Below, piece after piece: positions 1-64,000 of a DNA stretch of 64,000 nt. Below the pieces are notes generated by a model that made no database searches, was not told the origin of the DNA, and worked only from the letters and a program-made list of their open reading frames with translations. The stretch spans positions 372,001-436,000 of the forward strand of contig JAMLGI010000001.1 in NCBI GenBank assembly GCA_023958085.1, in the 5' to 3' direction. The stretch is from Solirubrobacterales bacterium (GTDB lineage Bacteria; Actinomycetota; Thermoleophilia; Solirubrobacterales; 70-9). Position 1 is the first letter of the stretch; the number at the start of each line of letters is the position of its first letter. Both the position numbers and the translations under genes were made by a program.

Positions 1-302
1 CGATCGGGATCGTTGGCTTCCTCGACCAGGCCCTCGGTGATCGACTCGGCCCGCCGCAGATGACCTGCCGCGGTCACATCATCCGGGACCCGGGTCATCG
101 CGTCGTCCAGCCACTCCTGGCCCTGCTTTTCCAGAGCCGTGTTGTAGGCACGGTCCGGCGAATACATGTGAAAGCTCGGGGCGTCCCCTGGCAGTACCGC
201 GACGATGTCCAGAGTTGCTTTCCGGGTCCGGGCGAGAGTCACCGCCAGGTTGATCCCGTCTCTCCCCCGCTGATTCGGTCCGTAGCCGACGACGTATCGC
301 AT
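1..302 (-). CDS. universal stress protein (UspA family), 3' end outside window
   Basis: About 100 N-terminal residues of a UspA-like protein run off the left edge. The protein starts MRYVVGYGPNQRGRDGINLA, a beta strand, glycine-rich loop and helix typical of the Usp nucleotide-binding fold, followed by a second strand (TLDIVAVLPGD). The ATP-binding GxxGxGS motif would lie in the missing part. It is divergent from an amino-acid permease, a common pairing for Usp proteins. The start ATG lies 7 nt after a TAGAGT -10 element, suggesting a leaderless message. Family call from pattern recognition only; function in stress signalling is inferred. Confidence 0.72.
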   Translation of the reverse strand, partial: MRYVVGYGPNQRGRDGINLAVTLARTRKATLDIVAVLPGDAPSFHMYSPDRAYNTALEKQGQEWLDDAMTRVPDDVTAAGHLRRAESITEGLVEEANDPD

Positions 303-309
303 GCCATCC

Positions 310-315
310 ACTCTA
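310..315 (-). promoter_or_regulatory. -10 element of the truncated Usp gene
   Basis: TAGAGT on the minus strand, 7 nt before the ATG at 302; consistent with a leaderless transcript. Confidence 0.5.
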
Positions 316-378
316 GCCACGAGTGCGGTGCATGTGGTAGTTCTCTGGGAACGGTTGAACTGGGGAAGGGGCAGGCAG

Positions 379-1782
379 ATGGCGGAAGAGCAGGTGGCGC
401 AGACCGGGGCAGGGCAGAAAAGCTCTACCCACCTGGCACGGACTCTGGGTCTCTGGGCGATTGTCGGTCTCGGCCTGGGGTACATGACCCCGACCGTCGT
501 CTTCGACACCTTCGGCATCGTCTCGGAAGAGACCGGGGGCGTTGTTCCTACTGCCTACATCTTTGCCCTGGTCGTGATGCTGTTCACGGCGATCAGCTAC
601 GGACGGATGACCCGGGTGTTCCCGTCGGCGGGTTCGGCGTACACCTACACCTCGGAGACGATGAGCCCGAACCTCGGGTTCCTGATCGGCTGGGCGGCAC
701 TGCTCGACTACCTGCTGCTGCCACTGGTCAACGCGCTGATCATCCGCAGCTACATGGAGTCCTTCTTCCCGTCGGCACCGGCCTGGATCTGGGTGGTCGT
801 CTACGTTGCGGTGATCACCACGATGGTGATGGTCAGCATGACCAACACCTCCCGGGTGAACATGATCCTGGTTGTCTTCGAGGTGGTCCTGATCCTGGTC
901 TTTCTCGTTCTCGCAGCCAAGGCCCTCGCCGACGGGCAGGGCAACGGAACCGTCTTCTCGACCGATCCCCTCTGGCACGCCAACGTGCATCTCGGTCTGG
1001 TGATCACCGGCGCCACGATCGTCGCCTTCTCCTTCATCGGATTCGACGCGATCACCATGTACACGGAGGAAGCCAAGGACGCCTCGACCGTGCCCAAAGC
1101 GATCGTTCTGGCCCTGGCCATCGGCGGCCTGATCTTCTTCATCTCGGCCTGGTTCACCCAGTCGCTCTTTCCCACCCTCGATGGATTCAGCGAGGACGCG
1201 CTGCAGAACAGCGCCCTGCCCGAGATCGCTTATGAGGTGGGCGGCCAACTGTTCAAGATCCTGCTGACCTCGGCAGCCTTCGCGGCGACTGTCGCCTCCA
1301 GTCTTGCATCGCATGCATCCGTCTCCCGCCTGCTCTACGTGATGGGCCGCAACGGCAAGGGGCCGGTTTCCCGCTTCTTCGGGTACGTACACCCGACCTA
1401 TCACACCCCCGCCTACGCCGTCGTCTTTGTGGGCGTGGTCTCGCTGGCTGCGATCGCCTTCAACCTGGACTTCGTGGCGTCCCTGATCAACTTCGGGGCC
1501 CTGATCGCATTCACCTTCGTCAACCTGACCGTGATCGTCTACTTCGCCTACCGCAAGCGGCTGATCAAGACCGGGCGGGAGATCTTCAGGAATGTGGTGC
1601 TGCCGGGGATCGGCGTTGTCTGCACGGTGCTGCTCTGGGCCTATCTCTCGGCCGAGTCGACCCGGTACGGAATCATCTGGTTTGTCATCGGGGTCGTTGT
1701 GCTGCTCTGGATAACCCGCATGTTGCGGAGGCCGTTGAGCATCAGCCTGGACGAGGAAGAGGCCCAGCACCCGACCGAGTGA
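379..1782 (+). CDS. APC-superfamily amino-acid permease
   Basis: A 467-residue polytopic membrane protein with about 12 hydrophobic segments. It fits the amino acid/polyamine/organocation transporter superfamily: TM1 begins ARTLGLWAIVGLGLGYMTP with the small-residue unwound region, and TM3 carries AGSAYTY, the typical [GS]xxxxY region. Likely imports an amino acid or amine at the cytoplasmic membrane; substrate cannot be told. An in-frame ATG exists at 301, but the ATG at 379 is preferred because GGGGAAGGGG precedes it and the peptide then starts in family-typical fashion. Divergent from a universal stress protein gene, as often seen for such permeases. Confidence 0.88.
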   Translation: MAEEQVAQTGAGQKSSTHLARTLGLWAIVGLGLGYMTPTVVFDTFGIVSEETGGVVPTAYIFALVVMLFTAISYGRMTRVFPSAGSAYTYTSETMSPNLGFLIGWAALLDYLLLPLVNALIIRSYMESFFPSAPAWIWVVVYVAVITTMVMVSMTNTSRVNMILVVFEVVLILVFLVLAAKALADGQGNGTVFSTDPLWHANVHLGLVITGATIVAFSFIGFDAITMYTEEAKDASTVPKAIVLALAIGGLIFFISAWFTQSLFPTLDGFSEDALQNSALPEIAYEVGGQLFKILLTSAAFAATVASSLASHASVSRLLYVMGRNGKGPVSRFFGYVHPTYHTPAYAVVFVGVVSLAAIAFNLDFVASLINFGALIAFTFVNLTVIVYFAYRKRLIKTGREIFRNVVLPGIGVVCTVLLWAYLSAESTRYGIIWFVIGVVVLLWITRMLRRPLSISLDEEEAQHPTE

Positions 1783-1871
1783 CCGCCTGGCGGCCCGGTC
1801 GGAACTGCCGCGGTTCGCTACTTTCTCCCGGTCTTCTAACTTGGCCCGTCGGTGGGCCGGAAGGGTGGAAA

Positions 1872-2855
1872 TTGAGCGGGATTCGGATCGGCATCGCGGG
1901 TTACGGCAACCTCGGACGGGGCGCGGAGGCGGCGGTCGCCCGCAACGAGGACATGGCGCTGGCCGGGGTGTTCACCCGCCGCGATCCCGGCAGCGTCACC
2001 CCGGCGCGTGAAGGCACCCCGGTCTTCGGCTGGGGTGAACTCGCCGACCATCGGGACCGGATCGACGTGATGGTGCTCTGCGGAGGTTCAAAGGAGGACC
2101 TTCCGAAGCAGGGCCCGGAGCTGGCGGCGCTGTTCAACACCGTAGACAGCTTCGATACCCATCAAAGGATCCCCCGGTACTTCGATGCAGTTGACGAGGC
2201 GGCCCGGACGGCCGGGAAGACCGCCCTGATCTCGACCGGATGGGACCCGGGGATGTTCTCCCTCAACCGGATGCTCGGCGAGGCGATCCTGCCGGGCGGG
2301 GAGACCCACACCTTCTGGGGACGGGGGCTCAGCCAGGGTCACTCGGACGCCCTGCGGCGGGTTGAGGGAGTGGCCGACGCGGTGCAGTACACGCTGCCGG
2401 TCGGATCGGCAGTCGAGGCGGTCCGCGGCGGCAACGGGGACGGCCTCACCACCCGCCAGATGCACACCCGCGAATGCTTCGTGATGCTCGAGCAGGGAGC
2501 CGACCCGGAAGCTGTACGGGAGGCGATCGTGACCATGCCCGACTACTTCGAGCCGTACGACACCACGGTTCACTTCATCTCGTCCGATGACCTCGCTCGT
2601 GACCATGCCGGGATGCCGCATGGCGGCTTCGTGCTGCGTTCCGGGGAAACCGGGGACGGTGACCGGCAGCTGGTCGAGTACTCGCTTTCACTCGCCGACA
2701 ATCCCGGGTTCACCGCCAGCGTCCTGATCGCCTACGCCCGGGCGGTCCACCGCCTGGCGGTGGCCGGGGAAACCGGTGCGAGAACGGTTTTCGACATCGC
2801 CCCGGGACTGCTCTCGCCGAGAAGCGCGGCGGAGTTGCGGGCCGAGCTGCTCTGA
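1872..2855 (+). CDS. ddh: meso-diaminopimelate dehydrogenase
   Basis: A 327-residue protein matching the Ddh family in length (about 320-330). It starts with a Rossmann NADP site (RIGIAGYGNLGRG) and has the conserved stretches VLCGGSKEDLPKQGP, NTVDSFDTH, STGWDPGMFS, GRGLSQGHSDA, and QYTLPVG. The enzyme reductively aminates L-2-amino-6-oxopimelate to meso-diaminopimelate with NADPH and ammonia, replacing four steps of the lysine/peptidoglycan precursor route. The long open frame starts at 1779, but the TTG at 1872 follows AAGGGTGG at good spacing and gives the family N-terminus. It follows the permease by 89 nt and may be co-transcribed. Confidence 0.93.
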   Translation: MSGIRIGIAGYGNLGRGAEAAVARNEDMALAGVFTRRDPGSVTPAREGTPVFGWGELADHRDRIDVMVLCGGSKEDLPKQGPELAALFNTVDSFDTHQRIPRYFDAVDEAARTAGKTALISTGWDPGMFSLNRMLGEAILPGGETHTFWGRGLSQGHSDALRRVEGVADAVQYTLPVGSAVEAVRGGNGDGLTTRQMHTRECFVMLEQGADPEAVREAIVTMPDYFEPYDTTVHFISSDDLARDHAGMPHGGFVLRSGETGDGDRQLVEYSLSLADNPGFTASVLIAYARAVHRLAVAGETGARTVFDIAPGLLSPRSAAELRAELL

Positions 2856-2891
2856 ACCCGAGTTCGGCAGCCTCGGCCGGACCGGAACCGG

Positions 2892-5219
2892 TCAGGGCAG
2901 CTGCGCCGGCCGGGCCGGCAGAACCACTGGCAGGGGGATGTTCCGACCGGCGATCCGGGCGGTGAGAACCCGGGGCCAGGGGCTCCGGCCCAGTTTCACG
3001 GTGAACAGACCACGCCGGCTGTAGCCGACCCGCTGCGACTTCGGCTTTCCGCCGCAGAGCGGCCGGGAGGTCAAGGTCAGACGGCCGCGCTTCCGGATTC
3101 CACCAACCCTGAATCTGATCCGTTCGGCCTTCGATCCGGTGTGCAGGGAGATCAGACGGGCCCGCCCGTCCGCCCGCTTCAGTCCCGACCGGCTGCCACC
3201 GACAGTCAGTCGGTAACGGGCTCTCGCTCTTGCTCGGGCCCATCCCGGTGCGGCGGCCGTGGCCACGATCGAACCGTCTGTCCGGATCTCGGTCGAGCCG
3301 GCCGGGGACCCGTTCCGGAAGATGTAGGCCCGTTCGCCGGCCCGGAAGGGATCTGCGATCCCCAGAATCCGGACCCGTCTTCCGCGTGGTTCGATCGAAG
3401 CCAGGGTGACCCCGGTGAGAAAGCATCCCGGGGCAACCACATATCTGGCAGTGGCAGTCGTCGAGAGTCCCTCCCGGTCGGTCGCGGTCACCGTCACGGT
3501 GTGGGATCCCGGCTGATCGGTCGGCAGTTCATCCTCGTCTTCGAGTTGAACCCGACCGGCCGGACCGTGGTCGGTGGCGCTGCACGTTTCGATCCCGGAA
3601 TCCTCGTCGTCGCAACTGAAACCGACCGTCTGTTCCGAGTTGAAACCGAACCGGGCGCCGTCGACGGGTTGCCTGATCGTGACCCCGGGGGCAAGATTCG
3701 GGATCCGGTCCCGCAGCGCCCGGTTCAGGTCCGGCAGCGGTCCGATCCGGCCGAGTTCGGGGCTGCCCTGGGGGGTGCCGGTCTGCTGCAGCAGGCCAAC
3801 CAGCTCTGCCGTCGGCATCGGGGGCTGCCCGGTTGCCTTGAGGTAGGAGAGCAGGGCAACGACCGCGCCGGCGACGATCGGGGTGGCGCCCGAGGTGCCC
3901 CCGAAAGAGTCGGTGTAGCTGAGGTTCTCCTCGCCGACGGATGCTCCCTGCAGGTTGCCGTCTCCACCGGTGGTGACGATTCCAGCACCGTGGCCCTGAA
4001 GGTCGACCCGGCTGCCGTGGGAGGAACTCCCGATCGGAGCGTGGCTCACCGGATCGCCGGCTCCGACGATGATCGCCCCCGAGTCTCTGAGTTCCCGGTC
4101 AAACCGGCCGAGCATGTCGGCCCCGTCGAGATCGTGTCCGCCGTTGGCTCCCGCCTCGACCACGACGACACCGAGCGAGGTGAGCAGGCGGATCGCATCG
4201 AAGCTGGCCTGATCCCACTCCAGCGGGACGTAATCGGTTCCGGTCGGGCCGGGACCGTCGATCTGCTGCTCGACCAGGACCACGTCCCCCGGGGACAGCC
4301 GACCGGCGAGGAAGGTCAGGGCTCCGGCCGGGTTGTAGAAGAAGTCGTCGAAGGTGGTCGGTGAGATTCCCTTGACGGTCGCGTCCGGAACGGCTCCGAT
4401 GACCCCGAACCCGTTGTCACGGGCGGCAAGCAGCCCGAAGACCGCGGTCCCGTGGCCACGGGCCGGACCGTTCTCGAACCCGGTGTAGGGGACATACACC
4501 CCCTCGCCGGCATCGGTTGATTCGGGAAGCTGAAGGTCCTCGTGATCCCGATTCCAGAAGTACTCGAGGCTGACCACGGTCACGCCCGCCCCGCGGGTCC
4601 GGGGGTCGTTCAGCGCGAACCGGGACCCGGTGCCGATCGGGGCCAGATCGAGATGCCGCTGAAGCGGGGTGAAATCGGGGGTAACCGGTGGCGGGGCCGG
4701 GATCGGGGACCGTCCGGCGTGAGTGACCAGGGGTGAGTTGCGGAGGGTTGCGACTGCCGCATCGATCGAGTCGGCCGGGACGGTGATCCGGTACCAGTCG
4801 GCCATGTTCGGGGATCCACCCCCGGTTTCCCGACGGGCCTGTCGGGCGAGCGAGGTCGCCGCCGGCTGGCCGGTCCCCAGAACCAGTGGCTCGGGGTCGG
4901 TGGCGTCGATCTCCGCCAGGAGGTGTTCGAGACGATCAACGGCGTGGGGCGATTCGGCTCGCAGGTTCGTCCCCTCGCCGCGAACGGTCAGGCTGGAGGT
5001 GAACCGCACATCCAGGGTTCCCCGGTTGATTCCGGAAGCCGGGCCGGGGGTCGCGTTCACCCCGAGAATCGACAGCACCAGCAGCAGCGTCCCCCCGGCA
5101 GCCAGGGACGACCGGGAGAGGTTCAACGGGGCAGCTTTCGGTGGCGGCAGGTCGGGGTCAACGTCGATCGGGAGCCTACCGGCGTCCCCGGTCCTGTGGG
5201 GAGGAAGCGGTGTCGGCAC
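2892..5219 (-). CDS. secreted S8 (subtilisin-like) peptidase with Glu at the catalytic Asp position
   Basis: A 775-residue protein with a signal-like hydrophobic segment (about residues 38-60), a propeptide region, a subtilase domain and a C-terminal Ig-like plus basic beta-rich tail. The His block (RGHGTAVFGLLA) and Ser block (FGGTSGATPIVAG) are intact. The Asp block reads VTVVSLEYFWNRDHEDL, so Glu stands where subtilisin has Asp32. The GTG at 5219 overlaps the end of the DUF488 gene; a TTG at 5126 would give a compact signal peptide and may be the true start. Convergent with ddh. Probably extracellular or wall-associated proteolysis; activity of the variant triad is untested. Confidence 0.85.
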   Translation of the reverse strand: MPTPLPPHRTGDAGRLPIDVDPDLPPPKAAPLNLSRSSLAAGGTLLLVLSILGVNATPGPASGINRGTLDVRFTSSLTVRGEGTNLRAESPHAVDRLEHLLAEIDATDPEPLVLGTGQPAATSLARQARRETGGGSPNMADWYRITVPADSIDAAVATLRNSPLVTHAGRSPIPAPPPVTPDFTPLQRHLDLAPIGTGSRFALNDPRTRGAGVTVVSLEYFWNRDHEDLQLPESTDAGEGVYVPYTGFENGPARGHGTAVFGLLAARDNGFGVIGAVPDATVKGISPTTFDDFFYNPAGALTFLAGRLSPGDVVLVEQQIDGPGPTGTDYVPLEWDQASFDAIRLLTSLGVVVVEAGANGGHDLDGADMLGRFDRELRDSGAIIVGAGDPVSHAPIGSSSHGSRVDLQGHGAGIVTTGGDGNLQGASVGEENLSYTDSFGGTSGATPIVAGAVVALLSYLKATGQPPMPTAELVGLLQQTGTPQGSPELGRIGPLPDLNRALRDRIPNLAPGVTIRQPVDGARFGFNSEQTVGFSCDDEDSGIETCSATDHGPAGRVQLEDEDELPTDQPGSHTVTVTATDREGLSTTATARYVVAPGCFLTGVTLASIEPRGRRVRILGIADPFRAGERAYIFRNGSPAGSTEIRTDGSIVATAAAPGWARARARARYRLTVGGSRSGLKRADGRARLISLHTGSKAERIRFRVGGIRKRGRLTLTSRPLCGGKPKSQRVGYSRRGLFTVKLGRSPWPRVLTARIAGRNIPLPVVLPARPAQLP

Positions 5220-5730
5220 TCTCGGGGTAGGTGATCTGAAGTCCCTCGACCCGGGCGAAGCCGGTCAGCGTTTCCGGTTCGCTTTTCGTCCCGCTGAAAA
5301 TGTCGATCACCTCGAAGCCGCGCACGATGAGCGCGTCGCCGATCATTCGACGGTGGCAGCGCCAGGGAACCGCCTCCGCGCACATGACCGCCACCGTCGC
5401 GTTCGCGGCAAGGGTGATCAGCTCGTTCAGTCCGTCAATGAAATCCGGGGTCTGCATGTAGTCGGCGTAGCCACGGAAACTCGAGTTCTCCCATCCGCCG
5501 TTGATCGAGTCCTTCCGGGCGTGGCGCAGGCCGCCCAGTTTTTTCAGGTGGCGGTAGGTGACGTTCCGCCTTTCGAGTTCGGCCGGCAGGGTATCCCGGT
5601 TGAACTGCGGCACCCGCCGGGATCGTGGCACGGTCCGGACATCGACCAGGGTTCCGACCCCGAACCGATCCAGAATCGCAACGAACTCGTCGAGTTCCCG
5701 GGTGGAGTGTCCGATCGTGAAGACCGCCAT
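5176..5730 (-). CDS. DUF488 family protein
   Basis: A 184-residue protein of the DUF488 family: N-terminal TIGHSTRELDEFVAIL, the LVDVRTVPRSRRVPQFN block, and the C-terminal CAEAVPWRCHRRMIGDAL block with two conserved cysteines and CHR. The family is common next to stress or nucleic-acid genes, but no reaction is established. The ATG lies 7 nt after a TACTCT -10 element, so the message may be leaderless. Its 3' end overlaps the annotated start of the downstream subtilase by 44 nt, so the two may be one transcript. Confidence 0.88.
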   Translation of the reverse strand: MAVFTIGHSTRELDEFVAILDRFGVGTLVDVRTVPRSRRVPQFNRDTLPAELERRNVTYRHLKKLGGLRHARKDSINGGWENSSFRGYADYMQTPDFIDGLNELITLAANATVAVMCAEAVPWRCHRRMIGDALIVRGFEVIDIFSGTKSEPETLTGFARVEGLQITYPESADTASSPQDRGRR

Positions 5731-5737
5731 CGCTCCC

Positions 5738-5743
5738 AGAGTA
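5738..5743 (-). promoter_or_regulatory. -10 element of the DUF488 gene
   Basis: TACTCT on the minus strand, 7 nt before the ATG at 5730. Confidence 0.45.
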
Positions 5744-5805
5744 GTCCAGGGAACCGAGCCGCCTTCCCGGAGAACGGGAGGCCGGACCCGGGCTTCTTGT
5801 GAAGC

Positions 5806-7716
5806 TCAGGGGGCGGGTTTCACCCGGATCGCACCTCGCATCACCGGATGGATCCGGCAGAAGAAGGTGTAGGTCCCCGGGGGCAGGTCGGCCGGGGTCT
5901 GCCAGCTGGTCCGGTTCACGGTCGGGGCACCGCCGGTACCGAGCTGGCCGGAATCGAACTGGATCTCGCTGTCCGGAATCGGATAGGAGATTCCGGTCGA
6001 CCTGTTGCAGGGGGACTTGCAGGATGTGACCGAATGCCAGGCTCCGCTGTTCAGGCTGCCCGGCGACATCTGGAAGGTGAACTTCTGACCCTGCTGGATC
6101 ACCGGCGGACGACCGTTGTCTCCGGTGAGTGAAAGGCCGCCGGGGATGTATGAGCCCGGTCCTCCGACCGTGATCGGATCATTGGCCAGGAGCCCGTCGG
6201 CGAGGGTCGACGGATCGGGGAGACCGGTGGTGTCCTCGCCGCCGTAGTCCTCGTTCTCGCTGGTATGACCGTGGTTGAGCACACCCTCGTCGGCGACGTT
6301 CACTGCGTACGGGTTGCGGCCCCCCGCCTCCTCGGCCATGTAGACGACGTTGATTCCCATCGACTCGTACCAGGAGGCCCGCTCGGTTTCGTAGGTGGTC
6401 TGGAGTTCCAGCCTGTCGCCCTGTTTCACCTGCACCTTCCAGTCGTCCGGGGTGGTGCGCATCGCCATGTCCCAGGAGATCGGACCGCGAGGATCGAAGT
6501 ACACCGCCCTGGAGTCGAACAGGTTCACGCGGCCGTCCTTCACCGCCGGTTTCGAAGCCAGGCAGGGTCCGTAAGCGCGGTCGGCGGCGGACCGTTTCCG
6601 GAGAGTTCGATTCAACTCGGCCACAACCATCTTTCTCTTGGCTTTGAGCCGTTTCAGCCGAAGCATGCTGTGGCCGCGCAGCCGGGTCAGGCGGGCAAGC
6701 CGGTTCACCGACCGGGGTTGGTCGGCCCGGGCCAGCAGGTCCCGGAACCGTCGGGTGCGTGATCGCAACCGTTTCTTCGTGGTCCTGATCTGCCGGGACA
6801 GTCTGTTCCGGGTGCGCCTGAGCCGGTTGATCTTTGCCTTGAACCGGTCCGGGTTCACGCAGGCAGGGCTTTCATCCCGGGCGCCGTTCCGGTTCAGGTA
6901 AAGCTCGGTCGAAAGCCCGCCGGTGTGAACGTGGCCGGTGGTGTTGACCAGCACCCCGTCGTGCGGGACCCAGTTCACGTTCTTCTGCCACGCATTCCGG
7001 TACGGGTCGTCGGCATCCTGCGGGTAGGTGAACTTTCCGTCTCTGCCGCTGCCCTTGTAGACGTCGAAAACAGGGTAGTTGCTGCCGTCCTCGACATCCA
7101 TCCAGATCGGTTTGACCTCGGTGATTCCGGCGGCTTCGGGAGCAGTGTCCGGGATGAAGTCGATCGTGTAGGTGATGTACATCGTCCTCGGCTGGAAGAT
7201 CAGGTTGTGGATCATGTGGTTGAGGATCCAGCCCTGGTTTTTCCGGTAGCGAAGGCCGTATCCATCGGGCAGGTCCACGGTGGTCTTCTCTTCTCCGGTT
7301 CCGTAGAAGTTCTGGCTGTAGCCACTCCCGAAGCCGGACTGATTGATCCAGACCCCGTGGTGGAACATCACCTTGCTCGAATCGGGGACGGTGCCGTCCT
7401 GGTCGACGAGGTTCGGTTCGATCCGGGTGATCCAGCCGTCCACCGCCGGCCGGTCGGTTCCCTGCTGCAGAATCCGGTTGTCGATCCGGTTCTGGCCCGG
7501 AGTCACGTTCAGGGGCCCGGCCCAGTACTCGATCCGCTGCACCCCCCCGGGAAGCAGCTCGGTCTGATGGACCTCTGCGTCGGCCGGTGTTGCGTTGAAG
7601 CCGACGACGATCGAGACAAGCACGGCGAGCAGCGCTGCCGTCGCTGAAGGTTGACGGTGGTTCCGGACCTGAAATGCACGGCCAACCTGAAGAACTTCCC
7701 TCGCCTCGAATCCCAT
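5806..7716 (-). CDS. secreted protein with Arg-rich coiled segment and C-terminal cupredoxin domain
   Basis: A 636-residue protein with an N-terminal hydrophobic signal segment (about residues 24-46, ending near ADAE). Residues 50-280 are a secreted beta-rich region with many aromatic and His residues (HVHTGG near 262). Residues 290-385 are a strikingly Arg/Lys-rich predicted helix. The C-terminus is cupredoxin-like: His561 (WHSV) with Cys620, His623 and Met626 (FFCRIHPVMRG), spacing C-x2-H-x2-M as in amicyanin-type blue copper sites. The open frame extends upstream to 8307, but that part is the antisense shadow of the phosphodiesterase gene. The chosen ATG is 6 nt after a TACAGT element. Copper binding is well supported; the role is unknown. 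Confidence 0.8.
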   Translation of the reverse strand: MGFEAREVLQVGRAFQVRNHRQPSATAALLAVLVSIVVGFNATPADAEVHQTELLPGGVQRIEYWAGPLNVTPGQNRIDNRILQQGTDRPAVDGWITRIEPNLVDQDGTVPDSSKVMFHHGVWINQSGFGSGYSQNFYGTGEEKTTVDLPDGYGLRYRKNQGWILNHMIHNLIFQPRTMYITYTIDFIPDTAPEAAGITEVKPIWMDVEDGSNYPVFDVYKGSGRDGKFTYPQDADDPYRNAWQKNVNWVPHDGVLVNTTGHVHTGGLSTELYLNRNGARDESPACVNPDRFKAKINRLRRTRNRLSRQIRTTKKRLRSRTRRFRDLLARADQPRSVNRLARLTRLRGHSMLRLKRLKAKRKMVVAELNRTLRKRSAADRAYGPCLASKPAVKDGRVNLFDSRAVYFDPRGPISWDMAMRTTPDDWKVQVKQGDRLELQTTYETERASWYESMGINVVYMAEEAGGRNPYAVNVADEGVLNHGHTSENEDYGGEDTTGLPDPSTLADGLLANDPITVGGPGSYIPGGLSLTGDNGRPPVIQQGQKFTFQMSPGSLNSGAWHSVTSCKSPCNRSTGISYPIPDSEIQFDSGQLGTGGAPTVNRTSWQTPADLPPGTYTFFCRIHPVMRGAIRVKPAP

Positions 7717-7722
7717 CCCGAC

Positions 7723-7728
7723 ACTGTA
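7723..7728 (-). promoter_or_regulatory. -10 element of the cupredoxin gene
   Basis: TACAGT on the minus strand, exactly 6 nt before the ATG at 7716; supports that start and a leaderless mRNA. Confidence 0.55.
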
Positions 7729-7750
7729 GCGGCGGGAGCGACCGGTCCGT

Positions 7751-8356
7751 TCAGGCCAGCTCGACTCGCTCCAGCGGTTCGTAGCGGGCGCCCTCGGGCA
7801 GCAGGGTGGAGGAGTAGAGGGTGACCGACTCGACCACGAACTCGAGGCCGGGGCCGACCGGCAGGTCCAGGAGGTCCGGATCGAACCCCCGTCCGGTCCG
7901 GGCACAGGTGAGATGGGCCCGGAAGCCACGACTGGACTGCCATCCCACCGCCTGGTGGAGGTTTGCAGCAAGCGTTCGCTGAAGGACGGCAAGTTCCCCG
8001 TCGTCATCATGGATCTCCAGAGCGAGTGCCCGCGGACGCCGCGGCGGCAGCCAGACCGGTGCCCCCAGCGAGACGCCGGGACCGCCGGGAACGGGAACCT
8101 CCGTCGCTGCGGCTCGCAGCGCGGCTCCGATCGGTTCGAGCTCGGACTCTTCACGGTCGCCGAGGAAGGCAAGCGTGATGTGGCAGTTCTCCGCCGGGAC
8201 CGGTCTGAGACCGGCCGCCGCGCGGGCCGCCGCACGCCCCCAGGCGGCAGCCTCCTCTCGGACCCCGGGCGGCGGGTCGGCGGCGACGAACAGCCGCAGC
8301 CGACCACGGGTCCGACGGCGATGCTTCGGTTTGGTGCCTCCCGGCTTCCGGGTCAT
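7751..8356 (-). CDS. thpR: RNA 2',3'-cyclic phosphodiesterase (LigT/ThpR type)
   Basis: A 201-residue member of the 2H phosphoesterase superfamily. The first catalytic motif is HITLAFLG, preceded by PAENCHIT as in the family. The second is the degenerate RAHLTCAR (H-x-T). It hydrolyses 2',3'-cyclic phosphodiester ends of RNA to 2'-phosphomonoesters in the cytoplasm. The N-terminal 18 residues are basic (KPKHRRRTRGR) and precede the domain start RLRLFVAADPP. It lies upstream of the cupredoxin gene on the same strand with only 34 nt between, but that gene seems to have its own promoter. Confidence 0.9.
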   Translation of the reverse strand: MTRKPGGTKPKHRRRTRGRLRLFVAADPPPGVREEAAAWGRAAARAAAGLRPVPAENCHITLAFLGDREESELEPIGAALRAAATEVPVPGGPGVSLGAPVWLPPRRPRALALEIHDDDGELAVLQRTLAANLHQAVGWQSSRGFRAHLTCARTGRGFDPDLLDLPVGPGLEFVVESVTLYSSTLLPEGARYEPLERVELA

Positions 8357-8410
8357 CGGCCGGTTTGATCTCGGGGATCCCGTCCAACCCGGATTCGGGC
8401 CGTGGTCGGT

Positions 8411-9568
8411 TCAGACCGACTCAACGCTCCACTCCAGGCCGAACCGGTCCAGGCCACCGAGGAACCGTTCCGGCTCGAATGCTTCGGCCGGGGCGAGGGC
8501 ACCGGAGGGTTCGATCTCCCCGCGGGCGGCGGCCAGGGCGCCCTTGACGATCAGCGCCGCGGTCAGCCCGTAAACGTCGGTTCCGGCGATCCGGCCCCGA
8601 CGGGTCTCCCGACCGTTGGTGATCTCGCAGTTGATCTGGAATCGGGTGTTGGTCCGCCCCTCGGGGTCGGCGCCTTCCGGCATCAGCGCGATCATGCGGT
8701 TGATCGCCTTCTTGACCGGCGTTCTCATCGCCAGGCCGGCCGGCCTGGCGAGCAGTGGCATCAGGCCCGCGATCCGGGTCGGCAGGATCGAGTCGGCGCT
8801 CATCGAGGTCTCGACCGTGCGCACCCTTAGATGGCGTGGAACGGTGATGTGTTCGCCGCTCGGAAACCGCATCATCTTCTTCACGCCGAGCGGCCCGCCA
8901 AAGTCGAAGTCGGGACGACTCACCTGCTGGGGCGCGGGACGAAGGGCCCCGTCGCGCCACTCGAGATCGCCGCCCTTGAACATCTCCAGTGAGGAACGGG
9001 CGGTCCCCCGGCTCGGCTGGAACGGCGAGTGATAGCCGACCCTGACCCGGTCGGCTGCGCCCAACCCGTCAGCGGTCATCGCAACCAGCAGGTCGGCCGG
9101 AACGTAGTCGTAGCCCATCGCCGGCAGCACCGCGAGCCCGGCCTCCGCAGCTCGCTTTCCGTATCCCTCGAAAGCGCTCAGGATGAACGGTTGTTCGCCG
9201 GTGGTGTCCAGGTAGTGCGCCCCTGCGTCGAGTGCTGCCGCCAGCACCGGTTCCCCGTAGAGCGAAAACGGCCCGGCGCAGGAGATCACCGCAGCCGACC
9301 CGTCGAAGAGTTCACGCAGCCCGCGGGCATCCTCGATTCCGGCCGCCTGCCACCGGGGCCGGGTGGCGGGTTTCGTGCCGTCCGGTCCATCGGACCGGAC
9401 GGTTTCAAGCTCGGTGGCGACCCGTTCGAGCTTCTCCGGGTCGCGACCTGCCAGCACGAAGTCGGCTTCCTGCCTGAGCAGCTCCGCGGCGACCAGCTTG
9501 CCGGTGTATCCGGTCGCGCCGTAGAGAACTATCGGTCCTTCGGTCCCCGCAGACTTTTCCATGGACAC
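8411..9568 (-). CDS. saccharopine-dehydrogenase-like NAD(P)-binding protein (trans-acting enoyl reductase type)
   Basis: A 385-residue protein with an N-terminal Rossmann domain (IVLYGATGYTGKLVAAELL, then VLAGRDPEKLERVATEL) and VISCAGPFSLYGEPVLAAALDAGAHYLDTTGE, the signature of the saccharopine dehydrogenase/reductase superfamily, including mycobacterial trans-acting enoyl reductases. Probable NADPH-dependent reductase acting on a lipid or amino-acid-derived substrate; the substrate cannot be told. Starts are GTG at 9568 or ATG at 9562. It lies between thpR and the arylsulfotransferase on the same strand. Confidence 0.85.
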   Translation of the reverse strand: MSMEKSAGTEGPIVLYGATGYTGKLVAAELLRQEADFVLAGRDPEKLERVATELETVRSDGPDGTKPATRPRWQAAGIEDARGLRELFDGSAAVISCAGPFSLYGEPVLAAALDAGAHYLDTTGEQPFILSAFEGYGKRAAEAGLAVLPAMGYDYVPADLLVAMTADGLGAADRVRVGYHSPFQPSRGTARSSLEMFKGGDLEWRDGALRPAPQQVSRPDFDFGGPLGVKKMMRFPSGEHITVPRHLRVRTVETSMSADSILPTRIAGLMPLLARPAGLAMRTPVKKAINRMIALMPEGADPEGRTNTRFQINCEITNGRETRRGRIAGTDVYGLTAALIVKGALAAARGEIEPSGALAPAEAFEPERFLGGLDRFGLEWSVESV

Positions 9569-9604
9569 CAGTCTTGCGCAACCTCCGGCCGGTTGGGGCC
9601 GCCG

Positions 9605-11575
9605 TCATCGTGACTGGCGGCCCACCTCGACCAGGGCGGAGGTCTTCAGGGTCTTGCCGTTGCGGTCGAGTGCCTGGACCGCGATCTTGCTCCGGAAAGC
9701 CCGGGTCACCGGGATCTCCGTCTCGAGACCGTTCCAGGGGACGGTCGCCAGAGTCCCGTAAGTGCCGTCACCGGAGGTGGTGACCACCCGCCAGCTGGCG
9801 ATGTCGGTGGCACCGTTCCAGCTGGCCCAGACGGTTCCGCCGTTACCGGGGCCGGCCTCGCTCGCGATCGCCGGACGTCCGGGTGCGATCCCGCTCCAGG
9901 GGCCCTTGTAGGCGCGGTACGAGCTCTCCTTCGACTTGGGGAAGTTCGCGTCGAAGACGATCTGGCCGGTGGGGTCGAACTCGGTCATCGCCGAGACCGA
10001 TCCCCAGCCGACGAACATGCTGTTGCCGCCGATCGGTTCCGCGTTCCCCTGGGATCCGGCGACGATCGGGGCCGGACTGTGCTCATTGCGGCGGACCAGG
10101 GTCGCCCGGAAATTCTTGCGGTTCTTGCCGCTCAGCCGGAGGACCAGTCCGCTGGACTGGGCGTTGATCGTCGGCGAGTTGCGGGCCGATCCGTTGTCGA
10201 ACAGGGAGATGTCACCGTTGGGCAGTCGCTGGGCGTCGTGCTGGTAGCCGAACGAGGTGCCCGGACCCATCTTGAAGTCGCTGCGGGCGGTCTTTCCCGC
10301 CCCGCGAAGCGCCCACCAGATCTGGCCGGTGCGGCGACCGACACGGTAGAGGCTGCTGGTCCTCCGGCCCGAGATGATCAGCGAGTCGGGGCCGTCCACC
10401 TTGGCCGAGTTGACGTGGAAGTAGTCCCAGGTGGAGCCGTCCTCCGGGGGTTTGGACATGCTCTCCTTGAGTCCGATGTTGCCCAGTGAGTGCCACTCGA
10501 ACAGGACCAGTCCGGTCTTGATGTCGATCTCCTGGACCACGTTGTCCAGGACCTGCTGACGGGCGGTGCCGCCGAACTTCCTGGCGTCCCAGATCACTCC
10601 GCGGTAGGCGAGCACCAGGGCGGTGTTGCGCGGGGTGATCACGAGTTCGTGGATGTCCGGCTTGTAGCCGTTGCCGGGGGTGAAGCGGGCGATCCGTCTG
10701 TAGTTCCGGTTGAGGATCTCGAAGTTGCCGACCTGGGAGTAGCCGATCACGGTCGAGGCGCCCTTCCAGTAGGCGAGCACCGGCTGCTTGCGGTAACGCT
10801 GGGCCCGGAAGTCGAGCACCGAGGTTCCGGTGCCGCCGTAGCTGGTCGGCTGGAACCACACGGTTCTGCCTTCGCGGTCGGCGATGGTCAACCCGTCGGC
10901 CTTCGGGGCGTAGAACAGGTGGCCGGACCGGGCTCCCGGTTTCAGCACCTTCACGTCGAGCTCGGGCGGGGCCAGATCGGGCCGTGAATGGAGGGTGCCC
11001 TTCGGTGGCTTGACCGGAGCCGGCCTGCCCTTCTCGTCCGAGCCGTAGAACTTGCCGATCCTCACCCAGAAGACGCCGTTGCGGCTGCCCCGGATGCGGC
11101 GTTTGGTCCGGACGGTGACCTTTTCACCGTTGATGAACCGCTTGTAGGGGATGAAGCTGACCCCGTAGCCGACCGGATGGGCCCGCAGCGAACCGTAATG
11201 CCGGCCGGAGCGCGAACCGGTGACCACCACATGGCCCAGTTGGCTCTTCCTGATTCCACGGAAGCTGAAGGTCGTCGTGTTTGAAGCCACCTGGGTGCCG
11301 GCTGTCGGAAAGACGTCCACCATCGGTCGGGCTTTGGCCTCTGCCGGCGCCGTCGCCACGGTTGAAATCAACAGAACGAGTGCTGCGAACAGCAGCGAAA
11401 ACGAGATCGATACGCCGAAAACCGACGTGGTTGACCTGATCCCGGTCGACCGGATTGGGAAAGAGATGTTTCCTCCTGGGTTGTACCTGTTGAACCAGTC
11501 CAGAGGGTGGGGCCGGTCGCGGCGAACTCCGCGTGGCGACCGGGGCCTCTGGTCGGCCCGTCCGAGACGGGCCAC
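9605..11575 (-). CDS. arylsulfotransferase (ASST) family protein, secreted
   Basis: A 656-residue open frame with a hydrophobic signal segment (about residues 52-75, ending AEAKA), an Ig-like N-terminal region (residues 80-190), then a six-bladed-propeller-like region characteristic of the arylsulfotransferase family: ILNRNYRRI, GYKPDIHELVITPRNTALVLAY, VVQEIDIKTGLVLFEWHS, DYFHVNSA, and FGYQHDAQRLPNGDISLFDNG. The two His blocks match the family's active-site regions. The only canonical start gives a 36-residue extension in front of the signal peptide. A strong AGGAGG lies inside the frame just before codon 37 (ATC), so the true start is uncertain. A folded leader precedes it. Confidence 0.85.
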   Translation of the reverse strand: MARLGRADQRPRSPRGVRRDRPHPLDWFNRYNPGGNISFPIRSTGIRSTTSVFGVSISFSLLFAALVLLISTVATAPAEAKARPMVDVFPTAGTQVASNTTTFSFRGIRKSQLGHVVVTGSRSGRHYGSLRAHPVGYGVSFIPYKRFINGEKVTVRTKRRIRGSRNGVFWVRIGKFYGSDEKGRPAPVKPPKGTLHSRPDLAPPELDVKVLKPGARSGHLFYAPKADGLTIADREGRTVWFQPTSYGGTGTSVLDFRAQRYRKQPVLAYWKGASTVIGYSQVGNFEILNRNYRRIARFTPGNGYKPDIHELVITPRNTALVLAYRGVIWDARKFGGTARQQVLDNVVQEIDIKTGLVLFEWHSLGNIGLKESMSKPPEDGSTWDYFHVNSAKVDGPDSLIISGRRTSSLYRVGRRTGQIWWALRGAGKTARSDFKMGPGTSFGYQHDAQRLPNGDISLFDNGSARNSPTINAQSSGLVLRLSGKNRKNFRATLVRRNEHSPAPIVAGSQGNAEPIGGNSMFVGWGSVSAMTEFDPTGQIVFDANFPKSKESSYRAYKGPWSGIAPGRPAIASEAGPGNGGTVWASWNGATDIASWRVVTTSGDGTYGTLATVPWNGLETEIPVTRAFRSKIAVQALDRNGKTLKTSALVEVGRQSR

Positions 11576-11584
11576 TTACCTCTG
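11465..11584 (-). promoter_or_regulatory. candidate structured 5' leader (three-way junction) of the arylsulfotransferase gene
   Basis: On the minus strand, CAGAGG at 11584-11579 can pair with CCTCTG at 11506-11501, enclosing two perfect hairpins: GGCCCGTC/GACGGGCC (11573-11555) and CCGGTCGC/GCGACCGG (11543-11513). A further imperfect hairpin leads into AGGAGG (about 11476-11471). A TATACA element at 11588-11583 overlaps the beginning. The fold resembles a cis-regulatory RNA, but matches no riboswitch consensus I know. Confidence 0.45.
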
Positions 11585-11662
11585 TATACCAAGTCGGTCC
11601 GGAAAGTTCCGCCGCCCCCGCAAACATCTTCGCCGGGAAGGGCCGGATTTCCCGGTTCAGCC

Positions 11663-13312
11663 CTAGCGGGTCAGTTTCTTGTAGGTGATCCGGTGGGGAC
11701 GATCGGCCTCGTCACCGAGCCGGCGGTGCCGGTCCTCCTCGTAGGCGTCGAGGTTGCCCTCGAACCAGACCACCTCGGAGTTGCCCTCAAAGGCGAGGAT
11801 GTGGGTGGCGACCCGATCCAGGAACCAGCGGTCGTGGGAGATCACCACGGCACACCCGGCAAAGCCGAGCAGCGCCTCCTCCAGTGCCCGCAGGGTGTCC
11901 ACGTCGAGGTCGTTGGTCGGCTCGTCGAGCAGCAGCAGATTCCCACCCGACCGCAGCAGCTTGGCCAGGTGAACCCGGTTGCGTTCGCCGCCGGAGAGCA
12001 CCCCGACCTTGCGCTGCTGGTCCGATCCCTTGAAGTTGAACCCGCCGACGTATGCCCTTGAGTTCACCTTGTGGGAGCCGACCGAGATCGTGTCGTCCCC
12101 GTCCGAGATCTCCTCCCAAACGGACTTCTCCGGATCGAGCGCGTCCCGGGACTGGTCCACGTAGGCGAGCTGCACCGTTTCCCCGAGCCGGATCGAGCCG
12201 GAGTCCGGTTTCTCATCCCCGACGATCATCCGGAACAGGGTCGTCTTGCCGGCACCGTTGGGCCCGATCACCCCGACGATTCCGGCCGGCGGTAGCTTGA
12301 AGGAGAGATCCTCGATCAGCAGTTTCTCGCCGAAAGCCTTTTTCAGATGGTCGGCTTCGATCACCACGTTGCCGAGCCGGGGGCCGGCCGGAATGTGGAT
12401 CTGGACCTGCTCCAGCTTCACGTGCTTTTCCTCGGCCAGCAGCTCCTCGTACCGGGCGAGGCGGGCCTTGGACTTCTTGCGACGGCCCTTCGGGTTCTCG
12501 CGAACCCATTCCAGCTCGGCCGCGATCGTTTTCGCCCGGGCGGTCTCCTTGCGTTCCTCCTGGGCGAGGCGCTCCTGTTTCTGTTCGAGCCAGGCCGAGT
12601 AGTTCCCCTCGAACGGGATGCCGCGGCCCCGGTCGAGCTCGAGGATCCAGCCGGCGACATTGTCGAGGAAGTAGCGGTCGTGGGTCACGGCGACCACGGT
12701 CCCCGGGTACTCCTCAAGGTGACGTTCCAGCCAGGCGACCGACTCGGCGTCGAGGTGGTTGGTCGGCTCGTCCAGCAGCAGCAGGTCCGGCTTCGAGAGC
12801 AGCAGGCGGCAGAGTGCCACCCGGCGACGCTCGCCTCCGGAAAGGTTGGTCACATCGGCGTCCCCCGGGGGCAGGCGCAGCGCGTCCATGGCGGTGTCGA
12901 GGGTGGTGTCGAGGTTCCAGGCGTCGACCGCATCGATCTTCGCCTGCAGCCGACCGAACTCGTCCGCGGTTTCATCCGAGTAGTTCGCCGCCAGCTCGTT
13001 GAAGCGGTCGAGCAGATCCTTGATCTCCCTGACTCCGTCCTCGACGTTGCCGCGAACGTCCTTCGTCTCGTCCAGCAACGGCTCCTGTTCCAGCATCCCG
13101 ACCGTGGCCCCGTCCCTGAGCCGGGCCTCGCCCTGGTACTCGGTGTCGGTGCCGGCCATGATCCGGAGCAGTGAAGACTTGCCGGCTCCGTTCGCGCCGA
13201 GAATCCCGATCTTGGCGCCGGGCAGGAAGTTCAGCGAGATGTCCGCCAGGACCTCCTTGTTCGGAGGGTGGACCCTGGAGACCCTGTACATGGTGAAGAT
13301 GTAGTCGGCCAT
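11663..13312 (-). CDS. ettA: energy-dependent translational throttle protein EttA (ABC-F)
   Basis: A 549-residue ABC-F protein with no membrane segments. Domain 1: Walker [10 protein letters not shown] (about residue 39), signature LSGGERRR, Walker [13 protein letters not shown]. Then a charged linker ([35 protein letters not shown]) and domain 2: [17 protein letters not shown] and [12 protein letters not shown]. The [17 protein letters not shown] opening and the [13 protein letters not shown] linker are EttA hallmarks. It binds the ribosomal E site and gates entry into elongation according to ATP/ADP. It starts 4 nt after the stop of the secreted phosphoesterase gene on the same strand, so translation may be coupled. 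Confidence 0.95.
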
Positions 13313-13316
13313 CTGG

Positions 13317-15002
13317 CTACCTCCGGATCAGGGTGATGTTGCGGTTGACTTTGACGGTTCCGGCTGCCCGGGACTTGAAGCTGAGGGTGAGCTTCACCGG
13401 CAGTCGCCCCCGCCCGAAGGATCGTCTCGTCCTCACGGTGAGGGTGACGATCCGGGCTCGTCCTGCCTTGCGGCTGACGGTCAGCAAGCCGAGCGGCCTT
13501 CGTTTCGCTTTTCCGGCCATCCTCAGGGTACCGGCCGACGGCAGCTCCACCCGGATCCGGGCGGTGCCTTTCCGCCGGTTCAGTGTCACCTTGAGGATCC
13601 TGGGTCTGGACGGGATGATCGGTTTGACCGGGACCGGAACCGGTTGATCGCCTTCGAACATGAGGCTGTGCCCGTCCCGGCTCCGCAGGATCGTGAACTC
13701 GTCCGCCAGATCCCCGATCGCCCCGGTCGCGTCGGAGCCGGCCCCCCGATAGGCGATGTAGCTCCGGAACAGGATCCGGCCGCGGGAGAACTCGATCTTC
13801 TGGATCGTGCCGGTGTACTGGTAGCTCCTGACCCGGGTGGCGTCGAGGGTGCTCCAGTCGTCCGGTGGCCCGGCCGAGGCGGCGGTGCGTTTCGGCCCGG
13901 AGACGGCACTGACGAAGACCGGTGCGCCCGGGATCGTTCCGGTGGAGGAGGAGTTGAGGTAGCCACGCGCGTAGGAGTGGTTGTGTCCCTGCAGGATCAG
14001 ATCCGGCCGGTACTTGCGGAGCAGCGGCATGAAGTCGTCCCGCTTGAAGAAGGGGCTGGCCCCGTTCGGCTCGTTGGAGATGAAGGGTTCGTGAATCGCC
14101 AGGACGGTCCACCGGTTCGGATTGTTCCTGAGCGCCTTCTCGAGAAAGGCGAGCTGACGCTGCGGGAACATGTCGTTGCCGTCGAGCGAGATGATCCGCA
14201 CTCCCTGGAAGTCGGTGAAGGAGATCGTCTGGCGGGGTTCGTTCGGGTGGTACAGATCGGTGCCGGCCGGTCCGTTGCCGGAGTTGGTGAAGTGCGAGCC
14301 GTACTGTGCGAGGGAGGTGTCGCCCTGCAGCTCGTGGTTGCCGACCACCGGAATCAGGTTGGTTGTTCGCGTCCGGGTGGCGAGTCCCGTGAACCAGTTG
14401 TTCCACTGGTCGTCGTCGGAGCCCTGGTCGACCATGTCGCCGACAAAGACGGCCGCCCGGGCGTCGGGAACGATGGTGAAGGCCTGCGTCGCGATCTGCG
14501 GCCAGACCGTGTCGAGCCCGGTCTGGACGTCACCGAAGAACAGCAGGTTCCACGGGTTGGCCGCGCCCTGCGTCGCGGTGCGGAAAGCGGCCCACTCACT
14601 CCAGCCCGCCTCACTGCCGACCCGGTACCGGTAGGCGGTCCCGGGGGTGAGTCCGGTGAAGGTGGCGGTGTGATGGCGGGAGGTGTAGGTCCAGCCCGCG
14701 AGGCTGACCGGACCCTTGGCGGTGGCCGGGACGGTGACGGCAGGGCCACCCGCGGCCGGTCTGATCTCGGCCGTGCCTGCCGCGGTGTCGGCATCCGTCC
14801 GCCAGGTCACCGTCTGGGAGTTTTCCGGATGAACGGTCGGGTTGAGCACGATCCGCGAGGGTTGCGGGGTGGGGGCAGGGTCGGAAAGAGCGACACCGGC
14901 GGGATACAGGCCGAGGCCGAGGCCGAGCGCCACCAGAAGGCAGATCAGGCGATCGGCAGGCTTCGGATCGATGACGGACAGGTTTTCCGCGCGGCGAGAC
15001 AT
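13317..15002 (-). CDS. secreted purple-acid-phosphatase-like metallophosphoesterase
   Basis: A 561-residue protein with a signal segment (about residues 18-40), an Ig/fibronectin-like N-terminal domain ([12 protein letters not shown]...[14 protein letters not shown]) and a calcineurin-like phosphoesterase domain. The metal ligands are visible in order: [37 protein letters not shown] and [11 protein letters not shown]. This is the plant-type purple acid phosphatase arrangement. The last 100 residues are a basic beta-rich tail. The frame opens at 15077, but the ATG at 15002 gives a normal signal peptide. It hydrolyses phosphomonoesters or diesters outside the cell. ettA follows after 4 nt. Confidence 0.87.
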
Positions 15003-15179
15003 CGTTCGGGAGACTACCCGGGCAGGGAGGGTCACTCCCTCCTTGGGGTGAGGGCCGAATCCACACCAACCGATCACTTCGGGCCTGACCGGTGAGGGGG
15101 CGGTCAGGCTCGTGGCCCGGAGGGGTCGGCGTACCCGTCCGGATGCCTCGAGATTGATCGTCTAGCATCCGCGGTTCCG

Positions 15180-15806
15180 ATGAAGGGGGACTTCAACTTC
15201 TATCTTCAGGCGATCGTGGCGGTTCTGATCATCACCGACCCGATCAGTCGTGGCATCTATTTCCGCCAATTGACCGCCAAGGAACCCGACCGTCGTGGCG
15301 AGTTCATCCGCCGGATCACCGTCGCGGTCGGTATCACCCTGTTCGGAGCGGCCCTGGTCGGGCGGCCGCTGCTCGACCTGATGGGGATCGACCTCGGGGC
15401 GTTCGGGATTGCCGGTGGCCTGATCGTCGCCCTGATGGGATTCGAGATGCTGTTCGGCGGTGAACCGAGCCGGGCCCAGGGCGGCAAGGAGTCCCGCGAG
15501 GTGCCGGAATCATTCGAGGGCAGCGTGGTGGTGCCGTACGCGATCCCGTTCGTGGCCGGGCCGGGGGCGATCACCACGGTGATCACGATCAGCTCCTCCA
15601 CCTCGGACGGGACCGGCGTGATCGCCGCTCTGATCGCGGTCGCGGCAGCCGTGATTCTGCTGCCCATCGGTCACCTGCTGGTCGCAAAGCACCTGAACCT
15701 TTCGGCCCAGGCGGAGCAGATCGCGACCAAGGTCGGTGGCCTCCTGATCGTCACCATCGGCATCCAGCTGATGCTCGGAGGGGTGACCCGTTACTTCGGC
15801 CTCTGA
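15180..15806 (+). CDS. MarC family integral membrane protein
   Basis: A 208-residue protein with six predicted membrane helices, matching the MarC/UPF0056 family in length and in motifs: LIITDPISRGIYFRQLT near the start, FGIAGGLIVALMGFEML in the middle, VVPYAIPFVAGPGAITTVI at the conserved re-entrant-like segment, and GGLLIVTIGIQLMLGG at the end. The family was once linked to multiple antibiotic resistance, but its true function is unknown. A TAGCAT -10 element lies 11 nt upstream of the ATG. Confidence 0.92.
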   Translation: MKGDFNFYLQAIVAVLIITDPISRGIYFRQLTAKEPDRRGEFIRRITVAVGITLFGAALVGRPLLDLMGIDLGAFGIAGGLIVALMGFEMLFGGEPSRAQGGKESREVPESFEGSVVVPYAIPFVAGPGAITTVITISSSTSDGTGVIAALIAVAAAVILLPIGHLLVAKHLNLSAQAEQIATKVGGLLIVTIGIQLMLGGVTRYFGL

Positions 15807-15814
15807 CGCCGGCT

Positions 15815-17380
15815 TCAGTCGCTTTCGGAGTAGCCGGCCAGCAGTTCTTTTTCCCGCTGGTGGCGGGGGTAGGCGAACCAGACCAGGATGAAGCCGATCG
15901 CGACCGCGATCAGTCCGATCGTGTAGGCCCAGTCCTCTCCCTTGAGGAAGGACTCCCGGGCGGCGGCGATGATCTGGTCCGCGTACTGGGGGTGTTGCTG
16001 GGCGACCGTTTCGGCGCTGGAGAATGAGCGTTCAAGCTGGGACTGCACCTGATCGGTCATCTTGCTGCTTGCCTCGGGGTTACCGGCGATCAGGTTGGAG
16101 AATGAACTGGCGTAGCCGGCGGTGAGGAACACCCCGAGGATCGACTGCATGATCGCCCCGCCGAGATCCCGTTGAAGGTCCGCGGTGCCGGACGCCATCC
16201 CGGCTCGGGAGACCGGCACCGATCCGGTAAGCGAGTTCGAGGCGGGGGTGCCGGCGAGACCGACCCCGATCCCCACCAGTGCGTACCCCAGTCCGATCTG
16301 CCAGTACGGCGCGCCCTCATCCCACAGCAACAGCATCACCACGAAACCGACCATGCAGACGACATATCCGCAAAGCAGGGTGACCCGGGATCCACGGGCG
16401 GCCACAAGTTTCGCCGAGAACGGGGCGGTCACGACCATCGCTGCCGCAGCGGGAAGGATCGAGAGCCCAGCCTGCCAGGTGGAGTAGCCGAGCACGTTCT
16501 GCAGGTACTGCTGGCCGACGAACATCGCCGCCATCAGGGTGCCGAACACGATGATTCCGGCCAGGGCCGCCACCCAGAAGGTGGGGCGACCGGCCACCTT
16601 CAGGTCGTAGAGGGGGTTCACGGCCCGACGCTGCCTGATCACAAAGGCGACCCCGGCAGCCAGCCCGATCGCCGCCAGCCCGATCGCCACCGTGCCTTCG
16701 TTCGGCATGCTCGCGAAGTTGATCGCCAGGACTACCCCGGCGACCATCAGCAGCGAAAGCATTCCGCCGAGGTTGTCGACCGGGTCGGTGGTCTCGTTCA
16801 CGTGGGACGGCACCAGCCAGACCGCCAGCACAACTGCCACGGTGGCCAGCGGCAGAGTCACCAGGAAGACGGAGCCCCACTCGAACTGCAAGAGGAGCGC
16901 TCCGGCCACCAGGGTCCCGAGTGCCGAGATCGCCCCGCCGATCCCGGACCACAGGGCGATCGCCCGGGTCCTGCCGCCGCCGGACCAGAGCGCAGTGATC
17001 AGGGCGAGTGTGGTCGGGAATGCCATGCCGGCCGCCAGTCCACCTGCCAGACGGGCCAGGAACAGCACCTCGACCGAGGGGGCGAAGGCCGCCGCCAGCG
17101 AGGCCGGGATCGCGATCGCGGTGCCGAGGACGAGCATCATCTTGCGCCCGTACCGGTCGCCGAGTGCTCCCAGGTAGAGCACCGAGGTGGCGAGGCCGAG
17201 CGAGTAGCCGACCGCAACCAGATTGAGTCCGGTCTGGCTCGCGTCGAGCGCCTTGCCGATATCCGGCAGGGCGACATTGGCCACAGCGAGATTCAGGTTG
17301 GCGACCGCCGCGACCAGGATCAGCGTGGTCAGGGTCAAACCTGCCCGCTTCGGCGCTCCGGTATCGGCTCCCCCCGTCAT
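15815..17380 (-). CDS. MFS transporter, DHA2-type drug exporter
   Basis: A 521-residue major facilitator with 14 hydrophobic segments. Motif A (GALGDRYGRKMMLVLG) lies between TM2 and TM3. The antiporter motif C region (ALGTLVAGALLL) and ANVALPDIGKALDAS after TM1 are typical of the DHA2/EmrB-QacA group. The C-terminus holds SSFSNLIAGNPEASS before the last helix. Likely proton-driven export of hydrophobic compounds. The frame opens at 17419; the ATG at 17380 is preferred because it gives a short cytoplasmic tail before TM1. Convergent with marC, with only 8 nt between the stops. Confidence 0.9.
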   Translation of the reverse strand: MTGGADTGAPKRAGLTLTTLILVAAVANLNLAVANVALPDIGKALDASQTGLNLVAVGYSLGLATSVLYLGALGDRYGRKMMLVLGTAIAIPASLAAAFAPSVEVLFLARLAGGLAAGMAFPTTLALITALWSGGGRTRAIALWSGIGGAISALGTLVAGALLLQFEWGSVFLVTLPLATVAVVLAVWLVPSHVNETTDPVDNLGGMLSLLMVAGVVLAINFASMPNEGTVAIGLAAIGLAAGVAFVIRQRRAVNPLYDLKVAGRPTFWVAALAGIIVFGTLMAAMFVGQQYLQNVLGYSTWQAGLSILPAAAAMVVTAPFSAKLVAARGSRVTLLCGYVVCMVGFVVMLLLWDEGAPYWQIGLGYALVGIGVGLAGTPASNSLTGSVPVSRAGMASGTADLQRDLGGAIMQSILGVFLTAGYASSFSNLIAGNPEASSKMTDQVQSQLERSFSSAETVAQQHPQYADQIIAAARESFLKGEDWAYTIGLIAVAIGFILVWFAYPRHQREKELLAGYSESD

Positions 17381-17502
17381 CGGTCGAGCATCTTCGCACC
17401 GTGGGCGGCGGAAAGTCAAACGGCCGGCCGGACGCCGTTCGACCGATCGCGCGAGGCGATTTCCGGCATCGGGCGTTTGACGCGGGGCCTGCCTGAACCG
17501 GT

Positions 17503-17508
17503 TAGGTT
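17503..17508 (+). promoter_or_regulatory. -10 element of the GerW-like gene
   Basis: TAGGTT exactly 6 nt before the GTG at 17515; leaderless architecture. Confidence 0.5.
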
Positions 17509-17514
17509 CTGGTT

Positions 17515-17895
17515 GTGGCTACGCCCGACGAGGTCAAGGCGGTGGGAGAGCAGCAGGTGGGGGTGAGCGATTTTGTCGCTCGTCTGGCCGATCGCATCGG
17601 GGCCGGCGTGAGGGCCTCGGCGATCTTTGGCGAGCCGGTCGAGCGGGACGGCATCACCGTGATCCCGGTTGCCAGGGCGAGCTGGGGCTTCGGCGGCGGC
17701 ATCGGAGGGGAGACCGACAGGGAAGATGGCGGTGGCGGAGGCGGAGGAGGCTTTGTCTCGCCGCTCGGCTACATCGAGGTGCGCGAGTCCGGGGCGGTAT
17801 TCAGGCCCATCCGTGATCCCCGCCTGGTCGCAATCGTGCTGGGGACGGCACTGGGAGTCGCAGGGTTGGTGGCGGTGGCGGTCAGCCGCCGGTAG
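17515..17895 (+). CDS. GerW/YtfJ family protein
   Basis: A 126-residue protein matching the GerW (YtfJ) family: DFVARLADRIGAGVRASAIFGEPVERDGITVIPVARASWGFGGG in overlapping blocks, a glycine-rich middle (about residues 57-80), SPLGYIEVRESGAVFRPI, and a single C-terminal membrane helix (LVAIVLGTALGVAGLVAVAV). In Bacillus GerW is needed for spore germination; homologues occur widely in actinobacteria that do not form endospores, where the role is unknown. Starts with GTG, 6 nt after a TAGGTT element. Confidence 0.85.
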   Translation: MATPDEVKAVGEQQVGVSDFVARLADRIGAGVRASAIFGEPVERDGITVIPVARASWGFGGGIGGETDREDGGGGGGGGFVSPLGYIEVRESGAVFRPIRDPRLVAIVLGTALGVAGLVAVAVSRR

Positions 17896-17911
17896 CGGCG
17901 GGACTGCCCGC

Positions 17912-18802
17912 CTAAACGTCTGCCTGAAGCCATCCGGTGATGATCCGGCCGATCTCCTCGCCCCGATCCTCCTGCAGGAAGTGGCCGGCGTTCTCGATCA
18001 CGGTGAGCGGCGCGGCGTTGGGGAAGATCAGCTGCACCAGACGCCCGACCGGGTCGAGCGGCAGGGCCGGATCCGAGTCGGCCCAGAGCAGCAGGTGGGG
18101 GCGCCGGTCGGCCAGCAGGGCCTCCATCGTCGCCTGGCCGACATCGGCCCCGGGGGCATCCGGGGTGGTCGGAATCAGCGGCGGCAGGGCCCGCACGCCC
18201 GCCTTTGAGCCGACGTCCGGGAATGGTGCGGCGTAGGCGGCGAGCACCTCGGGTGACAGTTCGGTCACGGTGCCGCCCTGGATCGGCACGTCCACCATCA
18301 CGTCCGGGTTGGCCTCGATGAAGGCGAGAAAGTGCTGCCAGTTGTCGCTCATCTGCTGATGGCCGTTGAAGGTTCCGGTATCCATCGCGACCAGCCGGTC
18401 GAACGCTTCCGACCGTTCCAGGGTCGCCACCGCCAACCCGATCGGGCCACCCCAGTCGTGGCAGACCAGGGTTGTCCCGGTGAGTTCGAGATCGTCGACC
18501 AGGCTGGAGATCGAGCCAACCATCCGATCCATCGTGAACCAGTCGTCCTCGACCGGCTTGTCGGAGCGGCCGAATCCGGGCAGGTCCGGCACCACGCAGC
18601 GGTACCCGGCCTCGAGCAGTGGACCCATCACCTTGCGCCAGAGATAGCCCCAGGTCGGCTCGCCGTGAATCAGCAGCACCGGCGGGCCCTCACCCTCGTC
18701 GATGTGGGCGAGGTTCAACCCCTCCCATTCACGCCAGACCGGCTCGTACGGAAAGTCGTCGATCGAGTCAAACCGGCTCTCCGGGGTGCGCTGTATTTTC
18801 AT
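17912..18802 (-). CDS. haloalkane dehalogenase (HLD-I-like alpha/beta hydrolase)
   Basis: A 296-residue alpha/beta hydrolase. The N-terminal RTPESRFDSIDDFPYEP, then LLIHGEPTWGYLWRK with the oxyanion/halide Glu48, and VCHDWGGPIG with nucleophile Asp116 followed by Trp117, match haloalkane dehalogenases of the DhlA/HLD-I group. His274 (NAGHFLQED) and an Asp in ADSDPALPLD complete the triad. It would replace a halide on alkyl halides by hydroxyl; some relatives act on epoxides or esters. Divergent from an MFS exporter. The ATG is 6 nt after a TAGAAT element. Confidence 0.88.
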   Translation of the reverse strand: MKIQRTPESRFDSIDDFPYEPVWREWEGLNLAHIDEGEGPPVLLIHGEPTWGYLWRKVMGPLLEAGYRCVVPDLPGFGRSDKPVEDDWFTMDRMVGSISSLVDDLELTGTTLVCHDWGGPIGLAVATLERSEAFDRLVAMDTGTFNGHQQMSDNWQHFLAFIEANPDVMVDVPIQGGTVTELSPEVLAAYAAPFPDVGSKAGVRALPPLIPTTPDAPGADVGQATMEALLADRRPHLLLWADSDPALPLDPVGRLVQLIFPNAAPLTVIENAGHFLQEDRGEEIGRIITGWLQADV

Positions 18803-18808
18803 CTGATG

Positions 18809-18814
18809 ATTCTA
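18809..18814 (-). promoter_or_regulatory. -10 element of the haloalkane dehalogenase gene
   Basis: TAGAAT on the minus strand, exactly 6 nt before the ATG at 18802. Confidence 0.55.
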
Positions 18815-18882
18815 CTCCCGGAGTCTGGGTATCTCACGAAACGGATGAGCCAGCTGCCGTCGGGACCCACCGGAGCTTGTCG

Positions 18883-20553
18883 ATGAGCGACCCCTCAAGG
18901 CGCGGGAATCTCGTCCTCGCCTCGATGATCTTCGCGGTGGCGATGGTCTTCATCGACCAGACCATCGTTTCGATCTCGATTCCACGGATCCAGAGCGATC
19001 TTCACCTCAGCGGCACCGGGGTGCAGTGGGTGATCAACGGCTACCTGCTCAGCCTGGCGGCACTCTTCGCCTTCGGGGGCAAGATCGTGGACGTGGTCGG
19101 GCGCCGCCGGATGGTGATCGTCGGCATCGTCGTGTTCGCCGGTGCCTCGGCCCTCTGCGGATTCACGCCGGCCGGCTCCTTCGCCGAAACCTGGCTGATC
19201 CTGTTCCGGGTGATTCAGGGGGCGGGGGCGGCGGTGATGTTCCCGGCGGCGCTGGCGATCGTGATCTCGGCCTTCCCGATCGAGAAGCGCGGCCAGGCGA
19301 TGGCGATCTTCTTCGGGATCACCGGAGGGCTCACCTCGATCGGCCCGATCGCGGGCGGCTACCTGAGCGAATGGACCTGGCGGGCGATCTTCTGGATCAA
19401 CGTGCCGGTCGCGATCATTTCACTGGTCCTGATCCACTTTTCCCGGCCGGAAGAGGTCCGGACCCGCCAGCCGATCGACTACCGCGGTGCGATCCTGATC
19501 TGTGCCGGGATGGGGCTGGCGGTGCTCGGCCTGCAGCAGTCGGCGGTCTGGGGCTGGTCGAGTCCCCTCACCTGGGCCTGCGTCGCCGTCGGCCTGCTGA
19601 TCCTGGTCTGGTTCTTCCGGTTCGAGTCCCGCCACCGGAACCCGTTGATCCAGGTCCGGATCTTCCTCGACCGGGCCTTCCGGGTCGACTCGATCATGCT
19701 CTTCCTGCTCTCGATCGCCTTCGTCCCCCTCTTCTTCTTCGCCAGCGTCTACAGCCAGGTTTCACTCGGATGGAGTCCATCCGAGTCGGGGCTCTACCTG
19801 CTGATCTTCTTCGGCGGGTTCGCGTCCGCATCCCAGATCGGCGGGCGGATCCTGGACCGGCAGGGAGCCCGTCCGGCGATGATCCTCGGAGGTCTGCTCG
19901 CGGCGGTCGGGTTTGCCCTCTGGGCCTACAAGCTGCCCGACCTTGATGGCGGGGCCGGCGCCCAGTGGCCGTTCATCGTCCTGGCCGGGGCCGGGGTCGG
20001 CATGATTCTCAGCCCGGCCAGCACCGACGCCGTCAACCGGGCCCCGAACACCAGCTACGGGGAGGCGACCGGGATCACCCAGACGGTGCGGAACTTCGGG
20101 GCCAGCCTCGGCCTGGCAGTGCTCGGTTCGATGATGCTCACCCTGAACCGGGCCCGGATGGAAGACTCGATCACCGCGCTCGGGGTGCCGAAAGAGGTGG
20201 CCGACCGGATTGCCGAACAGGTGTCCGGAGGCGCCGGGGTGAGCGGCGGGGGTGGTTCCGGAAAGGAGATGTTCGCCCAGGCGGGGAGCCGGGCGACCGA
20301 GCTGCTGAACGCCGTGAGGCTGGATTTCGCGTACTCGATGCGAACCGTGTTCTACGTGATGGCCGGAGTGATGGCGGTCAGCTTCCTGGTTGCCCTGGTC
20401 CGTGCCCCCCGGGGACGGATGGAGGAGATCATCGCGGCCGACGAGTACGCGGGAGATGACGCCCGACACCCGGAAGGGCAACCGGAAATGGCGGTCAGGA
20501 CGACGGTGGAGCCGGAGCCTGGTCCGCCGCATCAGCAATCCGACCGGGGTTGA
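18883..20553 (+). CDS. MFS transporter, DHA2 (EmrB/QacA) type
   Basis: A 556-residue major facilitator with 14 hydrophobic segments. VFIDQTIVSISIPRIQSDL (motif D1), VQWVINGYLLSLAALFAFGGK, motif A (KIVDVVGRRRMVIVG), RVIQGAGAAVMFPAALAIV and GPIAGGYLSEWTWRAIFWIN (motif C region) are classical DHA2 features. Likely a proton-coupled multidrug exporter. The open frame extends to 18619, but that part overlaps the dehalogenase; the ATG at 18883 gives the usual short N-terminus. It is divergent from the dehalogenase, 80 nt away, and could export its substrate or product (inference). Its 3' end overlaps the next gene by 59 nt. Confidence 0.9.
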   Translation: MSDPSRRGNLVLASMIFAVAMVFIDQTIVSISIPRIQSDLHLSGTGVQWVINGYLLSLAALFAFGGKIVDVVGRRRMVIVGIVVFAGASALCGFTPAGSFAETWLILFRVIQGAGAAVMFPAALAIVISAFPIEKRGQAMAIFFGITGGLTSIGPIAGGYLSEWTWRAIFWINVPVAIISLVLIHFSRPEEVRTRQPIDYRGAILICAGMGLAVLGLQQSAVWGWSSPLTWACVAVGLLILVWFFRFESRHRNPLIQVRIFLDRAFRVDSIMLFLLSIAFVPLFFFASVYSQVSLGWSPSESGLYLLIFFGGFASASQIGGRILDRQGARPAMILGGLLAAVGFALWAYKLPDLDGGAGAQWPFIVLAGAGVGMILSPASTDAVNRAPNTSYGEATGITQTVRNFGASLGLAVLGSMMLTLNRARMEDSITALGVPKEVADRIAEQVSGGAGVSGGGGSGKEMFAQAGSRATELLNAVRLDFAYSMRTVFYVMAGVMAVSFLVALVRAPRGRMEEIIAADEYAGDDARHPEGQPEMAVRTTVEPEPGPPHQQSDRG

Positions 20554-21208
20554 GCCGGTTGTAGAGCGCGGCGGGACCGATCGCGAGGATCGGTCCGACG
20601 ATCAGGTTCTGGAGGAAGGCCGAGAGGGCGGTCCCGGCGGTTCCGGTGCCGAGTACCGGAATGATCAGCAGCCCGAGCAGGACGATCAGCAGGAGGCAGA
20701 CGACTCCCAGCACCAGAACGAAGGCGAACACCCGCAGCCCGTTGCCGCGAACCAGTTCGACGCTGCGCCCGAGCGAGGCAAGCGCCGTGGTCCGCTCCGC
20801 CACTACCACCTGGGTTGCCACCGAGAAGATCGTCACCAGGATCAGGCCCGGCACGATCAGCACCATCAACCCGGCGATCACGGCGACGATCGTGATCAGG
20901 GTGACCCAGATCAGCCTCGCCAGCAGCGGTGCGACCAGACTCCAGAGTTCGCCCGCACCCCCGCCCGTGGCGCTTCCGGGCACGCAGAGCAGGGCGGTGA
21001 TCAGCCCGCCGTAGGCGACCGACAGCAGGAGCAGGATCCCGACCGACAGGGCGGCCCCCGCCGGCCCCGCCACGTTCAGGAGGTTGGAGGCCGCATTCAG
21101 GATCGCGAAAAGCAGGGTGATCCGGAGGATCAGCGGGCGATGCCGGAAGAAGCCCCCGGACATCTCCTCGAGCACGCTGCCGAGCATCAGTTGATCGCGG
21201 TTGTTCAT
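20495..21208 (-). CDS. hypothetical membrane protein, YciC-like
   Basis: A 237-residue protein with about six membrane helices, including ITLLFAILNAASNLL, ALSVGILLLLSVAYGGLI, LIWVTLITIVAVIAGLMVLIV, and VFAFVLVLGVVCLLLIVLLGLL. The mid-region IVPGLILVTIFSVATQVVVAERTTALASLGRSVELVRGN resembles the YciC/UPF0259 and glycerophosphodiesterase membrane-domain families. Function unknown. Its last 59 nt overlap the end of the convergent MFS gene. The C-terminal tail (QAPAPPSS) is the overlapping part and looks dispensable. Confidence 0.75.
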   Translation of the reverse strand: MNNRDQLMLGSVLEEMSGGFFRHRPLILRITLLFAILNAASNLLNVAGPAGAALSVGILLLLSVAYGGLITALLCVPGSATGGGAGELWSLVAPLLARLIWVTLITIVAVIAGLMVLIVPGLILVTIFSVATQVVVAERTTALASLGRSVELVRGNGLRVFAFVLVLGVVCLLLIVLLGLLIIPVLGTGTAGTALSAFLQNLIVGPILAIGPAALYNRLNPGRIADAADQAPAPPSS

Positions 21209-21263
21209 CGGCGGCGAACCCTACCGCGGGTCCTGCCGTTGGCTGCCTTCGGCGATCGCCGGA

Positions 21264-22490
21264 TCAGGAACCGGAGAGCAGGACCGAGGCCCGGCGCCGA
21301 GTGACCGGGTCGGCGCCCTCGGCCCGGGCAGTGAACAGCGGGCGCAGGACATGCTGGTTGCGACCCTCGAGCCGCTTCCGGTTGACCCGGGCCGGGAACA
21401 CCCGAACCTTGCCCCGGCCGGCAGAGATCCGGCCCATCCCGACACAGAGGCGTTTCACCGCGAATCCGGTCATGCAGACCTTGCTGCCGGTCGCAGCACC
21501 GGTCCCGACGTTCCGGACCCGAACCCTGAATCGGGCACCGGCAGAGAGGCTCGTCCGCCGCTTGACTGCGGTCACGGTCAGCTTGAGCCGGGGCTTCCTT
21601 GCCCGAGGCTTGACCACCGGCTTCGACTCGTCCGTGGTGCGCATCAAGGTCAGCCCGCTGGGTCCGAGGTTGAGGGTGTCGATCCCGGCGAGCAGCGCCG
21701 AGAGGTCAAGATCCCCGAGCCCGCCGCCGGAGCCGCCACCGGCGAGATTCCCGATCAGCCCCGGCAGCATGTCCCTGATCAGCAGACAGGGGTCGATGTT
21801 CACGATCGGCAGCTTGGTCCGGCCGCTGAAGGGGCCGAGCTGTGACCACTCGGTGATCAGGGTTCCGGCGCCGGCCGTGCCCTTGCGGAACGGCGTTCCG
21901 GATCCGAGCGAGGTCGAACCGGTGGTGAAGCGGACGTCCATCGGGGAGAAGCCGCAGGTGAGGGTCGAGACGAACGAGGTCAGCAGTCCGAGCGTGCCGG
22001 AGTCGACCCCGGCGATCGATCCGAGGTCAACCCCGTTTTCGCTGAGCAGGCTGAGCAGCTGTTTCACGTTGAGTGAAACCCAGAGTCCGGCCTTGGCGTC
22101 GAGGACCAGCGCCCCGGTGTCGGGATCGAAAGTGCCGGTCGCCGCGTTCTCGATCCCGAGGAAGACCTTCACGTTCACCGGATCGGTCAGCCCGACAGCC
22201 GGCAGGATGAATTTGCCTTTCGGGACGGTGACCTTGCCGCTGTCCGGGTTCCAGGTGCCCTCGATCGAGGGTGTCTGATCGGCCGCATCCAGAGGCAGAT
22301 TCCCGAGGTCGCCCAGGGCCCCGATCCTGAGCTCGCTCTTGTTGAAACTGATCTTGAACGGCTTGTCGGCTGCTCCGGCCCCGTCCGCCATGAACAGCGT
22401 GGCCATGCCGGCCAGGATCGCAACAGTTGCGATCCATCGGGTGGCAGCGCCAGCGCCGCCGATCAAACTCCCCTTTGATGCTGCTTTCAC
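21264..22490 (-). CDS. hypothetical secreted protein with C-terminal Ig-like domain
   Basis: A 408-residue protein with a signal peptide (h-region WIATVAILAGMATLFMADG, cleavage near GAGAADK). Residues 45-300 are beta-rich with Gly/Leu runs (GNLAGGGSGGGLGDLDLSALL); residues 305-400 look like a CARDB/Ig-type domain (LKLTVTAVKRRTSLSAGARF, VRVRNVGTGAATGS) with a high Arg/Lys content. I do not recognise a family for the N-terminal half. Similar basic beta-rich tails occur in other secreted proteins here. Start is GTG at 22490; a TATAGT -10 element lies about 70 nt upstream. Confidence 0.72.
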   Translation of the reverse strand: MKAASKGSLIGGAGAATRWIATVAILAGMATLFMADGAGAADKPFKISFNKSELRIGALGDLGNLPLDAADQTPSIEGTWNPDSGKVTVPKGKFILPAVGLTDPVNVKVFLGIENAATGTFDPDTGALVLDAKAGLWVSLNVKQLLSLLSENGVDLGSIAGVDSGTLGLLTSFVSTLTCGFSPMDVRFTTGSTSLGSGTPFRKGTAGAGTLITEWSQLGPFSGRTKLPIVNIDPCLLIRDMLPGLIGNLAGGGSGGGLGDLDLSALLAGIDTLNLGPSGLTLMRTTDESKPVVKPRARKPRLKLTVTAVKRRTSLSAGARFRVRVRNVGTGAATGSKVCMTGFAVKRLCVGMGRISAGRGKVRVFPARVNRKRLEGRNQHVLRPLFTARAEGADPVTRRRASVLLSGS

Positions 22491-22630
22491 CGAACTCTCT
22501 TTCTCCCGTTGAAGCTCAGTCCCGAACCAGTGCGGCGGGGTTGCGAAACGGCTCTGACACTATAGAGGTGATTCCGGGGTCAATCGCCGGCACCGGCCCG
22601 GATCGTGCAAACCACCATCAAGGACCAGAG

Positions 22631-23563
22631 ATGAACGACGCACCATTCCCCAAGGAAAGCGACGAGAGGGGCGCATTTGTCCGTCAGCAGAGCGCCTTCC
22701 GCGACCGGGTCACCGCCGACGGCTCATCCGGCTTTCCGGCCGAGTCCGGCCGCTACCACCTGTACGTCTGCTACGCCTGCCCCTGGGCTTCGAGGGCGAT
22801 CATCTGGCGGTCACTCAAGGGGCTGGAGGATGTGATCCCGATGACCCCCGTCGATCCGGTCCGGGATGAGCAGGGCTGGAAGTTCTTCGCCGACGAGCCG
22901 GATCCGGTCAACGGTTTCACCTACCTCGCCGAGGCCTACGAAAAGTGTTCGCCGGGGTTCGACGACCGGGTGACGGTGCCGGTGCTCTGGGATCGGCAGG
23001 AGGACCGGATCGTCAACAACGAGAGCTCCGAGATCATCCGCATGCTGAACTCGGAGTTCAACCGGTTTGCGAAGCATCCCGAGGTGGATCTCTATCCCGA
23101 GGAGCTCCGCGGCGAGATCGACCGCCTCAACGACCGGATCTACGGCGCGGTCAACAACGGGGTCTACCGCTGCGGTTTTGCCACGACCCAGGAGGCCTAC
23201 GAGGAGGGGTTCGTCAACCTGTTCGAGGCCCTGGACGAGCTCGACGACCTGCTCGGGGAGCGCCGCTTCCTGACCGGCCCCGACCCGACCGAGGCCGACT
23301 GGCGTCTGTTCGTCACCCTGATTCGCTTCGACCCGGTCTACGTCGGCCACTTCAAGTGCAACCAGCGCCGGATCGCCGACTACGCGAATCTCGGTCCGTA
23401 CCTGCGGGATCTCTACCAGCAGCCGGGAATCGCCGCCACGGTGAACATGGATCACATCAAGCGGCACTACTACATGACCCATCCCACGATCAATCCCACC
23501 CGGATCGTGCCGATGGGCCCGGAACTCGACCTCGAGTCACCTCCGGACCGCGATCACCTGTAA
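22631..23563 (+). CDS. glutathionyl-hydroquinone reductase-like (Xi-class GST, YqjG family)
   Basis: A 310-residue protein with an N-terminal thioredoxin fold and the Xi-class motif YACPWASRAIIWRSLKGLED, where the Cys is catalytic. Other family blocks: VTVPVLWDRQEDRIVNNESSEIIRML, DLYPEELRGEIDRLNDRIY, GVYRCGFATTQEAYEE, and ADWRLFVTLIRFDPVYVGHFKCN. Enzymes of this class reduce S-glutathionyl-hydroquinones. Actinobacteria mostly use mycothiol, so the natural thiol here is uncertain. The frame extends upstream to 22427; the ATG at 22631 after AAGGACCAGAG is chosen. Confidence 0.9.
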   Translation: MNDAPFPKESDERGAFVRQQSAFRDRVTADGSSGFPAESGRYHLYVCYACPWASRAIIWRSLKGLEDVIPMTPVDPVRDEQGWKFFADEPDPVNGFTYLAEAYEKCSPGFDDRVTVPVLWDRQEDRIVNNESSEIIRMLNSEFNRFAKHPEVDLYPEELRGEIDRLNDRIYGAVNNGVYRCGFATTQEAYEEGFVNLFEALDELDDLLGERRFLTGPDPTEADWRLFVTLIRFDPVYVGHFKCNQRRIADYANLGPYLRDLYQQPGIAATVNMDHIKRHYYMTHPTINPTRIVPMGPELDLESPPDRDHL

Positions 23564-23641
23564 CCGCCCGGCATCGGACAAGGGGAAATCCGGGGCGTCG
23601 GCAGGGACGCCAGACAACCCGCCGTGATCACCAGCGCTGAC

Positions 23642-23668
23642 GGTCGGAGCCCAAACTGGGCTTCGACC
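23642..23668 (+). terminator. hairpin after the GST gene
   Basis: GGTCGGAGCCCA pairs with TGGGCTTCGACC around an AAC loop (one G-T pair). No T-run follows; plausible GC-rich terminator about 80 nt after the stop. Confidence 0.5.
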
Positions 23669-23701
23669 GACAGACTTTCCCGACCCCACCGGCCGGGGTT
23701 C

Positions 23702-23707
23702 TAGTAT
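23702..23707 (+). promoter_or_regulatory. -10 element of the membrane-protein gene at 23714
   Basis: TAGTAT, exactly 6 nt before the ATG; leaderless architecture. Confidence 0.55.
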
Positions 23708-23713
23708 GGGTTC

Positions 23714-24883
23714 ATGGGGGTCGAGAAGGTCAAGGACGGGGTCAGCGAGGAGATCCGCTCCCGGATGATCGAGAACCCGATCCGGCGCTTCGACTCGGTC
23801 CAGAAGCTGGAGTGGTTCCTGATCTCGGCGGTGGTGATGGTGCTGGTGATCCGCACCCAGCTCTGGTTGACCAACTATCCGCAACTCGGCGGCGGCAACC
23901 TCCACATCGCCCACCTACTCTGGGGTGGACTCTTCATGATGATCGCGATCTGGGTTTCGCTGATCTACCTGAACCGGCGGGCGGTCACCACCATGGCGAT
24001 CCTCGGCGGGATCGGCTTCGGATTCTTCATCGATGAGCTCGGCAAGTTCATCACCGCCGACAACGACTACTTCTACAAGCCGGCGGCGGCACTGATCTAC
24101 CTGATCTTCGTGATCCTGTTCCTGATCATCCGGGAGTTCTCCCGGCGTCAGCGGCAGAACCGGCACTCGGCGCTGGCCAACGCGATGTCCTTCATGCCGT
24201 ACACGGTCACCGGCGAGTTCGGCCGGGACGACTACAAGATGGTTTCGCAGCTTCTGGACCAGGCCGACGACGGAACCCCCCGGGTCGAGCGGCTGCGGGA
24301 GTACTTCGAACAGACGGCACTCGCGCCGACTCGTCCCCCGTCGCGCCTCCTGGTGCTGCGGGACCGGATCCACGCCTGGGTCGGCGGTCTCTCCCGGCGC
24401 CGTCACTTTCGGGGGGTGATCACCACGATCGTGGTCACCTGGGGGCTGCTCTCGCTGCTCGCCATGTTCCAGATCGTGGTCGTGTTCGGGGCGGATGCGG
24501 AGATGAGCGTCGAGGCTTCCGACACCGGCTTCCTCGCTTTCGCCAGTTCGATCTCCACCTTCGCCTCGGGCGTGCTGGTCCTGATCGGCATTCTCAAGCT
24601 GCGCCGCAACGAACGACAGAAGGCGTACCGCTACTTCCGCCGGGCACTGCTGGTCTCGATCTTCGTGACCCGGGTGTTCTCCTTCGTCGAAACCCAGTTC
24701 GGCGCGGTCTTCGGGCTGGTGATCGACATTGCCCTGTACGCCGCACTGGGCGAACTGGCGACCCGGGACGAGCAGGATGGTCCGACCGGTCCCCTGACTG
24801 ACAACCGTCAGAATGGCAGCGATGGCGAAGAAGAAGCGCAAGGCGGACCGGCGACGGTCGCGGCCCGCGTCGGCGACCAGTAG
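23714..24883 (+). CDS. hypothetical polytopic membrane protein
   Basis: A 389-residue protein with seven or eight predicted helices, e.g. FLISAVVMVLVIRTQLWL, HLLWGGLFMMIAIWVSLIYL, LGGIGFGFFIDELGKFI and VLVLIGILKL. A cytoplasmic region (about residues 148-225) is charged. The conserved-looking GFGFFIDELGKF segment contains acidic and basic residues inside a helix and may be functional. I do not recognise the family. Its last 71 nt overlap the next gene, and the C-terminal tail beyond ATRDEQDG is low-complexity. Confidence 0.75.
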   Translation: MGVEKVKDGVSEEIRSRMIENPIRRFDSVQKLEWFLISAVVMVLVIRTQLWLTNYPQLGGGNLHIAHLLWGGLFMMIAIWVSLIYLNRRAVTTMAILGGIGFGFFIDELGKFITADNDYFYKPAAALIYLIFVILFLIIREFSRRQRQNRHSALANAMSFMPYTVTGEFGRDDYKMVSQLLDQADDGTPRVERLREYFEQTALAPTRPPSRLLVLRDRIHAWVGGLSRRRHFRGVITTIVVTWGLLSLLAMFQIVVVFGADAEMSVEASDTGFLAFASSISTFASGVLVLIGILKLRRNERQKAYRYFRRALLVSIFVTRVFSFVETQFGAVFGLVIDIALYAALGELATRDEQDGPTGPLTDNRQNGSDGEEEAQGGPATVAARVGDQ

Positions 24884-25178
24884 CTACACCGATCCGTCCG
24901 GCAACACGCTGGTCCTGCGGGATGAGCTCAGCCGGGGTTCGATCGGAAAGATCCTCGAAGGGGTGGACCATCAGGCCTACTCGACCGAAGACGTCTGGCA
25001 GCGTCGGGCGGAGTTGATCTTTGAACGGCTGGTCGTCTCCTGGGAGGTCGCGGGGCTGCCGCTCGATGACCAGAAGATGCTGCTCGGCCGGTACCGGATG
25101 GGCAGCCAGGAAGAGCGCCGCTGGGTGCGGGAGACGATCGACGCCCACCTCCGCGAGCACATCCCCGAGCTCACCTGA
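24822..25178 (+). CDS. small hypothetical protein
   Basis: A 118-residue soluble protein with a very basic N-terminus (MAKKKRKADRRRSRP) followed by an acidic helical region (LSRGSIGKILEG, WQRRAELIFERLVVSWEVAGLPLDDQKMLLGRYR in parts). An ATG at 24813 is also possible. It overlaps the end of the upstream membrane-protein gene by about 60 nt, so it is probably co-transcribed, and lies 26 nt before rlmN. No family recognised. Confidence 0.7.
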   Translation: MAKKKRKADRRRSRPASATSSYTDPSGNTLVLRDELSRGSIGKILEGVDHQAYSTEDVWQRRAELIFERLVVSWEVAGLPLDDQKMLLGRYRMGSQEERRWVRETIDAHLREHIPELT

Positions 25179-25204
25179 AGCGGCGGGGATGTCACACTCA
25201 ACCG

Positions 25205-26218
25205 GTGGACCTGCAGCAACTTGAAGCGGTGATGGCCGATCTCGGCCAGCCCACCTACCGGACCGGACAGGTGTGGGAGTGGCTGGCCCGTGGGGCCGGG
25301 ACCTGGGCCGAGATGACCAATCTGCCGGCCGGGCTGCGCGAAAAGCTGGAGGCACAACTGCCGATCTCCACCCTGAACGTGGACGCTTCGGCCCGGTCGG
25401 TCGACGGCACCGAGAAGGCACTCTTTCTGACCCACGATCAGCGTCCGGTCGAGGCGGTTCTGATGCGGTACCGGGACGGACGCCGTTCACTCTGCCTCTC
25501 CAGCCAGTCGGGCTGCCCGCTCACCTGCACCTTCTGCGCCACCGGCAAGATGAAGTTCGGCCGTAACCTGACCGAGTCCGAGATCCTCGACCAGGCACTC
25601 CACTTCCGCCGGATCGAACCGGTCAACCATGCCGTCTTCATGGGTATGGGTGAACCGATGATGAATCTCGACAACGTGCTTGCGGTCTGCGAGAGGCTGC
25701 CCGAGGTCGGGATCGCCAACTCGCACACCACGATCTCCACGGTCGGCTGGCTACCCGGAATCCAGCGAGTGACCCGGGAGGGCCCGGCGGTACGACTCGC
25801 GCTCTCGCTCCACGCCCCCAACGAGGAGCTCCGCTCCGAGATCATGCCGGTCAACGACCGTCACTCGATGACCGACGTGGTCGCCGCCTGCCGCGAGTGG
25901 CGCCACGTCCGCAAACGCAAGGTCTTCATCGAGTACCTGATGCTCGACCGTGTGAACGACACCGTCGAGCTCGCCCACGAACTCGCCGACCTGCTCCTGC
26001 CGAGAAACGATTTCAAGGTCAACCTGATCCCGTACAACCCGAGCGACACCGGCTACACCGGTTCACCCCGGGCAGCGATCAGCCGCTTTCGTGAAACCCT
26101 GGTCTCCCGCGGCATCCCGGCCACCGTGCGCCTCACAAGGGGGCGCGATATCGATGCGGCCTGTGGCCAACTCGCCGCCAAAGCCACCAGCCCCACGCTG
26201 GCGGCGTCAACGGACTGA
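25205..26218 (+). CDS. rlmN: dual-specificity 23S rRNA A2503 / tRNA A37 C2-methyltransferase RlmN
   Basis: A 337-residue radical-SAM enzyme. The N-terminal accessory domain begins LEAVMADLGQPTYRTGQVWEWL. The cluster-binding CPLTCTFCATGKMKFGRNL holds C-x3-C-x2-C. Other family signatures are FMGMGEPMMNLDNVL, ISTVGWLPGI, LALSLHAPNEELRSEIMP and a C-terminal RGRDIDAACGQL with the second catalytic Cys. It methylates C2 of A2503 in 23S rRNA and of A37 in some tRNAs. Starts GTG. Its last codons form part of a 36-bp direct repeat that recurs downstream. Confidence 0.96.
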   Translation: MDLQQLEAVMADLGQPTYRTGQVWEWLARGAGTWAEMTNLPAGLREKLEAQLPISTLNVDASARSVDGTEKALFLTHDQRPVEAVLMRYRDGRRSLCLSSQSGCPLTCTFCATGKMKFGRNLTESEILDQALHFRRIEPVNHAVFMGMGEPMMNLDNVLAVCERLPEVGIANSHTTISTVGWLPGIQRVTREGPAVRLALSLHAPNEELRSEIMPVNDRHSMTDVVAACREWRHVRKRKVFIEYLMLDRVNDTVELAHELADLLLPRNDFKVNLIPYNPSDTGYTGSPRAAISRFRETLVSRGIPATVRLTRGRDIDAACGQLAAKATSPTLAASTD

Positions 26219-26222
26219 AACG
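26187..26222 (+). repeat. 36-bp direct repeat, copy 1 (end of rlmN)
   Basis: Begins CCAGCCCCACGCTGGCGGCG and ends ACTGAAACG; identical to 26309-26344. It covers the last rlmN codons and stop, and holds a CCAGC/GCTGG hairpin that could help terminate transcription. Confidence 0.9.
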
Positions 26223-26308
26223 TCCGGCTCACGTACCACCCTGTACTATCCCCGGCCGTTTCAGCCCGAGTCCTTGGCAGCCCGTGGCTGGTGGCTTTGG
26301 GGTCGAGG

Positions 26309-26344
26309 CCAGCCCCACGCTGGCGGCGTCAACGGACTGAAACG
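26309..26344 (+). repeat. 36-bp direct repeat, copy 2 (intergenic)
   Basis: Perfect second copy, 3 nt beyond the ppa stop. Between the copies, 26284-26299 (GTGGCTGGTGGCTTTG) is a near inverted copy of the sequence just before copy 1, so the block folds back on itself. Confidence 0.9.
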
Positions 26345-26347
26345 GGA

Positions 26348-26854
26348 TCAGGCCGGGGCGGCCTGCTTGTCCTCGTAACGCTTGCGGGCGTTGTCGAGGA
26401 CCTCCATCGCCGCGTCCAGCGGGTACCAGCCGTCGACGTCCACGATCTTGCCCTCCGGCTGCTTGTAGACCGAGAAGAAGTGGGAGATCTCCTGCTGGAG
26501 CTGAGTGGCGAGGTCATCCATCGACCGGATGTAGTTCCAGTTCGGATCGGACGAAGGGACACAGAGGATCTTGTCGTCGAGCTCGCCGTCGTCGACCATT
26601 CGGAACAGGCCGATCGGGTAGGACGGGATGATGCAGCCGGGGAAGGTGGGCTCGGAGACACAGACCATTGCGTCAAGCGGGTCGCCGTCCTCGCCCAGGG
26701 TCTGTGGAACCATGCCGTAGTCGACCGGGTAGACCATCGAGGAGAAGAGAAAGCGGTCGAGCTTGATCGCGCCGAGTTCGTCGTCGTACTCGTACTTGTT
26801 GCGGCTCCCCTTGGGAACCTCGATCATGACGTTCAGGATGTCGGATTCGCTCAT
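26348..26854 (-). CDS. ppa: inorganic pyrophosphatase
   Basis: A 168-residue family I (soluble) pyrophosphatase: MIEVPKGSRNKYEYD, YPVDYGMVPQTLGEDGDPLDAMV with the Mg-binding DGDPLD, and a C-terminal FFSVYKQPEG region. It hydrolyses pyrophosphate from biosynthetic reactions in the cytoplasm. A TAGGAT element lies 9 nt upstream of the ATG. It follows zwf on the same strand only if read through from the other direction; in fact zwf lies 12 nt upstream of the window side and ppa lies downstream of it, so zwf end and ppa start are adjacent and ppa has its own promoter inside the zwf 3' end. Confidence 0.96.
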   Translation of the reverse strand: MSESDILNVMIEVPKGSRNKYEYDDELGAIKLDRFLFSSMVYPVDYGMVPQTLGEDGDPLDAMVCVSEPTFPGCIIPSYPIGLFRMVDDGELDDKILCVPSSDPNWNYIRSMDDLATQLQQEISHFFSVYKQPEGKIVDVDGWYPLDAAMEVLDNARKRYEDKQAAPA

Positions 26855-26866
26855 AGACGACAGATC

Positions 26867-28288
26867 CTACCCGCCCAGGACTGATCGTTTGCTTGCGGGC
26901 TCGACCGGCCGCCAGGGCTGATCCCAGCGGCAGACGCCCTCGACCAGACGTCCGGCCTCCTCCGGACCCCAGCTTCCCGGTTCGTAGACGGTCGGAACAG
27001 GGGGGTTTTTCAGCAACGGCTCCACGATTCGCCAGGTGGCCTTGATCGACTCGAACTCGGTGAACAGATCCACCCGCCGATTGAGGGCGTCGTCCAGCAG
27101 GCGCTCGTACGGTTCCGGGTCCTCACCCGGCTTCTTCTCGAAAAGCACCTCGAGATCGGCCGGCTCGAACTCTTCCCGTCCGGGTGTCTTGGCGAAGAAC
27201 CGCATCAGGGCCCCGGGCTGGGGGCTGATCCGGATGACCATCGCATTGTGGTCCGGCGGTCCGTGGTTCGGGCCGACCCCGGTCAGCGGGGGCTTGCGGA
27301 ACACGACCCGGATCTCGGTGTGCTTGATCGGCAGGTTCTTGCCGCTGCGGATGAAGAACGGCACCCCGGACCAGCGCCAGTTGTCGATCGCCAGTTCGAG
27401 TGCCGCGTAGGTCTCCGTCCTCGAATCCGGTTCGACCCCTGCCACATCGAGGTAGCCGTCGTACTGACCGAAGACGCAGCGGGTCGGGTCAACCGGCCGG
27501 ATCGATTCGAACAGTGCCAGTTTCCGGGCCCGGATCGAGTCCGGCTGGTTCGGGCTGGGAGGCTCCATCGCGATCAGCGCCAACACCTGGAGCAGATGGT
27601 TCTGGATCACGTCCCGTACCGTGCCGACCCCGTCATAGAACGATCCCCGGTCCTCGACCCCGAAGTTCTCGGCCATGGTCATCTGCACGTAGGCGACGTG
27701 ATCCCGGTTCCAGACCGGTTCGAGCAGGGTGTTGGCGAAGCGCAGGTAGATGATGTCCATCACCGGTTCCTTGCCCAGAAAGTGATCGATCCTCAGGATC
27801 TGGGACTCATCCAGCACCTGGGTGAGTTCGTTCTGGAGTTTGCGGGCCGAGGCGAGGTCGTGGCCGAACGGCTTCTCGATCACGACCGGCGCGTCGTTGA
27901 CCAGCCCGGCTTGATCGAGACGGCGGATCACCCCGGAAAAGAGCGATGGCGGGATTTCCAGGTAAAAGAGCGGGCTGCCATCCCCGATCTCGGTCCGAAG
28001 TGACTCGTAGGTGGCGGGATCGTCAAAGTCACCGGAAACGAAACGCATCCGGCCGGCAAGCCGGTCGAACACATCGCCTTCGACCGGACCGGTATCGGCC
28101 TCGATCGACTCCCGGGCCCGCTGCCGCATCGTCTCGTGGCCCCAGTCCTGGTTGCGTCCGACCCCGACGATCCGGCAGTCGAGCCGCCCCCGTCGTTCCA
28201 GCCGGTAGAGCGCCGGGAAGGTCATCTTGCGGGCAAGGTCGCCGGTGATCCCGAAAATCACCATCGTGTCGATCTTCGAAGCGCTCAT
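26867..28288 (-). CDS. zwf: glucose-6-phosphate 1-dehydrogenase
   Basis: A 473-residue enzyme with the NADP site MVIFGITGDLARKMTFPALY and the substrate/active-site block RIDHFLGKEPVMDIIYLRFAN (His catalytic). VVIEKPFGHDLASA and FIRSGKNLPIKHTEI are also typical. It oxidises glucose-6-phosphate to 6-phosphogluconolactone, making NADPH. Divergent from gnd-pgl, so all three oxidative pentose-phosphate steps are controlled from one 163-nt intergenic region. The ATG is 6 nt after TAGGCT. Confidence 0.96.
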   Translation of the reverse strand: MSASKIDTMVIFGITGDLARKMTFPALYRLERRGRLDCRIVGVGRNQDWGHETMRQRARESIEADTGPVEGDVFDRLAGRMRFVSGDFDDPATYESLRTEIGDGSPLFYLEIPPSLFSGVIRRLDQAGLVNDAPVVIEKPFGHDLASARKLQNELTQVLDESQILRIDHFLGKEPVMDIIYLRFANTLLEPVWNRDHVAYVQMTMAENFGVEDRGSFYDGVGTVRDVIQNHLLQVLALIAMEPPSPNQPDSIRARKLALFESIRPVDPTRCVFGQYDGYLDVAGVEPDSRTETYAALELAIDNWRWSGVPFFIRSGKNLPIKHTEIRVVFRKPPLTGVGPNHGPPDHNAMVIRISPQPGALMRFFAKTPGREEFEPADLEVLFEKKPGEDPEPYERLLDDALNRRVDLFTEFESIKATWRIVEPLLKNPPVPTVYEPGSWGPEEAGRLVEGVCRWDQPWRPVEPASKRSVLGG

Positions 28289-28294
28289 CGGACC

Positions 28295-28300
28295 AGCCTA
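28295..28300 (-). promoter_or_regulatory. -10 element of zwf
   Basis: TAGGCT on the minus strand, exactly 6 nt before the zwf ATG; leaderless architecture. Confidence 0.55.
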
Positions 28301-28329
28301 ACCCGAAGGGTCTGAAACCAGAAGGAAGT

Positions 28330-28387
28330 CCTCCCCGATGGGCACGTCTGCCGGTCCATCCACCGGTTTACGTGCCCACCGGGGAGG
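28330..28387. repeat. long near-perfect palindrome between divergent zwf and gnd
   Basis: Arms of 18 bp (CCTCCCCGATGGGCACGT and ACGTGCCCACCGGGGAGG, one mismatch) enclose 22 bp that hold a nested stem CCGGT/ACCGG. It lies between the two -10 elements, so if both messages are leaderless it is not transcribed from either promoter and would act as DNA (operator or cruciform). Confidence 0.85.
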
Positions 28388-28439
28388 GGGTGTCTGTTTG
28401 GCGGACCCGGCGATCGCGTGATTCCGAAGGTCCCCGGCG

Positions 28440-28445
28440 TAGGAT
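28440..28445 (+). promoter_or_regulatory. -10 element of gnd
   Basis: TAGGAT, exactly 6 nt before the gnd ATG at 28452. Confidence 0.55.
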
Positions 28446-28451
28446 GGCTTC

Positions 28452-29489
28452 ATGGAGATCGGGATTGTCGGACTTGGTCGGATGGGCGCCAACATCGCGC
28501 GACGGCTGATGCGGGACGGCCACCGCTGCGTCGTTTACGACGTGAACCCGGAGGCCGCCTCGGATCTGGCCGGCGAGGGGGCGGTGCCGGCCACGGATCT
28601 CACTGCCCTCGCGGCGGAGCTGACCCCGCCGCGGGCGGTCTGGGTGATGGTCCCGGCCGGCGAGATCACCGCCGGGACAGTCAGGGCCGTGGGGGCCGAG
28701 CTTGAGTCCGGCGACGTGGTGATCGACGGTGGCAACACCTACTACCGCGACAACATCCGTTTCGCCGAGGAGCTGGGCGAGCGCGGGATCGACCACCTCG
28801 ACTGCGGCACCTCCGGCGGGGTTTTCGGGCTCGACCGCGGCTACTGTCTGATGATCGGCGGTCCGACCGCAGCCTACGAACGGCTTGAGCCGATCTTCGC
28901 CAGCCTGGCCCCCGGGGTCGGGGCGGCGGAACGCACCCCCGGCCGTGATGGTGATCCCGCTCCCGCCGAACAGGGCTATCTCCACTGTGGCGAGGTCGGC
29001 TCCGGGCATTTCGTGAAGATGGTCCACAACGGGATCGAGTACGGAATGATGGCGTCGCTGGCCGAGGGGCTGAACGTGCTGAAAGGCGCCGACGCCGGAC
29101 TGGTCGAGCGGGAGGGTGACGCCGAGACCGCCCCGCTTTCCGACCCCCGCTTTTACCGCTACGAGCTCGATATCGACCAGATCGCCGAGGTCTGGCGTCG
29201 GGGCAGTGTGATCGGCTCCTGGCTGCTCGATCTGACCGCGGCCGCCCTGACCGAATCGCCCCGGCTCGAGGAGTTCTCCGGTCGGGTCTCCGATTCGGGA
29301 GAGGGTCGCTGGACCTCGATCGCCGCGATCGAGGAGGGGGTGCCGGCCCCGGTTCTCACCGCCGCTCTTTACGAACGATTCTCCTCACGGGAACTCGGCG
29401 ATTTTGGCGACCGGGTGCTCTCGGCGATGCGCAAACAGTTCGGCGGACACGACGAGAAGCCGGCGGCCGGAGGCGACGGCCCGGCGTGA
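28452..29489 (+). CDS. gnd: 6-phosphogluconate dehydrogenase, decarboxylating (short form)
   Basis: A 345-residue enzyme, the short form of the family (about 300-350 rather than 470 residues). Coenzyme site MEIGIVGLGRMGANIARRL; VIDGGNTYYRDNIRFAEEL; substrate block DCGTSGGVFGLDRGYCLMIGG; catalytic Lys in GSGHFVKMVHNGIEYGMM. It oxidatively decarboxylates 6-phosphogluconate to ribulose-5-phosphate. pgl follows with a 4-nt overlap, showing an operon. An acidic insert (about residues 155-180) separates the two halves. Confidence 0.95.
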   Translation: MEIGIVGLGRMGANIARRLMRDGHRCVVYDVNPEAASDLAGEGAVPATDLTALAAELTPPRAVWVMVPAGEITAGTVRAVGAELESGDVVIDGGNTYYRDNIRFAEELGERGIDHLDCGTSGGVFGLDRGYCLMIGGPTAAYERLEPIFASLAPGVGAAERTPGRDGDPAPAEQGYLHCGEVGSGHFVKMVHNGIEYGMMASLAEGLNVLKGADAGLVEREGDAETAPLSDPRFYRYELDIDQIAEVWRRGSVIGSWLLDLTAAALTESPRLEEFSGRVSDSGEGRWTSIAAIEEGVPAPVLTAALYERFSSRELGDFGDRVLSAMRKQFGGHDEKPAAGGDGPA

Positions 29490-30160
29490 ACGTGGTCTCC
29501 GTTTCCGACCCCGATACGGCTGCATCGGAAGCGGCCGCCCTGATCACGGCTGCCGGCCGAAAGGCGATCGCCGCGCGGGGGGAGTTCAGCCTGGCGATGA
29601 GTGGCGGCGCCACACCCTGGCGGATGCTGGAACTGCTTGCCGGAAGCGAGCTCGACTGGTCCCGAACGCTGCTTTTCCAGGCGGACGAGCGGATCGCCCC
29701 GTCGGGCAGCCCGGAGCGCAACCTGACTCACATGGTGCTCGCTCTCCCGTTTGCCCTCCAGGCGTCGATCCGCCCGATGCCGGTCGGGACCGACGATCCG
29801 GAGCGGGCGATGCGTCAGTACGGAGAGTCGCTGCCGGACCGGCTCGATCTGATTCACCTCGGGCTGGGGGCGGACGGCCACACCGCCTCCCTGATTCCGG
29901 GGGACCCGGTGCTCGAGATCCGGGACCGTCCGGTCGCGGCAACTGCAACGGTCTACGACGGTACCCGCCGGATGACCCTGACCTACCCGGCGATCAACAA
30001 CGCCCGCGAGATTCTCTTCCTGGTCACCGGCGATGCCAAGCGGACCGCGCTTCGACGCCTGCTGGATGGTGACCGCGGGATCCCCGCGGCCCGGGTGAAG
30101 AACGAGCGGATCAGCGTGGTCGCCGATCATGCGGCAGCCGGAGATGGAGGATCGCGGTGA
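29486..30160 (+). CDS. pgl: 6-phosphogluconolactonase
   Basis: A 224-residue protein of the DevB/Pgl family. FSLAMSGGATPWRMLELL, FQADERIAPSGSPERN and LGLGADGHTASLIPGDP are the family's sugar-phosphate-binding blocks. It hydrolyses 6-phosphoglucono-delta-lactone, linking Zwf and Gnd. Starts with GTG in a GTGA overlap with the gnd stop, and overlaps the next gene in the same way, so the three genes are translationally coupled. Confidence 0.94.
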   Translation: MNVVSVSDPDTAASEAAALITAAGRKAIAARGEFSLAMSGGATPWRMLELLAGSELDWSRTLLFQADERIAPSGSPERNLTHMVLALPFALQASIRPMPVGTDDPERAMRQYGESLPDRLDLIHLGLGADGHTASLIPGDPVLEIRDRPVAATATVYDGTRRMTLTYPAINNAREILFLVTGDAKRTALRRLLDGDRGIPAARVKNERISVVADHAAAGDGGSR

Positions 30161-30846
30161 AGCTGCCCTTTGTTTCACGGGAGTTCGGGGCGGAGCGGTA
30201 CGGGATGCCGATGATCCTGCTGCTGCTGTCGATGGTGGTGATCATGGCGACCCGGTCCGGCGGGACCGCCGCGGCGGTTGCGCTCACCCTGCAGGGTCTC
30301 GCCCTGCTCGCCACCTTCCGGGCGGCCGAGGTCTGGTCGCTGGCCCGCCTCTTCGTCTCGATCCTGATTGTGATTGCGATCGTGCTCGGCTGGACCCGGG
30401 CCTTCTTCGACGAAAGGATCGATCCGGCCGTGGTCCCGGTCGCAACGGTGATCCTGGTCCTGGTGGCGACCCCGGTGATCGTCTTCGGCATTGTCCGGCA
30501 GGCCCGGCGGGACGGCTCAATCACGGTTCACACCCTGTTCGGAACGGTCTGCATCTACCTGCTCGTCAGTCTCGGTTTCGCTTCCGCTTTCGCGGTGATC
30601 GGGCTCAAGTCCGGCACGCACTTCTTTGCCCAGGGCCCCGAGTGGGACTCGCTCCGGGACTGCCTCTACTTCAGCCTGACCACGATCACCACGGCCGGTC
30701 TCGGGGATCTCTCCCCGGCCACCAACCTCGGCCGCGCCCTGACCGCCAGCGAAGCCCTGTTCGGGCAGATCTACATCGTGACCGTGGTCGCCCTGGTGGT
30801 CGGCCGGGTTGGCCGGCGGCCGGTCAGGGACGATCCGGACGAGTGA
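30157..30846 (+). CDS. ion-channel-like protein with variant K+ filter (GLGD)
   Basis: A 229-residue membrane protein with about five or six helices. The C-terminal pore module matches two-helix K+ channels: helix (TVCIYLLVSLGFASAFAVIG), pore loop LYFSLTTITTAGLGDLSPAT, then helix (GQIYIVTVVALVVGRVG). The selectivity filter reads TTAGLGD where K+ channels usually read T[VI]GYGD. Starts GTG in a GTGA overlap with the pgl stop, so it is in the gnd operon. Ion selectivity cannot be predicted. The last 23 nt overlap the convergent gene. Confidence 0.82.
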   Translation: MKLPFVSREFGAERYGMPMILLLLSMVVIMATRSGGTAAAVALTLQGLALLATFRAAEVWSLARLFVSILIVIAIVLGWTRAFFDERIDPAVVPVATVILVLVATPVIVFGIVRQARRDGSITVHTLFGTVCIYLLVSLGFASAFAVIGLKSGTHFFAQGPEWDSLRDCLYFSLTTITTAGLGDLSPATNLGRALTASEALFGQIYIVTVVALVVGRVGRRPVRDDPDE

Positions 30847-32110
30847 CCGAGGGCGAGGACGGGGTCGGCCGCTTCCCGGCCGGGGCCGCCTCCGGACGGG
30901 TCTGACCGGGGGAGACCACCGGAGTCTCCTTGAGGACGAGGAGGCTGGAGGCAATCGCTCCGACCACAAACAGGGCGGTCAGTGACATCCAGCCACCGAA
31001 CTCCATCCCCTGTTGAGGCTTCCAGCCGCTTCTCGGTCCGGTGAGCAGCGCGGTCAGAACGACCACCATCACTACCGGCGAGGCGACCGCGAGGACCTGG
31101 CCGGACACGTCGTCACCTGCCACGAGCAGGGCAAGGATCCAGGTGGCCGCGCAGCCCAGCAGCCCGATCGGCCAGGCCGAACGTGGCTCGCGAGACCACC
31201 ACCAGAGCGAGACCACCAGGGCCAACCCGCCGACCGCCGCCAGGAAGCCGGGCAACGGGGTTTCCCCGGCTGCGGCCGGCCCGTAGTCCGGGTTCAGCCA
31301 GACTCCGAGGCCGGCTGCCGGCGAGACTCCGCCCGCCAGGATCCCTCCGGGCACGTTGCCGGCAAAGGCGAGGGTGAGGATGCTCCCGACGGTCAGGATG
31401 CCGGGCAAAAGGACGGACCGGAAAACGGATTTCGCTGGCCTGGACGAGATCATCCTGTCCACCGCGACCAGAAACGCCAGCAGAAAGAGGGTCGCCGCAA
31501 GCTGCGTGAAGGCTGCTGCCGCATAGGCGGACACAACCAGATAGGGCAGGGCTACCAGGACCCCGGCCAGGGAGCGCTTCCAGCCGTCAAGTCGATCCAC
31601 CGCCTCCCAGGCGGTCCAGGCGAAAACCAGCACGGTCGCCATCAGGAGTCCGGTGAAGACCGACGGTCCGAGGATCCCCACGCCACCGTCGATCCCGAGA
31701 ATGACCACGTGGGAAGGAGCGCCCGCCGCTCCCAGGTCGAAGGACACGAAGACGCCGTCGGTGAGCCCCGGGACCCCCCAGTTGCCGGCGAAGAGGAACG
31801 GGAGGTTGAGCAGCAGGAAGACAACCCCGAGGGTCGTCAGCAGCCCGGGCGAAAGCTCCGGCCGTCCGATCCGGCCGGGGCGGCTGAGGATCGCCGCCGC
31901 GAGCACGGCCAGCGTGATCATCCCGAGCGCCAGAACCGACCGGTCGGGGGAGATCCGGGCCAGAATGGCCTCGAATCCGGCGATCACGGCGAACCCGGCG
32001 GCCGGTTCCAGACCGGTCCAGCGATCCTCCCCGGCGAGTCGGGTGGCCGCCCGCCCGACCAGGGCGGAGCCGGCCAGGATGACCAGGGCGGAAACCCAGC
32101 CGGTCAGCAT
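30824..32110 (-). CDS. hypothetical polytopic membrane protein
   Basis: A 428-residue protein with about 11-12 hydrophobic segments, e.g. VSALVILAGSALVGRAA, TTLGVVFLLLNLPFLFAG, YAAAAFTQLAATLFLLAFLVA, LALVVSLWWW and VMVVVLTALLTG. The topology resembles lipid-linked glycosyltransferases of the GT-C fold, but no D-x-D or other diagnostic motif is convincing. A basic Pro-rich cytoplasmic tail (PEAAPAGKRPTPSSPS) ends the protein. Convergent with the channel gene, overlapping 23 nt. Function unknown. Confidence 0.72.
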   Translation of the reverse strand: MLTGWVSALVILAGSALVGRAATRLAGEDRWTGLEPAAGFAVIAGFEAILARISPDRSVLALGMITLAVLAAAILSRPGRIGRPELSPGLLTTLGVVFLLLNLPFLFAGNWGVPGLTDGVFVSFDLGAAGAPSHVVILGIDGGVGILGPSVFTGLLMATVLVFAWTAWEAVDRLDGWKRSLAGVLVALPYLVVSAYAAAAFTQLAATLFLLAFLVAVDRMISSRPAKSVFRSVLLPGILTVGSILTLAFAGNVPGGILAGGVSPAAGLGVWLNPDYGPAAAGETPLPGFLAAVGGLALVVSLWWWSREPRSAWPIGLLGCAATWILALLVAGDDVSGQVLAVASPVVMVVVLTALLTGPRSGWKPQQGMEFGGWMSLTALFVVGAIASSLLVLKETPVVSPGQTRPEAAPAGKRPTPSSPSVTRPDRP

Positions 32111-32144
32111 CCGGCCTTACCCGGCCCGGTTTCGGATGGCGCGG

Positions 32145-32885
32145 TCAGTGGGCCTCGGCGGCGCGTTCCAGCACCGGGGTCAGGTCCTCGCCGCGCAGCG
32201 GGTCGCCGTGCCCGGCCAGCACCGTCTGCGGTTTCAGGGCAGCCAGTTTCAGGACGGACTCCTTGGCCTTGGCATGATCCCAGGCCCAGGCGGGGTGGGG
32301 AACCTCGGCCACGCCTTCGGGCAGCGGTTTCATCCGGGCCGAGTCGACCAGGTAGATCGTGTCGCTGACCAGGGCGACCCGGTCGGATTCACGCCACAGC
32401 CCGATCAGACCCGGGGCGTGCCCGGGGAAATGGATCACCTCGAAGCCGGCGACCCGGTCACCTTCGCTGACCGTGCCGGCCGGCTCGACCGGGCCACCGT
32501 CCCACCAGGTGAGCAGCAGCGGATAGAGCCACCGGATCGGGGCAACCTCGAGCTTCGAGAGGTGGGCGTACGGGCTGCGGTGTGCCGGTGAGCGGAGATC
32601 GTCCACCTCGTCGGGATGGCAGTAAACCGGGATCCCGGCGCGGGAGGCGGTGCCCCGGTGATCGGCATGGGCGTGACCCAGGACCAGCCGTTCGATCCCG
32701 CCGAACTCCGCCGCGACCCGTCGGTTGGCCCGGGCCATCGATTTGGTTCCGGCGTCGAACTGGACGATCTCCCCGTCCGGTCCCCGCAGGAAGTAGATGT
32801 TCATCGCCCGCTTGAGGTCACCCCGCATCAGCCAGACGCCATCGGCCACCTCTTCCAGGCCGGCAGGCGGGTTCTTCACGCTCAC
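32145..32885 (-). CDS. metallo-beta-lactamase-fold hydrolase
   Basis: A 246-residue MBL-fold protein. The zinc motif is VLGHAHADHRGTASRAG (HxHxDH); VIHFPGHAPGLIGLW holds the next His, ALVSDTIY the Asp ligand, and TVLAGHGDPL the last His. Likely a zinc hydrolase (lactonase, thioesterase or glyoxalase II-like); substrate unknown. Starts GTG at 32885, with GGAGGG about 9 nt upstream. Divergent from a 42-codon ORF. Confidence 0.87.
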   Translation of the reverse strand: MSVKNPPAGLEEVADGVWLMRGDLKRAMNIYFLRGPDGEIVQFDAGTKSMARANRRVAAEFGGIERLVLGHAHADHRGTASRAGIPVYCHPDEVDDLRSPAHRSPYAHLSKLEVAPIRWLYPLLLTWWDGGPVEPAGTVSEGDRVAGFEVIHFPGHAPGLIGLWRESDRVALVSDTIYLVDSARMKPLPEGVAEVPHPAWAWDHAKAKESVLKLAALKPQTVLAGHGDPLRGEDLTPVLERAAEAH

Positions 32886-32941
32886 TTCAGCTTCCCTCCG
32901 GTTCTTCTACTCTGCCCGATGTGCCCGTCAACTGGAGAATC

Positions 32942-33070
32942 ATGATGGTCGTGATCTGCCTCTTCCTGGTCGCCTCGGTGATTATCGGGGCGATTCGTCT
33001 CACGACCACCCCGGTCGAGATGTTCGGCTCCGAGTTTCAGGGCCTGCCGAAATCGCAGTTTCCCAGATAA
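32942..33070 (+). CDS. small single-pass membrane protein (42 aa)
   Basis: A 42-codon frame too short for most gene finders. It begins MMVVICLFLVASVIIGAIR, one clean membrane helix, followed by a short polar tail rich in Thr, Pro and Phe. ATG is 4 nt after GGAGA. An in-frame GTG at 32921 is possible but lacks a ribosome site. It lies divergent from the MBL gene and upstream of a Usp gene. No family recognised; existence inferred from helix, start and ribosome-binding site. Confidence 0.5.
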   Translation: MMVVICLFLVASVIIGAIRLTTTPVEMFGSEFQGLPKSQFPR

Positions 33071-33166
33071 CCGGATGCAGGCCGGTCCGCCCGACCATCG
33101 TCTCGTGCAAGGCTGGGCTCCTGACCCGGCAGTAGTATCCGTCCTGCCCCCGAAGAACGGAGTTTC

Positions 33167-33616
33167 ATGCCCCTGTTCAAGCGCATAGTCGTAGGTACCG
33201 ACGGGTCGGATTCGGCCCGGGAGGCAGTTCGCCAGGCGGCGGAACTGGCTCGGCTTTCGAGTGCCGAGCTGATCGTCGTCAGTGCGTACGAGCCGGTGCC
33301 CCCGCGGCGGTCCGAGCTGGAGAGCCGGGGTGCCCCGGATGACGTTTCGCATGAGTTCGGCCCGCGTGAGGAGGTCAACTTCATCCTTGAGGCCGCATCC
33401 TCGATCGCTGCCGAATCCGGAGTCGAAGCGACCCTGCGTCCCCGGGACGGAGATCCGGCCGACGCGATCCTGACCGTTGCCGACGAGGTGGATGCCGATC
33501 TGATCGTGGTCGGAAACAGGGGCATGACCGGGGCCCGGCGCTTCCTGCTCGGTTCGGTGCCGAACAAGGTTTCGCATCACGCGCCCTGCTCGGTCCAGAT
33601 CGCCCGGACTACCTGA
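33167..33616 (+). CDS. universal stress protein
   Basis: A 149-residue UspA protein: KRIVVGTDGSDSAREAVRQA at the start, VVSAYEPVP, then the ATP-binding block IVVGNRGMTGARRFLLGSVP (G-x2-G-x9-G-S) and HHAPCSVQIAR at the end. Of the ATP-binding type. It has its own promoter (TAGTAT about 33 nt upstream) and a GGAG site before the ATG, unlike the leaderless genes around it. Convergent with the subtilase gene, 0 nt between stops. Confidence 0.95.
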   Translation: MPLFKRIVVGTDGSDSAREAVRQAAELARLSSAELIVVSAYEPVPPRRSELESRGAPDDVSHEFGPREEVNFILEAASSIAAESGVEATLRPRDGDPADAILTVADEVDADLIVVGNRGMTGARRFLLGSVPNKVSHHAPCSVQIARTT

Positions 33617-35125
33617 TCAGCCGGCCTTCACCGCGGGATTGACCGCCCGCCCGAGGTCGACGATCCCGGCTCCGTAGCCGGATGCCCGGTCACCCCTGGC
33701 CCAGGCCGGCAGCCGCGCGGTCCCGGTCAGCCTTCGGATCACCTGGGCCGGACCACGCTTCCCGGTCAATGACCTTGATGCGATGACCGCGGCCGCTGCA
33801 CCGGCGACGTGGGCAGCGGCCATCGAGGTGCCGACCCAGCCCGACTCGATGCCGAACCAGTCGGGGATTCCGGCGATCATTCCCACCTGCATGATCGACC
33901 GGTTGCGGGCCTTGTACGGGCAGTCGGAGTAGCCACGCCCGCCACCGGGAGCAGCGAGGTCCACCTTGCTGCTGCGAAACGAGTAGGTGCCGACGCATCC
34001 GGCCTCGGTCGTGCCGCCGACCGAGATCACCCGGGGGGAGGTCGCCGGCAGTGAGGGGCAGTCCTGGGCGCTCCGGTTGCCGGACGAGCCCACCAGCACC
34101 GCGCCCTTCCGGTAGGCGTATCGGATGGCGCTTTCGAGCGCCGGAATTCTGGCTCCGCAGCCGAAGTTGAGTGACATCGTGATCACCCTGGCACCGTGGT
34201 CTGCCGCCCAGCGGATCCCGGCGATGATGTTCGCGGTGCTGCCATGACCGCCAGAGTCCATCACCCGAACCGGGAGGATCTTCGCCCGGTAGGCGATCCC
34301 GGTCATGCCCATGCGGTTGTTCGTTGTCTGGGCGATGGTCGAGGCGATGTGGGTGCCGTGGCCGTTGCGGTCCAGCGGCAGCCGGTTCTTCCGCACAAAG
34401 TCGTAGCCGGGCAGGAAGCGGTTCGGTGAAAGGTCCGGATCCCGGCGGAACCCCGGTTTCAGGTTGCGGTAGGCGATCCCGGTATCCAGCACCGCGATCC
34501 TGACTCCGGATGCCCCTGGACGACCGGCCTTTCGCAGGTGCTGCCACGCTCTGAGTACGTTCATGCCACCACGCGACCGTGGGCCGGTGGCGGCGGTTTT
34601 CGGATGGCAGAAGTTGCCGCACGGCAGGAAGTTCCACTGTCGTTCCATCCAGCCCCCGGCCCGTCCGCGTCGTCCCGGGTTCACGCCGGGATCGTCGGGC
34701 CTCCAGCCGGAAATCCGGGCGATGAAGTTCGGGGATGCATCCCGCACCGCCGACTTCTCCTCGAGCAGGTCGGCCACCCGTTCCGGATCGCTGGCCGGCG
34801 GGATTTCCAGGGTTTTCGGCTCGCTCTCCCCGGCGAGGGTGACCAGAACCTCGCCCCGGGCGTACTCGGCGCCACCCTCGGTCTGACCGACCCCGTGGGG
34901 CGCGGTCGCTTCGGTCACCGTCCCGGTGAGCCCTGTCGCGGTGCCATCGTCGGGCGAGACCGCGGCATTTGCCGCGCCGCCGGAGACAACTGCGAGGCTG
35001 CCGCAGGCCAGTGCCAGAAGCAGGGTGAGGGCAGGAATGATCTTGCGGGGGGTGACGTTGGTCAAGAGTCGAGGGGTGGAGGGAACATCGACCGGGCTTC
35101 GGTCCGGGGGTTGCCTCACCCCCAT
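33617..35125 (-). CDS. secreted subtilisin-like serine peptidase (S8)
   Basis: A 502-residue preproprotease. Signal segment about residues 30-54 (PALTLLLALACGSLAVVSGG), propeptide with a fervidolysin-like block (ARGEVLVTLAG, DLLEEKSAVRDASPNFIARI), then the catalytic domain with Asp (VRIAVLDTGIAYRN), His (DRNGHGTHIASTIA), oxyanion Asn (VLVGSSGNRSAQD) and Ser (GWVGTSMAAAHVAGAA). Secreted protease, unlike the variant subtilase at 2892. The frame extends to 35638, but that part is antisense to tadA. The ATG at 35125 precedes a plausible N-terminus. Confidence 0.92.
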   Translation of the reverse strand: MGVRQPPDRSPVDVPSTPRLLTNVTPRKIIPALTLLLALACGSLAVVSGGAANAAVSPDDGTATGLTGTVTEATAPHGVGQTEGGAEYARGEVLVTLAGESEPKTLEIPPASDPERVADLLEEKSAVRDASPNFIARISGWRPDDPGVNPGRRGRAGGWMERQWNFLPCGNFCHPKTAATGPRSRGGMNVLRAWQHLRKAGRPGASGVRIAVLDTGIAYRNLKPGFRRDPDLSPNRFLPGYDFVRKNRLPLDRNGHGTHIASTIAQTTNNRMGMTGIAYRAKILPVRVMDSGGHGSTANIIAGIRWAADHGARVITMSLNFGCGARIPALESAIRYAYRKGAVLVGSSGNRSAQDCPSLPATSPRVISVGGTTEAGCVGTYSFRSSKVDLAAPGGGRGYSDCPYKARNRSIMQVGMIAGIPDWFGIESGWVGTSMAAAHVAGAAAAVIASRSLTGKRGPAQVIRRLTGTARLPAWARGDRASGYGAGIVDLGRAVNPAVKAG

Positions 35126-35154
35126 AACACCGGCTCCGGCCTGTGGTTGCTCTG

Positions 35155-35160
35155 TAAATT
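35155..35160 (+). promoter_or_regulatory. -10 element of tadA
   Basis: TAAATT, exactly 6 nt before the GTG at 35167; used to choose that start over the TTG at 35164 and the ATG at 35179. Confidence 0.5.
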
Positions 35161-35166
35161 GGCTTG

Positions 35167-35646
35167 GTGAGCTCTGAAATGGCACCGGGCTTTGGCCAGG
35201 CCGACGACCTGGCGGCGATGGATCTGGCGATCGAGGCTGCCCGGGAGGCCGAGGGGCATGGTGATGTCCCGATCGGGGCGGTGATCTTTCGCGGGGGCGT
35301 CCCCCTCGCGGTGGCCGGTAACCGGCGGGAGGCCGATCGCGATCCGACCGCTCACGCCGAGATCCTGGCGATTCGCGAGGCAGCCCGGAAGCTCGGCGGA
35401 TGGCGACTGCCCGAAACCACTCTGTACGTGACCCTGGAGCCCTGCCCGATGTGTGCCGGGGCGATCGTTCATGCCCGCATCCCCAGGGTTGTGATCGGGG
35501 CCCCGGATCCGAAAACGGGTGCCGCCGGGTCGGTAATGAATCTGCTTGACGACCCGGAACTGAACCATCGCCCCGAGGTGATCCCCGGTGTGCGCCGGGA
35601 AGAGTGCGCGGCCCTGCTGCGCACCTTCTTTGCCGCAAGGCGTTGA
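35167..35646 (+). CDS. tadA: tRNA-specific adenosine-34 deaminase
   Basis: A 159-residue zinc deaminase. Catalytic His/Glu in PTAHAEILAIREAA, zinc Cys pair in TLEPCPMCAGAIVHARI, and the C-terminal GSVMNLLDDPELNHRPEV block are typical of TadA. It converts A34 to inosine in tRNA-Arg(ACG). It is placed directly before two tRNA-Ser genes, as often in actinobacteria. Confidence 0.95.
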   Translation: MSSEMAPGFGQADDLAAMDLAIEAAREAEGHGDVPIGAVIFRGGVPLAVAGNRREADRDPTAHAEILAIREAARKLGGWRLPETTLYVTLEPCPMCAGAIVHARIPRVVIGAPDPKTGAAGSVMNLLDDPELNHRPEVIPGVRREECAALLRTFFAARR

Positions 35647-35696
35647 CCCGGTTCAGGCGCCGGGGGCGTTCCGGCGGCGCGCGGATAGGCTCTTAG

Positions 35697-35785
35697 CGGA
35701 GAGGGTGGGATTCGAACCCACGAGGCGAGAGATCCCGCCCACGCGATTTCCAGTCGCGCTCCTTAAGCCGCTCGGACACCTCTCC
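35697..35785 (-). tRNA. tRNA-Ser(GGA)
   Basis: Class II tRNA with a long variable arm. Acceptor GGAGAGG/CCTCTCC with discriminator G, anticodon loop CTGGAAA (anticodon GGA), T arm GTGGGTTCGAATCCCAC. CCA is not encoded. Confidence 0.95.
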
Positions 35786-35924
35786 GGGAGGGGAAATCCT
35801 ACCCAAGGTCGCCGACCTGTGGCGTCCGCAACCTGCGAACCGGTGATGCGGCGGCGAAACCGTCCCGGGACGCGATTCCGGGGCCGGACTCCGGCAGACG
35901 AGCCCCGGCAGGGCGAACTTCAGG

Positions 35925-36011
35925 CGGAGGGGGTGGGATTCGAACCCACGGTACCCCGAAAGGCACAACAGTTTTCGAGACTGCCCGATTCAACCACTCT
36001 CGCACCCCTCC
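35925..36011 (-). tRNA. tRNA-Ser(CGA)
   Basis: Class II tRNA with a long variable arm. Acceptor GGAGGGG/CCCCTCC with discriminator G, anticodon loop CTCGAAA (anticodon CGA), T arm GTGGGTTCGAATCCCAC. It lies upstream of the tRNA-Ser(GGA) gene on the same strand. Confidence 0.95.
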
Positions 36012-36175
36012 GGGGTGACCATGCAGGCTAACGATTTTGAGACGCACCGGACGTTTCGCCACCGGGTCTGACCCGGTGGTTGCCGTCCGGGCGACGAACC
36101 CATCCGCCGGAAGACCGGACGGGCGGCCCCGGCTCTGAACTTCATGTGAAGGCGGTTGGTCCGGACGTCGGCCGG

Positions 36176-36181
36176 TAGGCT
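36176..36181 (+). promoter_or_regulatory. -10 element of the gene at 36189
   Basis: TAGGCT, 7 nt before the ATG at 36189; it decides that start. Confidence 0.45.
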
Positions 36182-36188
36182 CCGGATC

Positions 36189-36446
36189 ATGAGCAACGAT
36201 TCCGAGCAGTCCCCGTCATCACGCATCGGCGCCCTCGCCCAGGAGCTGATGGAACAGGTCGAGCGCGACACCCCCGGGGCCCGGCTGGATCAGCTCGTGA
36301 TCTCGGCCGTCCTGAGTGAGGATGCCGGGATCGACGAACAGACGATGCACGTCCAGCTGGTCTCGGACTCGTCCGATCCGCTTTCCGTGGTCGGGTTGCT
36401 GACCGTGGCCCTGGATCTGGCCAAGGGTCAGCTGACCGGCGAGTAG
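36189..36446 (+). CDS. small hypothetical protein
   Basis: An 85-residue acidic, helical protein: IGALAQELMEQVERDTPGARLDQLVISAVLSEDAG, with a C-terminal hydrophobic stretch (VVGLLTVALDLAKGQL). No family recognised. The start is set by a TAGGCT element 7 nt upstream. An inverted repeat TCAGCGC/GCGCTGA (36457-36475) just after the stop may end the transcript. The next 160 nt before the rpsD stop hold no convincing gene. Confidence 0.65.
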   Translation: MSNDSEQSPSSRIGALAQELMEQVERDTPGARLDQLVISAVLSEDAGIDEQTMHVQLVSDSSDPLSVVGLLTVALDLAKGQLTGE

Positions 36447-36456
36447 GCCTTAGCCG

Positions 36457-36475
36457 TCAGCGCGAGTCGAGCGCT
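36457..36475 (+). terminator. possible terminator hairpin after the small gene
   Basis: TCAGCGC and GCGCTGA flank a 5-nt loop about 10 nt after the stop; no T-run. Confidence 0.4.
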
Positions 36476-36634
36476 GAGGCTTCGGGCTGCTTGGGCGGCG
36501 AAGCCGGCGTGTCGGATCGGCGAAGCCGCGGGTGTGGCAGTCGGGAGGGCGGGCTGGTGGCCCGTTCGAGCGGCTGCCGCGCCCCCGGCGAGTCGAGACG
36601 GTGCGCCCGCGAGTCGCCCACGCAGTCCGGAGTC

Positions 36635-37255
36635 TCAGCGCGAGTAATGCTCGACGATCAGGCGCTCCTCGATCGGAGCGGCGATGTCGCTGCGGTCGGG
36701 CAGGCGGTTGACCGTGCCCTTCAGTCCGTCGTGGTCGGCCAGAAGCCAGGCTGCGGTGGGACCGGCCGAGTCGGTTGACTGCCGGGCCATCGGTTCGATC
36801 GCGGAACCTTCCTTGACCGCAACCACGTCTCCGGCCTCGACCGAGTAGGAGGGGCGGTCGAGCCGCTTGCCGTTCACCTGGATGTGCTGGTGGACGACGA
36901 ACTGGCGGGCCTGGGCGCGGGTGCTGGCCAGGCCGAGCCGGTAGACCACGTTGTCGAGACGGCGTTCGAGGTGGCGCATCAGGTTCTCGCCGGCCATCCC
37001 GTCTTCCCGGTTGGCCCGGTCGAAAAGCTTCTCGAACTGCTTCTCGCGCAGGCCGTACATCGACTTCGCCCGCTGCTTGGCCCGCATCCGGACCGAGAAC
37101 TCGGAGGCACGACGGCGGCCACGGCCGTGCTGGCCGGGCGGGTAGGGCCGACGCTCCATGGCGCTCTTGCCGCCGAGGGCACGTTCGCCCTTCAGTCCGA
37201 GGTCGACGCCTTCGCGGCGCGAGAGTTTCTCTTTTGGTCCTGTGTATCTACCCAT
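36635..37255 (-). CDS. rpsD: 30S ribosomal protein S4
   Basis: A 206-residue S4 protein: MGRYTGPKEKLSRREGVDL, RPYPPGQHGRGRRR, YGLREKQFEKLF, LERRLDNVVYRLGLASTRAQARQFVVHQHI (the S4 RNA-binding domain in parts). It has no cysteines, so it is the zinc-free form. Primary binder of 16S rRNA in small-subunit assembly. It is a stand-alone gene, away from any alpha operon in view. The frame extends to 37360, but the ATG at 37255 gives the universal N-terminus. Divergent from yqgE. Confidence 0.96.
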   Translation of the reverse strand: MGRYTGPKEKLSRREGVDLGLKGERALGGKSAMERRPYPPGQHGRGRRRASEFSVRMRAKQRAKSMYGLREKQFEKLFDRANREDGMAGENLMRHLERRLDNVVYRLGLASTRAQARQFVVHQHIQVNGKRLDRPSYSVEAGDVVAVKEGSAIEPMARQSTDSAGPTAAWLLADHDGLKGTVNRLPDRSDIAAPIEERLIVEHYSR

Positions 37256-37358
37256 AGTGCGACCGGAGACAGTACCGGATCCGCCCCGGCAGCGTATATT
37301 CGGAGGTGAGGCCGCCCGGGCCTGAACCACCGACCTGCGGAAGGGAGCCGAACTCGAC

Positions 37359-37880
37359 ATGGAGTCACTCAGGGGTCGTCTGCTGATCGCCTCCCCCGGC
37401 CTGTTCGATTACTTCCGGCGATCCGTGGTCCTGGTGGTCGAACACACGCCGGACGGCGCCTTCGGGGTCGTCCTCAACCGCAGGGCCGACCACCAGGTGG
37501 CCGAACTGGTTCCGGAACTCGGCCCGTTGGTCGAACGAGACGCGCCACTCTGGCTGGGCGGGCCGGTGGCCGAGGACTCGATCGTGGTGCTGGGCGAGTT
37601 CGAACAGCCCGAGGACGCCGCCGGGCGGATCGGCCAGGGTGTCGGGCTGGTCGACCCGGAGAGCGACTCCGAGCTGCTCCGGGCCCGGGTCTTTGTCGGG
37701 CACGCCGGATGGGGCCCCGGCCAGCTCGACGAGGAGATCGAACGCGATTCCTGGATCGTCACCGAGTTCGGTGCCGACGACGTCTTCGCAGCAGGTGACC
37801 TCTGGGCGGAGGTCCTGCGCCGCCTCGGCGGTGACATGAAGCTGCTGGCGACCATGCCGGACGACCCCTCACTGAACTGA
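37359..37880 (+). CDS. YqgE/AlgH family protein (UPF0301)
   Basis: A 173-residue protein: SLRGRLLIASPGLFDYFRRSVVLVVEHTPDGAFGVVLNR in overlapping blocks, WLGGPVAEDSIVVLG and RVFVGHAGWGPGQLDEEIER are family hallmarks. Homologues regulate alginate genes in pseudomonads, but the general function is unknown. GGAAGGGAG lies 12 nt before the ATG, so this is a leadered gene; a TATATT -10 element lies about 65 nt upstream. Confidence 0.93.
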   Translation: MESLRGRLLIASPGLFDYFRRSVVLVVEHTPDGAFGVVLNRRADHQVAELVPELGPLVERDAPLWLGGPVAEDSIVVLGEFEQPEDAAGRIGQGVGLVDPESDSELLRARVFVGHAGWGPGQLDEEIERDSWIVTEFGADDVFAAGDLWAEVLRRLGGDMKLLATMPDDPSLN

Positions 37881-37925
37881 CGGTCTCGCGGCGGGGCTGT
37901 CCGGAGCCGGGGCCTGCCGCTGCCG

Positions 37926-37931
37926 TAGGCT
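37926..37931 (+). promoter_or_regulatory. -10 element of pdxH
   Basis: TAGGCT, exactly 6 nt before the ATG at 37938. Confidence 0.55.
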
Positions 37932-37937
37932 CTGGCC

Positions 37938-38576
37938 ATGTCCTCCGCTCCAGACCAGACCGATCGTTCACTCGCGTTCGGTGATCTCGACCCGGACCCG
38001 ATCGTCCAGTTCGAGCACTGGTTCGGGGAGGCGGCGGCAGTCAGCAAGGTGCCGGAAGCGACCGAAGCGATGACGGTGGCCACGGTCGACGAGTCGGGGA
38101 TGCCCGACGCCCGGATGGTGCTGCTCAAGGCGGTCGGTTCGGACGGGTTTCGCTTCTTCACCAACTACGACGGGGTCAAGGCGACCCAGCTGGCCGCCAA
38201 TCCGGCTGCCGCCCTGGTCTTTCACTGGCCGATTCTGAATCGCCAGGTTCGGGTGCGGGGAACGGTCAGCCGGCTTTCTCCCGCCGACTCGGATGCCTAC
38301 TTCGCAACCCGCGCCCGGTCCAGTCAGCTCGGGGCCTGGGCCTCCCCCCAGAGTCGTGAGCTGGACCCGGATCGGGACTCGCTCGACCGGCTCTCGGATC
38401 AGGCCGAGGCCCGGTTTGCCGACCTGGATCCGATCCCGCGCCCGGAGTCATGGGGCGGCTACCTGGTCACGCCCGACGTGATCGAGTTCTGGCAGGGTCG
38501 CCGGGCCCGTCTGCACGACCGATTCACCTATCGGCGGTCCGGTGATTCCTGGACGGTTACCCGCCTGGCCCCCTGA
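37938..38576 (+). CDS. pdxH: pyridoxamine/pyridoxine 5'-phosphate oxidase
   Basis: A 212-residue FMN enzyme. MTVATVDESGMPDARMVLLK and GFRFFTNYDGVKATQLAANP contain the FMN-binding residues. VFHWPILNRQVRVRGTVSRL, YFATRARSSQLGAWASPQS and WQGRRARLHDRFTYRR are the substrate/FMN blocks. It oxidises pyridoxamine or pyridoxine phosphate to PLP, in the cytoplasm. It lies 57 nt after yqgE, with its own TAGGCT element. Confidence 0.95.
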   Translation: MSSAPDQTDRSLAFGDLDPDPIVQFEHWFGEAAAVSKVPEATEAMTVATVDESGMPDARMVLLKAVGSDGFRFFTNYDGVKATQLAANPAAALVFHWPILNRQVRVRGTVSRLSPADSDAYFATRARSSQLGAWASPQSRELDPDRDSLDRLSDQAEARFADLDPIPRPESWGGYLVTPDVIEFWQGRRARLHDRFTYRRSGDSWTVTRLAP

Positions 38577-38745
38577 TCTCACTCGACCGGCAGCAGTCCG
38601 AACACAACTTTCAGGGTCGGACCGCACCTTTCCGCCAGAGCGGCGGTTCTACGGGGAGGAGGCCGGGTACTCGGCCGTTTCTGTAGGATCGCCCCGCCCC
38701 GAAGGTCTCGAGGGGGAACAAATTTCTAGCCAGGGAGTCAGCCTG

Positions 38746-41355
38746 ATGCATCCGAAGCAGTTCCGGAAACTACTTGTCGCCATGATCGCGGCGGTCACGA
38801 TCGCTTTCGTCGGCACCTCGATCTCGGCCACGGCCGGAGCGGCACCCGCCGAGTCCGGCGCCACGATCAGCCTCACTGCCAAGACCAAGAAGAGGCTGAC
38901 CGCCAAGGCCAAGAAGCAGGCCAGGGCCAAGGCGAAGAAGGTCTGCAAGCGGAAGCGGGGCAAGGCGAAGAGGACCTGCATCCGGGTCAGGACGAAGAAG
39001 CTTCAGAAGAGGATCTTCCGGAGTCTTGTCCGCCAGCTCCCCGGCAAGCCCGCCCCGAAGGCCAAGGGCAGGGCCGCCTTCATCGCGAAGGGCTCGGTTG
39101 GCGACGCCTACGTCACCGGTGCCGCCGAGGGTGACCTGCTGCTGCTGGTCAACGCGGACGACCGGATCATCCGGTCCGGCAAGGCCGATTCCTACGGCTC
39201 CAGGGTTTTCTTTGACGTGAAGCCCGACGCCGGTTACACGGTTCGGGCCAGGAAGGGCGGCAAGGTCCTCGGCACCACGCGCTTCAGCGTCCTGAAGCCG
39301 GATGCCAACCCGCCCCAGTCGTTCTACCGGAACGCAGACCACAGGCTGAATCCGGGTCTCAACTTCGTCAAGATGCGCGACGGAGTCGAGCTGGCGATGA
39401 ACGTGAAGATCCCGGCCGGCCCTGCCCCGGCAGGTGGCTGGCCCGTGGTGATCGAGCACTCCGGCTACGGCACCGCGGCGCCGCACGATCTGCTCAATTC
39501 GATTCTCGGCGGTGGCGGCGATCCGCTGGCCCCCGACACCTCGACCGCGGTCGGGGCACTGATTGCCCCGCAGATGAAGTTCGCTTCGATCGCGGTTCAG
39601 ATGCGCGGCACCGGCTGCTCCGGCGGCAACTTTGACCTGTTTGGTCTGCCGACCACCTACGACGGCTACGACATGGTCGAGACCGCTGCCAACCAGAGCT
39701 GGTCCTCGGGCAAGGTCGGCATGGCCGGAATCTCCTACTCGGGCATCAGCCAGCTCTTTGCGGCCGGCACCAGGCCTCCGCATCTGGCGGCGATCACCCC
39801 GATGTCGCCGACCACCGATCTCTACTCCGGCACCGGCTACCCGGGCGGCATCTTCAACCAGGGCTTCGCCCTCGGTTGGCTGACCGACCGGGTCCACGAT
39901 GCCGAGCCGGCCCCCGAAGGTGGCCAGCACTGGGCGAGGGTGATGAGCACCACCGGTGATCCCCTGGTCGCCGAACCGCTCCGGACCGAGCAGAAGAACA
40001 AGTGCCTCAACAACCAGAGGCTCCGGCTTCAGACCCGGAACATCTTCAAGCTGATTCAGCAGAACCCGTACCGCACGCCGAGCCTGTTCAACCCCCGGAC
40101 CCCCGGAGACTGGCTGGCGAAGAGCAAGGTCCCGACCTTCTTCGTCGGTTCCTTCCAGGACGAGCAGACCGGCGGTCAGTTCGCCAATGCGCTCGGTGCC
40201 CTGAAGAAGAACCCGAACGTCTGGATGGTCCTGCAGAACGGCGTTCACGTGGACTCGCTCGGCCCGAGCGTGATCACCAGCTGGGGTGACTTCCTCAACC
40301 TGTTCGTCGCTGACCGCATCCCGCAGATGCCGGGGCTGCTGGTCGCGATGAGCGGGACGCTGTACGGCCAGCTCGCCGACGCGCCGTCGCTTTCGATTCA
40401 GGATTCGGCGTACAAGAACTACACGAGTGTCGCCAAGGCGAAGGCCGACTTCAAGGCGAACACGCCACGGCTTCGTCTGCTGATGGACAACGGTGCGGCC
40501 ACGGTCCAGGGTCCGGGCGACCCGAATCCGGGCCAGCCGGCTCCCGGCGGCATCGGTGCCAAGTGGCAACTCGGTCTGAAGGACTGGCCGGTGCCGGGCA
40601 CCAAGGCCACGACCTACTACCTCGGCGACAACGGCGCGCTCGCTTCCGGCAAGCCCGCCGCTTCGACCGAGCAGTACACCGCCGACCCGGCGGCCCGGCC
40701 GAAGCAGACCCTGCCCGGTTCGGGTGACGCCGACGCCTGGAAGGCGCAGCCGCCCTACAACTGGACTCCGGTCGCGACCGGCAAGGGCCTCGGTTTCGTC
40801 AGTCAGGCGTTCACCGAGAACACCCTGATCGCCGGTCCGTCGAGTCTCGACCTCCAGCTGAAGTCGACCAAGGCCGACACCGACGTCCAGGTGGCGATCA
40901 CCGAGGTCCGGCCGGACGGCAACGAGACCTACATCCAGAGCGGCTGGCTCCGGGCTTCTCACCGGAAGCTGGATCCGAAGCGGTCCACCGCTCTGGAACC
41001 GACGCCGACCCACCTGAAGCAGGACGGAGCGAAGCTCCCGGCCGGCAAGTTCAGCGAGGTCCGGGTGCCGATCTTCCCGGTCGCGCACATGTTCCGGGCC
41101 GGTTCGAAGATCCGGGTGACGATCACCGCCACCGGTGGTGACCGTCCGCGCTGGGACTTCGACACGGTCGATGACGGCACCGCGGTGAACACGATCCAGC
41201 TCGGTGGCGCCAAGCCCTCGAAGCTGGTCCTGCCGATCGTTCCGAAGTCGGTCTGGAACCCGGGTGGCAGTGTCACCGTGCCGGCGCTGCCCAGCGCGAC
41301 CGCGCTGCGCGGTGAGCCGAACCGGACCTACGAGACAGCCTCGAACGGCGGCTGA
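38746..41355 (+). CDS. secreted CocE/NonD family hydrolase (peptidase S15-like)
   Basis: An 869-residue secreted protein. Signal peptide about residues 1-33 (KLLVAMIAAVTIAFVGTS). Residues 45-95 are extremely Lys/Arg-rich with two Cys. Residues 110-185 form a beta domain. The alpha/beta hydrolase domain carries KMRDGVELAMNVKIPAG, the nucleophile at GMAGISYSGISQ (Ser330), Asp in VGSFQDEQTGGQ and His near NGVHVDSLG. The C-terminal beta-sandwich domain is typical of CocE/X-Pro dipeptidyl-peptidases. Likely an extracellular esterase or peptidase. The ATG at 38746 follows CCAGGGAG; the earlier frame from 38542 overlaps pdxH. Confidence 0.9.
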   Translation: MHPKQFRKLLVAMIAAVTIAFVGTSISATAGAAPAESGATISLTAKTKKRLTAKAKKQARAKAKKVCKRKRGKAKRTCIRVRTKKLQKRIFRSLVRQLPGKPAPKAKGRAAFIAKGSVGDAYVTGAAEGDLLLLVNADDRIIRSGKADSYGSRVFFDVKPDAGYTVRARKGGKVLGTTRFSVLKPDANPPQSFYRNADHRLNPGLNFVKMRDGVELAMNVKIPAGPAPAGGWPVVIEHSGYGTAAPHDLLNSILGGGGDPLAPDTSTAVGALIAPQMKFASIAVQMRGTGCSGGNFDLFGLPTTYDGYDMVETAANQSWSSGKVGMAGISYSGISQLFAAGTRPPHLAAITPMSPTTDLYSGTGYPGGIFNQGFALGWLTDRVHDAEPAPEGGQHWARVMSTTGDPLVAEPLRTEQKNKCLNNQRLRLQTRNIFKLIQQNPYRTPSLFNPRTPGDWLAKSKVPTFFVGSFQDEQTGGQFANALGALKKNPNVWMVLQNGVHVDSLGPSVITSWGDFLNLFVADRIPQMPGLLVAMSGTLYGQLADAPSLSIQDSAYKNYTSVAKAKADFKANTPRLRLLMDNGAATVQGPGDPNPGQPAPGGIGAKWQLGLKDWPVPGTKATTYYLGDNGALASGKPAASTEQYTADPAARPKQTLPGSGDADAWKAQPPYNWTPVATGKGLGFVSQAFTENTLIAGPSSLDLQLKSTKADTDVQVAITEVRPDGNETYIQSGWLRASHRKLDPKRSTALEPTPTHLKQDGAKLPAGKFSEVRVPIFPVAHMFRAGSKIRVTITATGGDRPRWDFDTVDDGTAVNTIQLGGAKPSKLVLPIVPKSVWNPGGSVTVPALPSATALRGEPNRTYETASNGG

Positions 41356-41393
41356 GAACCGGCGTCCGACGGGCGCCACCGGTTCCGGTGAGA

Positions 41394-41438
41394 CCCCGGA
41401 TTCCCGCAACAGGTGCGGGAATCCGGGGTTTTCTCTTT
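41394..41438 (+). terminator. intrinsic terminator after the CocE-like gene
   Basis: Perfect 15-bp stem (CCCCGGATTCCCGCA with TGCGGGAATCCGGGG, loop ACAGG) followed by TTTTCTCTTTTT. The best classical terminator in the window. Confidence 0.93.
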
Positions 41439-41543
41439 TTCGCCGGTCGCCGATGGCCTCGCCGGGCGGGTCATGCATGTGAGCTTTCGGTCCCGCCATC
41501 GGCTCGCCGCATCCCGAGTCTCCCGTTACCCTGTCTCTTTCGG

Positions 41544-42332
41544 ATGATTTTCCGTCGACTGATTCCCCTCCTCGCCCTGGCCCTGATTTCGGCCGGGCTT
41601 CTGTCCCCTGCCGGTGCATCCGGTGCGCTCTCGGTGCCTCAGCCCGATCCGCCGAATGTCAAGGAGCCGGTCAACAAGGGGCAGGTCAAGCGGGCAACCC
41701 GTCGGGCTCTCTGGATTGCCCGCCAGCAGCTCGGCCTCGCGGTGAGCGAGCGTCGGGGCGACAACGTTCCGCGTTATCGCAACGGCAAGGGGCGAATCGC
41801 CCCGTTCTCGATCTCGGACCAGTGGTGCGTGGCCTTCGGCACCTGGGTCTGGAACCGGGTCGGTTTCCGTGACTATCTCGGAGCCAGGTACATCTGGAAG
41901 TCCCACGATGGAACCCGGGTGGCGATCCAGGTGACCGACATGTCGCTCTGGGCCAAACGCACCGGACACTGGTCCGCCCGGGCCAAACCGGGTTACCTCG
42001 TGGCCTACGACTTCAGCCACATTGGCCTGGTAACCGGGGCCAACCGTCGGGGGCAGGCGGTCTGGGCGATCGAGGGCAACAAGGGCAACCGGGTCCGCAG
42101 GGTCCGGGTGCCGATGGCCAACGTCACCGGGTACATCAGCCCGGTTCGGCTCTCGAAGCAGCAGATCGTCAACGCCATCGCCAATCCGGACATGGTCGTC
42201 CCCGAGCCGATCGCGGAAGACCCGGAAACCTTTGCGCGCAGCCCGGAGATGATGCCCGAGACTGTCCTTCCGGACATCGGTTCCCTCCCGGAAACCCCGG
42301 GAGACCGCGGCCCCTCTACCGGCCGGCCCTGA
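41544..42332 (+). CDS. secreted CHAP-domain protein
   Basis: A 262-residue protein with a signal peptide (FRRLIPLLALALISAGLLSP, cleavage near GASGA). The CHAP-like fold shows Cys95 in SDQWCVAFGTWVWNRVG and His159 in YDFSHIGLVTG, the usual catalytic pair of peptidoglycan amidases/endopeptidases. Residues 220-262 are a Pro/Glu-rich tail. It probably cuts wall peptides. The frame opens at 41388, inside the terminator, so the ATG at 41544 is used. Confidence 0.82.
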   Translation: MIFRRLIPLLALALISAGLLSPAGASGALSVPQPDPPNVKEPVNKGQVKRATRRALWIARQQLGLAVSERRGDNVPRYRNGKGRIAPFSISDQWCVAFGTWVWNRVGFRDYLGARYIWKSHDGTRVAIQVTDMSLWAKRTGHWSARAKPGYLVAYDFSHIGLVTGANRRGQAVWAIEGNKGNRVRRVRVPMANVTGYISPVRLSKQQIVNAIANPDMVVPEPIAEDPETFARSPEMMPETVLPDIGSLPETPGDRGPSTGRP

Positions 42333-42353
42333 GCCGAGCTGGGTCAGGGAAAC

Positions 42354-42566
42354 TCAGGCCGCTGGCTTCAGGGGGACCCGTGAAGCCTCGATCGAGAATC
42401 CAGCCCGCCCCAGGGTCTCTTCGCAGAGGGGGAGCCGCTCGAGCGCCCGTGGTTCTACCTTGATCGCACCGCCACCGTGGCTCTTGCCGACACCGACGAA
42501 ACGCTCGGTCGTCGCCGAGGCATTCAGCACCTCCCAGAGTTGACCGGTGGAAAACCGTACGTCGCC
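42354..42566 (-). pseudogene. 3' remnant of an N6-adenine DNA methyltransferase gene
   Basis: About 70 codons in good frame: LWEVLNASATTERFVGVG and HGGGAIKVEPRALERLPL are like the extreme C-terminus of TaqI/Eco57I-type DNA methyltransferases (the K-[IV]-E-P-x-[AE]-L block). No methylase core lies upstream; the frame runs straight into a tRNA-like fragment and then antisense of the ATPase. Seen as a truncated gene end. Confidence 0.5.
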
Positions 42567-42612
42567 TTCAGTGGCGGGGATTCGAACCAGCGACCTCTCG
42601 CAGGCGAAGCGA
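42567..42612 (-). other. tRNA 3'-half fragment (possible attachment-site remnant)
   Basis: On the minus strand TCGCTTCGCCTGCGAGAGG followed by TCGCTGGTTCGAATCC resembles an anticodon arm, variable loop and T arm. Its T stem does not pair (GCTGG opposite CCCCG), so it is not a working tRNA. It shares 21 identical bp with tRNA-Val at 43946-43966. Confidence 0.6.
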
Positions 42613-42614
42613 CT

Positions 42615-42683
42615 TGGTCCAAACGGATGATAGAACGTGGTCCAAATGGATGGTAGAGTCTGGTCCTCATGGATGAAAGAGGG
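42615..42683 (+). repeat. three 23-bp tandem repeats over the ATPase start codon
   Basis: Units at 42615, 42638 and 42661, each exactly 23 bp, each starting TGGTCC and containing ATGGATG- or CGGATGA-like cores and (G)TAGA/AAGA ends. The third unit includes the ATG at 42669. They look like operator iterons. Confidence 0.75.
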
Positions 42684-43931
42684 AAAGACCGTTACCGGAG
42701 AAGGCTGATCGATCCCCTTCTCGACGAACTTGCGTCCCAGTTGTCCGGGCTGATGATCGTCGGACCGCGGGGGGCGGGCAAGACCACCACGGCCGAACGA
42801 AGGGCAAACACGGTGGTCCATCTCGACCGGAAAGTCGAGTCGGCCGCATTCAGGGCGGACCCGGATGTCGCCTTGAAGGGGCTGAAGGAGCCCATCCTGC
42901 TGGATGAGTGGCAGGCGGTGCCGGAGGTCTTCGCCGCCGCGAGGCGAGCGATCGACCGCCAAGCCTCGCCCAGCCGCTTCTATCTCACCGGGTCGGTGAT
43001 GGCCGAGTACCGCTTCGACGTGTATCCGGGCACCGGCCGCATCCAGCGGCTGGCGCTGTATCCAATGACAGTTCGTGAACTCGAGGGACGGGTGGAAGGA
43101 GACACCTTCCTTGACCGGATCGCCCGGGGTCACCCGATTTCACTACCTGCACACATTCCGGACCTGCGTGGGTATATCGACCTCGCGCTGGCCAGCGGCT
43201 ACCCGGTTCCCGCCATGCATCTAACGGGCCGCTCCCACGAAACCTGGCTTGAGGACTACGTCGAGTCGCTAATAAACAGGGATCTCGAACAGTTCGGTGC
43301 CGAAGGACCGGGCCGTCGTCGTGACCTGGAAAAAGTGAGGAAGTATTTCGAGGCCTCGGCTCTCAATACCGCCGGGGTCATTGACCAGAGCCGTATTCAC
43401 CAGGCGGCGTCGGTATCCAAACAGACCGGAGGATCCTATGAGCAGCTGCTTTCCCGCCTGATGGTGATCGACCAGGTGCCGGGGTGGCGTTCCAACCGGC
43501 TCAAACGCCTGACCAGCCAACCGAAGCGATACCTGATCGATCCGAGCCTGGCCGGGGCCTTGCTCCGGCTCGATGCCGGCGCGGTGTTGGCTGATGGAGA
43601 CATGCTCGGCAGGATCCTGGATACGTTCGTGATGGCGCAGCTGCGCCCGGAAACTGCCATTTCACGGTTTCGTCCACGGATCTACCACCTGCGTACCAAA
43701 GGTGGTCGTCAGGAGATCGACCTGCTGGTCGAACTGGCCGGTCAGAAGTTGATCGGGATCGAGGTCAAGGCCAGCGCCGCGCCCGATCGATCAGACGCCC
43801 GCCACCTCGCCTGGCTGAGAGATCAGGTCGGCGACCGGTTCATTGCCGGAGTCGTGCTTCACACCGGACCGCGGACCTACCAGCTCGATGAGAAGATCAT
43901 GGCTGCCCCGATCGCCGGTCTCTGGGGCTGA
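42669..43931 (+). CDS. AAA-type ATPase with C-terminal DUF4143
   Basis: A 420-residue protein. Walker A IVGPRGAGKTTTAERRA, Walker B PILLDEWQAVPEV, sensor-like FYLTGSVMAEY, and arginine-rich YPGTGRIQRLALYPMTVREL. The DUF4143 domain (about residues 190-420) ends with a PD-(D/E)xK-like core: GRQEIDLLVELAGQKLIGIEVKAS. These ATPases are common in mobile accessory regions; function unknown. No ribosome site; TAGAGT lies 9 nt before the ATG, so the message may be leaderless. Its stop abuts the 3' end of tRNA-Val with no gap. Slightly lower GC and more CGA/ATA-type codons than neighbours suggest transfer. Confidence 0.88.
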   Translation: MDERGKDRYRRRLIDPLLDELASQLSGLMIVGPRGAGKTTTAERRANTVVHLDRKVESAAFRADPDVALKGLKEPILLDEWQAVPEVFAAARRAIDRQASPSRFYLTGSVMAEYRFDVYPGTGRIQRLALYPMTVRELEGRVEGDTFLDRIARGHPISLPAHIPDLRGYIDLALASGYPVPAMHLTGRSHETWLEDYVESLINRDLEQFGAEGPGRRRDLEKVRKYFEASALNTAGVIDQSRIHQAASVSKQTGGSYEQLLSRLMVIDQVPGWRSNRLKRLTSQPKRYLIDPSLAGALLRLDAGAVLADGDMLGRILDTFVMAQLRPETAISRFRPRIYHLRTKGGRQEIDLLVELAGQKLIGIEVKASAAPDRSDARHLAWLRDQVGDRFIAGVVLHTGPRTYQLDEKIMAAPIAGLWG

Positions 43932-44003
43932 TGGGCACGGCTGGTTTCGAACCAGCGACCTCTCGCGTGTGAAGCGAGCGCTCTCCCGCTGAGCTACGCG
44001 CCC
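43932..44003 (-). tRNA. tRNA-Val(CAC)
   Basis: Acceptor GGGCGCG/CGTGCCC (one G-T pair), discriminator A, anticodon loop TTCACAC (anticodon CAC), T arm GCTGGTTCGAAACCAGC. CCA is not encoded. The 3' end touches the stop codon of the convergent ATPase gene. Confidence 0.95.
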
Positions 44004-44076
44004 GGGAACAGGGTCCAATCATAGATGGGCGGCAGGGTTGGTGGCTCGACGTGAAGCGGCAGTTCGGCGGCGGCTC

Positions 44077-44967
44077 TCAGGCCACCAGGCTGGTCTCGGC
44101 GGCCCGGTCGGTTTCGGGGACCAGGGGCTGTGAGACCCGGGAGTCGGTCCAGTGGGCGATCCAGTCGAGCGTGTCCTCGGGGCACTCCGCCTGGGGATGG
44201 TGGCCGATCTCATCGAGGATCGTCTCATCGGCCTGGGGAAAGACCCGACGGACCCCTTTCATGGTCCGGCCGGCCGGGACCAGCCGGTCACGATCCCCGA
44301 TCAGGGCCGCCACCGGGCCACGGTAGGGGATCTCCTCGAACGGCTTTCGCGAGTGCCGGCGGAGGATGTTCATGCCCTGGCGGATCCCCGGGACCATCGT
44401 GATCCGACCCGCAACCAGCCGTTCCAGCAGCGGGTCGGAGAGATCCTGGGCGTGGGTGAAGAGCCGCCGATAGACCTCACGGACAACCGGTCGGAACTGC
44501 ATCGCTCCGGGGGCGGTTCGACCGAGCAGGAACTCGACCTCTGGACGCCCGAGGAACTGGGCCAGCGGTACCGGTCCAAAACCGGCCGGGGCGATCAGCA
44601 GGAGGCCGCTCGTCAGTTCCGGGCGCCCGCCGGCAACCACGCTGGCCACCGCCCCGCCGAGTGAATGCCCGAGCAGGAAGCAGTTGCCGATGTCCAGTTT
44701 CTTCAGGGCCCACTGAAAGAGCTTGCGCCACTCCTCGAGGTCATATCCGGCCGGAGTGCTCTCGCCGAACCCGGGCAGATCGAAGGCGACTGTGGGCCGT
44801 GAGATTGAGCGGGCGAACGGATCCCAGCCGGCCGCGCTGTCCATCAGCCCGTGCAACATCACGACCGGGCGGCCGCGACCGGAGGTTCTTCTCATCCCCA
44901 GTCGGCTGCGCCCCAGAACAAGCTCTTCCTGAACCGGATCGGTCATCCCCCGGGGATTCTTCCGCAA
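44077..44967 (-). CDS. alpha/beta hydrolase
   Basis: A 296-residue alpha/beta hydrolase. Oxyanion block VVMLHGLMDSAAGWDPFA, nucleophile FLLGHSLGGAVAS, Asp in ALIGDRDRLVPAG, His in EIGHHPQAECPE. The cap region (about residues 145-215) is Arg-rich. Cytoplasmic esterase or related hydrolase; the substrate is unknown. A second in-frame ATG at 44946 (MTDPVQEEL) is also likely. It follows another hydrolase on the same strand, 21 nt downstream. Confidence 0.85.
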   Translation of the reverse strand: MRKNPRGMTDPVQEELVLGRSRLGMRRTSGRGRPVVMLHGLMDSAAGWDPFARSISRPTVAFDLPGFGESTPAGYDLEEWRKLFQWALKKLDIGNCFLLGHSLGGAVASVVAGGRPELTSGLLLIAPAGFGPVPLAQFLGRPEVEFLLGRTAPGAMQFRPVVREVYRRLFTHAQDLSDPLLERLVAGRITMVPGIRQGMNILRRHSRKPFEEIPYRGPVAALIGDRDRLVPAGRTMKGVRRVFPQADETILDEIGHHPQAECPEDTLDWIAHWTDSRVSQPLVPETDRAAETSLVA

Positions 44968-44988
44968 CCGTCACCCGGAAAACCGGCC

Positions 44989-45873
44989 CTAAAGGGTTCG
45001 TTTCAGGAACTCGACCTGATCGGCCACGATGTGGTCGAACCGGGGTGGCGTGTACACATCGAAATGCCCGCACTCATAGCGCTTCAACTCGCCGCGAGGC
45101 GCTCTGGATGCGGCCCGGATAGCCGGAGCCGGCGGGGTGTCGATGTCACGCTCGCCGATCTGGACCAACAGTGGACATCCGATCCGGTCCGCCTTGCGAC
45201 CGGGGCGCCAGCTGAGGATCTCGAGCACCACCGAGGCGGACACCCGGTTCTGGTGCCGGGAGCCGGGTGGAGTGATCGACTCGAAGCCCGGCAGGGCGTC
45301 CTCGCTGGACATCGCCGCCAGCGATCCTGGTGGGCCTGCGGCCGGAACCATCACCCTCGGGCGGCCCAGGCGGGCGGTCAGCATGTCCTTGATCGACTTG
45401 GCACTGAGCCTTGCCGCTGCAAGCGGCGGGGTGGAGCCAAGCAGGGAGAGGCCATCCGAGAACGGAACCTGGACGATCGCACAGGCGATCCCGGGATCTG
45501 CGGCCGCGGTCTCGAAGGTCAGTCCCCCGCCGAGCGATGAGCCCCAGAGCGCGACCCGTTTCGGGTCGATCCGTTCGTGGCCTCGGGCGAAGGCCAGGGC
45601 CGAGGCGACATCCTCGAGTTCACGCTTGATCGACAGCACCTGTCGCTGGTCGCCCCCGCTGTCCCCGAAGCCCCGGTAGTCGAAGGTCAACGCCGCGAAT
45701 CCCTCCGCCGCGAAGCGCTCCGCGAAGGGTCGCAGACCGTCCTCCCGGGTCGCGGTGAAACCGTGGGCGAGGACCACGGCGGGAACCCGGTCCGGACCTT
45801 CCTCTGGCAGGAAGAGGTTGGCGACAAGGCGATCGCCGCCGCTGTCGAAATGAACCTCGGAGACGGTTGTCAT
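44989..45873 (-). CDS. alpha/beta hydrolase (dienelactone-hydrolase-like)
   Basis: A 294-residue alpha/beta hydrolase. PAVVLAHGFTATREDGLRPF, then LTFDYRGFGDSGGDQ, nucleophile VALWGSSLGGGLTFE, Asp in VQIGERDIDTPP and His in YECGHFDVYTPP. Similar to polyketide/dienelactone-like hydrolases and the S15-type 'alpha/beta hydrolase' group. Transcribed before the neighbouring hydrolase at 44077. The ATG is 6 nt after a TAGGGT element; divergent from the SRP RNA. Confidence 0.86.
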   Translation of the reverse strand: MTTVSEVHFDSGGDRLVANLFLPEEGPDRVPAVVLAHGFTATREDGLRPFAERFAAEGFAALTFDYRGFGDSGGDQRQVLSIKRELEDVASALAFARGHERIDPKRVALWGSSLGGGLTFETAAADPGIACAIVQVPFSDGLSLLGSTPPLAAARLSAKSIKDMLTARLGRPRVMVPAAGPPGSLAAMSSEDALPGFESITPPGSRHQNRVSASVVLEILSWRPGRKADRIGCPLLVQIGERDIDTPPAPAIRAASRAPRGELKRYECGHFDVYTPPRFDHIVADQVEFLKRTL

Positions 45874-45879
45874 GGGCCC

Positions 45880-45885
45880 ACCCTA
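45880..45885 (-). promoter_or_regulatory. -10 element of the hydrolase at 45873
   Basis: TAGGGT on the minus strand, exactly 6 nt before the ATG. Confidence 0.5.
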
Positions 45886-45930
45886 CCGTCAGTCGTCGCG
45901 GTGACCGTCGTCGATCACGCCAGCCGGTAG

Positions 45931-46150
45931 GATCCCCGGTGGACCGTGCTAGGCGGGGAGTCAGCGGTGCCCTGTCACTTGCAATCCGCTTTAGCAAGGC
46001 CGAATGCCGTACCGAGGGGCTGGCCACCGGGGCCGGTACACCGAGGGAGGTGTTGACGGTCAGGTCCCGCGCGACGCAAGCCCGTGAACCAGGTCAGGTC
46101 CGGAAGGAAGCAGCCTTAAGCGGAAACTACGGGTGCCGCGGGGAAGCCTT
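45931..46150 (+). ncRNA. ffs: signal recognition particle RNA, large bacterial form
   Basis: Domain IV is unmistakable: GGTCCGGAAGGAAGCAGCC. The 5' part GTGCTAGGCGGGGAGTCAGC with GGTGCCCTGT and GCAATCCGCT is the Alu-domain region of large SRP RNAs. The ends pair (GATCCCCGG with CCGCGGGG). A TAGGAT element overlaps the 5' end, so the exact start may be a few bases later. The ends are approximate. It scaffolds Ffh for co-translational targeting to the membrane. Confidence 0.93.
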
Positions 46151-46257
46151 GCCCGAGCCGAACTCGATGGATACGCCCGGTGACTTCGTTTCGAAGGCGG
46201 TTGCACGGTCCATTTTTCCTTTCGTTTGAATCTGGCCGCAGGTGTAACAATCGCTTC

Positions 46258-46719
46258 ATGAGCGATGAGCGAATCTGGAAGGTCTATCTGGCCGGCGAGA
46301 TCCATTCCGACTGGCGTGAGCGTCTCAAGGGAGCCTGTTCGGGGCTGCCCGTCCGGTTCACGGCGCCGGTCACCGACCATCCGGCCTCCGATGCGGCCGG
46401 CACCGGAACTCTCGGTCCGGAGCAGGAGAAGTTCTGGGCCGACCACAAGGGAGCCGGGGTCAACTCGATCCGCACCCAGACCGCGATCGGGGAAGCGGAC
46501 CTGGTCGTGGTCCGTTTCGGGGACAGGTACCGTCAGTGGAACGCGGCCTTCGACGCCGGCTACGCGACCGGGATCGGCAAGCCGGTCGTCACCCTCCACG
46601 ACGAAGAGTTCGACCACGCCCTGAAGGAGATCGACGCGGCCGCCCGGGGCACCGCCCGCACCCCGGAACAGGTCGCGGCGGTCCTCCGCTACGTGATCGA
46701 CGGAGTGCTGCCGGGCTGA
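46258..46719 (+). CDS. YtoQ family protein
   Basis: A 153-residue protein: WKVYLAGEIHSDWRERL, FTAPVTDHPASDAAG, EADLVVVRFGDRYRQWNAAFDAGYA and GKPVVTLHDEEFDHALKEID match the YtoQ family. The fold resembles nucleoside 2-deoxyribosyltransferases (GxxxS/D...E pattern), but no activity is established. The frame extends to 46180, yet the ATG at 46258 gives the family start. Confidence 0.9.
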   Translation: MSDERIWKVYLAGEIHSDWRERLKGACSGLPVRFTAPVTDHPASDAAGTGTLGPEQEKFWADHKGAGVNSIRTQTAIGEADLVVVRFGDRYRQWNAAFDAGYATGIGKPVVTLHDEEFDHALKEIDAAARGTARTPEQVAAVLRYVIDGVLPG

Positions 46720-46728
46720 CCCGGGGCT

Positions 46729-46746
46729 GACGGACCGGAGTCCGTC
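46729..46746 (+). terminator. hairpin after ytoQ
   Basis: GACGGAC and GTCCGTC around a CGGA loop, 10 nt after the stop; no T-run. Confidence 0.5.
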
Positions 46747-46819
46747 CTCGCGAGCCAGAGGTACCTGCACGTACCGATCGCTTGAATCAGATTTCGCCCC
46801 GCCGGGACGGGTCGAGCGT

Positions 46820-46868
46820 ACGGGAGGTCCCGGGTCGATGACGAAAGTCGACGATCCGGGGTCTCCCG
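46820..46868. terminator. imperfect inverted repeat between convergent genes
   Basis: ACGGGAGGTCCCGGGTCG pairs with interruptions to CGACGATCCGGGGTCTCCCGT. It lies between the ends of ytoQ and the membrane glycosyltransferase-like gene and may stop transcription in both directions. Confidence 0.45.
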
Positions 46869-46901
46869 TCGCATTTGCGCCGGGCAGGCGTGGGGTGCCG
46901 G

Positions 46902-48476
46902 TCAGGGCCGATCGGCCCGGCAGTTCGAGTAGAGCACCCAGGAACGGTTCCTCGCCACCTTCCGGAACCCTGGTGGTGGCTTGGTCACAGCCCGGCCCGG
47001 TTCGCCCGGGTCGAGGATGAAGTTGTGGAGGGTGAAGGACCGGGCCGGCGCCAGGAAGAACCCTTCCTCCGGCTGCTTCCCGGTGGCCGCGATCGAAACC
47101 ACCCGGGACGGCCTGATGTCGAGCCAGAAGGCGAGCCGCGGCACCGCCCGGTGGTTCGGGACCGAGATCGGCAGGCAGCTCTCGACCGGCTCGCGAAGGG
47201 GCAGCCCCGTTTCGGAAGAGACGATGTCGCTGCGAGGCTCGAATGCTCCCTTGTTGACCAGCGCCTCGAGGTCGCGTTCGACCAGGCTCTGGCTGGAGAG
47301 GTCGCGGTCAACCGTTCGCAGCAGATCGATCTGGTTCGGCAGCCAGGCAAGATAGAGCAAGACGACCACGACGGCCGTCCCGATCCAGCCCCGGCGCCAC
47401 GGATCCCCGCCCGGTAGCAGCCGCCACCCGAGCAGAGCGGCAGCCACGAAAATCGCCAGGACCGAAGCCCCGAGCAGGGTGTAGCGGGCGATGATCGCCA
47501 GCCCCGCGGCCCCGAGCAGGGCGAAGGCGAGGCCGGCCAGGAGTGCGGCAACCAGGAGCAACGCCCCGCGCCGTGGCATCCGGGCCATAACCAGCACGAT
47601 GCCGGCCAGCGCCCCGATCATTCCCGGCCACTGAAGGACCTCGCCGAGCCGACGCGGCCCGTAAAGAAATACGTCGATCGGCCCGGTGTCCCGCTCCAGG
47701 GTCTCCACGTTTGAACGGGTGCCGGTGAACGACTGCAGGGCATTGCCGGCCGTGATCAGATCAAAGGTCAGCCAGGCCACCGGTGCGGCGATCGCCAGCA
47801 GGAGGAGGCCGCCGGCCTCGGACCCCCCGAGCCCGTCCCGCAGACGGATTCCGGGGATCCTGCTGCCGGTCCGCGGGGGGAACTCAAAGCAGATCCAGAG
47901 CAGATAGACGCCGGAGAAAAGCCAGGCTTCGGGTCGCAGCAGCCCCGCCGGGATCAGCAACGCCAGCACCGGCCATCCGGCCCGGGGTTTCCGCGCCTCG
48001 ATCAGCAATGCCGCCAGACAGAGCACCAGGAACGGGATGTCGATGTAAGCCCGGATCCCGTTGCTGAGAACCGGAGCGGCGGTCATCACAAGGACGGTGG
48101 CGATGAGCCCGACCCAGAGGTCGAAGAAGTGTCGTCCGAGCTCGAACACGACCCAGGCGAGGAGCCCGAGGCTCACGTAGGCGAGGATCACCGTGACCGT
48201 GATCGCCCCGTCACCCAGCGGCGTGGTGACGATCCCGAGGAGGTCGTAGAGCGGATGCGGGGTCGGGACCAGCGGCGGGGCGTAGTCGGGTGCCTGACCG
48301 AGTGCGATCTCCTTGCCCCAGAGCAGGTAGTAGATCGTGTCGTAGTTGGGGAAACCGGTGGGGAAGAGCAACAGCAGGACGGCTGAGGTCGCCACCACGA
48401 ACAGCAGCGGCGTCCCCCATCTCCGGGCTGCTTCGGACTGTGGCACGCTGCGAATTGTTGCGCAAAGGCGCTCCAC
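46902..48476 (-). CDS. membrane glycosyltransferase-like protein (GT-C topology)
   Basis: About 524 residues with 10-11 membrane helices. After TM1 the loop NYDTIYYLLWGKEIALG holds an acidic residue and is followed by PTPHPLYDLLG, reminiscent of the first extracytoplasmic loop of lipid-linked-sugar glycosyltransferases. Later segments include LLIPAGLLRPEAWLFSGVYLL and YTLLGASVLAIFVAAALLGW. The last 140 residues form a soluble domain. The frame starts at 48572; GTG at 48476 or 48446 is more likely because the region above is the promoter of an RNA candidate on the other strand. Substrate unknown. Confidence 0.78.
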   Translation of the reverse strand: MERLCATIRSVPQSEAARRWGTPLLFVVATSAVLLLLFPTGFPNYDTIYYLLWGKEIALGQAPDYAPPLVPTPHPLYDLLGIVTTPLGDGAITVTVILAYVSLGLLAWVVFELGRHFFDLWVGLIATVLVMTAAPVLSNGIRAYIDIPFLVLCLAALLIEARKPRAGWPVLALLIPAGLLRPEAWLFSGVYLLWICFEFPPRTGSRIPGIRLRDGLGGSEAGGLLLLAIAAPVAWLTFDLITAGNALQSFTGTRSNVETLERDTGPIDVFLYGPRRLGEVLQWPGMIGALAGIVLVMARMPRRGALLLVAALLAGLAFALLGAAGLAIIARYTLLGASVLAIFVAAALLGWRLLPGGDPWRRGWIGTAVVVVLLYLAWLPNQIDLLRTVDRDLSSQSLVERDLEALVNKGAFEPRSDIVSSETGLPLREPVESCLPISVPNHRAVPRLAFWLDIRPSRVVSIAATGKQPEEGFFLAPARSFTLHNFILDPGEPGRAVTKPPPGFRKVARNRSWVLYSNCRADRP

Positions 48477-48533
48477 CCGGCCTGCGGATGATGTCTCCGG
48501 GGGAACGGTTCCGGCCCGGACCGACGGGAAGGG

Positions 48534-48561
48534 TTGAAAACTCCGTCGGCACCTGTACAAT
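48534..48561 (+). promoter_or_regulatory. strong promoter before the dnaX-upstream RNA candidate
   Basis: -35 TTGAAA at 48534-48539, 16-bp spacer, extended -10 TGTACAAT (TACAAT at 48556-48561). The closest match to a sigma-70 consensus in the window. Start expected near 48568. Confidence 0.7.
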
Positions 48562-48567
48562 CGGTTC

Positions 48568-48785
48568 CACAACCGGGTTGTTGACGTTCCCGCATTTTTC
48601 GGACGGGGCGCTTCAATCCCTTATCGCAGGAGGTGGTCCCGCAGGGATCCCGCCACTTTTCCAATTCGGGAACCAGATCTCACCGGGCCGAGGCCCGGCA
48701 GGGAGCCCATCCGGAATGTCCAGGCCGGATGGGACCACCGCGAGAGAACCCCGGGGCGAAACCGCTCGGTTTCGCCCCGGGGTTC
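48568..48785 (+). ncRNA. candidate structured RNA with its own promoter and terminator
   Basis: No coding frame with a ribosome site is seen. GGTGGTCCC (48632-48640) pairs perfectly with GGGACCACC (48731-48739), closing a multibranch region that contains CCGGGC/GCCCGG and ATCCGG/CCGGAT hairpins. An 18-bp perfect terminator-like stem follows at once. It lies between a strong promoter and dnaX. It does not fit the consensus of SRP, tmRNA, RNase P, S-box or T-box RNAs. Confidence 0.5.
48746..48785 (+). terminator. 18-bp perfect hairpin upstream of dnaX
   Basis: GAACCCCGGGGCGAAACC and GGTTTCGCCCCGGGGTTC, loop GCTC; followed by GTCATTTCG, a weak T-run. Confidence 0.75.
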
Positions 48786-48877
48786 GTCATTTCGGGCGGC
48801 CGGGTCTCCGCCCGGACAACGACTGACAGCCGCAGACTGACCAGCCGGTCGGGGCGAATACACTTGACCCTTCACCG

Positions 48878-50635
48878 ATGAGCCAGGAAGCCTCCCTCTA
48901 TCGCCGCCACCGTCCCCGGTCCTTCGACCAGGTGGTCGGCCAGCAGCATGTCGTGCGCACGCTGTCGAACGCGATCAGCCAGGACAAGGTCCACCACGCC
49001 TATCTCTTCGTCGGCTCGCGGGGAACCGGCAAGACCTCCATGGCGAAGATTCTCGCGGCCTCGCTCAACTGCGTGGATGGCCCCACCCTGACTCCGTGCG
49101 GTCGGTGCGAATCCTGCCGTTCGATCGCGGCCGGCACCTCGGTTGACGTGATCGAGATGGACGCCGCCTCGAACCGTTCGGTGGATGACATCCGGGCACT
49201 GCGTGACCGAGTGGCCTTCGCGCCCGCCGCCGGCCACTGGAAGGTCTACATCCTCGACGAGGCCCACATGCTGACCAAGGAGGCCTGGAACGCCTTCCTC
49301 AAGACGCTTGAGGAACCCCCGCCGAACACCGTCTTCATCCTGGCGACCACGGAAGCCCACAAGGTCATGCCGACCATCGCCGACCGTTGCCAGCGGTTCG
49401 ACTTCCAACGCCCCTCGGTGGAGCAGCTCGCTGAAGTGATCGACCGGGTGGCCGGCGCCGAGCAGATCAGGATCGAGCCGCCGGCAGTCTCGATGGTTGC
49501 CCGGGCCGCATCCGGTTCATTTCGGGATGCGCTCGGCACGCTCGACCAGCTGGTTGCATTTACCGGTCCCGAGGTGAATCTTGATTCGGTGCTGGACCTG
49601 CTGGGGGCGGCCGACGCCGAGGTCCTTTTCGGGGTGATCGACGCGGTTGCCGCCGAGGATCCCGCGGCCGTCCTCGAAACGGTCGAGCGGGTCGCCCGTT
49701 CCGGACAGGATCCGGTCCGATTCGCCCGGGATCTGCTTGGCCACCTGAGGGTTCTGCTGGTCACCCAGGTGACCGGCGAGATCCCGGAAGCCTTCGCGGT
49801 CACCGCTGCCGATGCCGTTCGGCTGCGAGGCCAGGCGACCGCGCTCGGCCCGGCCAACCTGATCAGGACGATCGACGAACTGGCTGCCGCCCTGGCCGCG
49901 GTCCGCGAAGGCGACGAGGCTCGCCTGGCGATCGAGGTGGCCCTGCTCAAGGCTGCCCGCCCCGACCACGACCCGTCCACCGAGGGAATCATGCGGCGTC
50001 TCGAACGGCTGGAACGGAGCGATGGAGCGGAGCCCGCTGCTGCCGGCGACGGTGACCCGGGTTCACCCGGAGTTTCGCCCAACCCGCCCGCAGAGCCCAC
50101 CCCGAAAACCGGGGACGTCGACCCGAGGGCGGAAGCGGGGGATGCGGAAGGTCCCGGCGGGACTCCGGGCGAGAACCAGTCGGCGAAGGCAGCCGGGCTC
50201 GATGGCCGGCCGCCGGCACGCCCCCCGACCCCGGACCAGCCGGCACCCGGACCCGAACCTGTGGAGGACGATCCGTTTGATCTGGAGCGACTGATCCGGA
50301 TCTGGCCGGCGGTGCTCGATGCCCTCGGGGCATCGGCCCCCGGTCCGGTTGCCTCCTACTTTGAGGGAACTCGCCCGGTCAGTGCCGGTGACGGCCGGAT
50401 CGAGGTCGGATTCCCGGCCGAAGCGGCATTTAATCGACGCAATGCAGACAAGCCGGAGCGGCGGCAGAAACTGGTCGAAGCGGTTCGCGCAGTGGTCGGG
50501 GCCGACGCCAAACTCACGTTCATCACACTTGACGGCGGGTCGGCTTCCCCGCCCGCGGCCGTCGAAGACCGGCTGACCGAGGAGGAACTGGTCGCCCGGG
50601 TCAAATCCGAGTTCAACGCAGAGGAGGTCATCTGA
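48878..50635 (+). CDS. dnaX: DNA polymerase III subunit gamma/tau
   Basis: A 585-residue clamp-loader ATPase. YRRHRPRSFDQVVGQQHVVRTL, Walker A FVGSRGTGKTSMAKILA, zinc module CGRCESCRSI, Walker B VYILDEAHMLTKEAWNAFLK, sensor ATTEAHKVMPTI and SRC-like region DRCQRFDFQR are all present. Residues 365-470 are a Pro/Gly/Glu-rich linker, and 470-585 a tau-like C-terminal domain (IRIWPAVLDAL...FPAEAAFNRRNAD). The stop overlaps ybaB (TGATG), so dnaX, ybaB and recR form an operon. Confidence 0.96.
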   Translation: MSQEASLYRRHRPRSFDQVVGQQHVVRTLSNAISQDKVHHAYLFVGSRGTGKTSMAKILAASLNCVDGPTLTPCGRCESCRSIAAGTSVDVIEMDAASNRSVDDIRALRDRVAFAPAAGHWKVYILDEAHMLTKEAWNAFLKTLEEPPPNTVFILATTEAHKVMPTIADRCQRFDFQRPSVEQLAEVIDRVAGAEQIRIEPPAVSMVARAASGSFRDALGTLDQLVAFTGPEVNLDSVLDLLGAADAEVLFGVIDAVAAEDPAAVLETVERVARSGQDPVRFARDLLGHLRVLLVTQVTGEIPEAFAVTAADAVRLRGQATALGPANLIRTIDELAAALAAVREGDEARLAIEVALLKAARPDHDPSTEGIMRRLERLERSDGAEPAAAGDGDPGSPGVSPNPPAEPTPKTGDVDPRAEAGDAEGPGGTPGENQSAKAAGLDGRPPARPPTPDQPAPGPEPVEDDPFDLERLIRIWPAVLDALGASAPGPVASYFEGTRPVSAGDGRIEVGFPAEAAFNRRNADKPERRQKLVEAVRAVVGADAKLTFITLDGGSASPPAAVEDRLTEEELVARVKSEFNAEEVI

Positions 50636-50976
50636 TGGCACGAAAGGGACCGGGCGGCATGCCCGGCGGGATGAACATGAACGCGATCCTGAAGCAGGCG
50701 CAGGAGATGCAGAGTCAGATGCTCGCGGCTCAGGAGGCGCTCAAGGATGAAGAGGTCGAGGCCAGCGCCGGCGGTGGCATGGTCAAGGTCAGGATCTCGG
50801 GTGAACTCGAGATCCGGGAGATCACGATCGATCCCGATGCGGTCGATCCGGAAGATGTCGAAATGCTTTCCGACATGGTCCAGGCGGCCGTCAATGAGGC
50901 GATCCGTTCGGCCCAGCAGTTGGCCGAGTCGAAGATGCCCCAGATGCCGAACATGCCCGGACTTCCCGGAATGTAG
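50635..50976 (+). CDS. ybaB: YbaB/EbfC family nucleoid-associated protein
   Basis: A 113-residue protein: GMNMNAILKQAQEMQSQMLAAQEAL, GMVKVRISGELEIREITIDP, VQAAVNEAIRSAQQLAESKM. Family dimer that binds DNA, with tweezers-like shape. The stop codon of dnaX overlaps its ATG, and recR begins 30 nt downstream. The C-terminus is Met/Pro-rich (MPQMPNMPGLPGM). The usual dnaX-ybaB-recR order suggests a link to replication-fork repair. Confidence 0.95.
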   Translation: MARKGPGGMPGGMNMNAILKQAQEMQSQMLAAQEALKDEEVEASAGGGMVKVRISGELEIREITIDPDAVDPEDVEMLSDMVQAAVNEAIRSAQQLAESKMPQMPNMPGLPGM

Positions 50977-51006
50977 ACGGGTCACGATCCGCCCGGACAG
51001 CATCGG

Positions 51007-51606
51007 ATGAGTGACGGACCTGCCCCGCTGGCCCGCCTGACGGCGGAGCTCTCCCGGCTTCCCGGGATCGGTCGGCGAACCGCACAACGGCTCGCATTCC
51101 ACCTGCTCCGCACCGATGAATCCGAGGCCCGGGAGCTGGCCCGGGCGATCGTCGAGGTGCGCGAGAAGGTGGGCCTCTGCGAGGTCTGTTTCAACCTGGC
51201 GGAGGGCCCCCGGTGCCGGATCTGCGAAGACCCGAACCGGGATCCCGGTCTGATCTGCGTGGTCGAGGAGCCGGCCGATGTGATTCCGCTCGAACGCACC
51301 CACGAGTTCCGGGGGCTCTACCACGTCCTGGGCGGGGCACTGTCACCGCTCGACGGGGTAGACCCGGAGGACCTGAAGATCGCCGAACTGGTCGATCGGG
51401 TTGACCGGGGTGAGGTCAGTGAAGTGATTCTCGCGACCAACCCGACCACCACCGGGGAGGCGACCGCCTCCCACATCGCCGGTCTGCTCGGGGACCGGAC
51501 CCGGGTCACCCGGCTGGCAGCCGGTCTCCCGGTCGGCGCCGATCTCGAGCACACCGACGAGGTCACCCTGGGGCGGGCGATGAAGGGACGTCAGGAACTC
51601 CAGTAG
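51007..51606 (+). CDS. recR: recombination mediator protein RecR
   Basis: A 199-residue protein. Helix-hairpin-helix region RLPGIGRRTAQRLAFHLL, zinc finger CEVCFNLAEGPRCRIC, Toprim VVEEPADVIPLERTHEFRGLYHVLGG, and Walker-B-like VILATNPTTTGEATASHI. With RecF/RecO it loads RecA at gaps. Last gene of the dnaX operon, with a hairpin 17 nt later. Confidence 0.97.
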   Translation: MSDGPAPLARLTAELSRLPGIGRRTAQRLAFHLLRTDESEARELARAIVEVREKVGLCEVCFNLAEGPRCRICEDPNRDPGLICVVEEPADVIPLERTHEFRGLYHVLGGALSPLDGVDPEDLKIAELVDRVDRGEVSEVILATNPTTTGEATASHIAGLLGDRTRVTRLAAGLPVGADLEHTDEVTLGRAMKGRQELQ

Positions 51607-51622
51607 CAGGCCCCGCCCCGGG

Positions 51623-51645
51623 GCCGCCAGCCGTCTGCTGGCGGC
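51623..51645 (+). terminator. hairpin after recR
   Basis: GCCGCCAGC and GCTGGCGGC around a CGTCT loop; preceded by a second GC-rich stem (GGCCCC/GGGGCC). No T-run. Confidence 0.6.
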
Positions 51646-51771
51646 GTCATCAACCTCACGCGGGACGCTCACGGACCGAGATGTCCTGTCGCGCCCCACG
51701 TTCGGCGGAAAGGGACCAATCGGGGCCCGGATCGACAGTGCCGGCGGTCCGGGTCTTCCTTGGCGGGTCGA

Positions 51772-52614
51772 TCACATCCGGCCGGAGTCGCCCCGGTTCT
51801 CCTCGTCCTTGCGGGGCTCGCGCAGCAGCGCAATCTGGCGGGAGCGGGCCAGCAGGCGGCCGTCCCGGCTCCAGAGCTCCCCGTCTTCGCTGAAGTGTCC
51901 CTCCCGGGCCTGATCGGCGGTCAGCCGGACCAGACTCCAGTCCGGCTCGCCGCGACCCGTGGCAGGCAGCGCCGTGTTGAAGTGGACCGTGTACTCAAGC
52001 GTGGGGGCGAGGGCGGTCTCGTGGAGTACCACGAACGGTGCCGGGAACCAGACGTCCAGCATCGCTGCGGCCAACACCGCAGTCATCGGCTGATCGTCCT
52101 TGAGGCGCACCCAACCCGATGTCTCGGCCCGTGGCCCGTGGCTGTACGGGACCCCGTCGAGGAAGATCGCCCGGTACTGGTTGAAGACCGCAACCGGAGC
52201 CTTCTGGGTGTCCAGTTCGACCCCCTCCTCGGGCGGGATCGCCTCCGGCATCCGGGAGTTGTCGAACGACGGCCCCTCCCGGTCGGCCGAGAACACCGCC
52301 ATCGCCTGGGCCTGGATCCGACCCTCCTGCAGCATCCGTGAGGAGATGAAGGTGGTCGAGTGACCGGCCCGCTCCACAGTCACGTGAACCTCGGCCTCAC
52401 CGATCACCGGCCGACGCAGGAAGTGGACGGTAAGGGACCGGGCCGGCTGGCCGGGAGCGGAAGCCTGGGTCATCGCTTCCAGCATCAGGGCGGCGACGTA
52501 GCCGCCGTTCGGTCCGGGCCCGATCCACCAGCGATCGTTGAGACTGACGAGGAAACGGCCCTCGCCGAGCGGTGCGGCGGCGGTGTCGCGTTGAAAATCG
52601 GTCAGTTCATTCAT
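51772..52614 (-). CDS. thioesterase-family protein (TesB-like double hotdog)
   Basis: A 280-residue protein. DRWWIGPGPNGGYVAALMLEAM, ARSLTVHFLRRPVIGEAEVHVTVERAG and HSTTFISSRMLQEGRIQAQAMAVFS form the first hotdog domain; the second holds FNQYRAIFLDGVPYSHG, LAAAMLDVWFPAPF and TLEYTVHFNTALP. Matches the acyl-CoA thioesterase superfamily (4HBT_3). Likely hydrolyses acyl-CoA; chain length unknown. Convergent with recR. Confidence 0.9.
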   Translation of the reverse strand: MNELTDFQRDTAAAPLGEGRFLVSLNDRWWIGPGPNGGYVAALMLEAMTQASAPGQPARSLTVHFLRRPVIGEAEVHVTVERAGHSTTFISSRMLQEGRIQAQAMAVFSADREGPSFDNSRMPEAIPPEEGVELDTQKAPVAVFNQYRAIFLDGVPYSHGPRAETSGWVRLKDDQPMTAVLAAAMLDVWFPAPFVVLHETALAPTLEYTVHFNTALPATGRGEPDWSLVRLTADQAREGHFSEDGELWSRDGRLLARSRQIALLREPRKDEENRGDSGRM

Positions 52615-52703
52615 CCCGCACCTTTATACGCCTTGCCCAACCCGAATGACCGCCGAGGTGAAGGAAGTTCGCAACTATCGCGGAAAAGTCTCATCCCGGT
52701 GGG

Positions 52704-54842
52704 TCAGGTTGATGATTCGGGAGCCGGTTCGGACTCGCTCATCCCGAAACGGTCATGCAGCCGGCGGAGCGGCCCGGGAGCCCACCAGTTCCAGCGGCCA
52801 AGCATCTCCATCAGGGACGGAACCAGCAGGGCCCGGATTATGGTGGCATCGATCAGCACTGCCAGGGCCGTACCGACCCCCATCACCTTGATGAAGACGA
52901 TCTGGGAGATCGCGAATGCCCCGACCGCCAGAGCGAAAAGCAGGGCGGCAGCGGTGACGATTCTCCCGGTACGTTCGAGACCGGCCGCGATTGCCTCGTT
53001 GTTCGGCAGGCCGGAGTCCCAGGCCTCCTTGATCCTCGAGAGCAGGAACACCGCATAGTCGGTGGACAGACCGAAAGTGATCGCCAGAATCAGGATCGGG
53101 GTGGACTGATCGAGGCCACCCGGTGACTCGAAGGCAAGCAGGCCGCTCAGGTTCCCGTCCTCGAAGATGAGGACCAGAAGTCCGAACACCGCCCCCAGGG
53201 TGAGCACGTTCATCAACAGCGACTTGATCGGGAGCACCACCGATCCGGTCATCAGAAACAGGATCACCAGAGTCGCCAGCACGATGATCGCCAGGGCGAG
53301 CGGCAGATGATCCGAGAGGCTCTGCTGGAAGTCGGTGAAGCGGGCAGTGCCACCGGTGACGAGTACCTCGGTACCCGGCGGCCCGGTCAGTTCCCGCAGG
53401 TGATCGACCGTCTTCCTGGTCGGATCTTCCATGTAGCCGGTCCCGGCCGGAGCTTCGATCAACTGGAGACCCGGCCCGACCTGCCGGGGTGGAGCGACCC
53501 GGGCTATCCCCGGCGTGGCCGCCACCTTGGCCGCGATCTTGCCGGCGGCCTTCCGATCTCCCCGCACAACCACCCGGACGGTTTCGTTGGCCGCCGCCGG
53601 GAAGTCCCGGTCGAGGGTTTCCTGAACCACCCTTGCGCTGTCGCCGGGCGGGAGGGTGGTCGCGTCCACCGAAACGAAATGGGTCCTGAGGGCGGGCAAC
53701 GCGACCACGATCAGAAGCGTGGCGGCGAACGCGGCGATCGGCAGCGGACGGGACATCACGAGTCGGGAAAGCCGGTACCAGAATCCCTCTTCACGGGCGG
53801 CCGCTTCCTGGCTCGCCCGCCGCTCAAGGAAGCGCGGTGCGAGCGCGTTCACCCGCCCACCGAGCAGGGTCAGAACCGCAGGGAGCAGGGTCAGGGCGAC
53901 CACCGCCGCGAGCAGCGAGACCAGCACCCCGCCGAGACCCATCGAGTAGAGGAAACGCTGCGGGAAGGTGAGCAGCGCCGCCATCGAGGCGGCCACGGTG
54001 AGCGCCGAAAAAAGCACCGAACGGCCGGCCGTGGACATGGTCCGGCGCATGGCCTTCACGCCCGGCCCGATCCGGGCGATCTCCTCCCGGTAGCGGGAGA
54101 CGATGAACAGGCTGTAGTCGATCGCCAGGCCCAGCCCGAGACCGGTCGTCAGGTTCAGTGCAAAGAAGGAGACGGAGCCGATCTCGGTGGCGATCCGCAG
54201 GCCGAGGAAGGTGCCGACGATCGCAAAAGCCCCGACCAGCAACGGCAGGAGCGCTGCCACCAGGCTGCGGAAGAACAGCAGCGAAAGCAGGAGCAACAGC
54301 GGGAAGACAAGGATCTCGGCCCGTTTCAGGTCCTGCTCGGTGTGATGGTTCATCTGCTCGTTGACCATCGGGATGCCGCCGACACGCACCCCCGGCTCCG
54401 CAGCCAGATCCTCCGACAGGGACAGCGCCTCCTTCTGCTGCGTCTTGTCGCTGGTCGACTTCATCGCCACCGTCAACAGGGTTGCGTCACCCGTCCGGGA
54501 GAGGAAAGCCGCCGATCCGGTCTGGGCGAAACCGTCGACCGACTCGATCCCGGGACGGTCGAGGATCTGCTGCCGGATCCGGCTGACCCGGTCCCGGTCG
54601 CGGGCCGACTCGCGGACGTTGACCCCGCGAATCAGCACCGTGGTGTCGGCGGGGCGGAAGCCGGCCTCGCGGAGTGCGTGATCGGCCCGGATGCTCTCGC
54701 TGCTTGCGTCCTCGGCCCCGTACGGACCCATCCGCTGGGCCACCGAGCTGCCCATGATCCCGGCGATCACGAAGAAGAGAATCGCGACGACGACGATCCG
54801 CCATGGCCGACGGTCCGCCATCCGGGCGAGACGGTCAAGCAC
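52704..54842 (-). CDS. MMPL family RND transporter
   Basis: A 712-residue protein with 12 helices in two halves. TM1 (PWRIVVVAILFFVIAGIMGSS) is followed by a porter domain (NVRESARDRDRVSRIRQQIL); GLGLAIDYSLFIVSRYREEI (TM4-5) and FGLSTDYAVFLLSRIKEAWD (TM10-11) carry the D-Y pairs that relay protons in MMPL proteins. Exports lipids or other hydrophobic substrates using the proton gradient. Start GTG at 54842. No partner gene adjoins it. Confidence 0.93.
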   Translation of the reverse strand: MLDRLARMADRRPWRIVVVAILFFVIAGIMGSSVAQRMGPYGAEDASSESIRADHALREAGFRPADTTVLIRGVNVRESARDRDRVSRIRQQILDRPGIESVDGFAQTGSAAFLSRTGDATLLTVAMKSTSDKTQQKEALSLSEDLAAEPGVRVGGIPMVNEQMNHHTEQDLKRAEILVFPLLLLLSLLFFRSLVAALLPLLVGAFAIVGTFLGLRIATEIGSVSFFALNLTTGLGLGLAIDYSLFIVSRYREEIARIGPGVKAMRRTMSTAGRSVLFSALTVAASMAALLTFPQRFLYSMGLGGVLVSLLAAVVALTLLPAVLTLLGGRVNALAPRFLERRASQEAAAREEGFWYRLSRLVMSRPLPIAAFAATLLIVVALPALRTHFVSVDATTLPPGDSARVVQETLDRDFPAAANETVRVVVRGDRKAAGKIAAKVAATPGIARVAPPRQVGPGLQLIEAPAGTGYMEDPTRKTVDHLRELTGPPGTEVLVTGGTARFTDFQQSLSDHLPLALAIIVLATLVILFLMTGSVVLPIKSLLMNVLTLGAVFGLLVLIFEDGNLSGLLAFESPGGLDQSTPILILAITFGLSTDYAVFLLSRIKEAWDSGLPNNEAIAAGLERTGRIVTAAALLFALAVGAFAISQIVFIKVMGVGTALAVLIDATIIRALLVPSLMEMLGRWNWWAPGPLRRLHDRFGMSESEPAPESST

Positions 54843-55005
54843 GGCCCGTCACTCCGCTCACCGTGCCGGGAGTCTGGTTCCCCGCCACGGACGAGAAAGA
54901 CGGACGCATGCGCGCACGATATCCCCGCTCCCCGGATTCATCGTGTGACGTCCGTCACGCAGTTTCGAGGACGTGTAGGCCCTTGTATCCGTATGCTCAG
55001 AAACG

Positions 55006-56298
55006 ATGCCTGAGCGCGAAGACATCGTGGTGATGAAGTTCGGCGGCACCTCGGTAGCCGGTCCGGAGGAGATCAAACGGGCCGCCCGCCGGATCGTCGC
55101 CGCCCGGGAAGCCGGAAACCGGGTGGTGGCCGTGCTCTCCGCCCGGGGCAAGACCACGGATGAACTGGTCGAGTCCGCCTACGAGATCTCCGATCGTCCC
55201 GATCCGCGCGAGATGGACATGCTGCTCTCGACCGGGGAGCGGATCTCCTGCGCCCTGGCGGCGATGGCGATCCGCGACATGGGTCATGAAGCGCTCTCCC
55301 TGACCGGCTCCCAGGCCGGGATCGTCACCGACAACTCACACACCAAGGCGAAGATCATCGACGTCCGGGCCGACCGGATCCGGGAGTCGCTGGAAGCCGA
55401 ACGGATCGTTCTGGTGGCCGGTTTCCAGGGGGTCTCGACCGACTCCCGGGATGTGACCACCCTTGGCCGTGGTGGTTCCGACACCACCGCGGTCGCGATC
55501 GCCGCCGCGCTCGGTGCCTCGGTCTGCGAGATCTACACCGATGTGACCGGGGTGTTCACCTCCGATCCCCGGATCGTCCCCGATGCCCGCAAGCTCTCGG
55601 TCGTTTCCTACGAGGAGATGCTCGAGATGGCCGCCTCCGGTGCCGGTGTGCTCCAGCTTCGTTCGGTCGAGTACGCCCGGAACAACGGTGTGCCGATCCA
55701 CTGCCGCAGTTCATTTGAAGACCTCCCGGGAACCCTCGTACTCCCCGAAAGCGAGACCATGGAACGACCGATCGTAACCGCCGTAACCCACTCCACCAGC
55801 GAGTCCCGTGTGGCCGTGATCGGGGTGAAGGACGAACCCGGGATCGCCGGCCGGATCTTCACCGCACTGGCCGAGGCGAACGTGAACGTGGATGTGATCA
55901 TCCAGAACGAGCCGGTCAGCGCCGACGCCCTGGCCGATCTCTCCTTCACGGTCGACCGGGACGACCTGCGGACCGCGACCGATGTGATCGCCGGGCTCGG
56001 TGACATCAGCAACACGGTCAGAACCGACGAACAGATCGGCAAGGTCTCGATCGTCGGGGCCGGAATGCGCAGCCATCCCGGGGTCGCGGCCAAGGTGTTT
56101 CAGGTGCTGGGTGAGCAGGGGATCAACATCGAGATGATCTCCACCTCGCCGATCAAGATCTCCTGCGTGATCGCCGCCGATCAGGTTCCGGCGGCGGTGC
56201 GCTCGCTTCACCAGGCGTTCGATCTCGGCGCCAACGCGGTGCTGCCCGAGGATCCGACCGGGGATCAGCATCGTCCGGTTGTTTCCCCGGAACCGTAA
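55006..56298 (+). CDS. lysC: aspartate kinase
   Basis: A 430-residue aspartokinase. [49 protein letters not shown] and [17 protein letters not shown] are catalytic-domain blocks. Two ACT domains follow ([19 protein letters not shown] and [21 protein letters not shown]). It phosphorylates aspartate; ACT domains usually give feedback control by lysine/threonine. An internal ATG near codon 250 sits where actinobacterial LysC makes a separate beta subunit. A GTGACG/CGTCAC palindrome and TATGCT lie upstream. Confidence 0.96.
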
Positions 56299-56311
56299 AC
56301 TTGGGGCAGTC

Positions 56312-57367
56312 ATGAGCGCGGGTAAGTACAGAGTCGGCGTCCTCGGCGCCACCGGTGCGGTCGGCAGCACCATCCTCGGCGTGCTCGCGGAGCGGGGCTT
56401 TCCGGCGAGCGAGGTGGTTCCGTTCGCCTCGGAGCGTTCCGCCGGGAAGACGATCGAGTTTGGCGACTCGGTGGTCGAGTGTGTCGTGCCCGGGCCGGAG
56501 ACGATTCAGGGAATCGAGATTTTGATCTCTTCCGCCGGAGGATCGGTCAGCTCCGAATGGGCGCCGAAGTTCGTCGAAGCAGGTGCCGTGGTGATCGACA
56601 ACACCAGCCACTGGCGTATGCATGAGCAGATCCCGCTGGTTGTGGCGGGCGTGAATGATGCCGCCGCCGAAAGCCACCGCGGCATCGTCGCCAATCCGAA
56701 CTGCACCACCATGGTGATGATGATGGCCCTCGCCCCGATCTACCGGGAGGCGGGCCTGGAGCGGCTGATCGTTTCCAGCTACCAGGCCGTTTCCGGCACC
56801 GGCCAGAAAGCGATCGAGGAGCTGCGGGAGCAGTCGAAGCAGGCCCTCGCCGGCGAGGCGATCGATCCGCCGCAGGTCTACCCGCACCAGATCGCCTTCA
56901 ACGTGCTGCCCCAGGTGGAGAGCTTCAAGGACGGTGACGACTACACCACCGAGGAACGCAAGCTGATGGCCGAGACCCGCAAGATTCTCGGTTTCGGTGA
57001 AGAGATCGGGATCTCCGCCACCTGCGCCCGGGTGCCGGTGATCGCCGGCCATTCCGAGTCGATCAATCTGCAGACCCGGGACGACCTGAGCCCTGAACGC
57101 TGCCGCGAGATTCTCGCTGCCGCCGAGGGTGTGGTGGTGGTGGACGATCCGGCCAGCGGCCGGTATCCGCTGGCAATCGACGGCGCCGGCCGGGACGAGG
57201 TTCTGGTCGGAAGGATCCGTCGGGATCCCTCCCACGAACGCTGTCTCAACCTGTGGCTGGTCGGCGACAACCTGCGCAAGGGTGCCGCCCTCAACGCGGT
57301 TCAGGTGGCCGAGCTGCTGGTCGAGAACGACTGGGTCGAACCCCCACGGGGCCGCATCGCCTTCTGA
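56312..57367 (+). CDS. asd: aspartate-semialdehyde dehydrogenase
   Basis: A 351-residue enzyme. NADP site RVGVLGATGAVGSTIL, VIDNTSHWRM, active-site Cys in VANPNCTTMVMMMAL, SSYQAVSGTGQKAIEEL, and substrate-binding TCARVPVIAGHSESINL. Reduces aspartyl phosphate to the semialdehyde, the branch point for lysine, threonine and methionine. It follows lysC after 13 nt. The earlier frame from 56279 overlaps lysC, so the ATG at 56312 is used. Confidence 0.96.
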   Translation: MSAGKYRVGVLGATGAVGSTILGVLAERGFPASEVVPFASERSAGKTIEFGDSVVECVVPGPETIQGIEILISSAGGSVSSEWAPKFVEAGAVVIDNTSHWRMHEQIPLVVAGVNDAAAESHRGIVANPNCTTMVMMMALAPIYREAGLERLIVSSYQAVSGTGQKAIEELREQSKQALAGEAIDPPQVYPHQIAFNVLPQVESFKDGDDYTTEERKLMAETRKILGFGEEIGISATCARVPVIAGHSESINLQTRDDLSPERCREILAAAEGVVVVDDPASGRYPLAIDGAGRDEVLVGRIRRDPSHERCLNLWLVGDNLRKGAALNAVQVAELLVENDWVEPPRGRIAF

Positions 57368-57380
57368 GTTATCCCTCGGG

Positions 57381-57761
57381 CTACCAGACGATTTCGACGC
57401 CGTAGGGGATGAGTCCTCGGTCGGCAGTCACGAGGCCGCATCGTTCGGCCATCGCCTGGGCGACAAGCAGGCGGTCGAAGGGATCACGGTGGTGCCACGG
57501 CAGGTCCTCGACGGTCTGGGCGTGTTCGGACGTGATCGGCATCGGATCGAAGTCCATTGCCACCAGTTTCCGGTGCCAGCCCGACTCGATTTCAAGCTTG
57601 CCGAGGGATCGTTTGATCGCTATCTCCCAGACGGTCACCGCACTCAGGAAGACGCGGTTCGTCTCGTCGGAAAGAGCGTCGATCGCCTTCCCGGTGAGCG
57701 CGTCACGGTCCCCGAACAGGAGCCAGAGCGCAACATTGGTGTCGAGCAGGAGCTGCTTCAG
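57381..57761 (-). CDS. vapC: type II toxin VapC (PIN-domain RNase), probable CTG start
   Basis: A 126-residue PIN protein: LLLDTNVALWLL (first Asp), TVWEIAIKRSLGKLEI (Glu), HRDPFDRLLVAQA (Asp) and LVTADRGLIPY (Asp). All four acidic positions are present, so a magnesium RNase is likely. The frame up to the LDTN motif has no ATG, GTG or TTG; the only sensible start is CTG at 57761, which overlaps the antitoxin stop as CTGA. A start at the GTG 57638 would lose the first Asp and the domain core. Convergent with asd. Confidence 0.85.
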   Translation of the reverse strand: MKQLLLDTNVALWLLFGDRDALTGKAIDALSDETNRVFLSAVTVWEIAIKRSLGKLEIESGWHRKLVAMDFDPMPITSEHAQTVEDLPWHHRDPFDRLLVAQAMAERCGLVTADRGLIPYGVEIVW

Positions 57762-57976
57762 GAGTAGCCCTCAAGATCATCCGGAATCTCGTCAAACTCC
57801 GGGCCGATCGAGCCCTTGACGTCGCCCCAGATTTGCCGTTGACCAGACTCGGCCGGGAGGCGCGTCAGTCTTGCCACCGGATGCCGTCCCCGCCGGATTG
57901 TCACTTCCTCTCCGGCCTCGACCTTTCGCAGCAGACGGGAAAGCTGAGTCTTCGCTTCCTGAACGGTGACCTCCAT
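57758..57976 (-). CDS. vapB: type II antitoxin (Phd/YefM-like VapB)
   Basis: A 72-residue protein: MEVTVQEAKTQLSRLLRKVE, GEEVTIRRGRHPVARL, then an acidic tail (FDEIPDDLEGYS) that should wrap the toxin. The Phd/YefM N-terminal DNA-binding fold is recognisable. The ATG is 6 nt after TAGAAT, so the message is probably leaderless, and a perfect palindrome overlaps the promoter. The stop overlaps the toxin start by 4 nt. Confidence 0.9.
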   Translation of the reverse strand: MEVTVQEAKTQLSRLLRKVEAGEEVTIRRGRHPVARLTRLPAESGQRQIWGDVKGSIGPEFDEIPDDLEGYS

Positions 57977-57982
57977 GTACCG

Positions 57983-57988
57983 ATTCTA
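57983..57988 (-). promoter_or_regulatory. -10 element of vapB
   Basis: TAGAAT on the minus strand, exactly 6 nt before the ATG at 57976. Confidence 0.6.
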
Positions 57989-58019
57989 CCAACTTGGTCA
58001 AGTCAGTTGACCAAGTTGG
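57989..58019. promoter_or_regulatory. VapBC operator palindrome
   Basis: Perfect 13-bp arms CCAACTTGGTCAA and TTGACCAAGTTGG with a 5-bp centre, touching the vapB -10 element; the expected autoregulatory site. Confidence 0.85.
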
Positions 58020-58026
58020 GACGAGG

Positions 58027-58503
58027 TCAGCAGCCGTAGTCTTCGGTGCGATCGTTGATCCGGTTGTAGAGCTCGAGGAAGAACTCGTTGCGGGTGACCA
58101 CCGAGTGGATCTCGCCTTCGGTGGCGACCGGGACCACCACCACCCGGTGGTGAAGGAAGGTCTCGGCCAGCTCGGCATCCGAGTAGTCGTCCTCGAGCAG
58201 CACCGGATCGGTGGTCAGGTAGGTCCGAATCGGATCCTCCTGGGAGCTCATCCGGGGTTCGATCGTGTCGTCGAGGCTGCGGCGGATCATCCGGGCGCTG
58301 GAGAGCGTCCCGACATACGCGGGAAAGACGGCCCGCATGTACTCCCGCTCGCCGAACAGTCCTGCGTATCGCCCCTTGCCGTCAACCACCGGCAGGGCGG
58401 GCAGACCGGACTCGACCACCCGGCGGGCGGCGTAGCCGACCGGATCGCTGTCGTGGAGCGGCTCCACCGGCCGGATGATCGAACTGATTATCTCGTCAGG
58501 CAT
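58027..58503 (-). CDS. CBS-domain protein
   Basis: A 158-residue protein with a CBS pair: IIRPVEPLHDSDPVGYAARRVVESGLPALPVVDGKGRYAGLFGEREYM in blocks, and a second repeat YLTTDPVLLEDDYSDAELAETFLHHRVVVVPVAT. Soluble adenosyl-ligand sensor; partner unknown. It lies 63 nt downstream of the transporter gene on the same strand, and an M50 peptidase with its own CBS pair is two genes upstream. Confidence 0.87.
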   Translation of the reverse strand: MPDEIISSIIRPVEPLHDSDPVGYAARRVVESGLPALPVVDGKGRYAGLFGEREYMRAVFPAYVGTLSSARMIRRSLDDTIEPRMSSQEDPIRTYLTTDPVLLEDDYSDAELAETFLHHRVVVVPVATEGEIHSVVTRNEFFLELYNRINDRTEDYGC

Positions 58504-58566
58504 CTCGCATCCCCGGGGAAGTTAGCCGGTTGTGATCCCCTCCGCCACCTCTCTCGTGCTGCGCGG

Positions 58567-59823
58567 TCATCCATACCGCAACAGGATGTAGCCGGTGGCG
58601 ATCAGGGTGGAGATCAAGGTGACCGGCAGACCGACCTTGAGGAAGGTGAAGAACCCGATCGGGCGGCCCGATTTCTCGGTCAGGCTGGAGGCTGCCACGT
58701 TCGCCGCGGCCGAAACCAGGGTGAGATTCCCCCCGAATCCGGCACCGAATGAGAGCGCCCACCAGTAGGCGTTGTCTTCCGCCTGACCCTTGATCTGCTC
58801 GACCACCGGGATCATGGTCGCGGTCAGCGGCACGTTGTCGACCAGACCACCGACCAGGGAGGCACTCCAGAGAATCCCGACCAGCTCCGCCTGACGGCTG
58901 CCACCGGTCAGGTCCTGCAGCACCCCGGCGATCTCCTCGATCACCCCGGTGGCCTTGAGGGCTCCGACCATCACGAACAGACCCATGAAGAAGAAGATCG
59001 CGGTCCACTCCACCTTGGCGAGGATCTCGTCGACCGGGATCCGGGTCATCAGCAGGGCCACCGCGGCTCCGGTCAGGGCGACGGTCGCCGGTTCGACGTG
59101 GATCAGCTCCTGAAGCAGGAAGGCGAGGATCGTCGCGACCAGAACCGGCATGGTGCGAAGGAGTTCGCCACGGTCGGTGATTGAGGCTGCCGCATCGAGT
59201 TGCATCACGTAGCTCTTGCGGTCATCCGAAATCCGCAGGCGGTGCCGGAACAGCAGATAGAGGCTGGGGACGATCGCAACCAGGATGATCACGATTCCCG
59301 GAAAGGTGTTCAGCAGGAAGTCGTTGAAAGTAAGCCCGGTTGCCGCGCCGATCATCATGTTGGGCGGGTCGCCGATCAGGGTTCCGACGCCGCTGATGTT
59401 GGCGACGAGGATCTCCATCAGGATCAGTGGCAGCGGATCGATGTCCAGCGTGTCGGCCAGCAGGAAGGTGATCGGCACCACCAGAAGGATGGTGCTCATG
59501 TTGTCGAGGAAGCCGGTGAGCACGGCCACCGTTGCGGCCAGCATCACGACCAGGAGGAACGGGCTGCCGCCGGATGCCTGGCCGGCCCGAACCGCGATGT
59601 AGTCGTACACACCGGTCTGCTGGGTGATGAAGACCAGCATCATCATTCCGGCGAGCAGGCCGAGCGTTCCGAACTCGACTGCCTCGATCGCCAGATCCTG
59701 GTTGTACTCCCCGACGAACAGGACCACGACTGCCGCCCCGAGCAGGGCAACCTTGGTCCGGTGAATCCGCTCGCTCGCGATGAATGCGAGGGCGATCAGG
59801 AATGTCGCTATCGCAAGTGCCAG
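58567..59823 (-). CDS. NhaD/ArsB-type (ion transporter superfamily) membrane protein, probable CTG start
   Basis: About 418 residues, 11-12 helices. GFLDNMSTILLVVPITFLLA and ANISGVGTLIGDPPNMMIG are the two hallmark blocks of ArsB/NhaD/SLC13-like transporters, repeated as LVDNVPLTATMIPVV and FGAGFGGNLTLVSAAAN. The first canonical start (GTG 59727) loses TM1. Translating upstream gives MALAIATFLIALAFIASERI and the family-typical ERIHRTKVALLGA, with a CTG at 59823 as the only start before an in-frame stop. Transports sodium, arsenite or a dicarboxylate; which is unknown. Confidence 0.85.
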   Translation of the reverse strand: MALAIATFLIALAFIASERIHRTKVALLGAAVVVLFVGEYNQDLAIEAVEFGTLGLLAGMMMLVFITQQTGVYDYIAVRAGQASGGSPFLLVVMLAATVAVLTGFLDNMSTILLVVPITFLLADTLDIDPLPLILMEILVANISGVGTLIGDPPNMMIGAATGLTFNDFLLNTFPGIVIILVAIVPSLYLLFRHRLRISDDRKSYVMQLDAAASITDRGELLRTMPVLVATILAFLLQELIHVEPATVALTGAAVALLMTRIPVDEILAKVEWTAIFFFMGLFVMVGALKATGVIEEIAGVLQDLTGGSRQAELVGILWSASLVGGLVDNVPLTATMIPVVEQIKGQAEDNAYWWALSFGAGFGGNLTLVSAAANVAASSLTEKSGRPIGFFTFLKVGLPVTLISTLIATGYILLRYG

Positions 59824-59858
59824 AGAACGAGGCTATCGGGCCGCTGCCCGACCGTGCC

Positions 59859-61019
59859 CTACCGGGGTTGGAGTGCCCGTCCGAGCTGCTCGATCGTGAT
59901 CACCCCGGAGAGCTTTCCGGCGGGGTCGGTCACCATCAACGCCCCGAACCGGCGGATGTGAGGGTTGCCGAGCAGCACCTCGAGCTCGGAATCCTGGGTT
60001 ACCGCGCAGGCCTTGCTTTCGCTGTCGGCAAGTTCTCCCACGGTGATGCCGGCCCGCTCGACGGCCGGTATCTCCTCCAGTCGTTCGCGCCGGACCATCC
60101 CGCCGAAATGTCCGGCAGCATCCGCCAGCGGAAACCAGGACCAGCCGTATCGCAGGAAGTACTCCTCCAACGCCCGTTCCACGGTCAGGTCGGCCGGCAG
60201 CAGGACCGGGCTGTGATCCATCACGTCGGCAACGGTCACGCCTTCGAGCCGGTCGGTGACCGTGGTCTGGGTTGCTGCCGCCCGGGCGGACCCGTTGATG
60301 ATGAATCCGATCAGCAGCAGCCAGACCCCGTTGAACACGTTTCCGTTAACCGCGAGCAGCAGTCCGAGCCCCATGAAGAGATAGGCGAAGACCTGGCCGA
60401 GCCGGGCGGCGAAACGGGTCGCGGAACTGCGTTTTCCGGTTACCTTCCAGGCGATCGAACGGACGATCCTGCCACCGTCCATCGGGTAGGCCGGCAGCAG
60501 GTTGAAGCCCAGCACCAGAATGTTGATCGCGGTCAGCCAGGCGACCATCGCCAGCGGTCCGGAAACCGGGGCGGAGCCCTGCATCTCGATCGCGTCCCGG
60601 AACGGTCCGGACCCGACTGACCAGATTCCGATCGCCGCGAGAATGACCGCGATCGCCAGGGTCACCAGCGGTCCGGCGACCGCAACCCGGAACTCGACTC
60701 CGGGACGGTTCGCCTCCCGGTCCATCTCGGCGACCCCGCCGAAGATCCAGAGCCGGATCATGTTGATCCCGATTCCGTTGCGCCGGGCGATCACCGCGTG
60801 ACCCAGCTCGTGAAGCAGAATCGAGCCGAAGAACCCGACCGCGCTGGCCACCGCCAGAAGGTAGGCCTCGGTGTCGGCGCCGGAGCGACCGAGTACCGAG
60901 CCGTAGAAGTCAGACAGCCAGAAGATGATCAGAAACAGGATCAGAAACCAGGACCAGTCGACGGTGATCCTGATCCCGGCGATTCGCATCAGGGTGATCG
61001 CGTTTCCGGCACCGAACAT
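59859..61019 (-). CDS. site-2 protease family (M50) zinc metallopeptidase with CBS domains
   Basis: A 386-residue intramembrane peptidase. Zinc motif ILLHELGHAVIARR (HExxH), second motif NLLPAYPMDGGRIVRSI with the Asp ligand, six helices, and a C-terminal CBS pair (about residues 245-386: VTVADVMDHSPVLLPADLTV and FGALMVTDPAGKLSGVITIE). It cleaves membrane-bound substrates, perhaps under nucleotide control. The frame extends to 61088, but the ATG at 61019 is 6 nt after a TACGAT element. Confidence 0.93.
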   Translation of the reverse strand: MFGAGNAITLMRIAGIRITVDWSWFLILFLIIFWLSDFYGSVLGRSGADTEAYLLAVASAVGFFGSILLHELGHAVIARRNGIGINMIRLWIFGGVAEMDREANRPGVEFRVAVAGPLVTLAIAVILAAIGIWSVGSGPFRDAIEMQGSAPVSGPLAMVAWLTAINILVLGFNLLPAYPMDGGRIVRSIAWKVTGKRSSATRFAARLGQVFAYLFMGLGLLLAVNGNVFNGVWLLLIGFIINGSARAAATQTTVTDRLEGVTVADVMDHSPVLLPADLTVERALEEYFLRYGWSWFPLADAAGHFGGMVRRERLEEIPAVERAGITVGELADSESKACAVTQDSELEVLLGNPHIRRFGALMVTDPAGKLSGVITIEQLGRALQPR

Positions 61020-61025
61020 GAACCA

Positions 61026-61031
61026 ATCGTA
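61026..61031 (-). promoter_or_regulatory. -10 element of the M50 peptidase gene
   Basis: TACGAT on the minus strand, exactly 6 nt before the ATG at 61019. Confidence 0.5.
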
Positions 61032-61081
61032 CGGACATCGCTCACACGGGTGGGCTCGGCTTCCGGATAGTTTCCCTGCCC

Positions 61082-62341
61082 ATGCCATCCGGGACGCCCA
61101 CCGATTCTCCGGGAGAAGCTGCGACCGTACCGTCGGCCGATCATGGCTGGCTGCGTTCCCGTCTCGAGAAGCTGGAGCGGATCGAGCGGCCCTCGGCTTC
61201 CGCGGGTGAACGCGAGGCCGCCGAGTGGATCGTCCGTGAGCTCGCTCAGGTTGGCGCAGGCGCTCGGATCGAGGTGGAGTCCGCCCACGGCACCTACTGG
61301 TGGCCGCTCGGGATCGGGGCCGGACTCGGAGTGGCCGGCGGAATGTTGGTCCGCAGCGGGGCAGACCGGAAACGGAGTCCGGCGGGCAGGGTGCTTCGCC
61401 GGGCCGCCGGAGCGACCCTCGGTGCGCTCGGTGCGGCGGCGATCGCCACCGACTTTCCGCCCCGCGACCGCCATCTCAGGCGGTACCTGCCACAACGCGA
61501 GACCCACAACGTGGTCTGCGAGTTGGGTGATCCGGAGGCAAAGCGCACCGTGGTTCTGGTCGCCCATCACGACTCGGCCCACGCGGGACTGGTTTTTCAT
61601 CCGGGGATCCCGGACCTTGTGTCCAGGACCGGACTGTTCCGCAGGCTCGACACCAGCCCGATGCTGATGGCCCCGGTGATCGGCGGTCCGGTCCTGGCGG
61701 CCCTTGCCGGGATGTGCGGCAGCCGTCGCCTGGCAGCCGCCGCCGCGGTTCTCTCGGCCGGGTCGGTCGCCTCGATGGCCGATGTCGGGTTGCGTTCGGT
61801 GGTCCCCGGCGCCAACGACAACGGCACCGCGGTGGTCGCCCTGATCGAGCTTGCCCGCCGTTTCATCGCCGATCCGCCGAAGGGACTCCGCCTGATCCTG
61901 CTTTCGGTCGGCTCCGAGGAGTCCTTCAGCGAAGGCATGAAGGCCTTCGGGGAGCGTCACTTCCCGACCCTGCCGACCGACCGAACCTTTTTCATCAACA
62001 TGGACACGGTCGGCTCACCCCATCTTTGCGTGCTTCGGGGCGAGGGTTTCCTCAAGATGTTCGAGTATCCGGCAAAGGCCCTCGGCCTGGCCGACAGCAT
62101 CGCCGAAGAGCAGGGCATCGAGCTGATGCCGAACCTCCGGATCCGCAACGGCACCGATGGCCTCGAACCGCTCCACGCCGGCTACCCCACGGTCTCGATC
62201 TGCTCTTGCACCGAACACAAGCAGCCGGCCAACTATCACTGGCCCAACGACACCGCCGAAAACGTCGATTTCAAAACGGTCAGCGAGGCGATCCGCCTGG
62301 CCGAGTCAATGACCCGCCGTCTGTCGGCAGAGTGGATCTGA
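61082..62341 (+). CDS. M28 family zinc peptidase
   Basis: A 419-residue protein. Zinc ligands: VLVAHHDSAHAG, GANDNGTAVVALIELAR, GSEESFSEGMKAF (Glu pair) and MDTVGSPHLCVLRG; His in NYHWPNDTAENV. These are M28 aminopeptidase features. One or two hydrophobic segments lie at residues 75-95 and 205-235, inside an insertion, so it may be membrane-attached. Divergent from the M50 gene; 63 nt separate their starts. Confidence 0.88.
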   Translation: MPSGTPTDSPGEAATVPSADHGWLRSRLEKLERIERPSASAGEREAAEWIVRELAQVGAGARIEVESAHGTYWWPLGIGAGLGVAGGMLVRSGADRKRSPAGRVLRRAAGATLGALGAAAIATDFPPRDRHLRRYLPQRETHNVVCELGDPEAKRTVVLVAHHDSAHAGLVFHPGIPDLVSRTGLFRRLDTSPMLMAPVIGGPVLAALAGMCGSRRLAAAAAVLSAGSVASMADVGLRSVVPGANDNGTAVVALIELARRFIADPPKGLRLILLSVGSEESFSEGMKAFGERHFPTLPTDRTFFINMDTVGSPHLCVLRGEGFLKMFEYPAKALGLADSIAEEQGIELMPNLRIRNGTDGLEPLHAGYPTVSICSCTEHKQPANYHWPNDTAENVDFKTVSEAIRLAESMTRRLSAEWI

Positions 62342-62484
62342 TCGCGAGACACCCCACCTGGGCCGGTCTGCTGCTGTGCTGCCGCCCGGCGTCGACCTCG
62401 CCATCACGCCTTACCTCGCAAGCCCGATCTGGCGGCCCTCCGCCAGTCCATCGCGGCGAAGGATCCTGATCGACGAGTGATGAC

Positions 62485-62847
62485 TCAGACCTTGAGCAGG
62501 ACCGCGACCAGGGTGGCGATCACGGCCGTGGTGAGACTCATCGAGCCGATCATCAGCGATCGCTGAAGACCGTCGATTCGTGCTTCGAGCCCGGTGAACC
62601 GATCGTCCACCTGGTTGAACCGATCGTCCACCTGGTTGAACCGATCGCCCACCTGGTTGAACCGATCGTCCACTTGGCCGAACCGGTCATCGATCTGGCT
62701 TAACCGATGATCAACCCGGTTCTCGAAGTGGTCGAGTCGAGCGTCAATCCGGGTGAACCCGTCGCGCACCGAAGTGGCCAGATCGTCCAGCCGCTCGTCG
62801 GACCAGACGGACCGTCTCGGTTGATCGGTTTGAGGCCGGGCTGCCAT
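62485..62847 (-). CDS. coiled-coil protein with 7-residue repeats and C-terminal membrane helix
   Basis: A 120-residue protein. Residues 25-90 are a coiled coil made of DRFNQVD-type heptads (four or five near-identical copies), encoded by 21-bp tandem repeats. The end is one membrane helix (TAVIATLVAVLLKV). Similar short proteins with variable heptad counts occur in many bacteria, but I do not know a function. The coil may act as an anchored spacer. Confidence 0.78.
   Translation of the reverse strand: MAARPQTDQPRRSVWSDERLDDLATSVRDGFTRIDARLDHFENRVDHRLSQIDDRFGQVDDRFNQVGDRFNQVDDRFNQVDDRFTGLEARIDGLQRSLMIGSMSLTTAVIATLVAVLLKV
62596..62680 (-). repeat. 21-bp tandem repeats in the coiled-coil gene
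   Basis: GAACCGATCGTCCACCTGGTT (read 20 bp at a time on the plus strand) recurs about four times, two copies identical; later copies degenerate. Confidence 0.85.
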
Positions 62848-62977
62848 GTTTCAAGGGTAGTCGGTCGGGACGTCGAGTCCGGCTGCCGCTCCGTATCTTT
62901 AGGCCTCCGGTAGGCCGTCCGGAGCCATTCCGGAGCACGGTCATCTCGATGAAAACCCGGAGCGGCCGGTAACCGGT

Positions 62978-63901
62978 TCAGCCGACGGCAAGCAGCAGCC
63001 GGTTTCCGCTCGGATCGGTGAGCATCGGACCGTCCGGGGTCTCCTCGGGAGTGGATCCGTTGCGGCTCACCCGGCGGAGGGTCGCATCGAGTGCGGCCCG
63101 GTCCGGGAAGAGGACGGAGGCATGACGCAGGGCGGCGGCTCCCTCGGGCGCCACCCCGACACCGGCACTTTCCCAGGAGTTCGCTCCGATGTGATGGTGG
63201 TAGCCGCCGGCGCTGAAGAACGCCGCCTGCCCGCCGAGCTCCGCCATCAGGCCGAAGCCGAGAACATCGCGATAGAAGCCAACGGTTTCCGGAACCCGGG
63301 CGACCCGCAGGTGAATGTGTCCCATTGCGGTGCCGTCCGGCATCCCGTCAAAGGTTTCCGTGGCCGGGTCGGACAGTTCCGCCATCAGGTTCTCGAGATC
63401 GAGCGGCAGGGTTGTCATCTGCGCGGCAACCCGCCCCTCCCAGTCTGCCCTTGGCCGGTCACGGTAGATCTCGATTCCGTGGCCATCCGGATCCTCCAGG
63501 TAGAGCGCCTCACTTACGAAGTGATCGGAAAAACCGGTCATCGGCACGCGTTCTCGGGCGGCGTGGGCGAGCCAGCGGGCAAGGTCGATCCGCTCCGGAA
63601 GCAGCAGTGCGAAATGGTAGAGACCGGAGTAGCCCTGTCCCGGGGTTGCATCGGGATGGCCGTGCAGCACCGCGAGTTCCCGCCCCGTCCCGTCAGACCC
63701 GACCCCGAACACGATCCGGTCGCCGCCCCGGTCGAGAACGGTCAAGCCGAGGGCATCCCGGTAGAAGGCGAGCGAGCGGTCCAGGTCCCGCACGGTCAGA
63801 TGCACGGCGCCGACCTTGGTCCGCCGGTCGATCTCGCCGTTGGCGGGATCGGCCACGGCTTCAACTACCTCGGGATCGCGGGGTGCGCCGGACACGCTCA
63901 T
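62978..63901 (-). CDS. VOC family dioxygenase, two tandem domains (catechol-2,3-dioxygenase/CatE-like)
   Basis: A 307-residue protein with two vicinal-oxygen-chelate modules. First: VGAVHLTVRDLDRSLAFYRD, YHFALLLPER, LYLEDPDGHGIEIYRDRP. Second: GHIHLRVARVPETVGFYRD, GGYHHHIGANSW and a degenerate end TDPSGNRLLLAVG. The His, His and Glu of an iron site are visible. Close in layout to Bacillus CatE-type extradiol dioxygenases. ATG at 63901 (TTG at 63904 is also in frame). Confidence 0.88.
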   Translation of the reverse strand: MSVSGAPRDPEVVEAVADPANGEIDRRTKVGAVHLTVRDLDRSLAFYRDALGLTVLDRGGDRIVFGVGSDGTGRELAVLHGHPDATPGQGYSGLYHFALLLPERIDLARWLAHAARERVPMTGFSDHFVSEALYLEDPDGHGIEIYRDRPRADWEGRVAAQMTTLPLDLENLMAELSDPATETFDGMPDGTAMGHIHLRVARVPETVGFYRDVLGFGLMAELGGQAAFFSAGGYHHHIGANSWESAGVGVAPEGAAALRHASVLFPDRAALDATLRRVSRNGSTPEETPDGPMLTDPSGNRLLLAVG

Positions 63902-63910
63902 CAATCCAGC

Positions 63911-64000
63911 TTACGCCGCACCTTCCCTCGGCTGCGGCGGCTCCACAATCATCAACCCGGTTGCGTCCATCGCGGACGACCCCATCGCCTCCCTGATCGC
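63911..64000 (-). CDS. C-terminus of an unidentified protein (5' end outside window)
   Basis: An open minus-strand frame enters from the right edge and ends in TAA at 63911, 7 nt before the VOC gene start, as expected for an upstream operon gene. About 29 residues are visible, ending GLMIVEPPQPREGAA. Too short to assign. Confidence 0.45.
   Translation of the reverse strand, partial: AIREAMGSSAMDATGLMIVEPPQPREGAA

What the first reader, a model, noticed from the sequence alone, without database searches (positions are those of the whole stretch)
42560..44003. DUF4143 ATPase gene framed by tRNA-derived direct repeats
Reading the minus strand, an intact tRNA-Val(CAC) is followed at once by the ATPase gene (antisense, its stop touching the tRNA 3' end), and then by a broken tRNA 3' half that repeats 21 bp of the tRNA (GCGAGAGGTCGCTGGTTCGAA) in the same orientation, then a DNA methyltransferase end. 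This is the layout left by integration at a tRNA 3' end, yet no integrase or recombinase is present. Either the element decayed to one gene or the ATPase uses an outside recombinase.
Basis: partly seen in the sequence, partly recalled or inferred. Interest (0 to 1): 0.68.

Follow-up and report, generated by a model that had tools for sequence, protein, structure and literature searches.

The report
Self-reading ATPase-nuclease beside a tRNA
The gene next to the tRNA belongs to one of the commonest unstudied bacterial "defence candidate" families, and comparison of about 90 relatives suggests that these proteins recognise a private set of 23-letter repeats in their own promoter, a testable clue to how they are controlled; the tRNA setting itself is an ordinary insertion hotspot.

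Summary
The layout is real: tRNA-Val(CAC), an intact AAA_14-DUF4143 gene whose stop touches the tRNA, and a 35-nt tRNA-derived repeat. The slot between tRNA-Val and a conserved secreted-protein gene is variable genus-wide (0.5-14 kb in 11 genomes). G006 and G007 lack both ATPase and fragment. G008 carries the sister ATPase at the same base but no detectable fragment, and the family is not tRNA-associated. So the tRNA frame is hotspot traffic, not a defining end of an ATPase element.

They occur family-wide (74% of 102 homologues, 1.3% of control genes), with grammar YG-NNNN-ANA-NNGGTANT-N6 and gene-private variable bases. Repeat position 5 co-changes with residue 344 of the protein's own PD-(D/E)XK domain: K/R/A with C in 29/29 genes, about 10 changes on the tree, 8/8 in held-out homologues. 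Recognition-helix residue 252 tracks position 13. I infer that this ATPase-nuclease (PADLOC PDC-S01, a very common untested defence candidate) reads its own promoter repeats, most likely as a self-repressor. Binding, repression and nuclease activity are untested.

The parts
42669..43931 (+). AAA_14-DUF4143 ATPase gene (420 aa): AAA+ domain, winged helix, PD-(D/E)XK domain; PADLOC PDC-S01
42615..42637 (+). 23-bp promoter repeat 1 (TGGTCCAAACGGATGATAGAACG)
   Evidence: family register
42638..42660 (+). 23-bp promoter repeat 2 (TGGTCCAAATGGATGGTAGAGTC)
   Evidence: family register
42661..42683 (+). 23-bp promoter repeat 3, degenerate, overlaps the ATG at 42669
   Evidence: family register
43695..43703 (+). 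Codons 343-345: hypervariable loop in the near-invariant H-L-R-xxx-G-R-x-E-x-D motif of the nuclease domain; co-varies with repeat positions 4-5
43416..43424 (+). Codons 250-252: start of the HTH recognition helix; co-varies with repeat positions 11-14
43932..44003 (-). tRNA-Val(CAC), intact; 3' end abuts the ATPase stop codon
42578..42612 (-). tRNA-Val-derived fragment (T-loop to anticodon stem), 89% identical, acceptor stem missing
42357..42554 (-).
41388..42332 (+). Conserved secreted-protein gene (CHAP-like by eye, no Pfam match) that bounds the variable slot on the other side

Best explanation
The ATPase is a laterally spread single-gene AAA+ ATPase-nuclease of the AAA_14-DUF4143 (PDC-S01) family that carries its own operator. 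The protein specifically recognises the 23-bp tandem repeats that overlap its start codon, using the HTH recognition helix for the 3' part of each repeat and a hypervariable three-residue loop beside the PD-(D/E)XK active site for the 5' part. Several copies most likely bind side by side and shut off their own transcription until a threat relieves repression and frees the nuclease. Shown here by computation: the repeats, their family-wide occurrence, their private sequences, their near-absence elsewhere in the loci, and the co-change with loop residue 344. Inferred: binding, repression, derepression, nuclease action, defence. The gene lies in a genus-wide insertion slot at the tRNA-Val 3' end. 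The tRNA fragment is a remnant of integration traffic there, not a functional end of the ATPase unit.
For: Lag-23 self-identity upstream of 102 homologues is 0.474 against 0.275 for 595 control genes, with no comparable value at any other lag; 74% against 1.3% have a window of at least 65%. The best period is 23 bp in 86 of the homologues scored, and 66 of the 70 significant ones are exactly 23. The family register is YG-NNNN-ANA-NNGGTANT-N6. Own repeats are found elsewhere in the fetched loci only twice, and elsewhere in the window's genome only as one 3-mismatch hit. Highest mutual information over residue-base pairs: 345-pos4 0.89 bits, 344-pos5 0.80, 252-pos13 0.69, the next listed being 0.51. 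K/R/A344 with C5 29/29, about 10 changes, joint changes 12 against about 21 if independent. Held-out, under 85% identical: K/R/A344 with C5 8/8 against 2/9 for other residues. Catalytic E349, D351, E365 and K367 are each in 136 or more of 141. The model has pLDDT 93.8; the C-terminal domain matches McrC, Can2 and EndoMS nucleases. A distant homologue, TT_P0211 of Thermus thermophilus, rises 6.6-fold with plasmid DNA in the wild type (PMC4406477), consistent with inducible expression.
Against: No binding or repression experiment exists. The 345-to-position-4 rule holds in the main set but not in the more divergent held-out set (6/10), and 252-to-13 held out is only at the edge (16/19, equal to the shuffle maximum). 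In sister-pair tests 345-4 ranks second of 420 columns, but 344-5 only 49th, probably because E and Q both go with G. A consensus sigma-70 promoter was not found. About a quarter of homologues have weak or no 23-bp arrays; distant ones show 22-bp or palindromic repeats instead. Of 35 held-out homologues only 19 had a scorable array. Repression rather than activation or cleavage is inferred from the overlap with -10-like TANNNT and the start codon.
Confidence: 0.72

Rival explanations
1. One reading: the ATPase is the last gene of a decayed integrative element, tRNA-Val and the fragment being its attL and attR, moved by a lost or outside integrase. It concerns how the gene arrived and does not exclude the operator model.
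For: Layout and fragment confirmed. The slot is a hotspot with clean tRNA-Val 3' fragments and truncated tyrosine recombinases in relatives. Sites without ATPase or fragment exist in G006 and G007.
Against: G008 has the sister ATPase at the same site without a fragment. The G000 fragment lacks the acceptor end that a clean attR keeps. 100 of 105 homologues have no tRNA within 500 bp of the gene.
Confidence: 0.3
2. The repeats are one end of a self-moving element: the ATPase-nuclease acts as a transposase-like machine (TnsA/TnsC-like) on its own iterons.
For: AAA+ plus PD-(D/E)XK chemistry and 22-23-bp tandem sites recall Tn7 ends (general knowledge, not tested). The gene is found at over 50% identity across phyla.
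Against: The repeats occur on the 5' side only; apart from two isolated same-strand hits, no further copy, direct or inverted, in the phased homologues tested. No relatives confirmed in viral contigs.
Confidence: 0.07
3. The repeats are cleavage sites or plasmid-type iterons (the protein cuts or initiates at them) rather than transcription operators.
For: The loop reading positions 4-5 is adjacent to the intact nuclease active site.
Against: Self-cleavage of the chromosome would be toxic. The sites sit on the -10-like element and start codon of the gene itself, mostly on chromosomal contigs, and hardly occur elsewhere nearby.
Confidence: 0.1
4. The repeats are operators for an unrelated host regulator and the covariation is phylogenetic noise.
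For: Related proteins share related promoters, which inflates mutual information.
Against: Co-change at about 10 separate places on the tree, held-out support, and the top residues fall in two plausible DNA-contact sites.
Confidence: 0.07

Closest known systems
PDC-S01 (PADLOC single-gene phage defence candidate; Pfam AAA_14-DUF4143, COG1373)
   Same: Full-length match, E 5.2e-94. PDC-S01 is described as an ATPase fused to a PD-(D/E)XK domain and the fourth most common defence candidate across prokaryotes, untested (PMC12988326).
   Different: No promoter repeats or DNA specificity are mentioned in the passages I read. This gene lies beside a tRNA rather than in a recognised defence island.
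RptR, repressor of a phage-defence island
   Same: Represses by binding three direct repeats, two of which overlap the -10 box of its own promoter (PMC12255303).
   Different: RptR is a small separate repressor with one conserved TAGCTA site. Here the effector itself would be the repressor and the site differs from gene to gene.
MNS-type archaeal AAA+ ATPases (PDB 2qen, 2fna)
   Same: Best structural match over residues 5-300: Z 14.4 and 13.9, about 250 residues, rmsd 4.3-4.5.
   Different: Those chains align to residues 5-300 only; the PD-(D/E)XK domain lies outside the match. Sequence identity is about 15%.
McrC / Can2 / EndoMS PD-(D/E)XK nucleases
   Same: C-terminal domain matches McrC (Z 9.3, 118 residues, 3.1 A) and Can2 (Z 9.2, 117 residues, 3.9 A), and EndoMS by Foldseek (E 7.5e-4).
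   Different: McrBC splits ATPase and nuclease into two proteins; Can2 is cyclic-oligoadenylate-activated.
tRNA-integrated genomic islands
   Same: Position at a tRNA 3' end, tRNA-derived direct repeat, variable cargo.
   Different: No integrase, the repeat lacks the acceptor end, and the sister locus has no repeat.

Membership tests
PDC-S01 / AAA_14-DUF4143 | Full-length match to the family profile | tested here: met
   PDLC04790 residues 8-419 of 420, E 5.2e-94; Pfam PF13173 and PF13635 above cut-off
PDC-S01 / AAA_14-DUF4143 | Intact Walker A/B and PD-(D/E)XK residues | tested here: met
   G37 K38 T39, D79 E80, E349 D351 E365 K367, each in at least 135 of 141 homologues and present here
PDC-S01 / AAA_14-DUF4143 | Protects against phage | not testable with these tools
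   No experiment; described as pending for most PDCs in PMC12988326
tRNA-targeted integrative element | Encoded integrase or recombinase | tested here: not met
   None among the ORFs listed at 42332-44003 or the neighbouring genes scanned
tRNA-targeted integrative element | attL/attR pair with the fragment reaching the tRNA 3' end | tested here: not met
   The fragment stops at the T-loop; acceptor stem absent; compare clean fragments in relatives
tRNA-targeted integrative element | Unoccupied sites in relatives | tested here: met
   G006 and G007 have tRNA-Val without ATPase or fragment
Tn7-like transposon | Recognition repeats at both ends of the element | tested here: not met
   Own repeats only upstream of the gene
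Self-regulated effector (protein binds its own promoter) | Specific recognition of its promoter sites by the protein | tested here: inconclusive
   Residue-base co-change supports it; no binding assay
Self-regulated effector (protein binds its own promoter) | Transcriptional repression | not testable with these tools
   Only the overlap of the repeats with the -10-like element and start codon is seen

The most novel reading that the evidence does not exclude
PDC-S01 proteins are self-reading ATPase-nucleases. A hypervariable loop beside the nuclease active site, together with the HTH helix, reads a gene-private 23-bp repeat array in the protein's own promoter, so each copy is an independently addressed, self-silenced effector. 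The array may be both off-switch and sensor, with invader DNA or proteins releasing the complex, and the loop-base pairing is a recognition code.
Probability: 0.5. Interest if true: 0.85.

Novelty: new variant of a known kind. Interest (0 to 1): 0.7.

Why it matters
PDC-S01 is reported as the fourth most common putative defence system across prokaryotes, with tens of thousands of copies and no known mechanism (PMC12988326). A private promoter repeat array and a residue-to-base code would give its first concrete molecular handle: what it binds, where, and which amino acids set the choice. If right, a nuclease domain doubles as the specificity reader of its own operator, and paralogues in one genome stay independent because their sites differ. 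Each step can be tested with one protein and one short DNA.

Tried and rejected
tRNA targeting as a family trait: rejected, tRNA density around 105 homologues is about 1 per 40 kb. Repeats as element ends: rejected, no copies at the 3' side. Viral relatives: none confirmed. A tRNA remnant in G008: not significant (p=0.63). Methyltransferase remnant: no support. Consensus sigma-70 promoter or terminator in 42500-44100: none. Sequence relatives in the PDB: none convincing. Vertical inheritance of the ATPase in G000 and G008: left open. The two ATPases are sisters (support 0.998), but the flanking gene does not place the two genomes as sisters; ATPase identity (63%) is near that of a neighbouring gene (68%). 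Strict residue-345 and residue-250 rules: not general. Full-text searches found no paper describing promoter repeats for this family; the library is open-access only, so this is weak evidence of novelty.

Full report
What is in the sequence. The window (a stretch of G000 contig 1; closest named homologue from a Solirubrobacterales MAG) has tRNA-Val(CAC) at 43932-44003 on the minus strand and, touching its 3' end, the stop codon of a 420-aa ORF on the plus strand, 42669-43931. The protein carries AAA_14 and DUF4143. At 42578-42612 lies a 35-nt stretch 89% identical to the tRNA from T-loop to anticodon stem, far above chance. The acceptor stem is not repeated. The remnant ORF at 42357-42554 has no supported identity.

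Between the tRNA fragment and the gene there are three 23-bp head-to-tail repeats (42615-42683 in family register), the last running over the ATG. A 3-mismatch scan of the whole genome finds these three copies plus one isolated hit.

The repeats are a family trait. I collected 105 homologues (about 29-64% identical, plus the window's own) from relatives and from named genomes of Actinobacteria, Chloroflexi, Proteobacteria, Acidobacteria, Planctomycetes and others. A few loci are the same genome fetched twice; those were dropped from the covariation work. Upstream of their starts the best repeat period is 23 bp in 86 of those scored, and 66 of the 70 significant ones are exactly 23. Against 595 control genes from the same loci, self-identity at lag 23 is 0.474 versus 0.275, and no other lag comes near; 74% versus 1.3% have a window of at least 65% identity. 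Phasing the arrays without using the proteins gives a common grammar YG-NNNN-ANA-NNGGTANT-N6: a shared frame with a -10-like TANNNT, and private bases at positions 3-6. The repeats are not found at the other end of the gene. The second full-length DUF4143 gene of this genome (L002) has different repeats.

The protein appears to read them. Mutual information between 420 protein columns and the repeat positions (69 genes, shuffle-corrected) peaks at residue 345-position 4 (0.89 bits), 344-position 5 (0.80) and 252-position 13 (0.69); the next value listed is 0.51. Residues 343-345 are a three-residue hypervariable patch inside the otherwise nearly invariant H-L-R-xxx-G-R-x-E-x-D motif of the nuclease domain. 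Residues 250-252 begin the second helix of the HTH. K or R at 344 goes with C at position 5 without exception in that set, and H345 with C4, N345 with T4, Q345 with G4 nearly so. Held-out homologues (35 new, below 85% identity; 19 with a scorable array) support 344 to position 5 (12/15; best of 2000 shuffles 11; K/R/A with C in 8/8). They support 252 to 13 only marginally, and not a strict 345 rule. On an 89-tip tree the K/R/A344 and C5 states each change about 10 times and change together: 29/29 coincidence, three exceptions with C alone, 12 joint changes. The A class was added after seeing the first set, and tip shuffles are not a fair control for relatedness, so I rest on the count of coincident changes. 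A sister-pair test agrees for 345-4 (DNA differs in 10 pairs, residue differs in all 10; residue unchanged in 21, DNA unchanged in all 21) but does not pick out 344-5, where E and Q both go with G.

What the protein is. The model (pLDDT 93.8) shows an AAA+ domain and winged helix most like the archaeal ATPases 2qen and 2fna (Z 14), then CED-4 and plant NLRs. The C-terminal domain, folded alone (pLDDT 91.3), matches McrC, Can2 and EndoMS PD-(D/E)XK nucleases. Catalytic residues are intact across the family. PADLOC files it as PDC-S01 (E 5e-94). Published surveys rank PDC-S01 as the fourth most common defence candidate across prokaryotes and describe it as an ATPase fused to PD-(D/E)XK, without mechanism (PMC12988326), and as very common in the rumen (PMC13356809). 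One published data point bears on regulation: TT_P0211, an AAA_14-DUF4143 gene of Thermus thermophilus HB27, rises 6.6-fold when a plasmid is present in the wild type (PMC4406477). A DUF4143 gene of that plasmid (TT_RS11170; I did not check that it is the same locus) shows only weak repeats upstream, so this is suggestive only.

The tRNA setting. The gene at 41388-42332 and tRNA-Val are syntenic in 11 of 18 genus genomes and bracket 0.5-14 kb of different cargo. In G006 a VOC gene, and in G007 a SnoaL gene, is the direct neighbour of the tRNA; neither has the ATPase there or a fragment. In G008 the order is conserved gene, small ORF, VOC gene, repeats, ATPase, tRNA-Val: the G006-like order plus the ATPase unit, with no detectable tRNA fragment. 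In other genera tRNA-Val 3' fragments with intact acceptor ends occur in tandem (four copies within 4.2 kb in G021), some beside truncated tyrosine-recombinase ORFs. The slot is therefore an integration hotspot. The G000 fragment fits that traffic, but it is not shared with the sister locus, and homologues elsewhere are not tRNA-linked. Whether G000 and G008 inherited the ATPase or acquired it separately is unresolved.

Mechanism proposed. Shown by computation: private tandem sites, family grammar, residue-base co-change at the nuclease loop. Inferred: several protomers bind the array side by side, cover the -10-like element and start codon, and silence the gene; a trigger removes them and frees the ATPase-nuclease. 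This resembles RptR, which represses a defence island by binding three direct repeats at the -10 box (PMC12255303), but here the effector would be its own repressor.

Noticed in passing
L002 1495-2766 (G000:C1, about 100.7 kb): A second full-length DUF4143 ATPase in the same genome, about 33% identical, with its own different 23-bp-spaced repeats (not significant alone); not near a tRNA.
   Followed up: partly
L003 1501-1608: A short DUF4143-like remnant beside another intact ATPase-like gene (386 aa) and a nucleotidyltransferase-like ORF; looks like a decayed cluster.
   Followed up: no
L088 2608-6820 (G021:C41): Four tRNA-Val copies or 3' fragments in tandem within 4.2 kb, one cargo gene being a tyrosine phosphatase (PF13350); looks like repeated accretion of small islands.
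   Followed up: partly
L097 1008-2379 and L091 7029-8301: Truncated ORFs with tyrosine-recombinase N-terminal domains beside tRNA-Val fragments in other genera of the family.
   Followed up: partly
L028 1492-2923: A divergent DUF4143 ATPase whose 23-bp repeats start about 13 bp after the 3' end of a tRNA-Phe gene, in the opposite orientation to the window's layout.
   Followed up: partly
L266, L270, L029, L035: Distant DUF4143 genes show palindromic rather than tandem repeats just upstream of the start (by eye), so operator architecture may vary by subfamily.
   Followed up: no
L261 659-9289: The same tRNA-Val slot in G011 holds four long ORFs with similar repeated motifs, an apparent tandem expansion.
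   Followed up: no
window 35696-36011: Two tRNA-Ser genes (GGA and CGA) close together on the minus strand.
   Followed up: no
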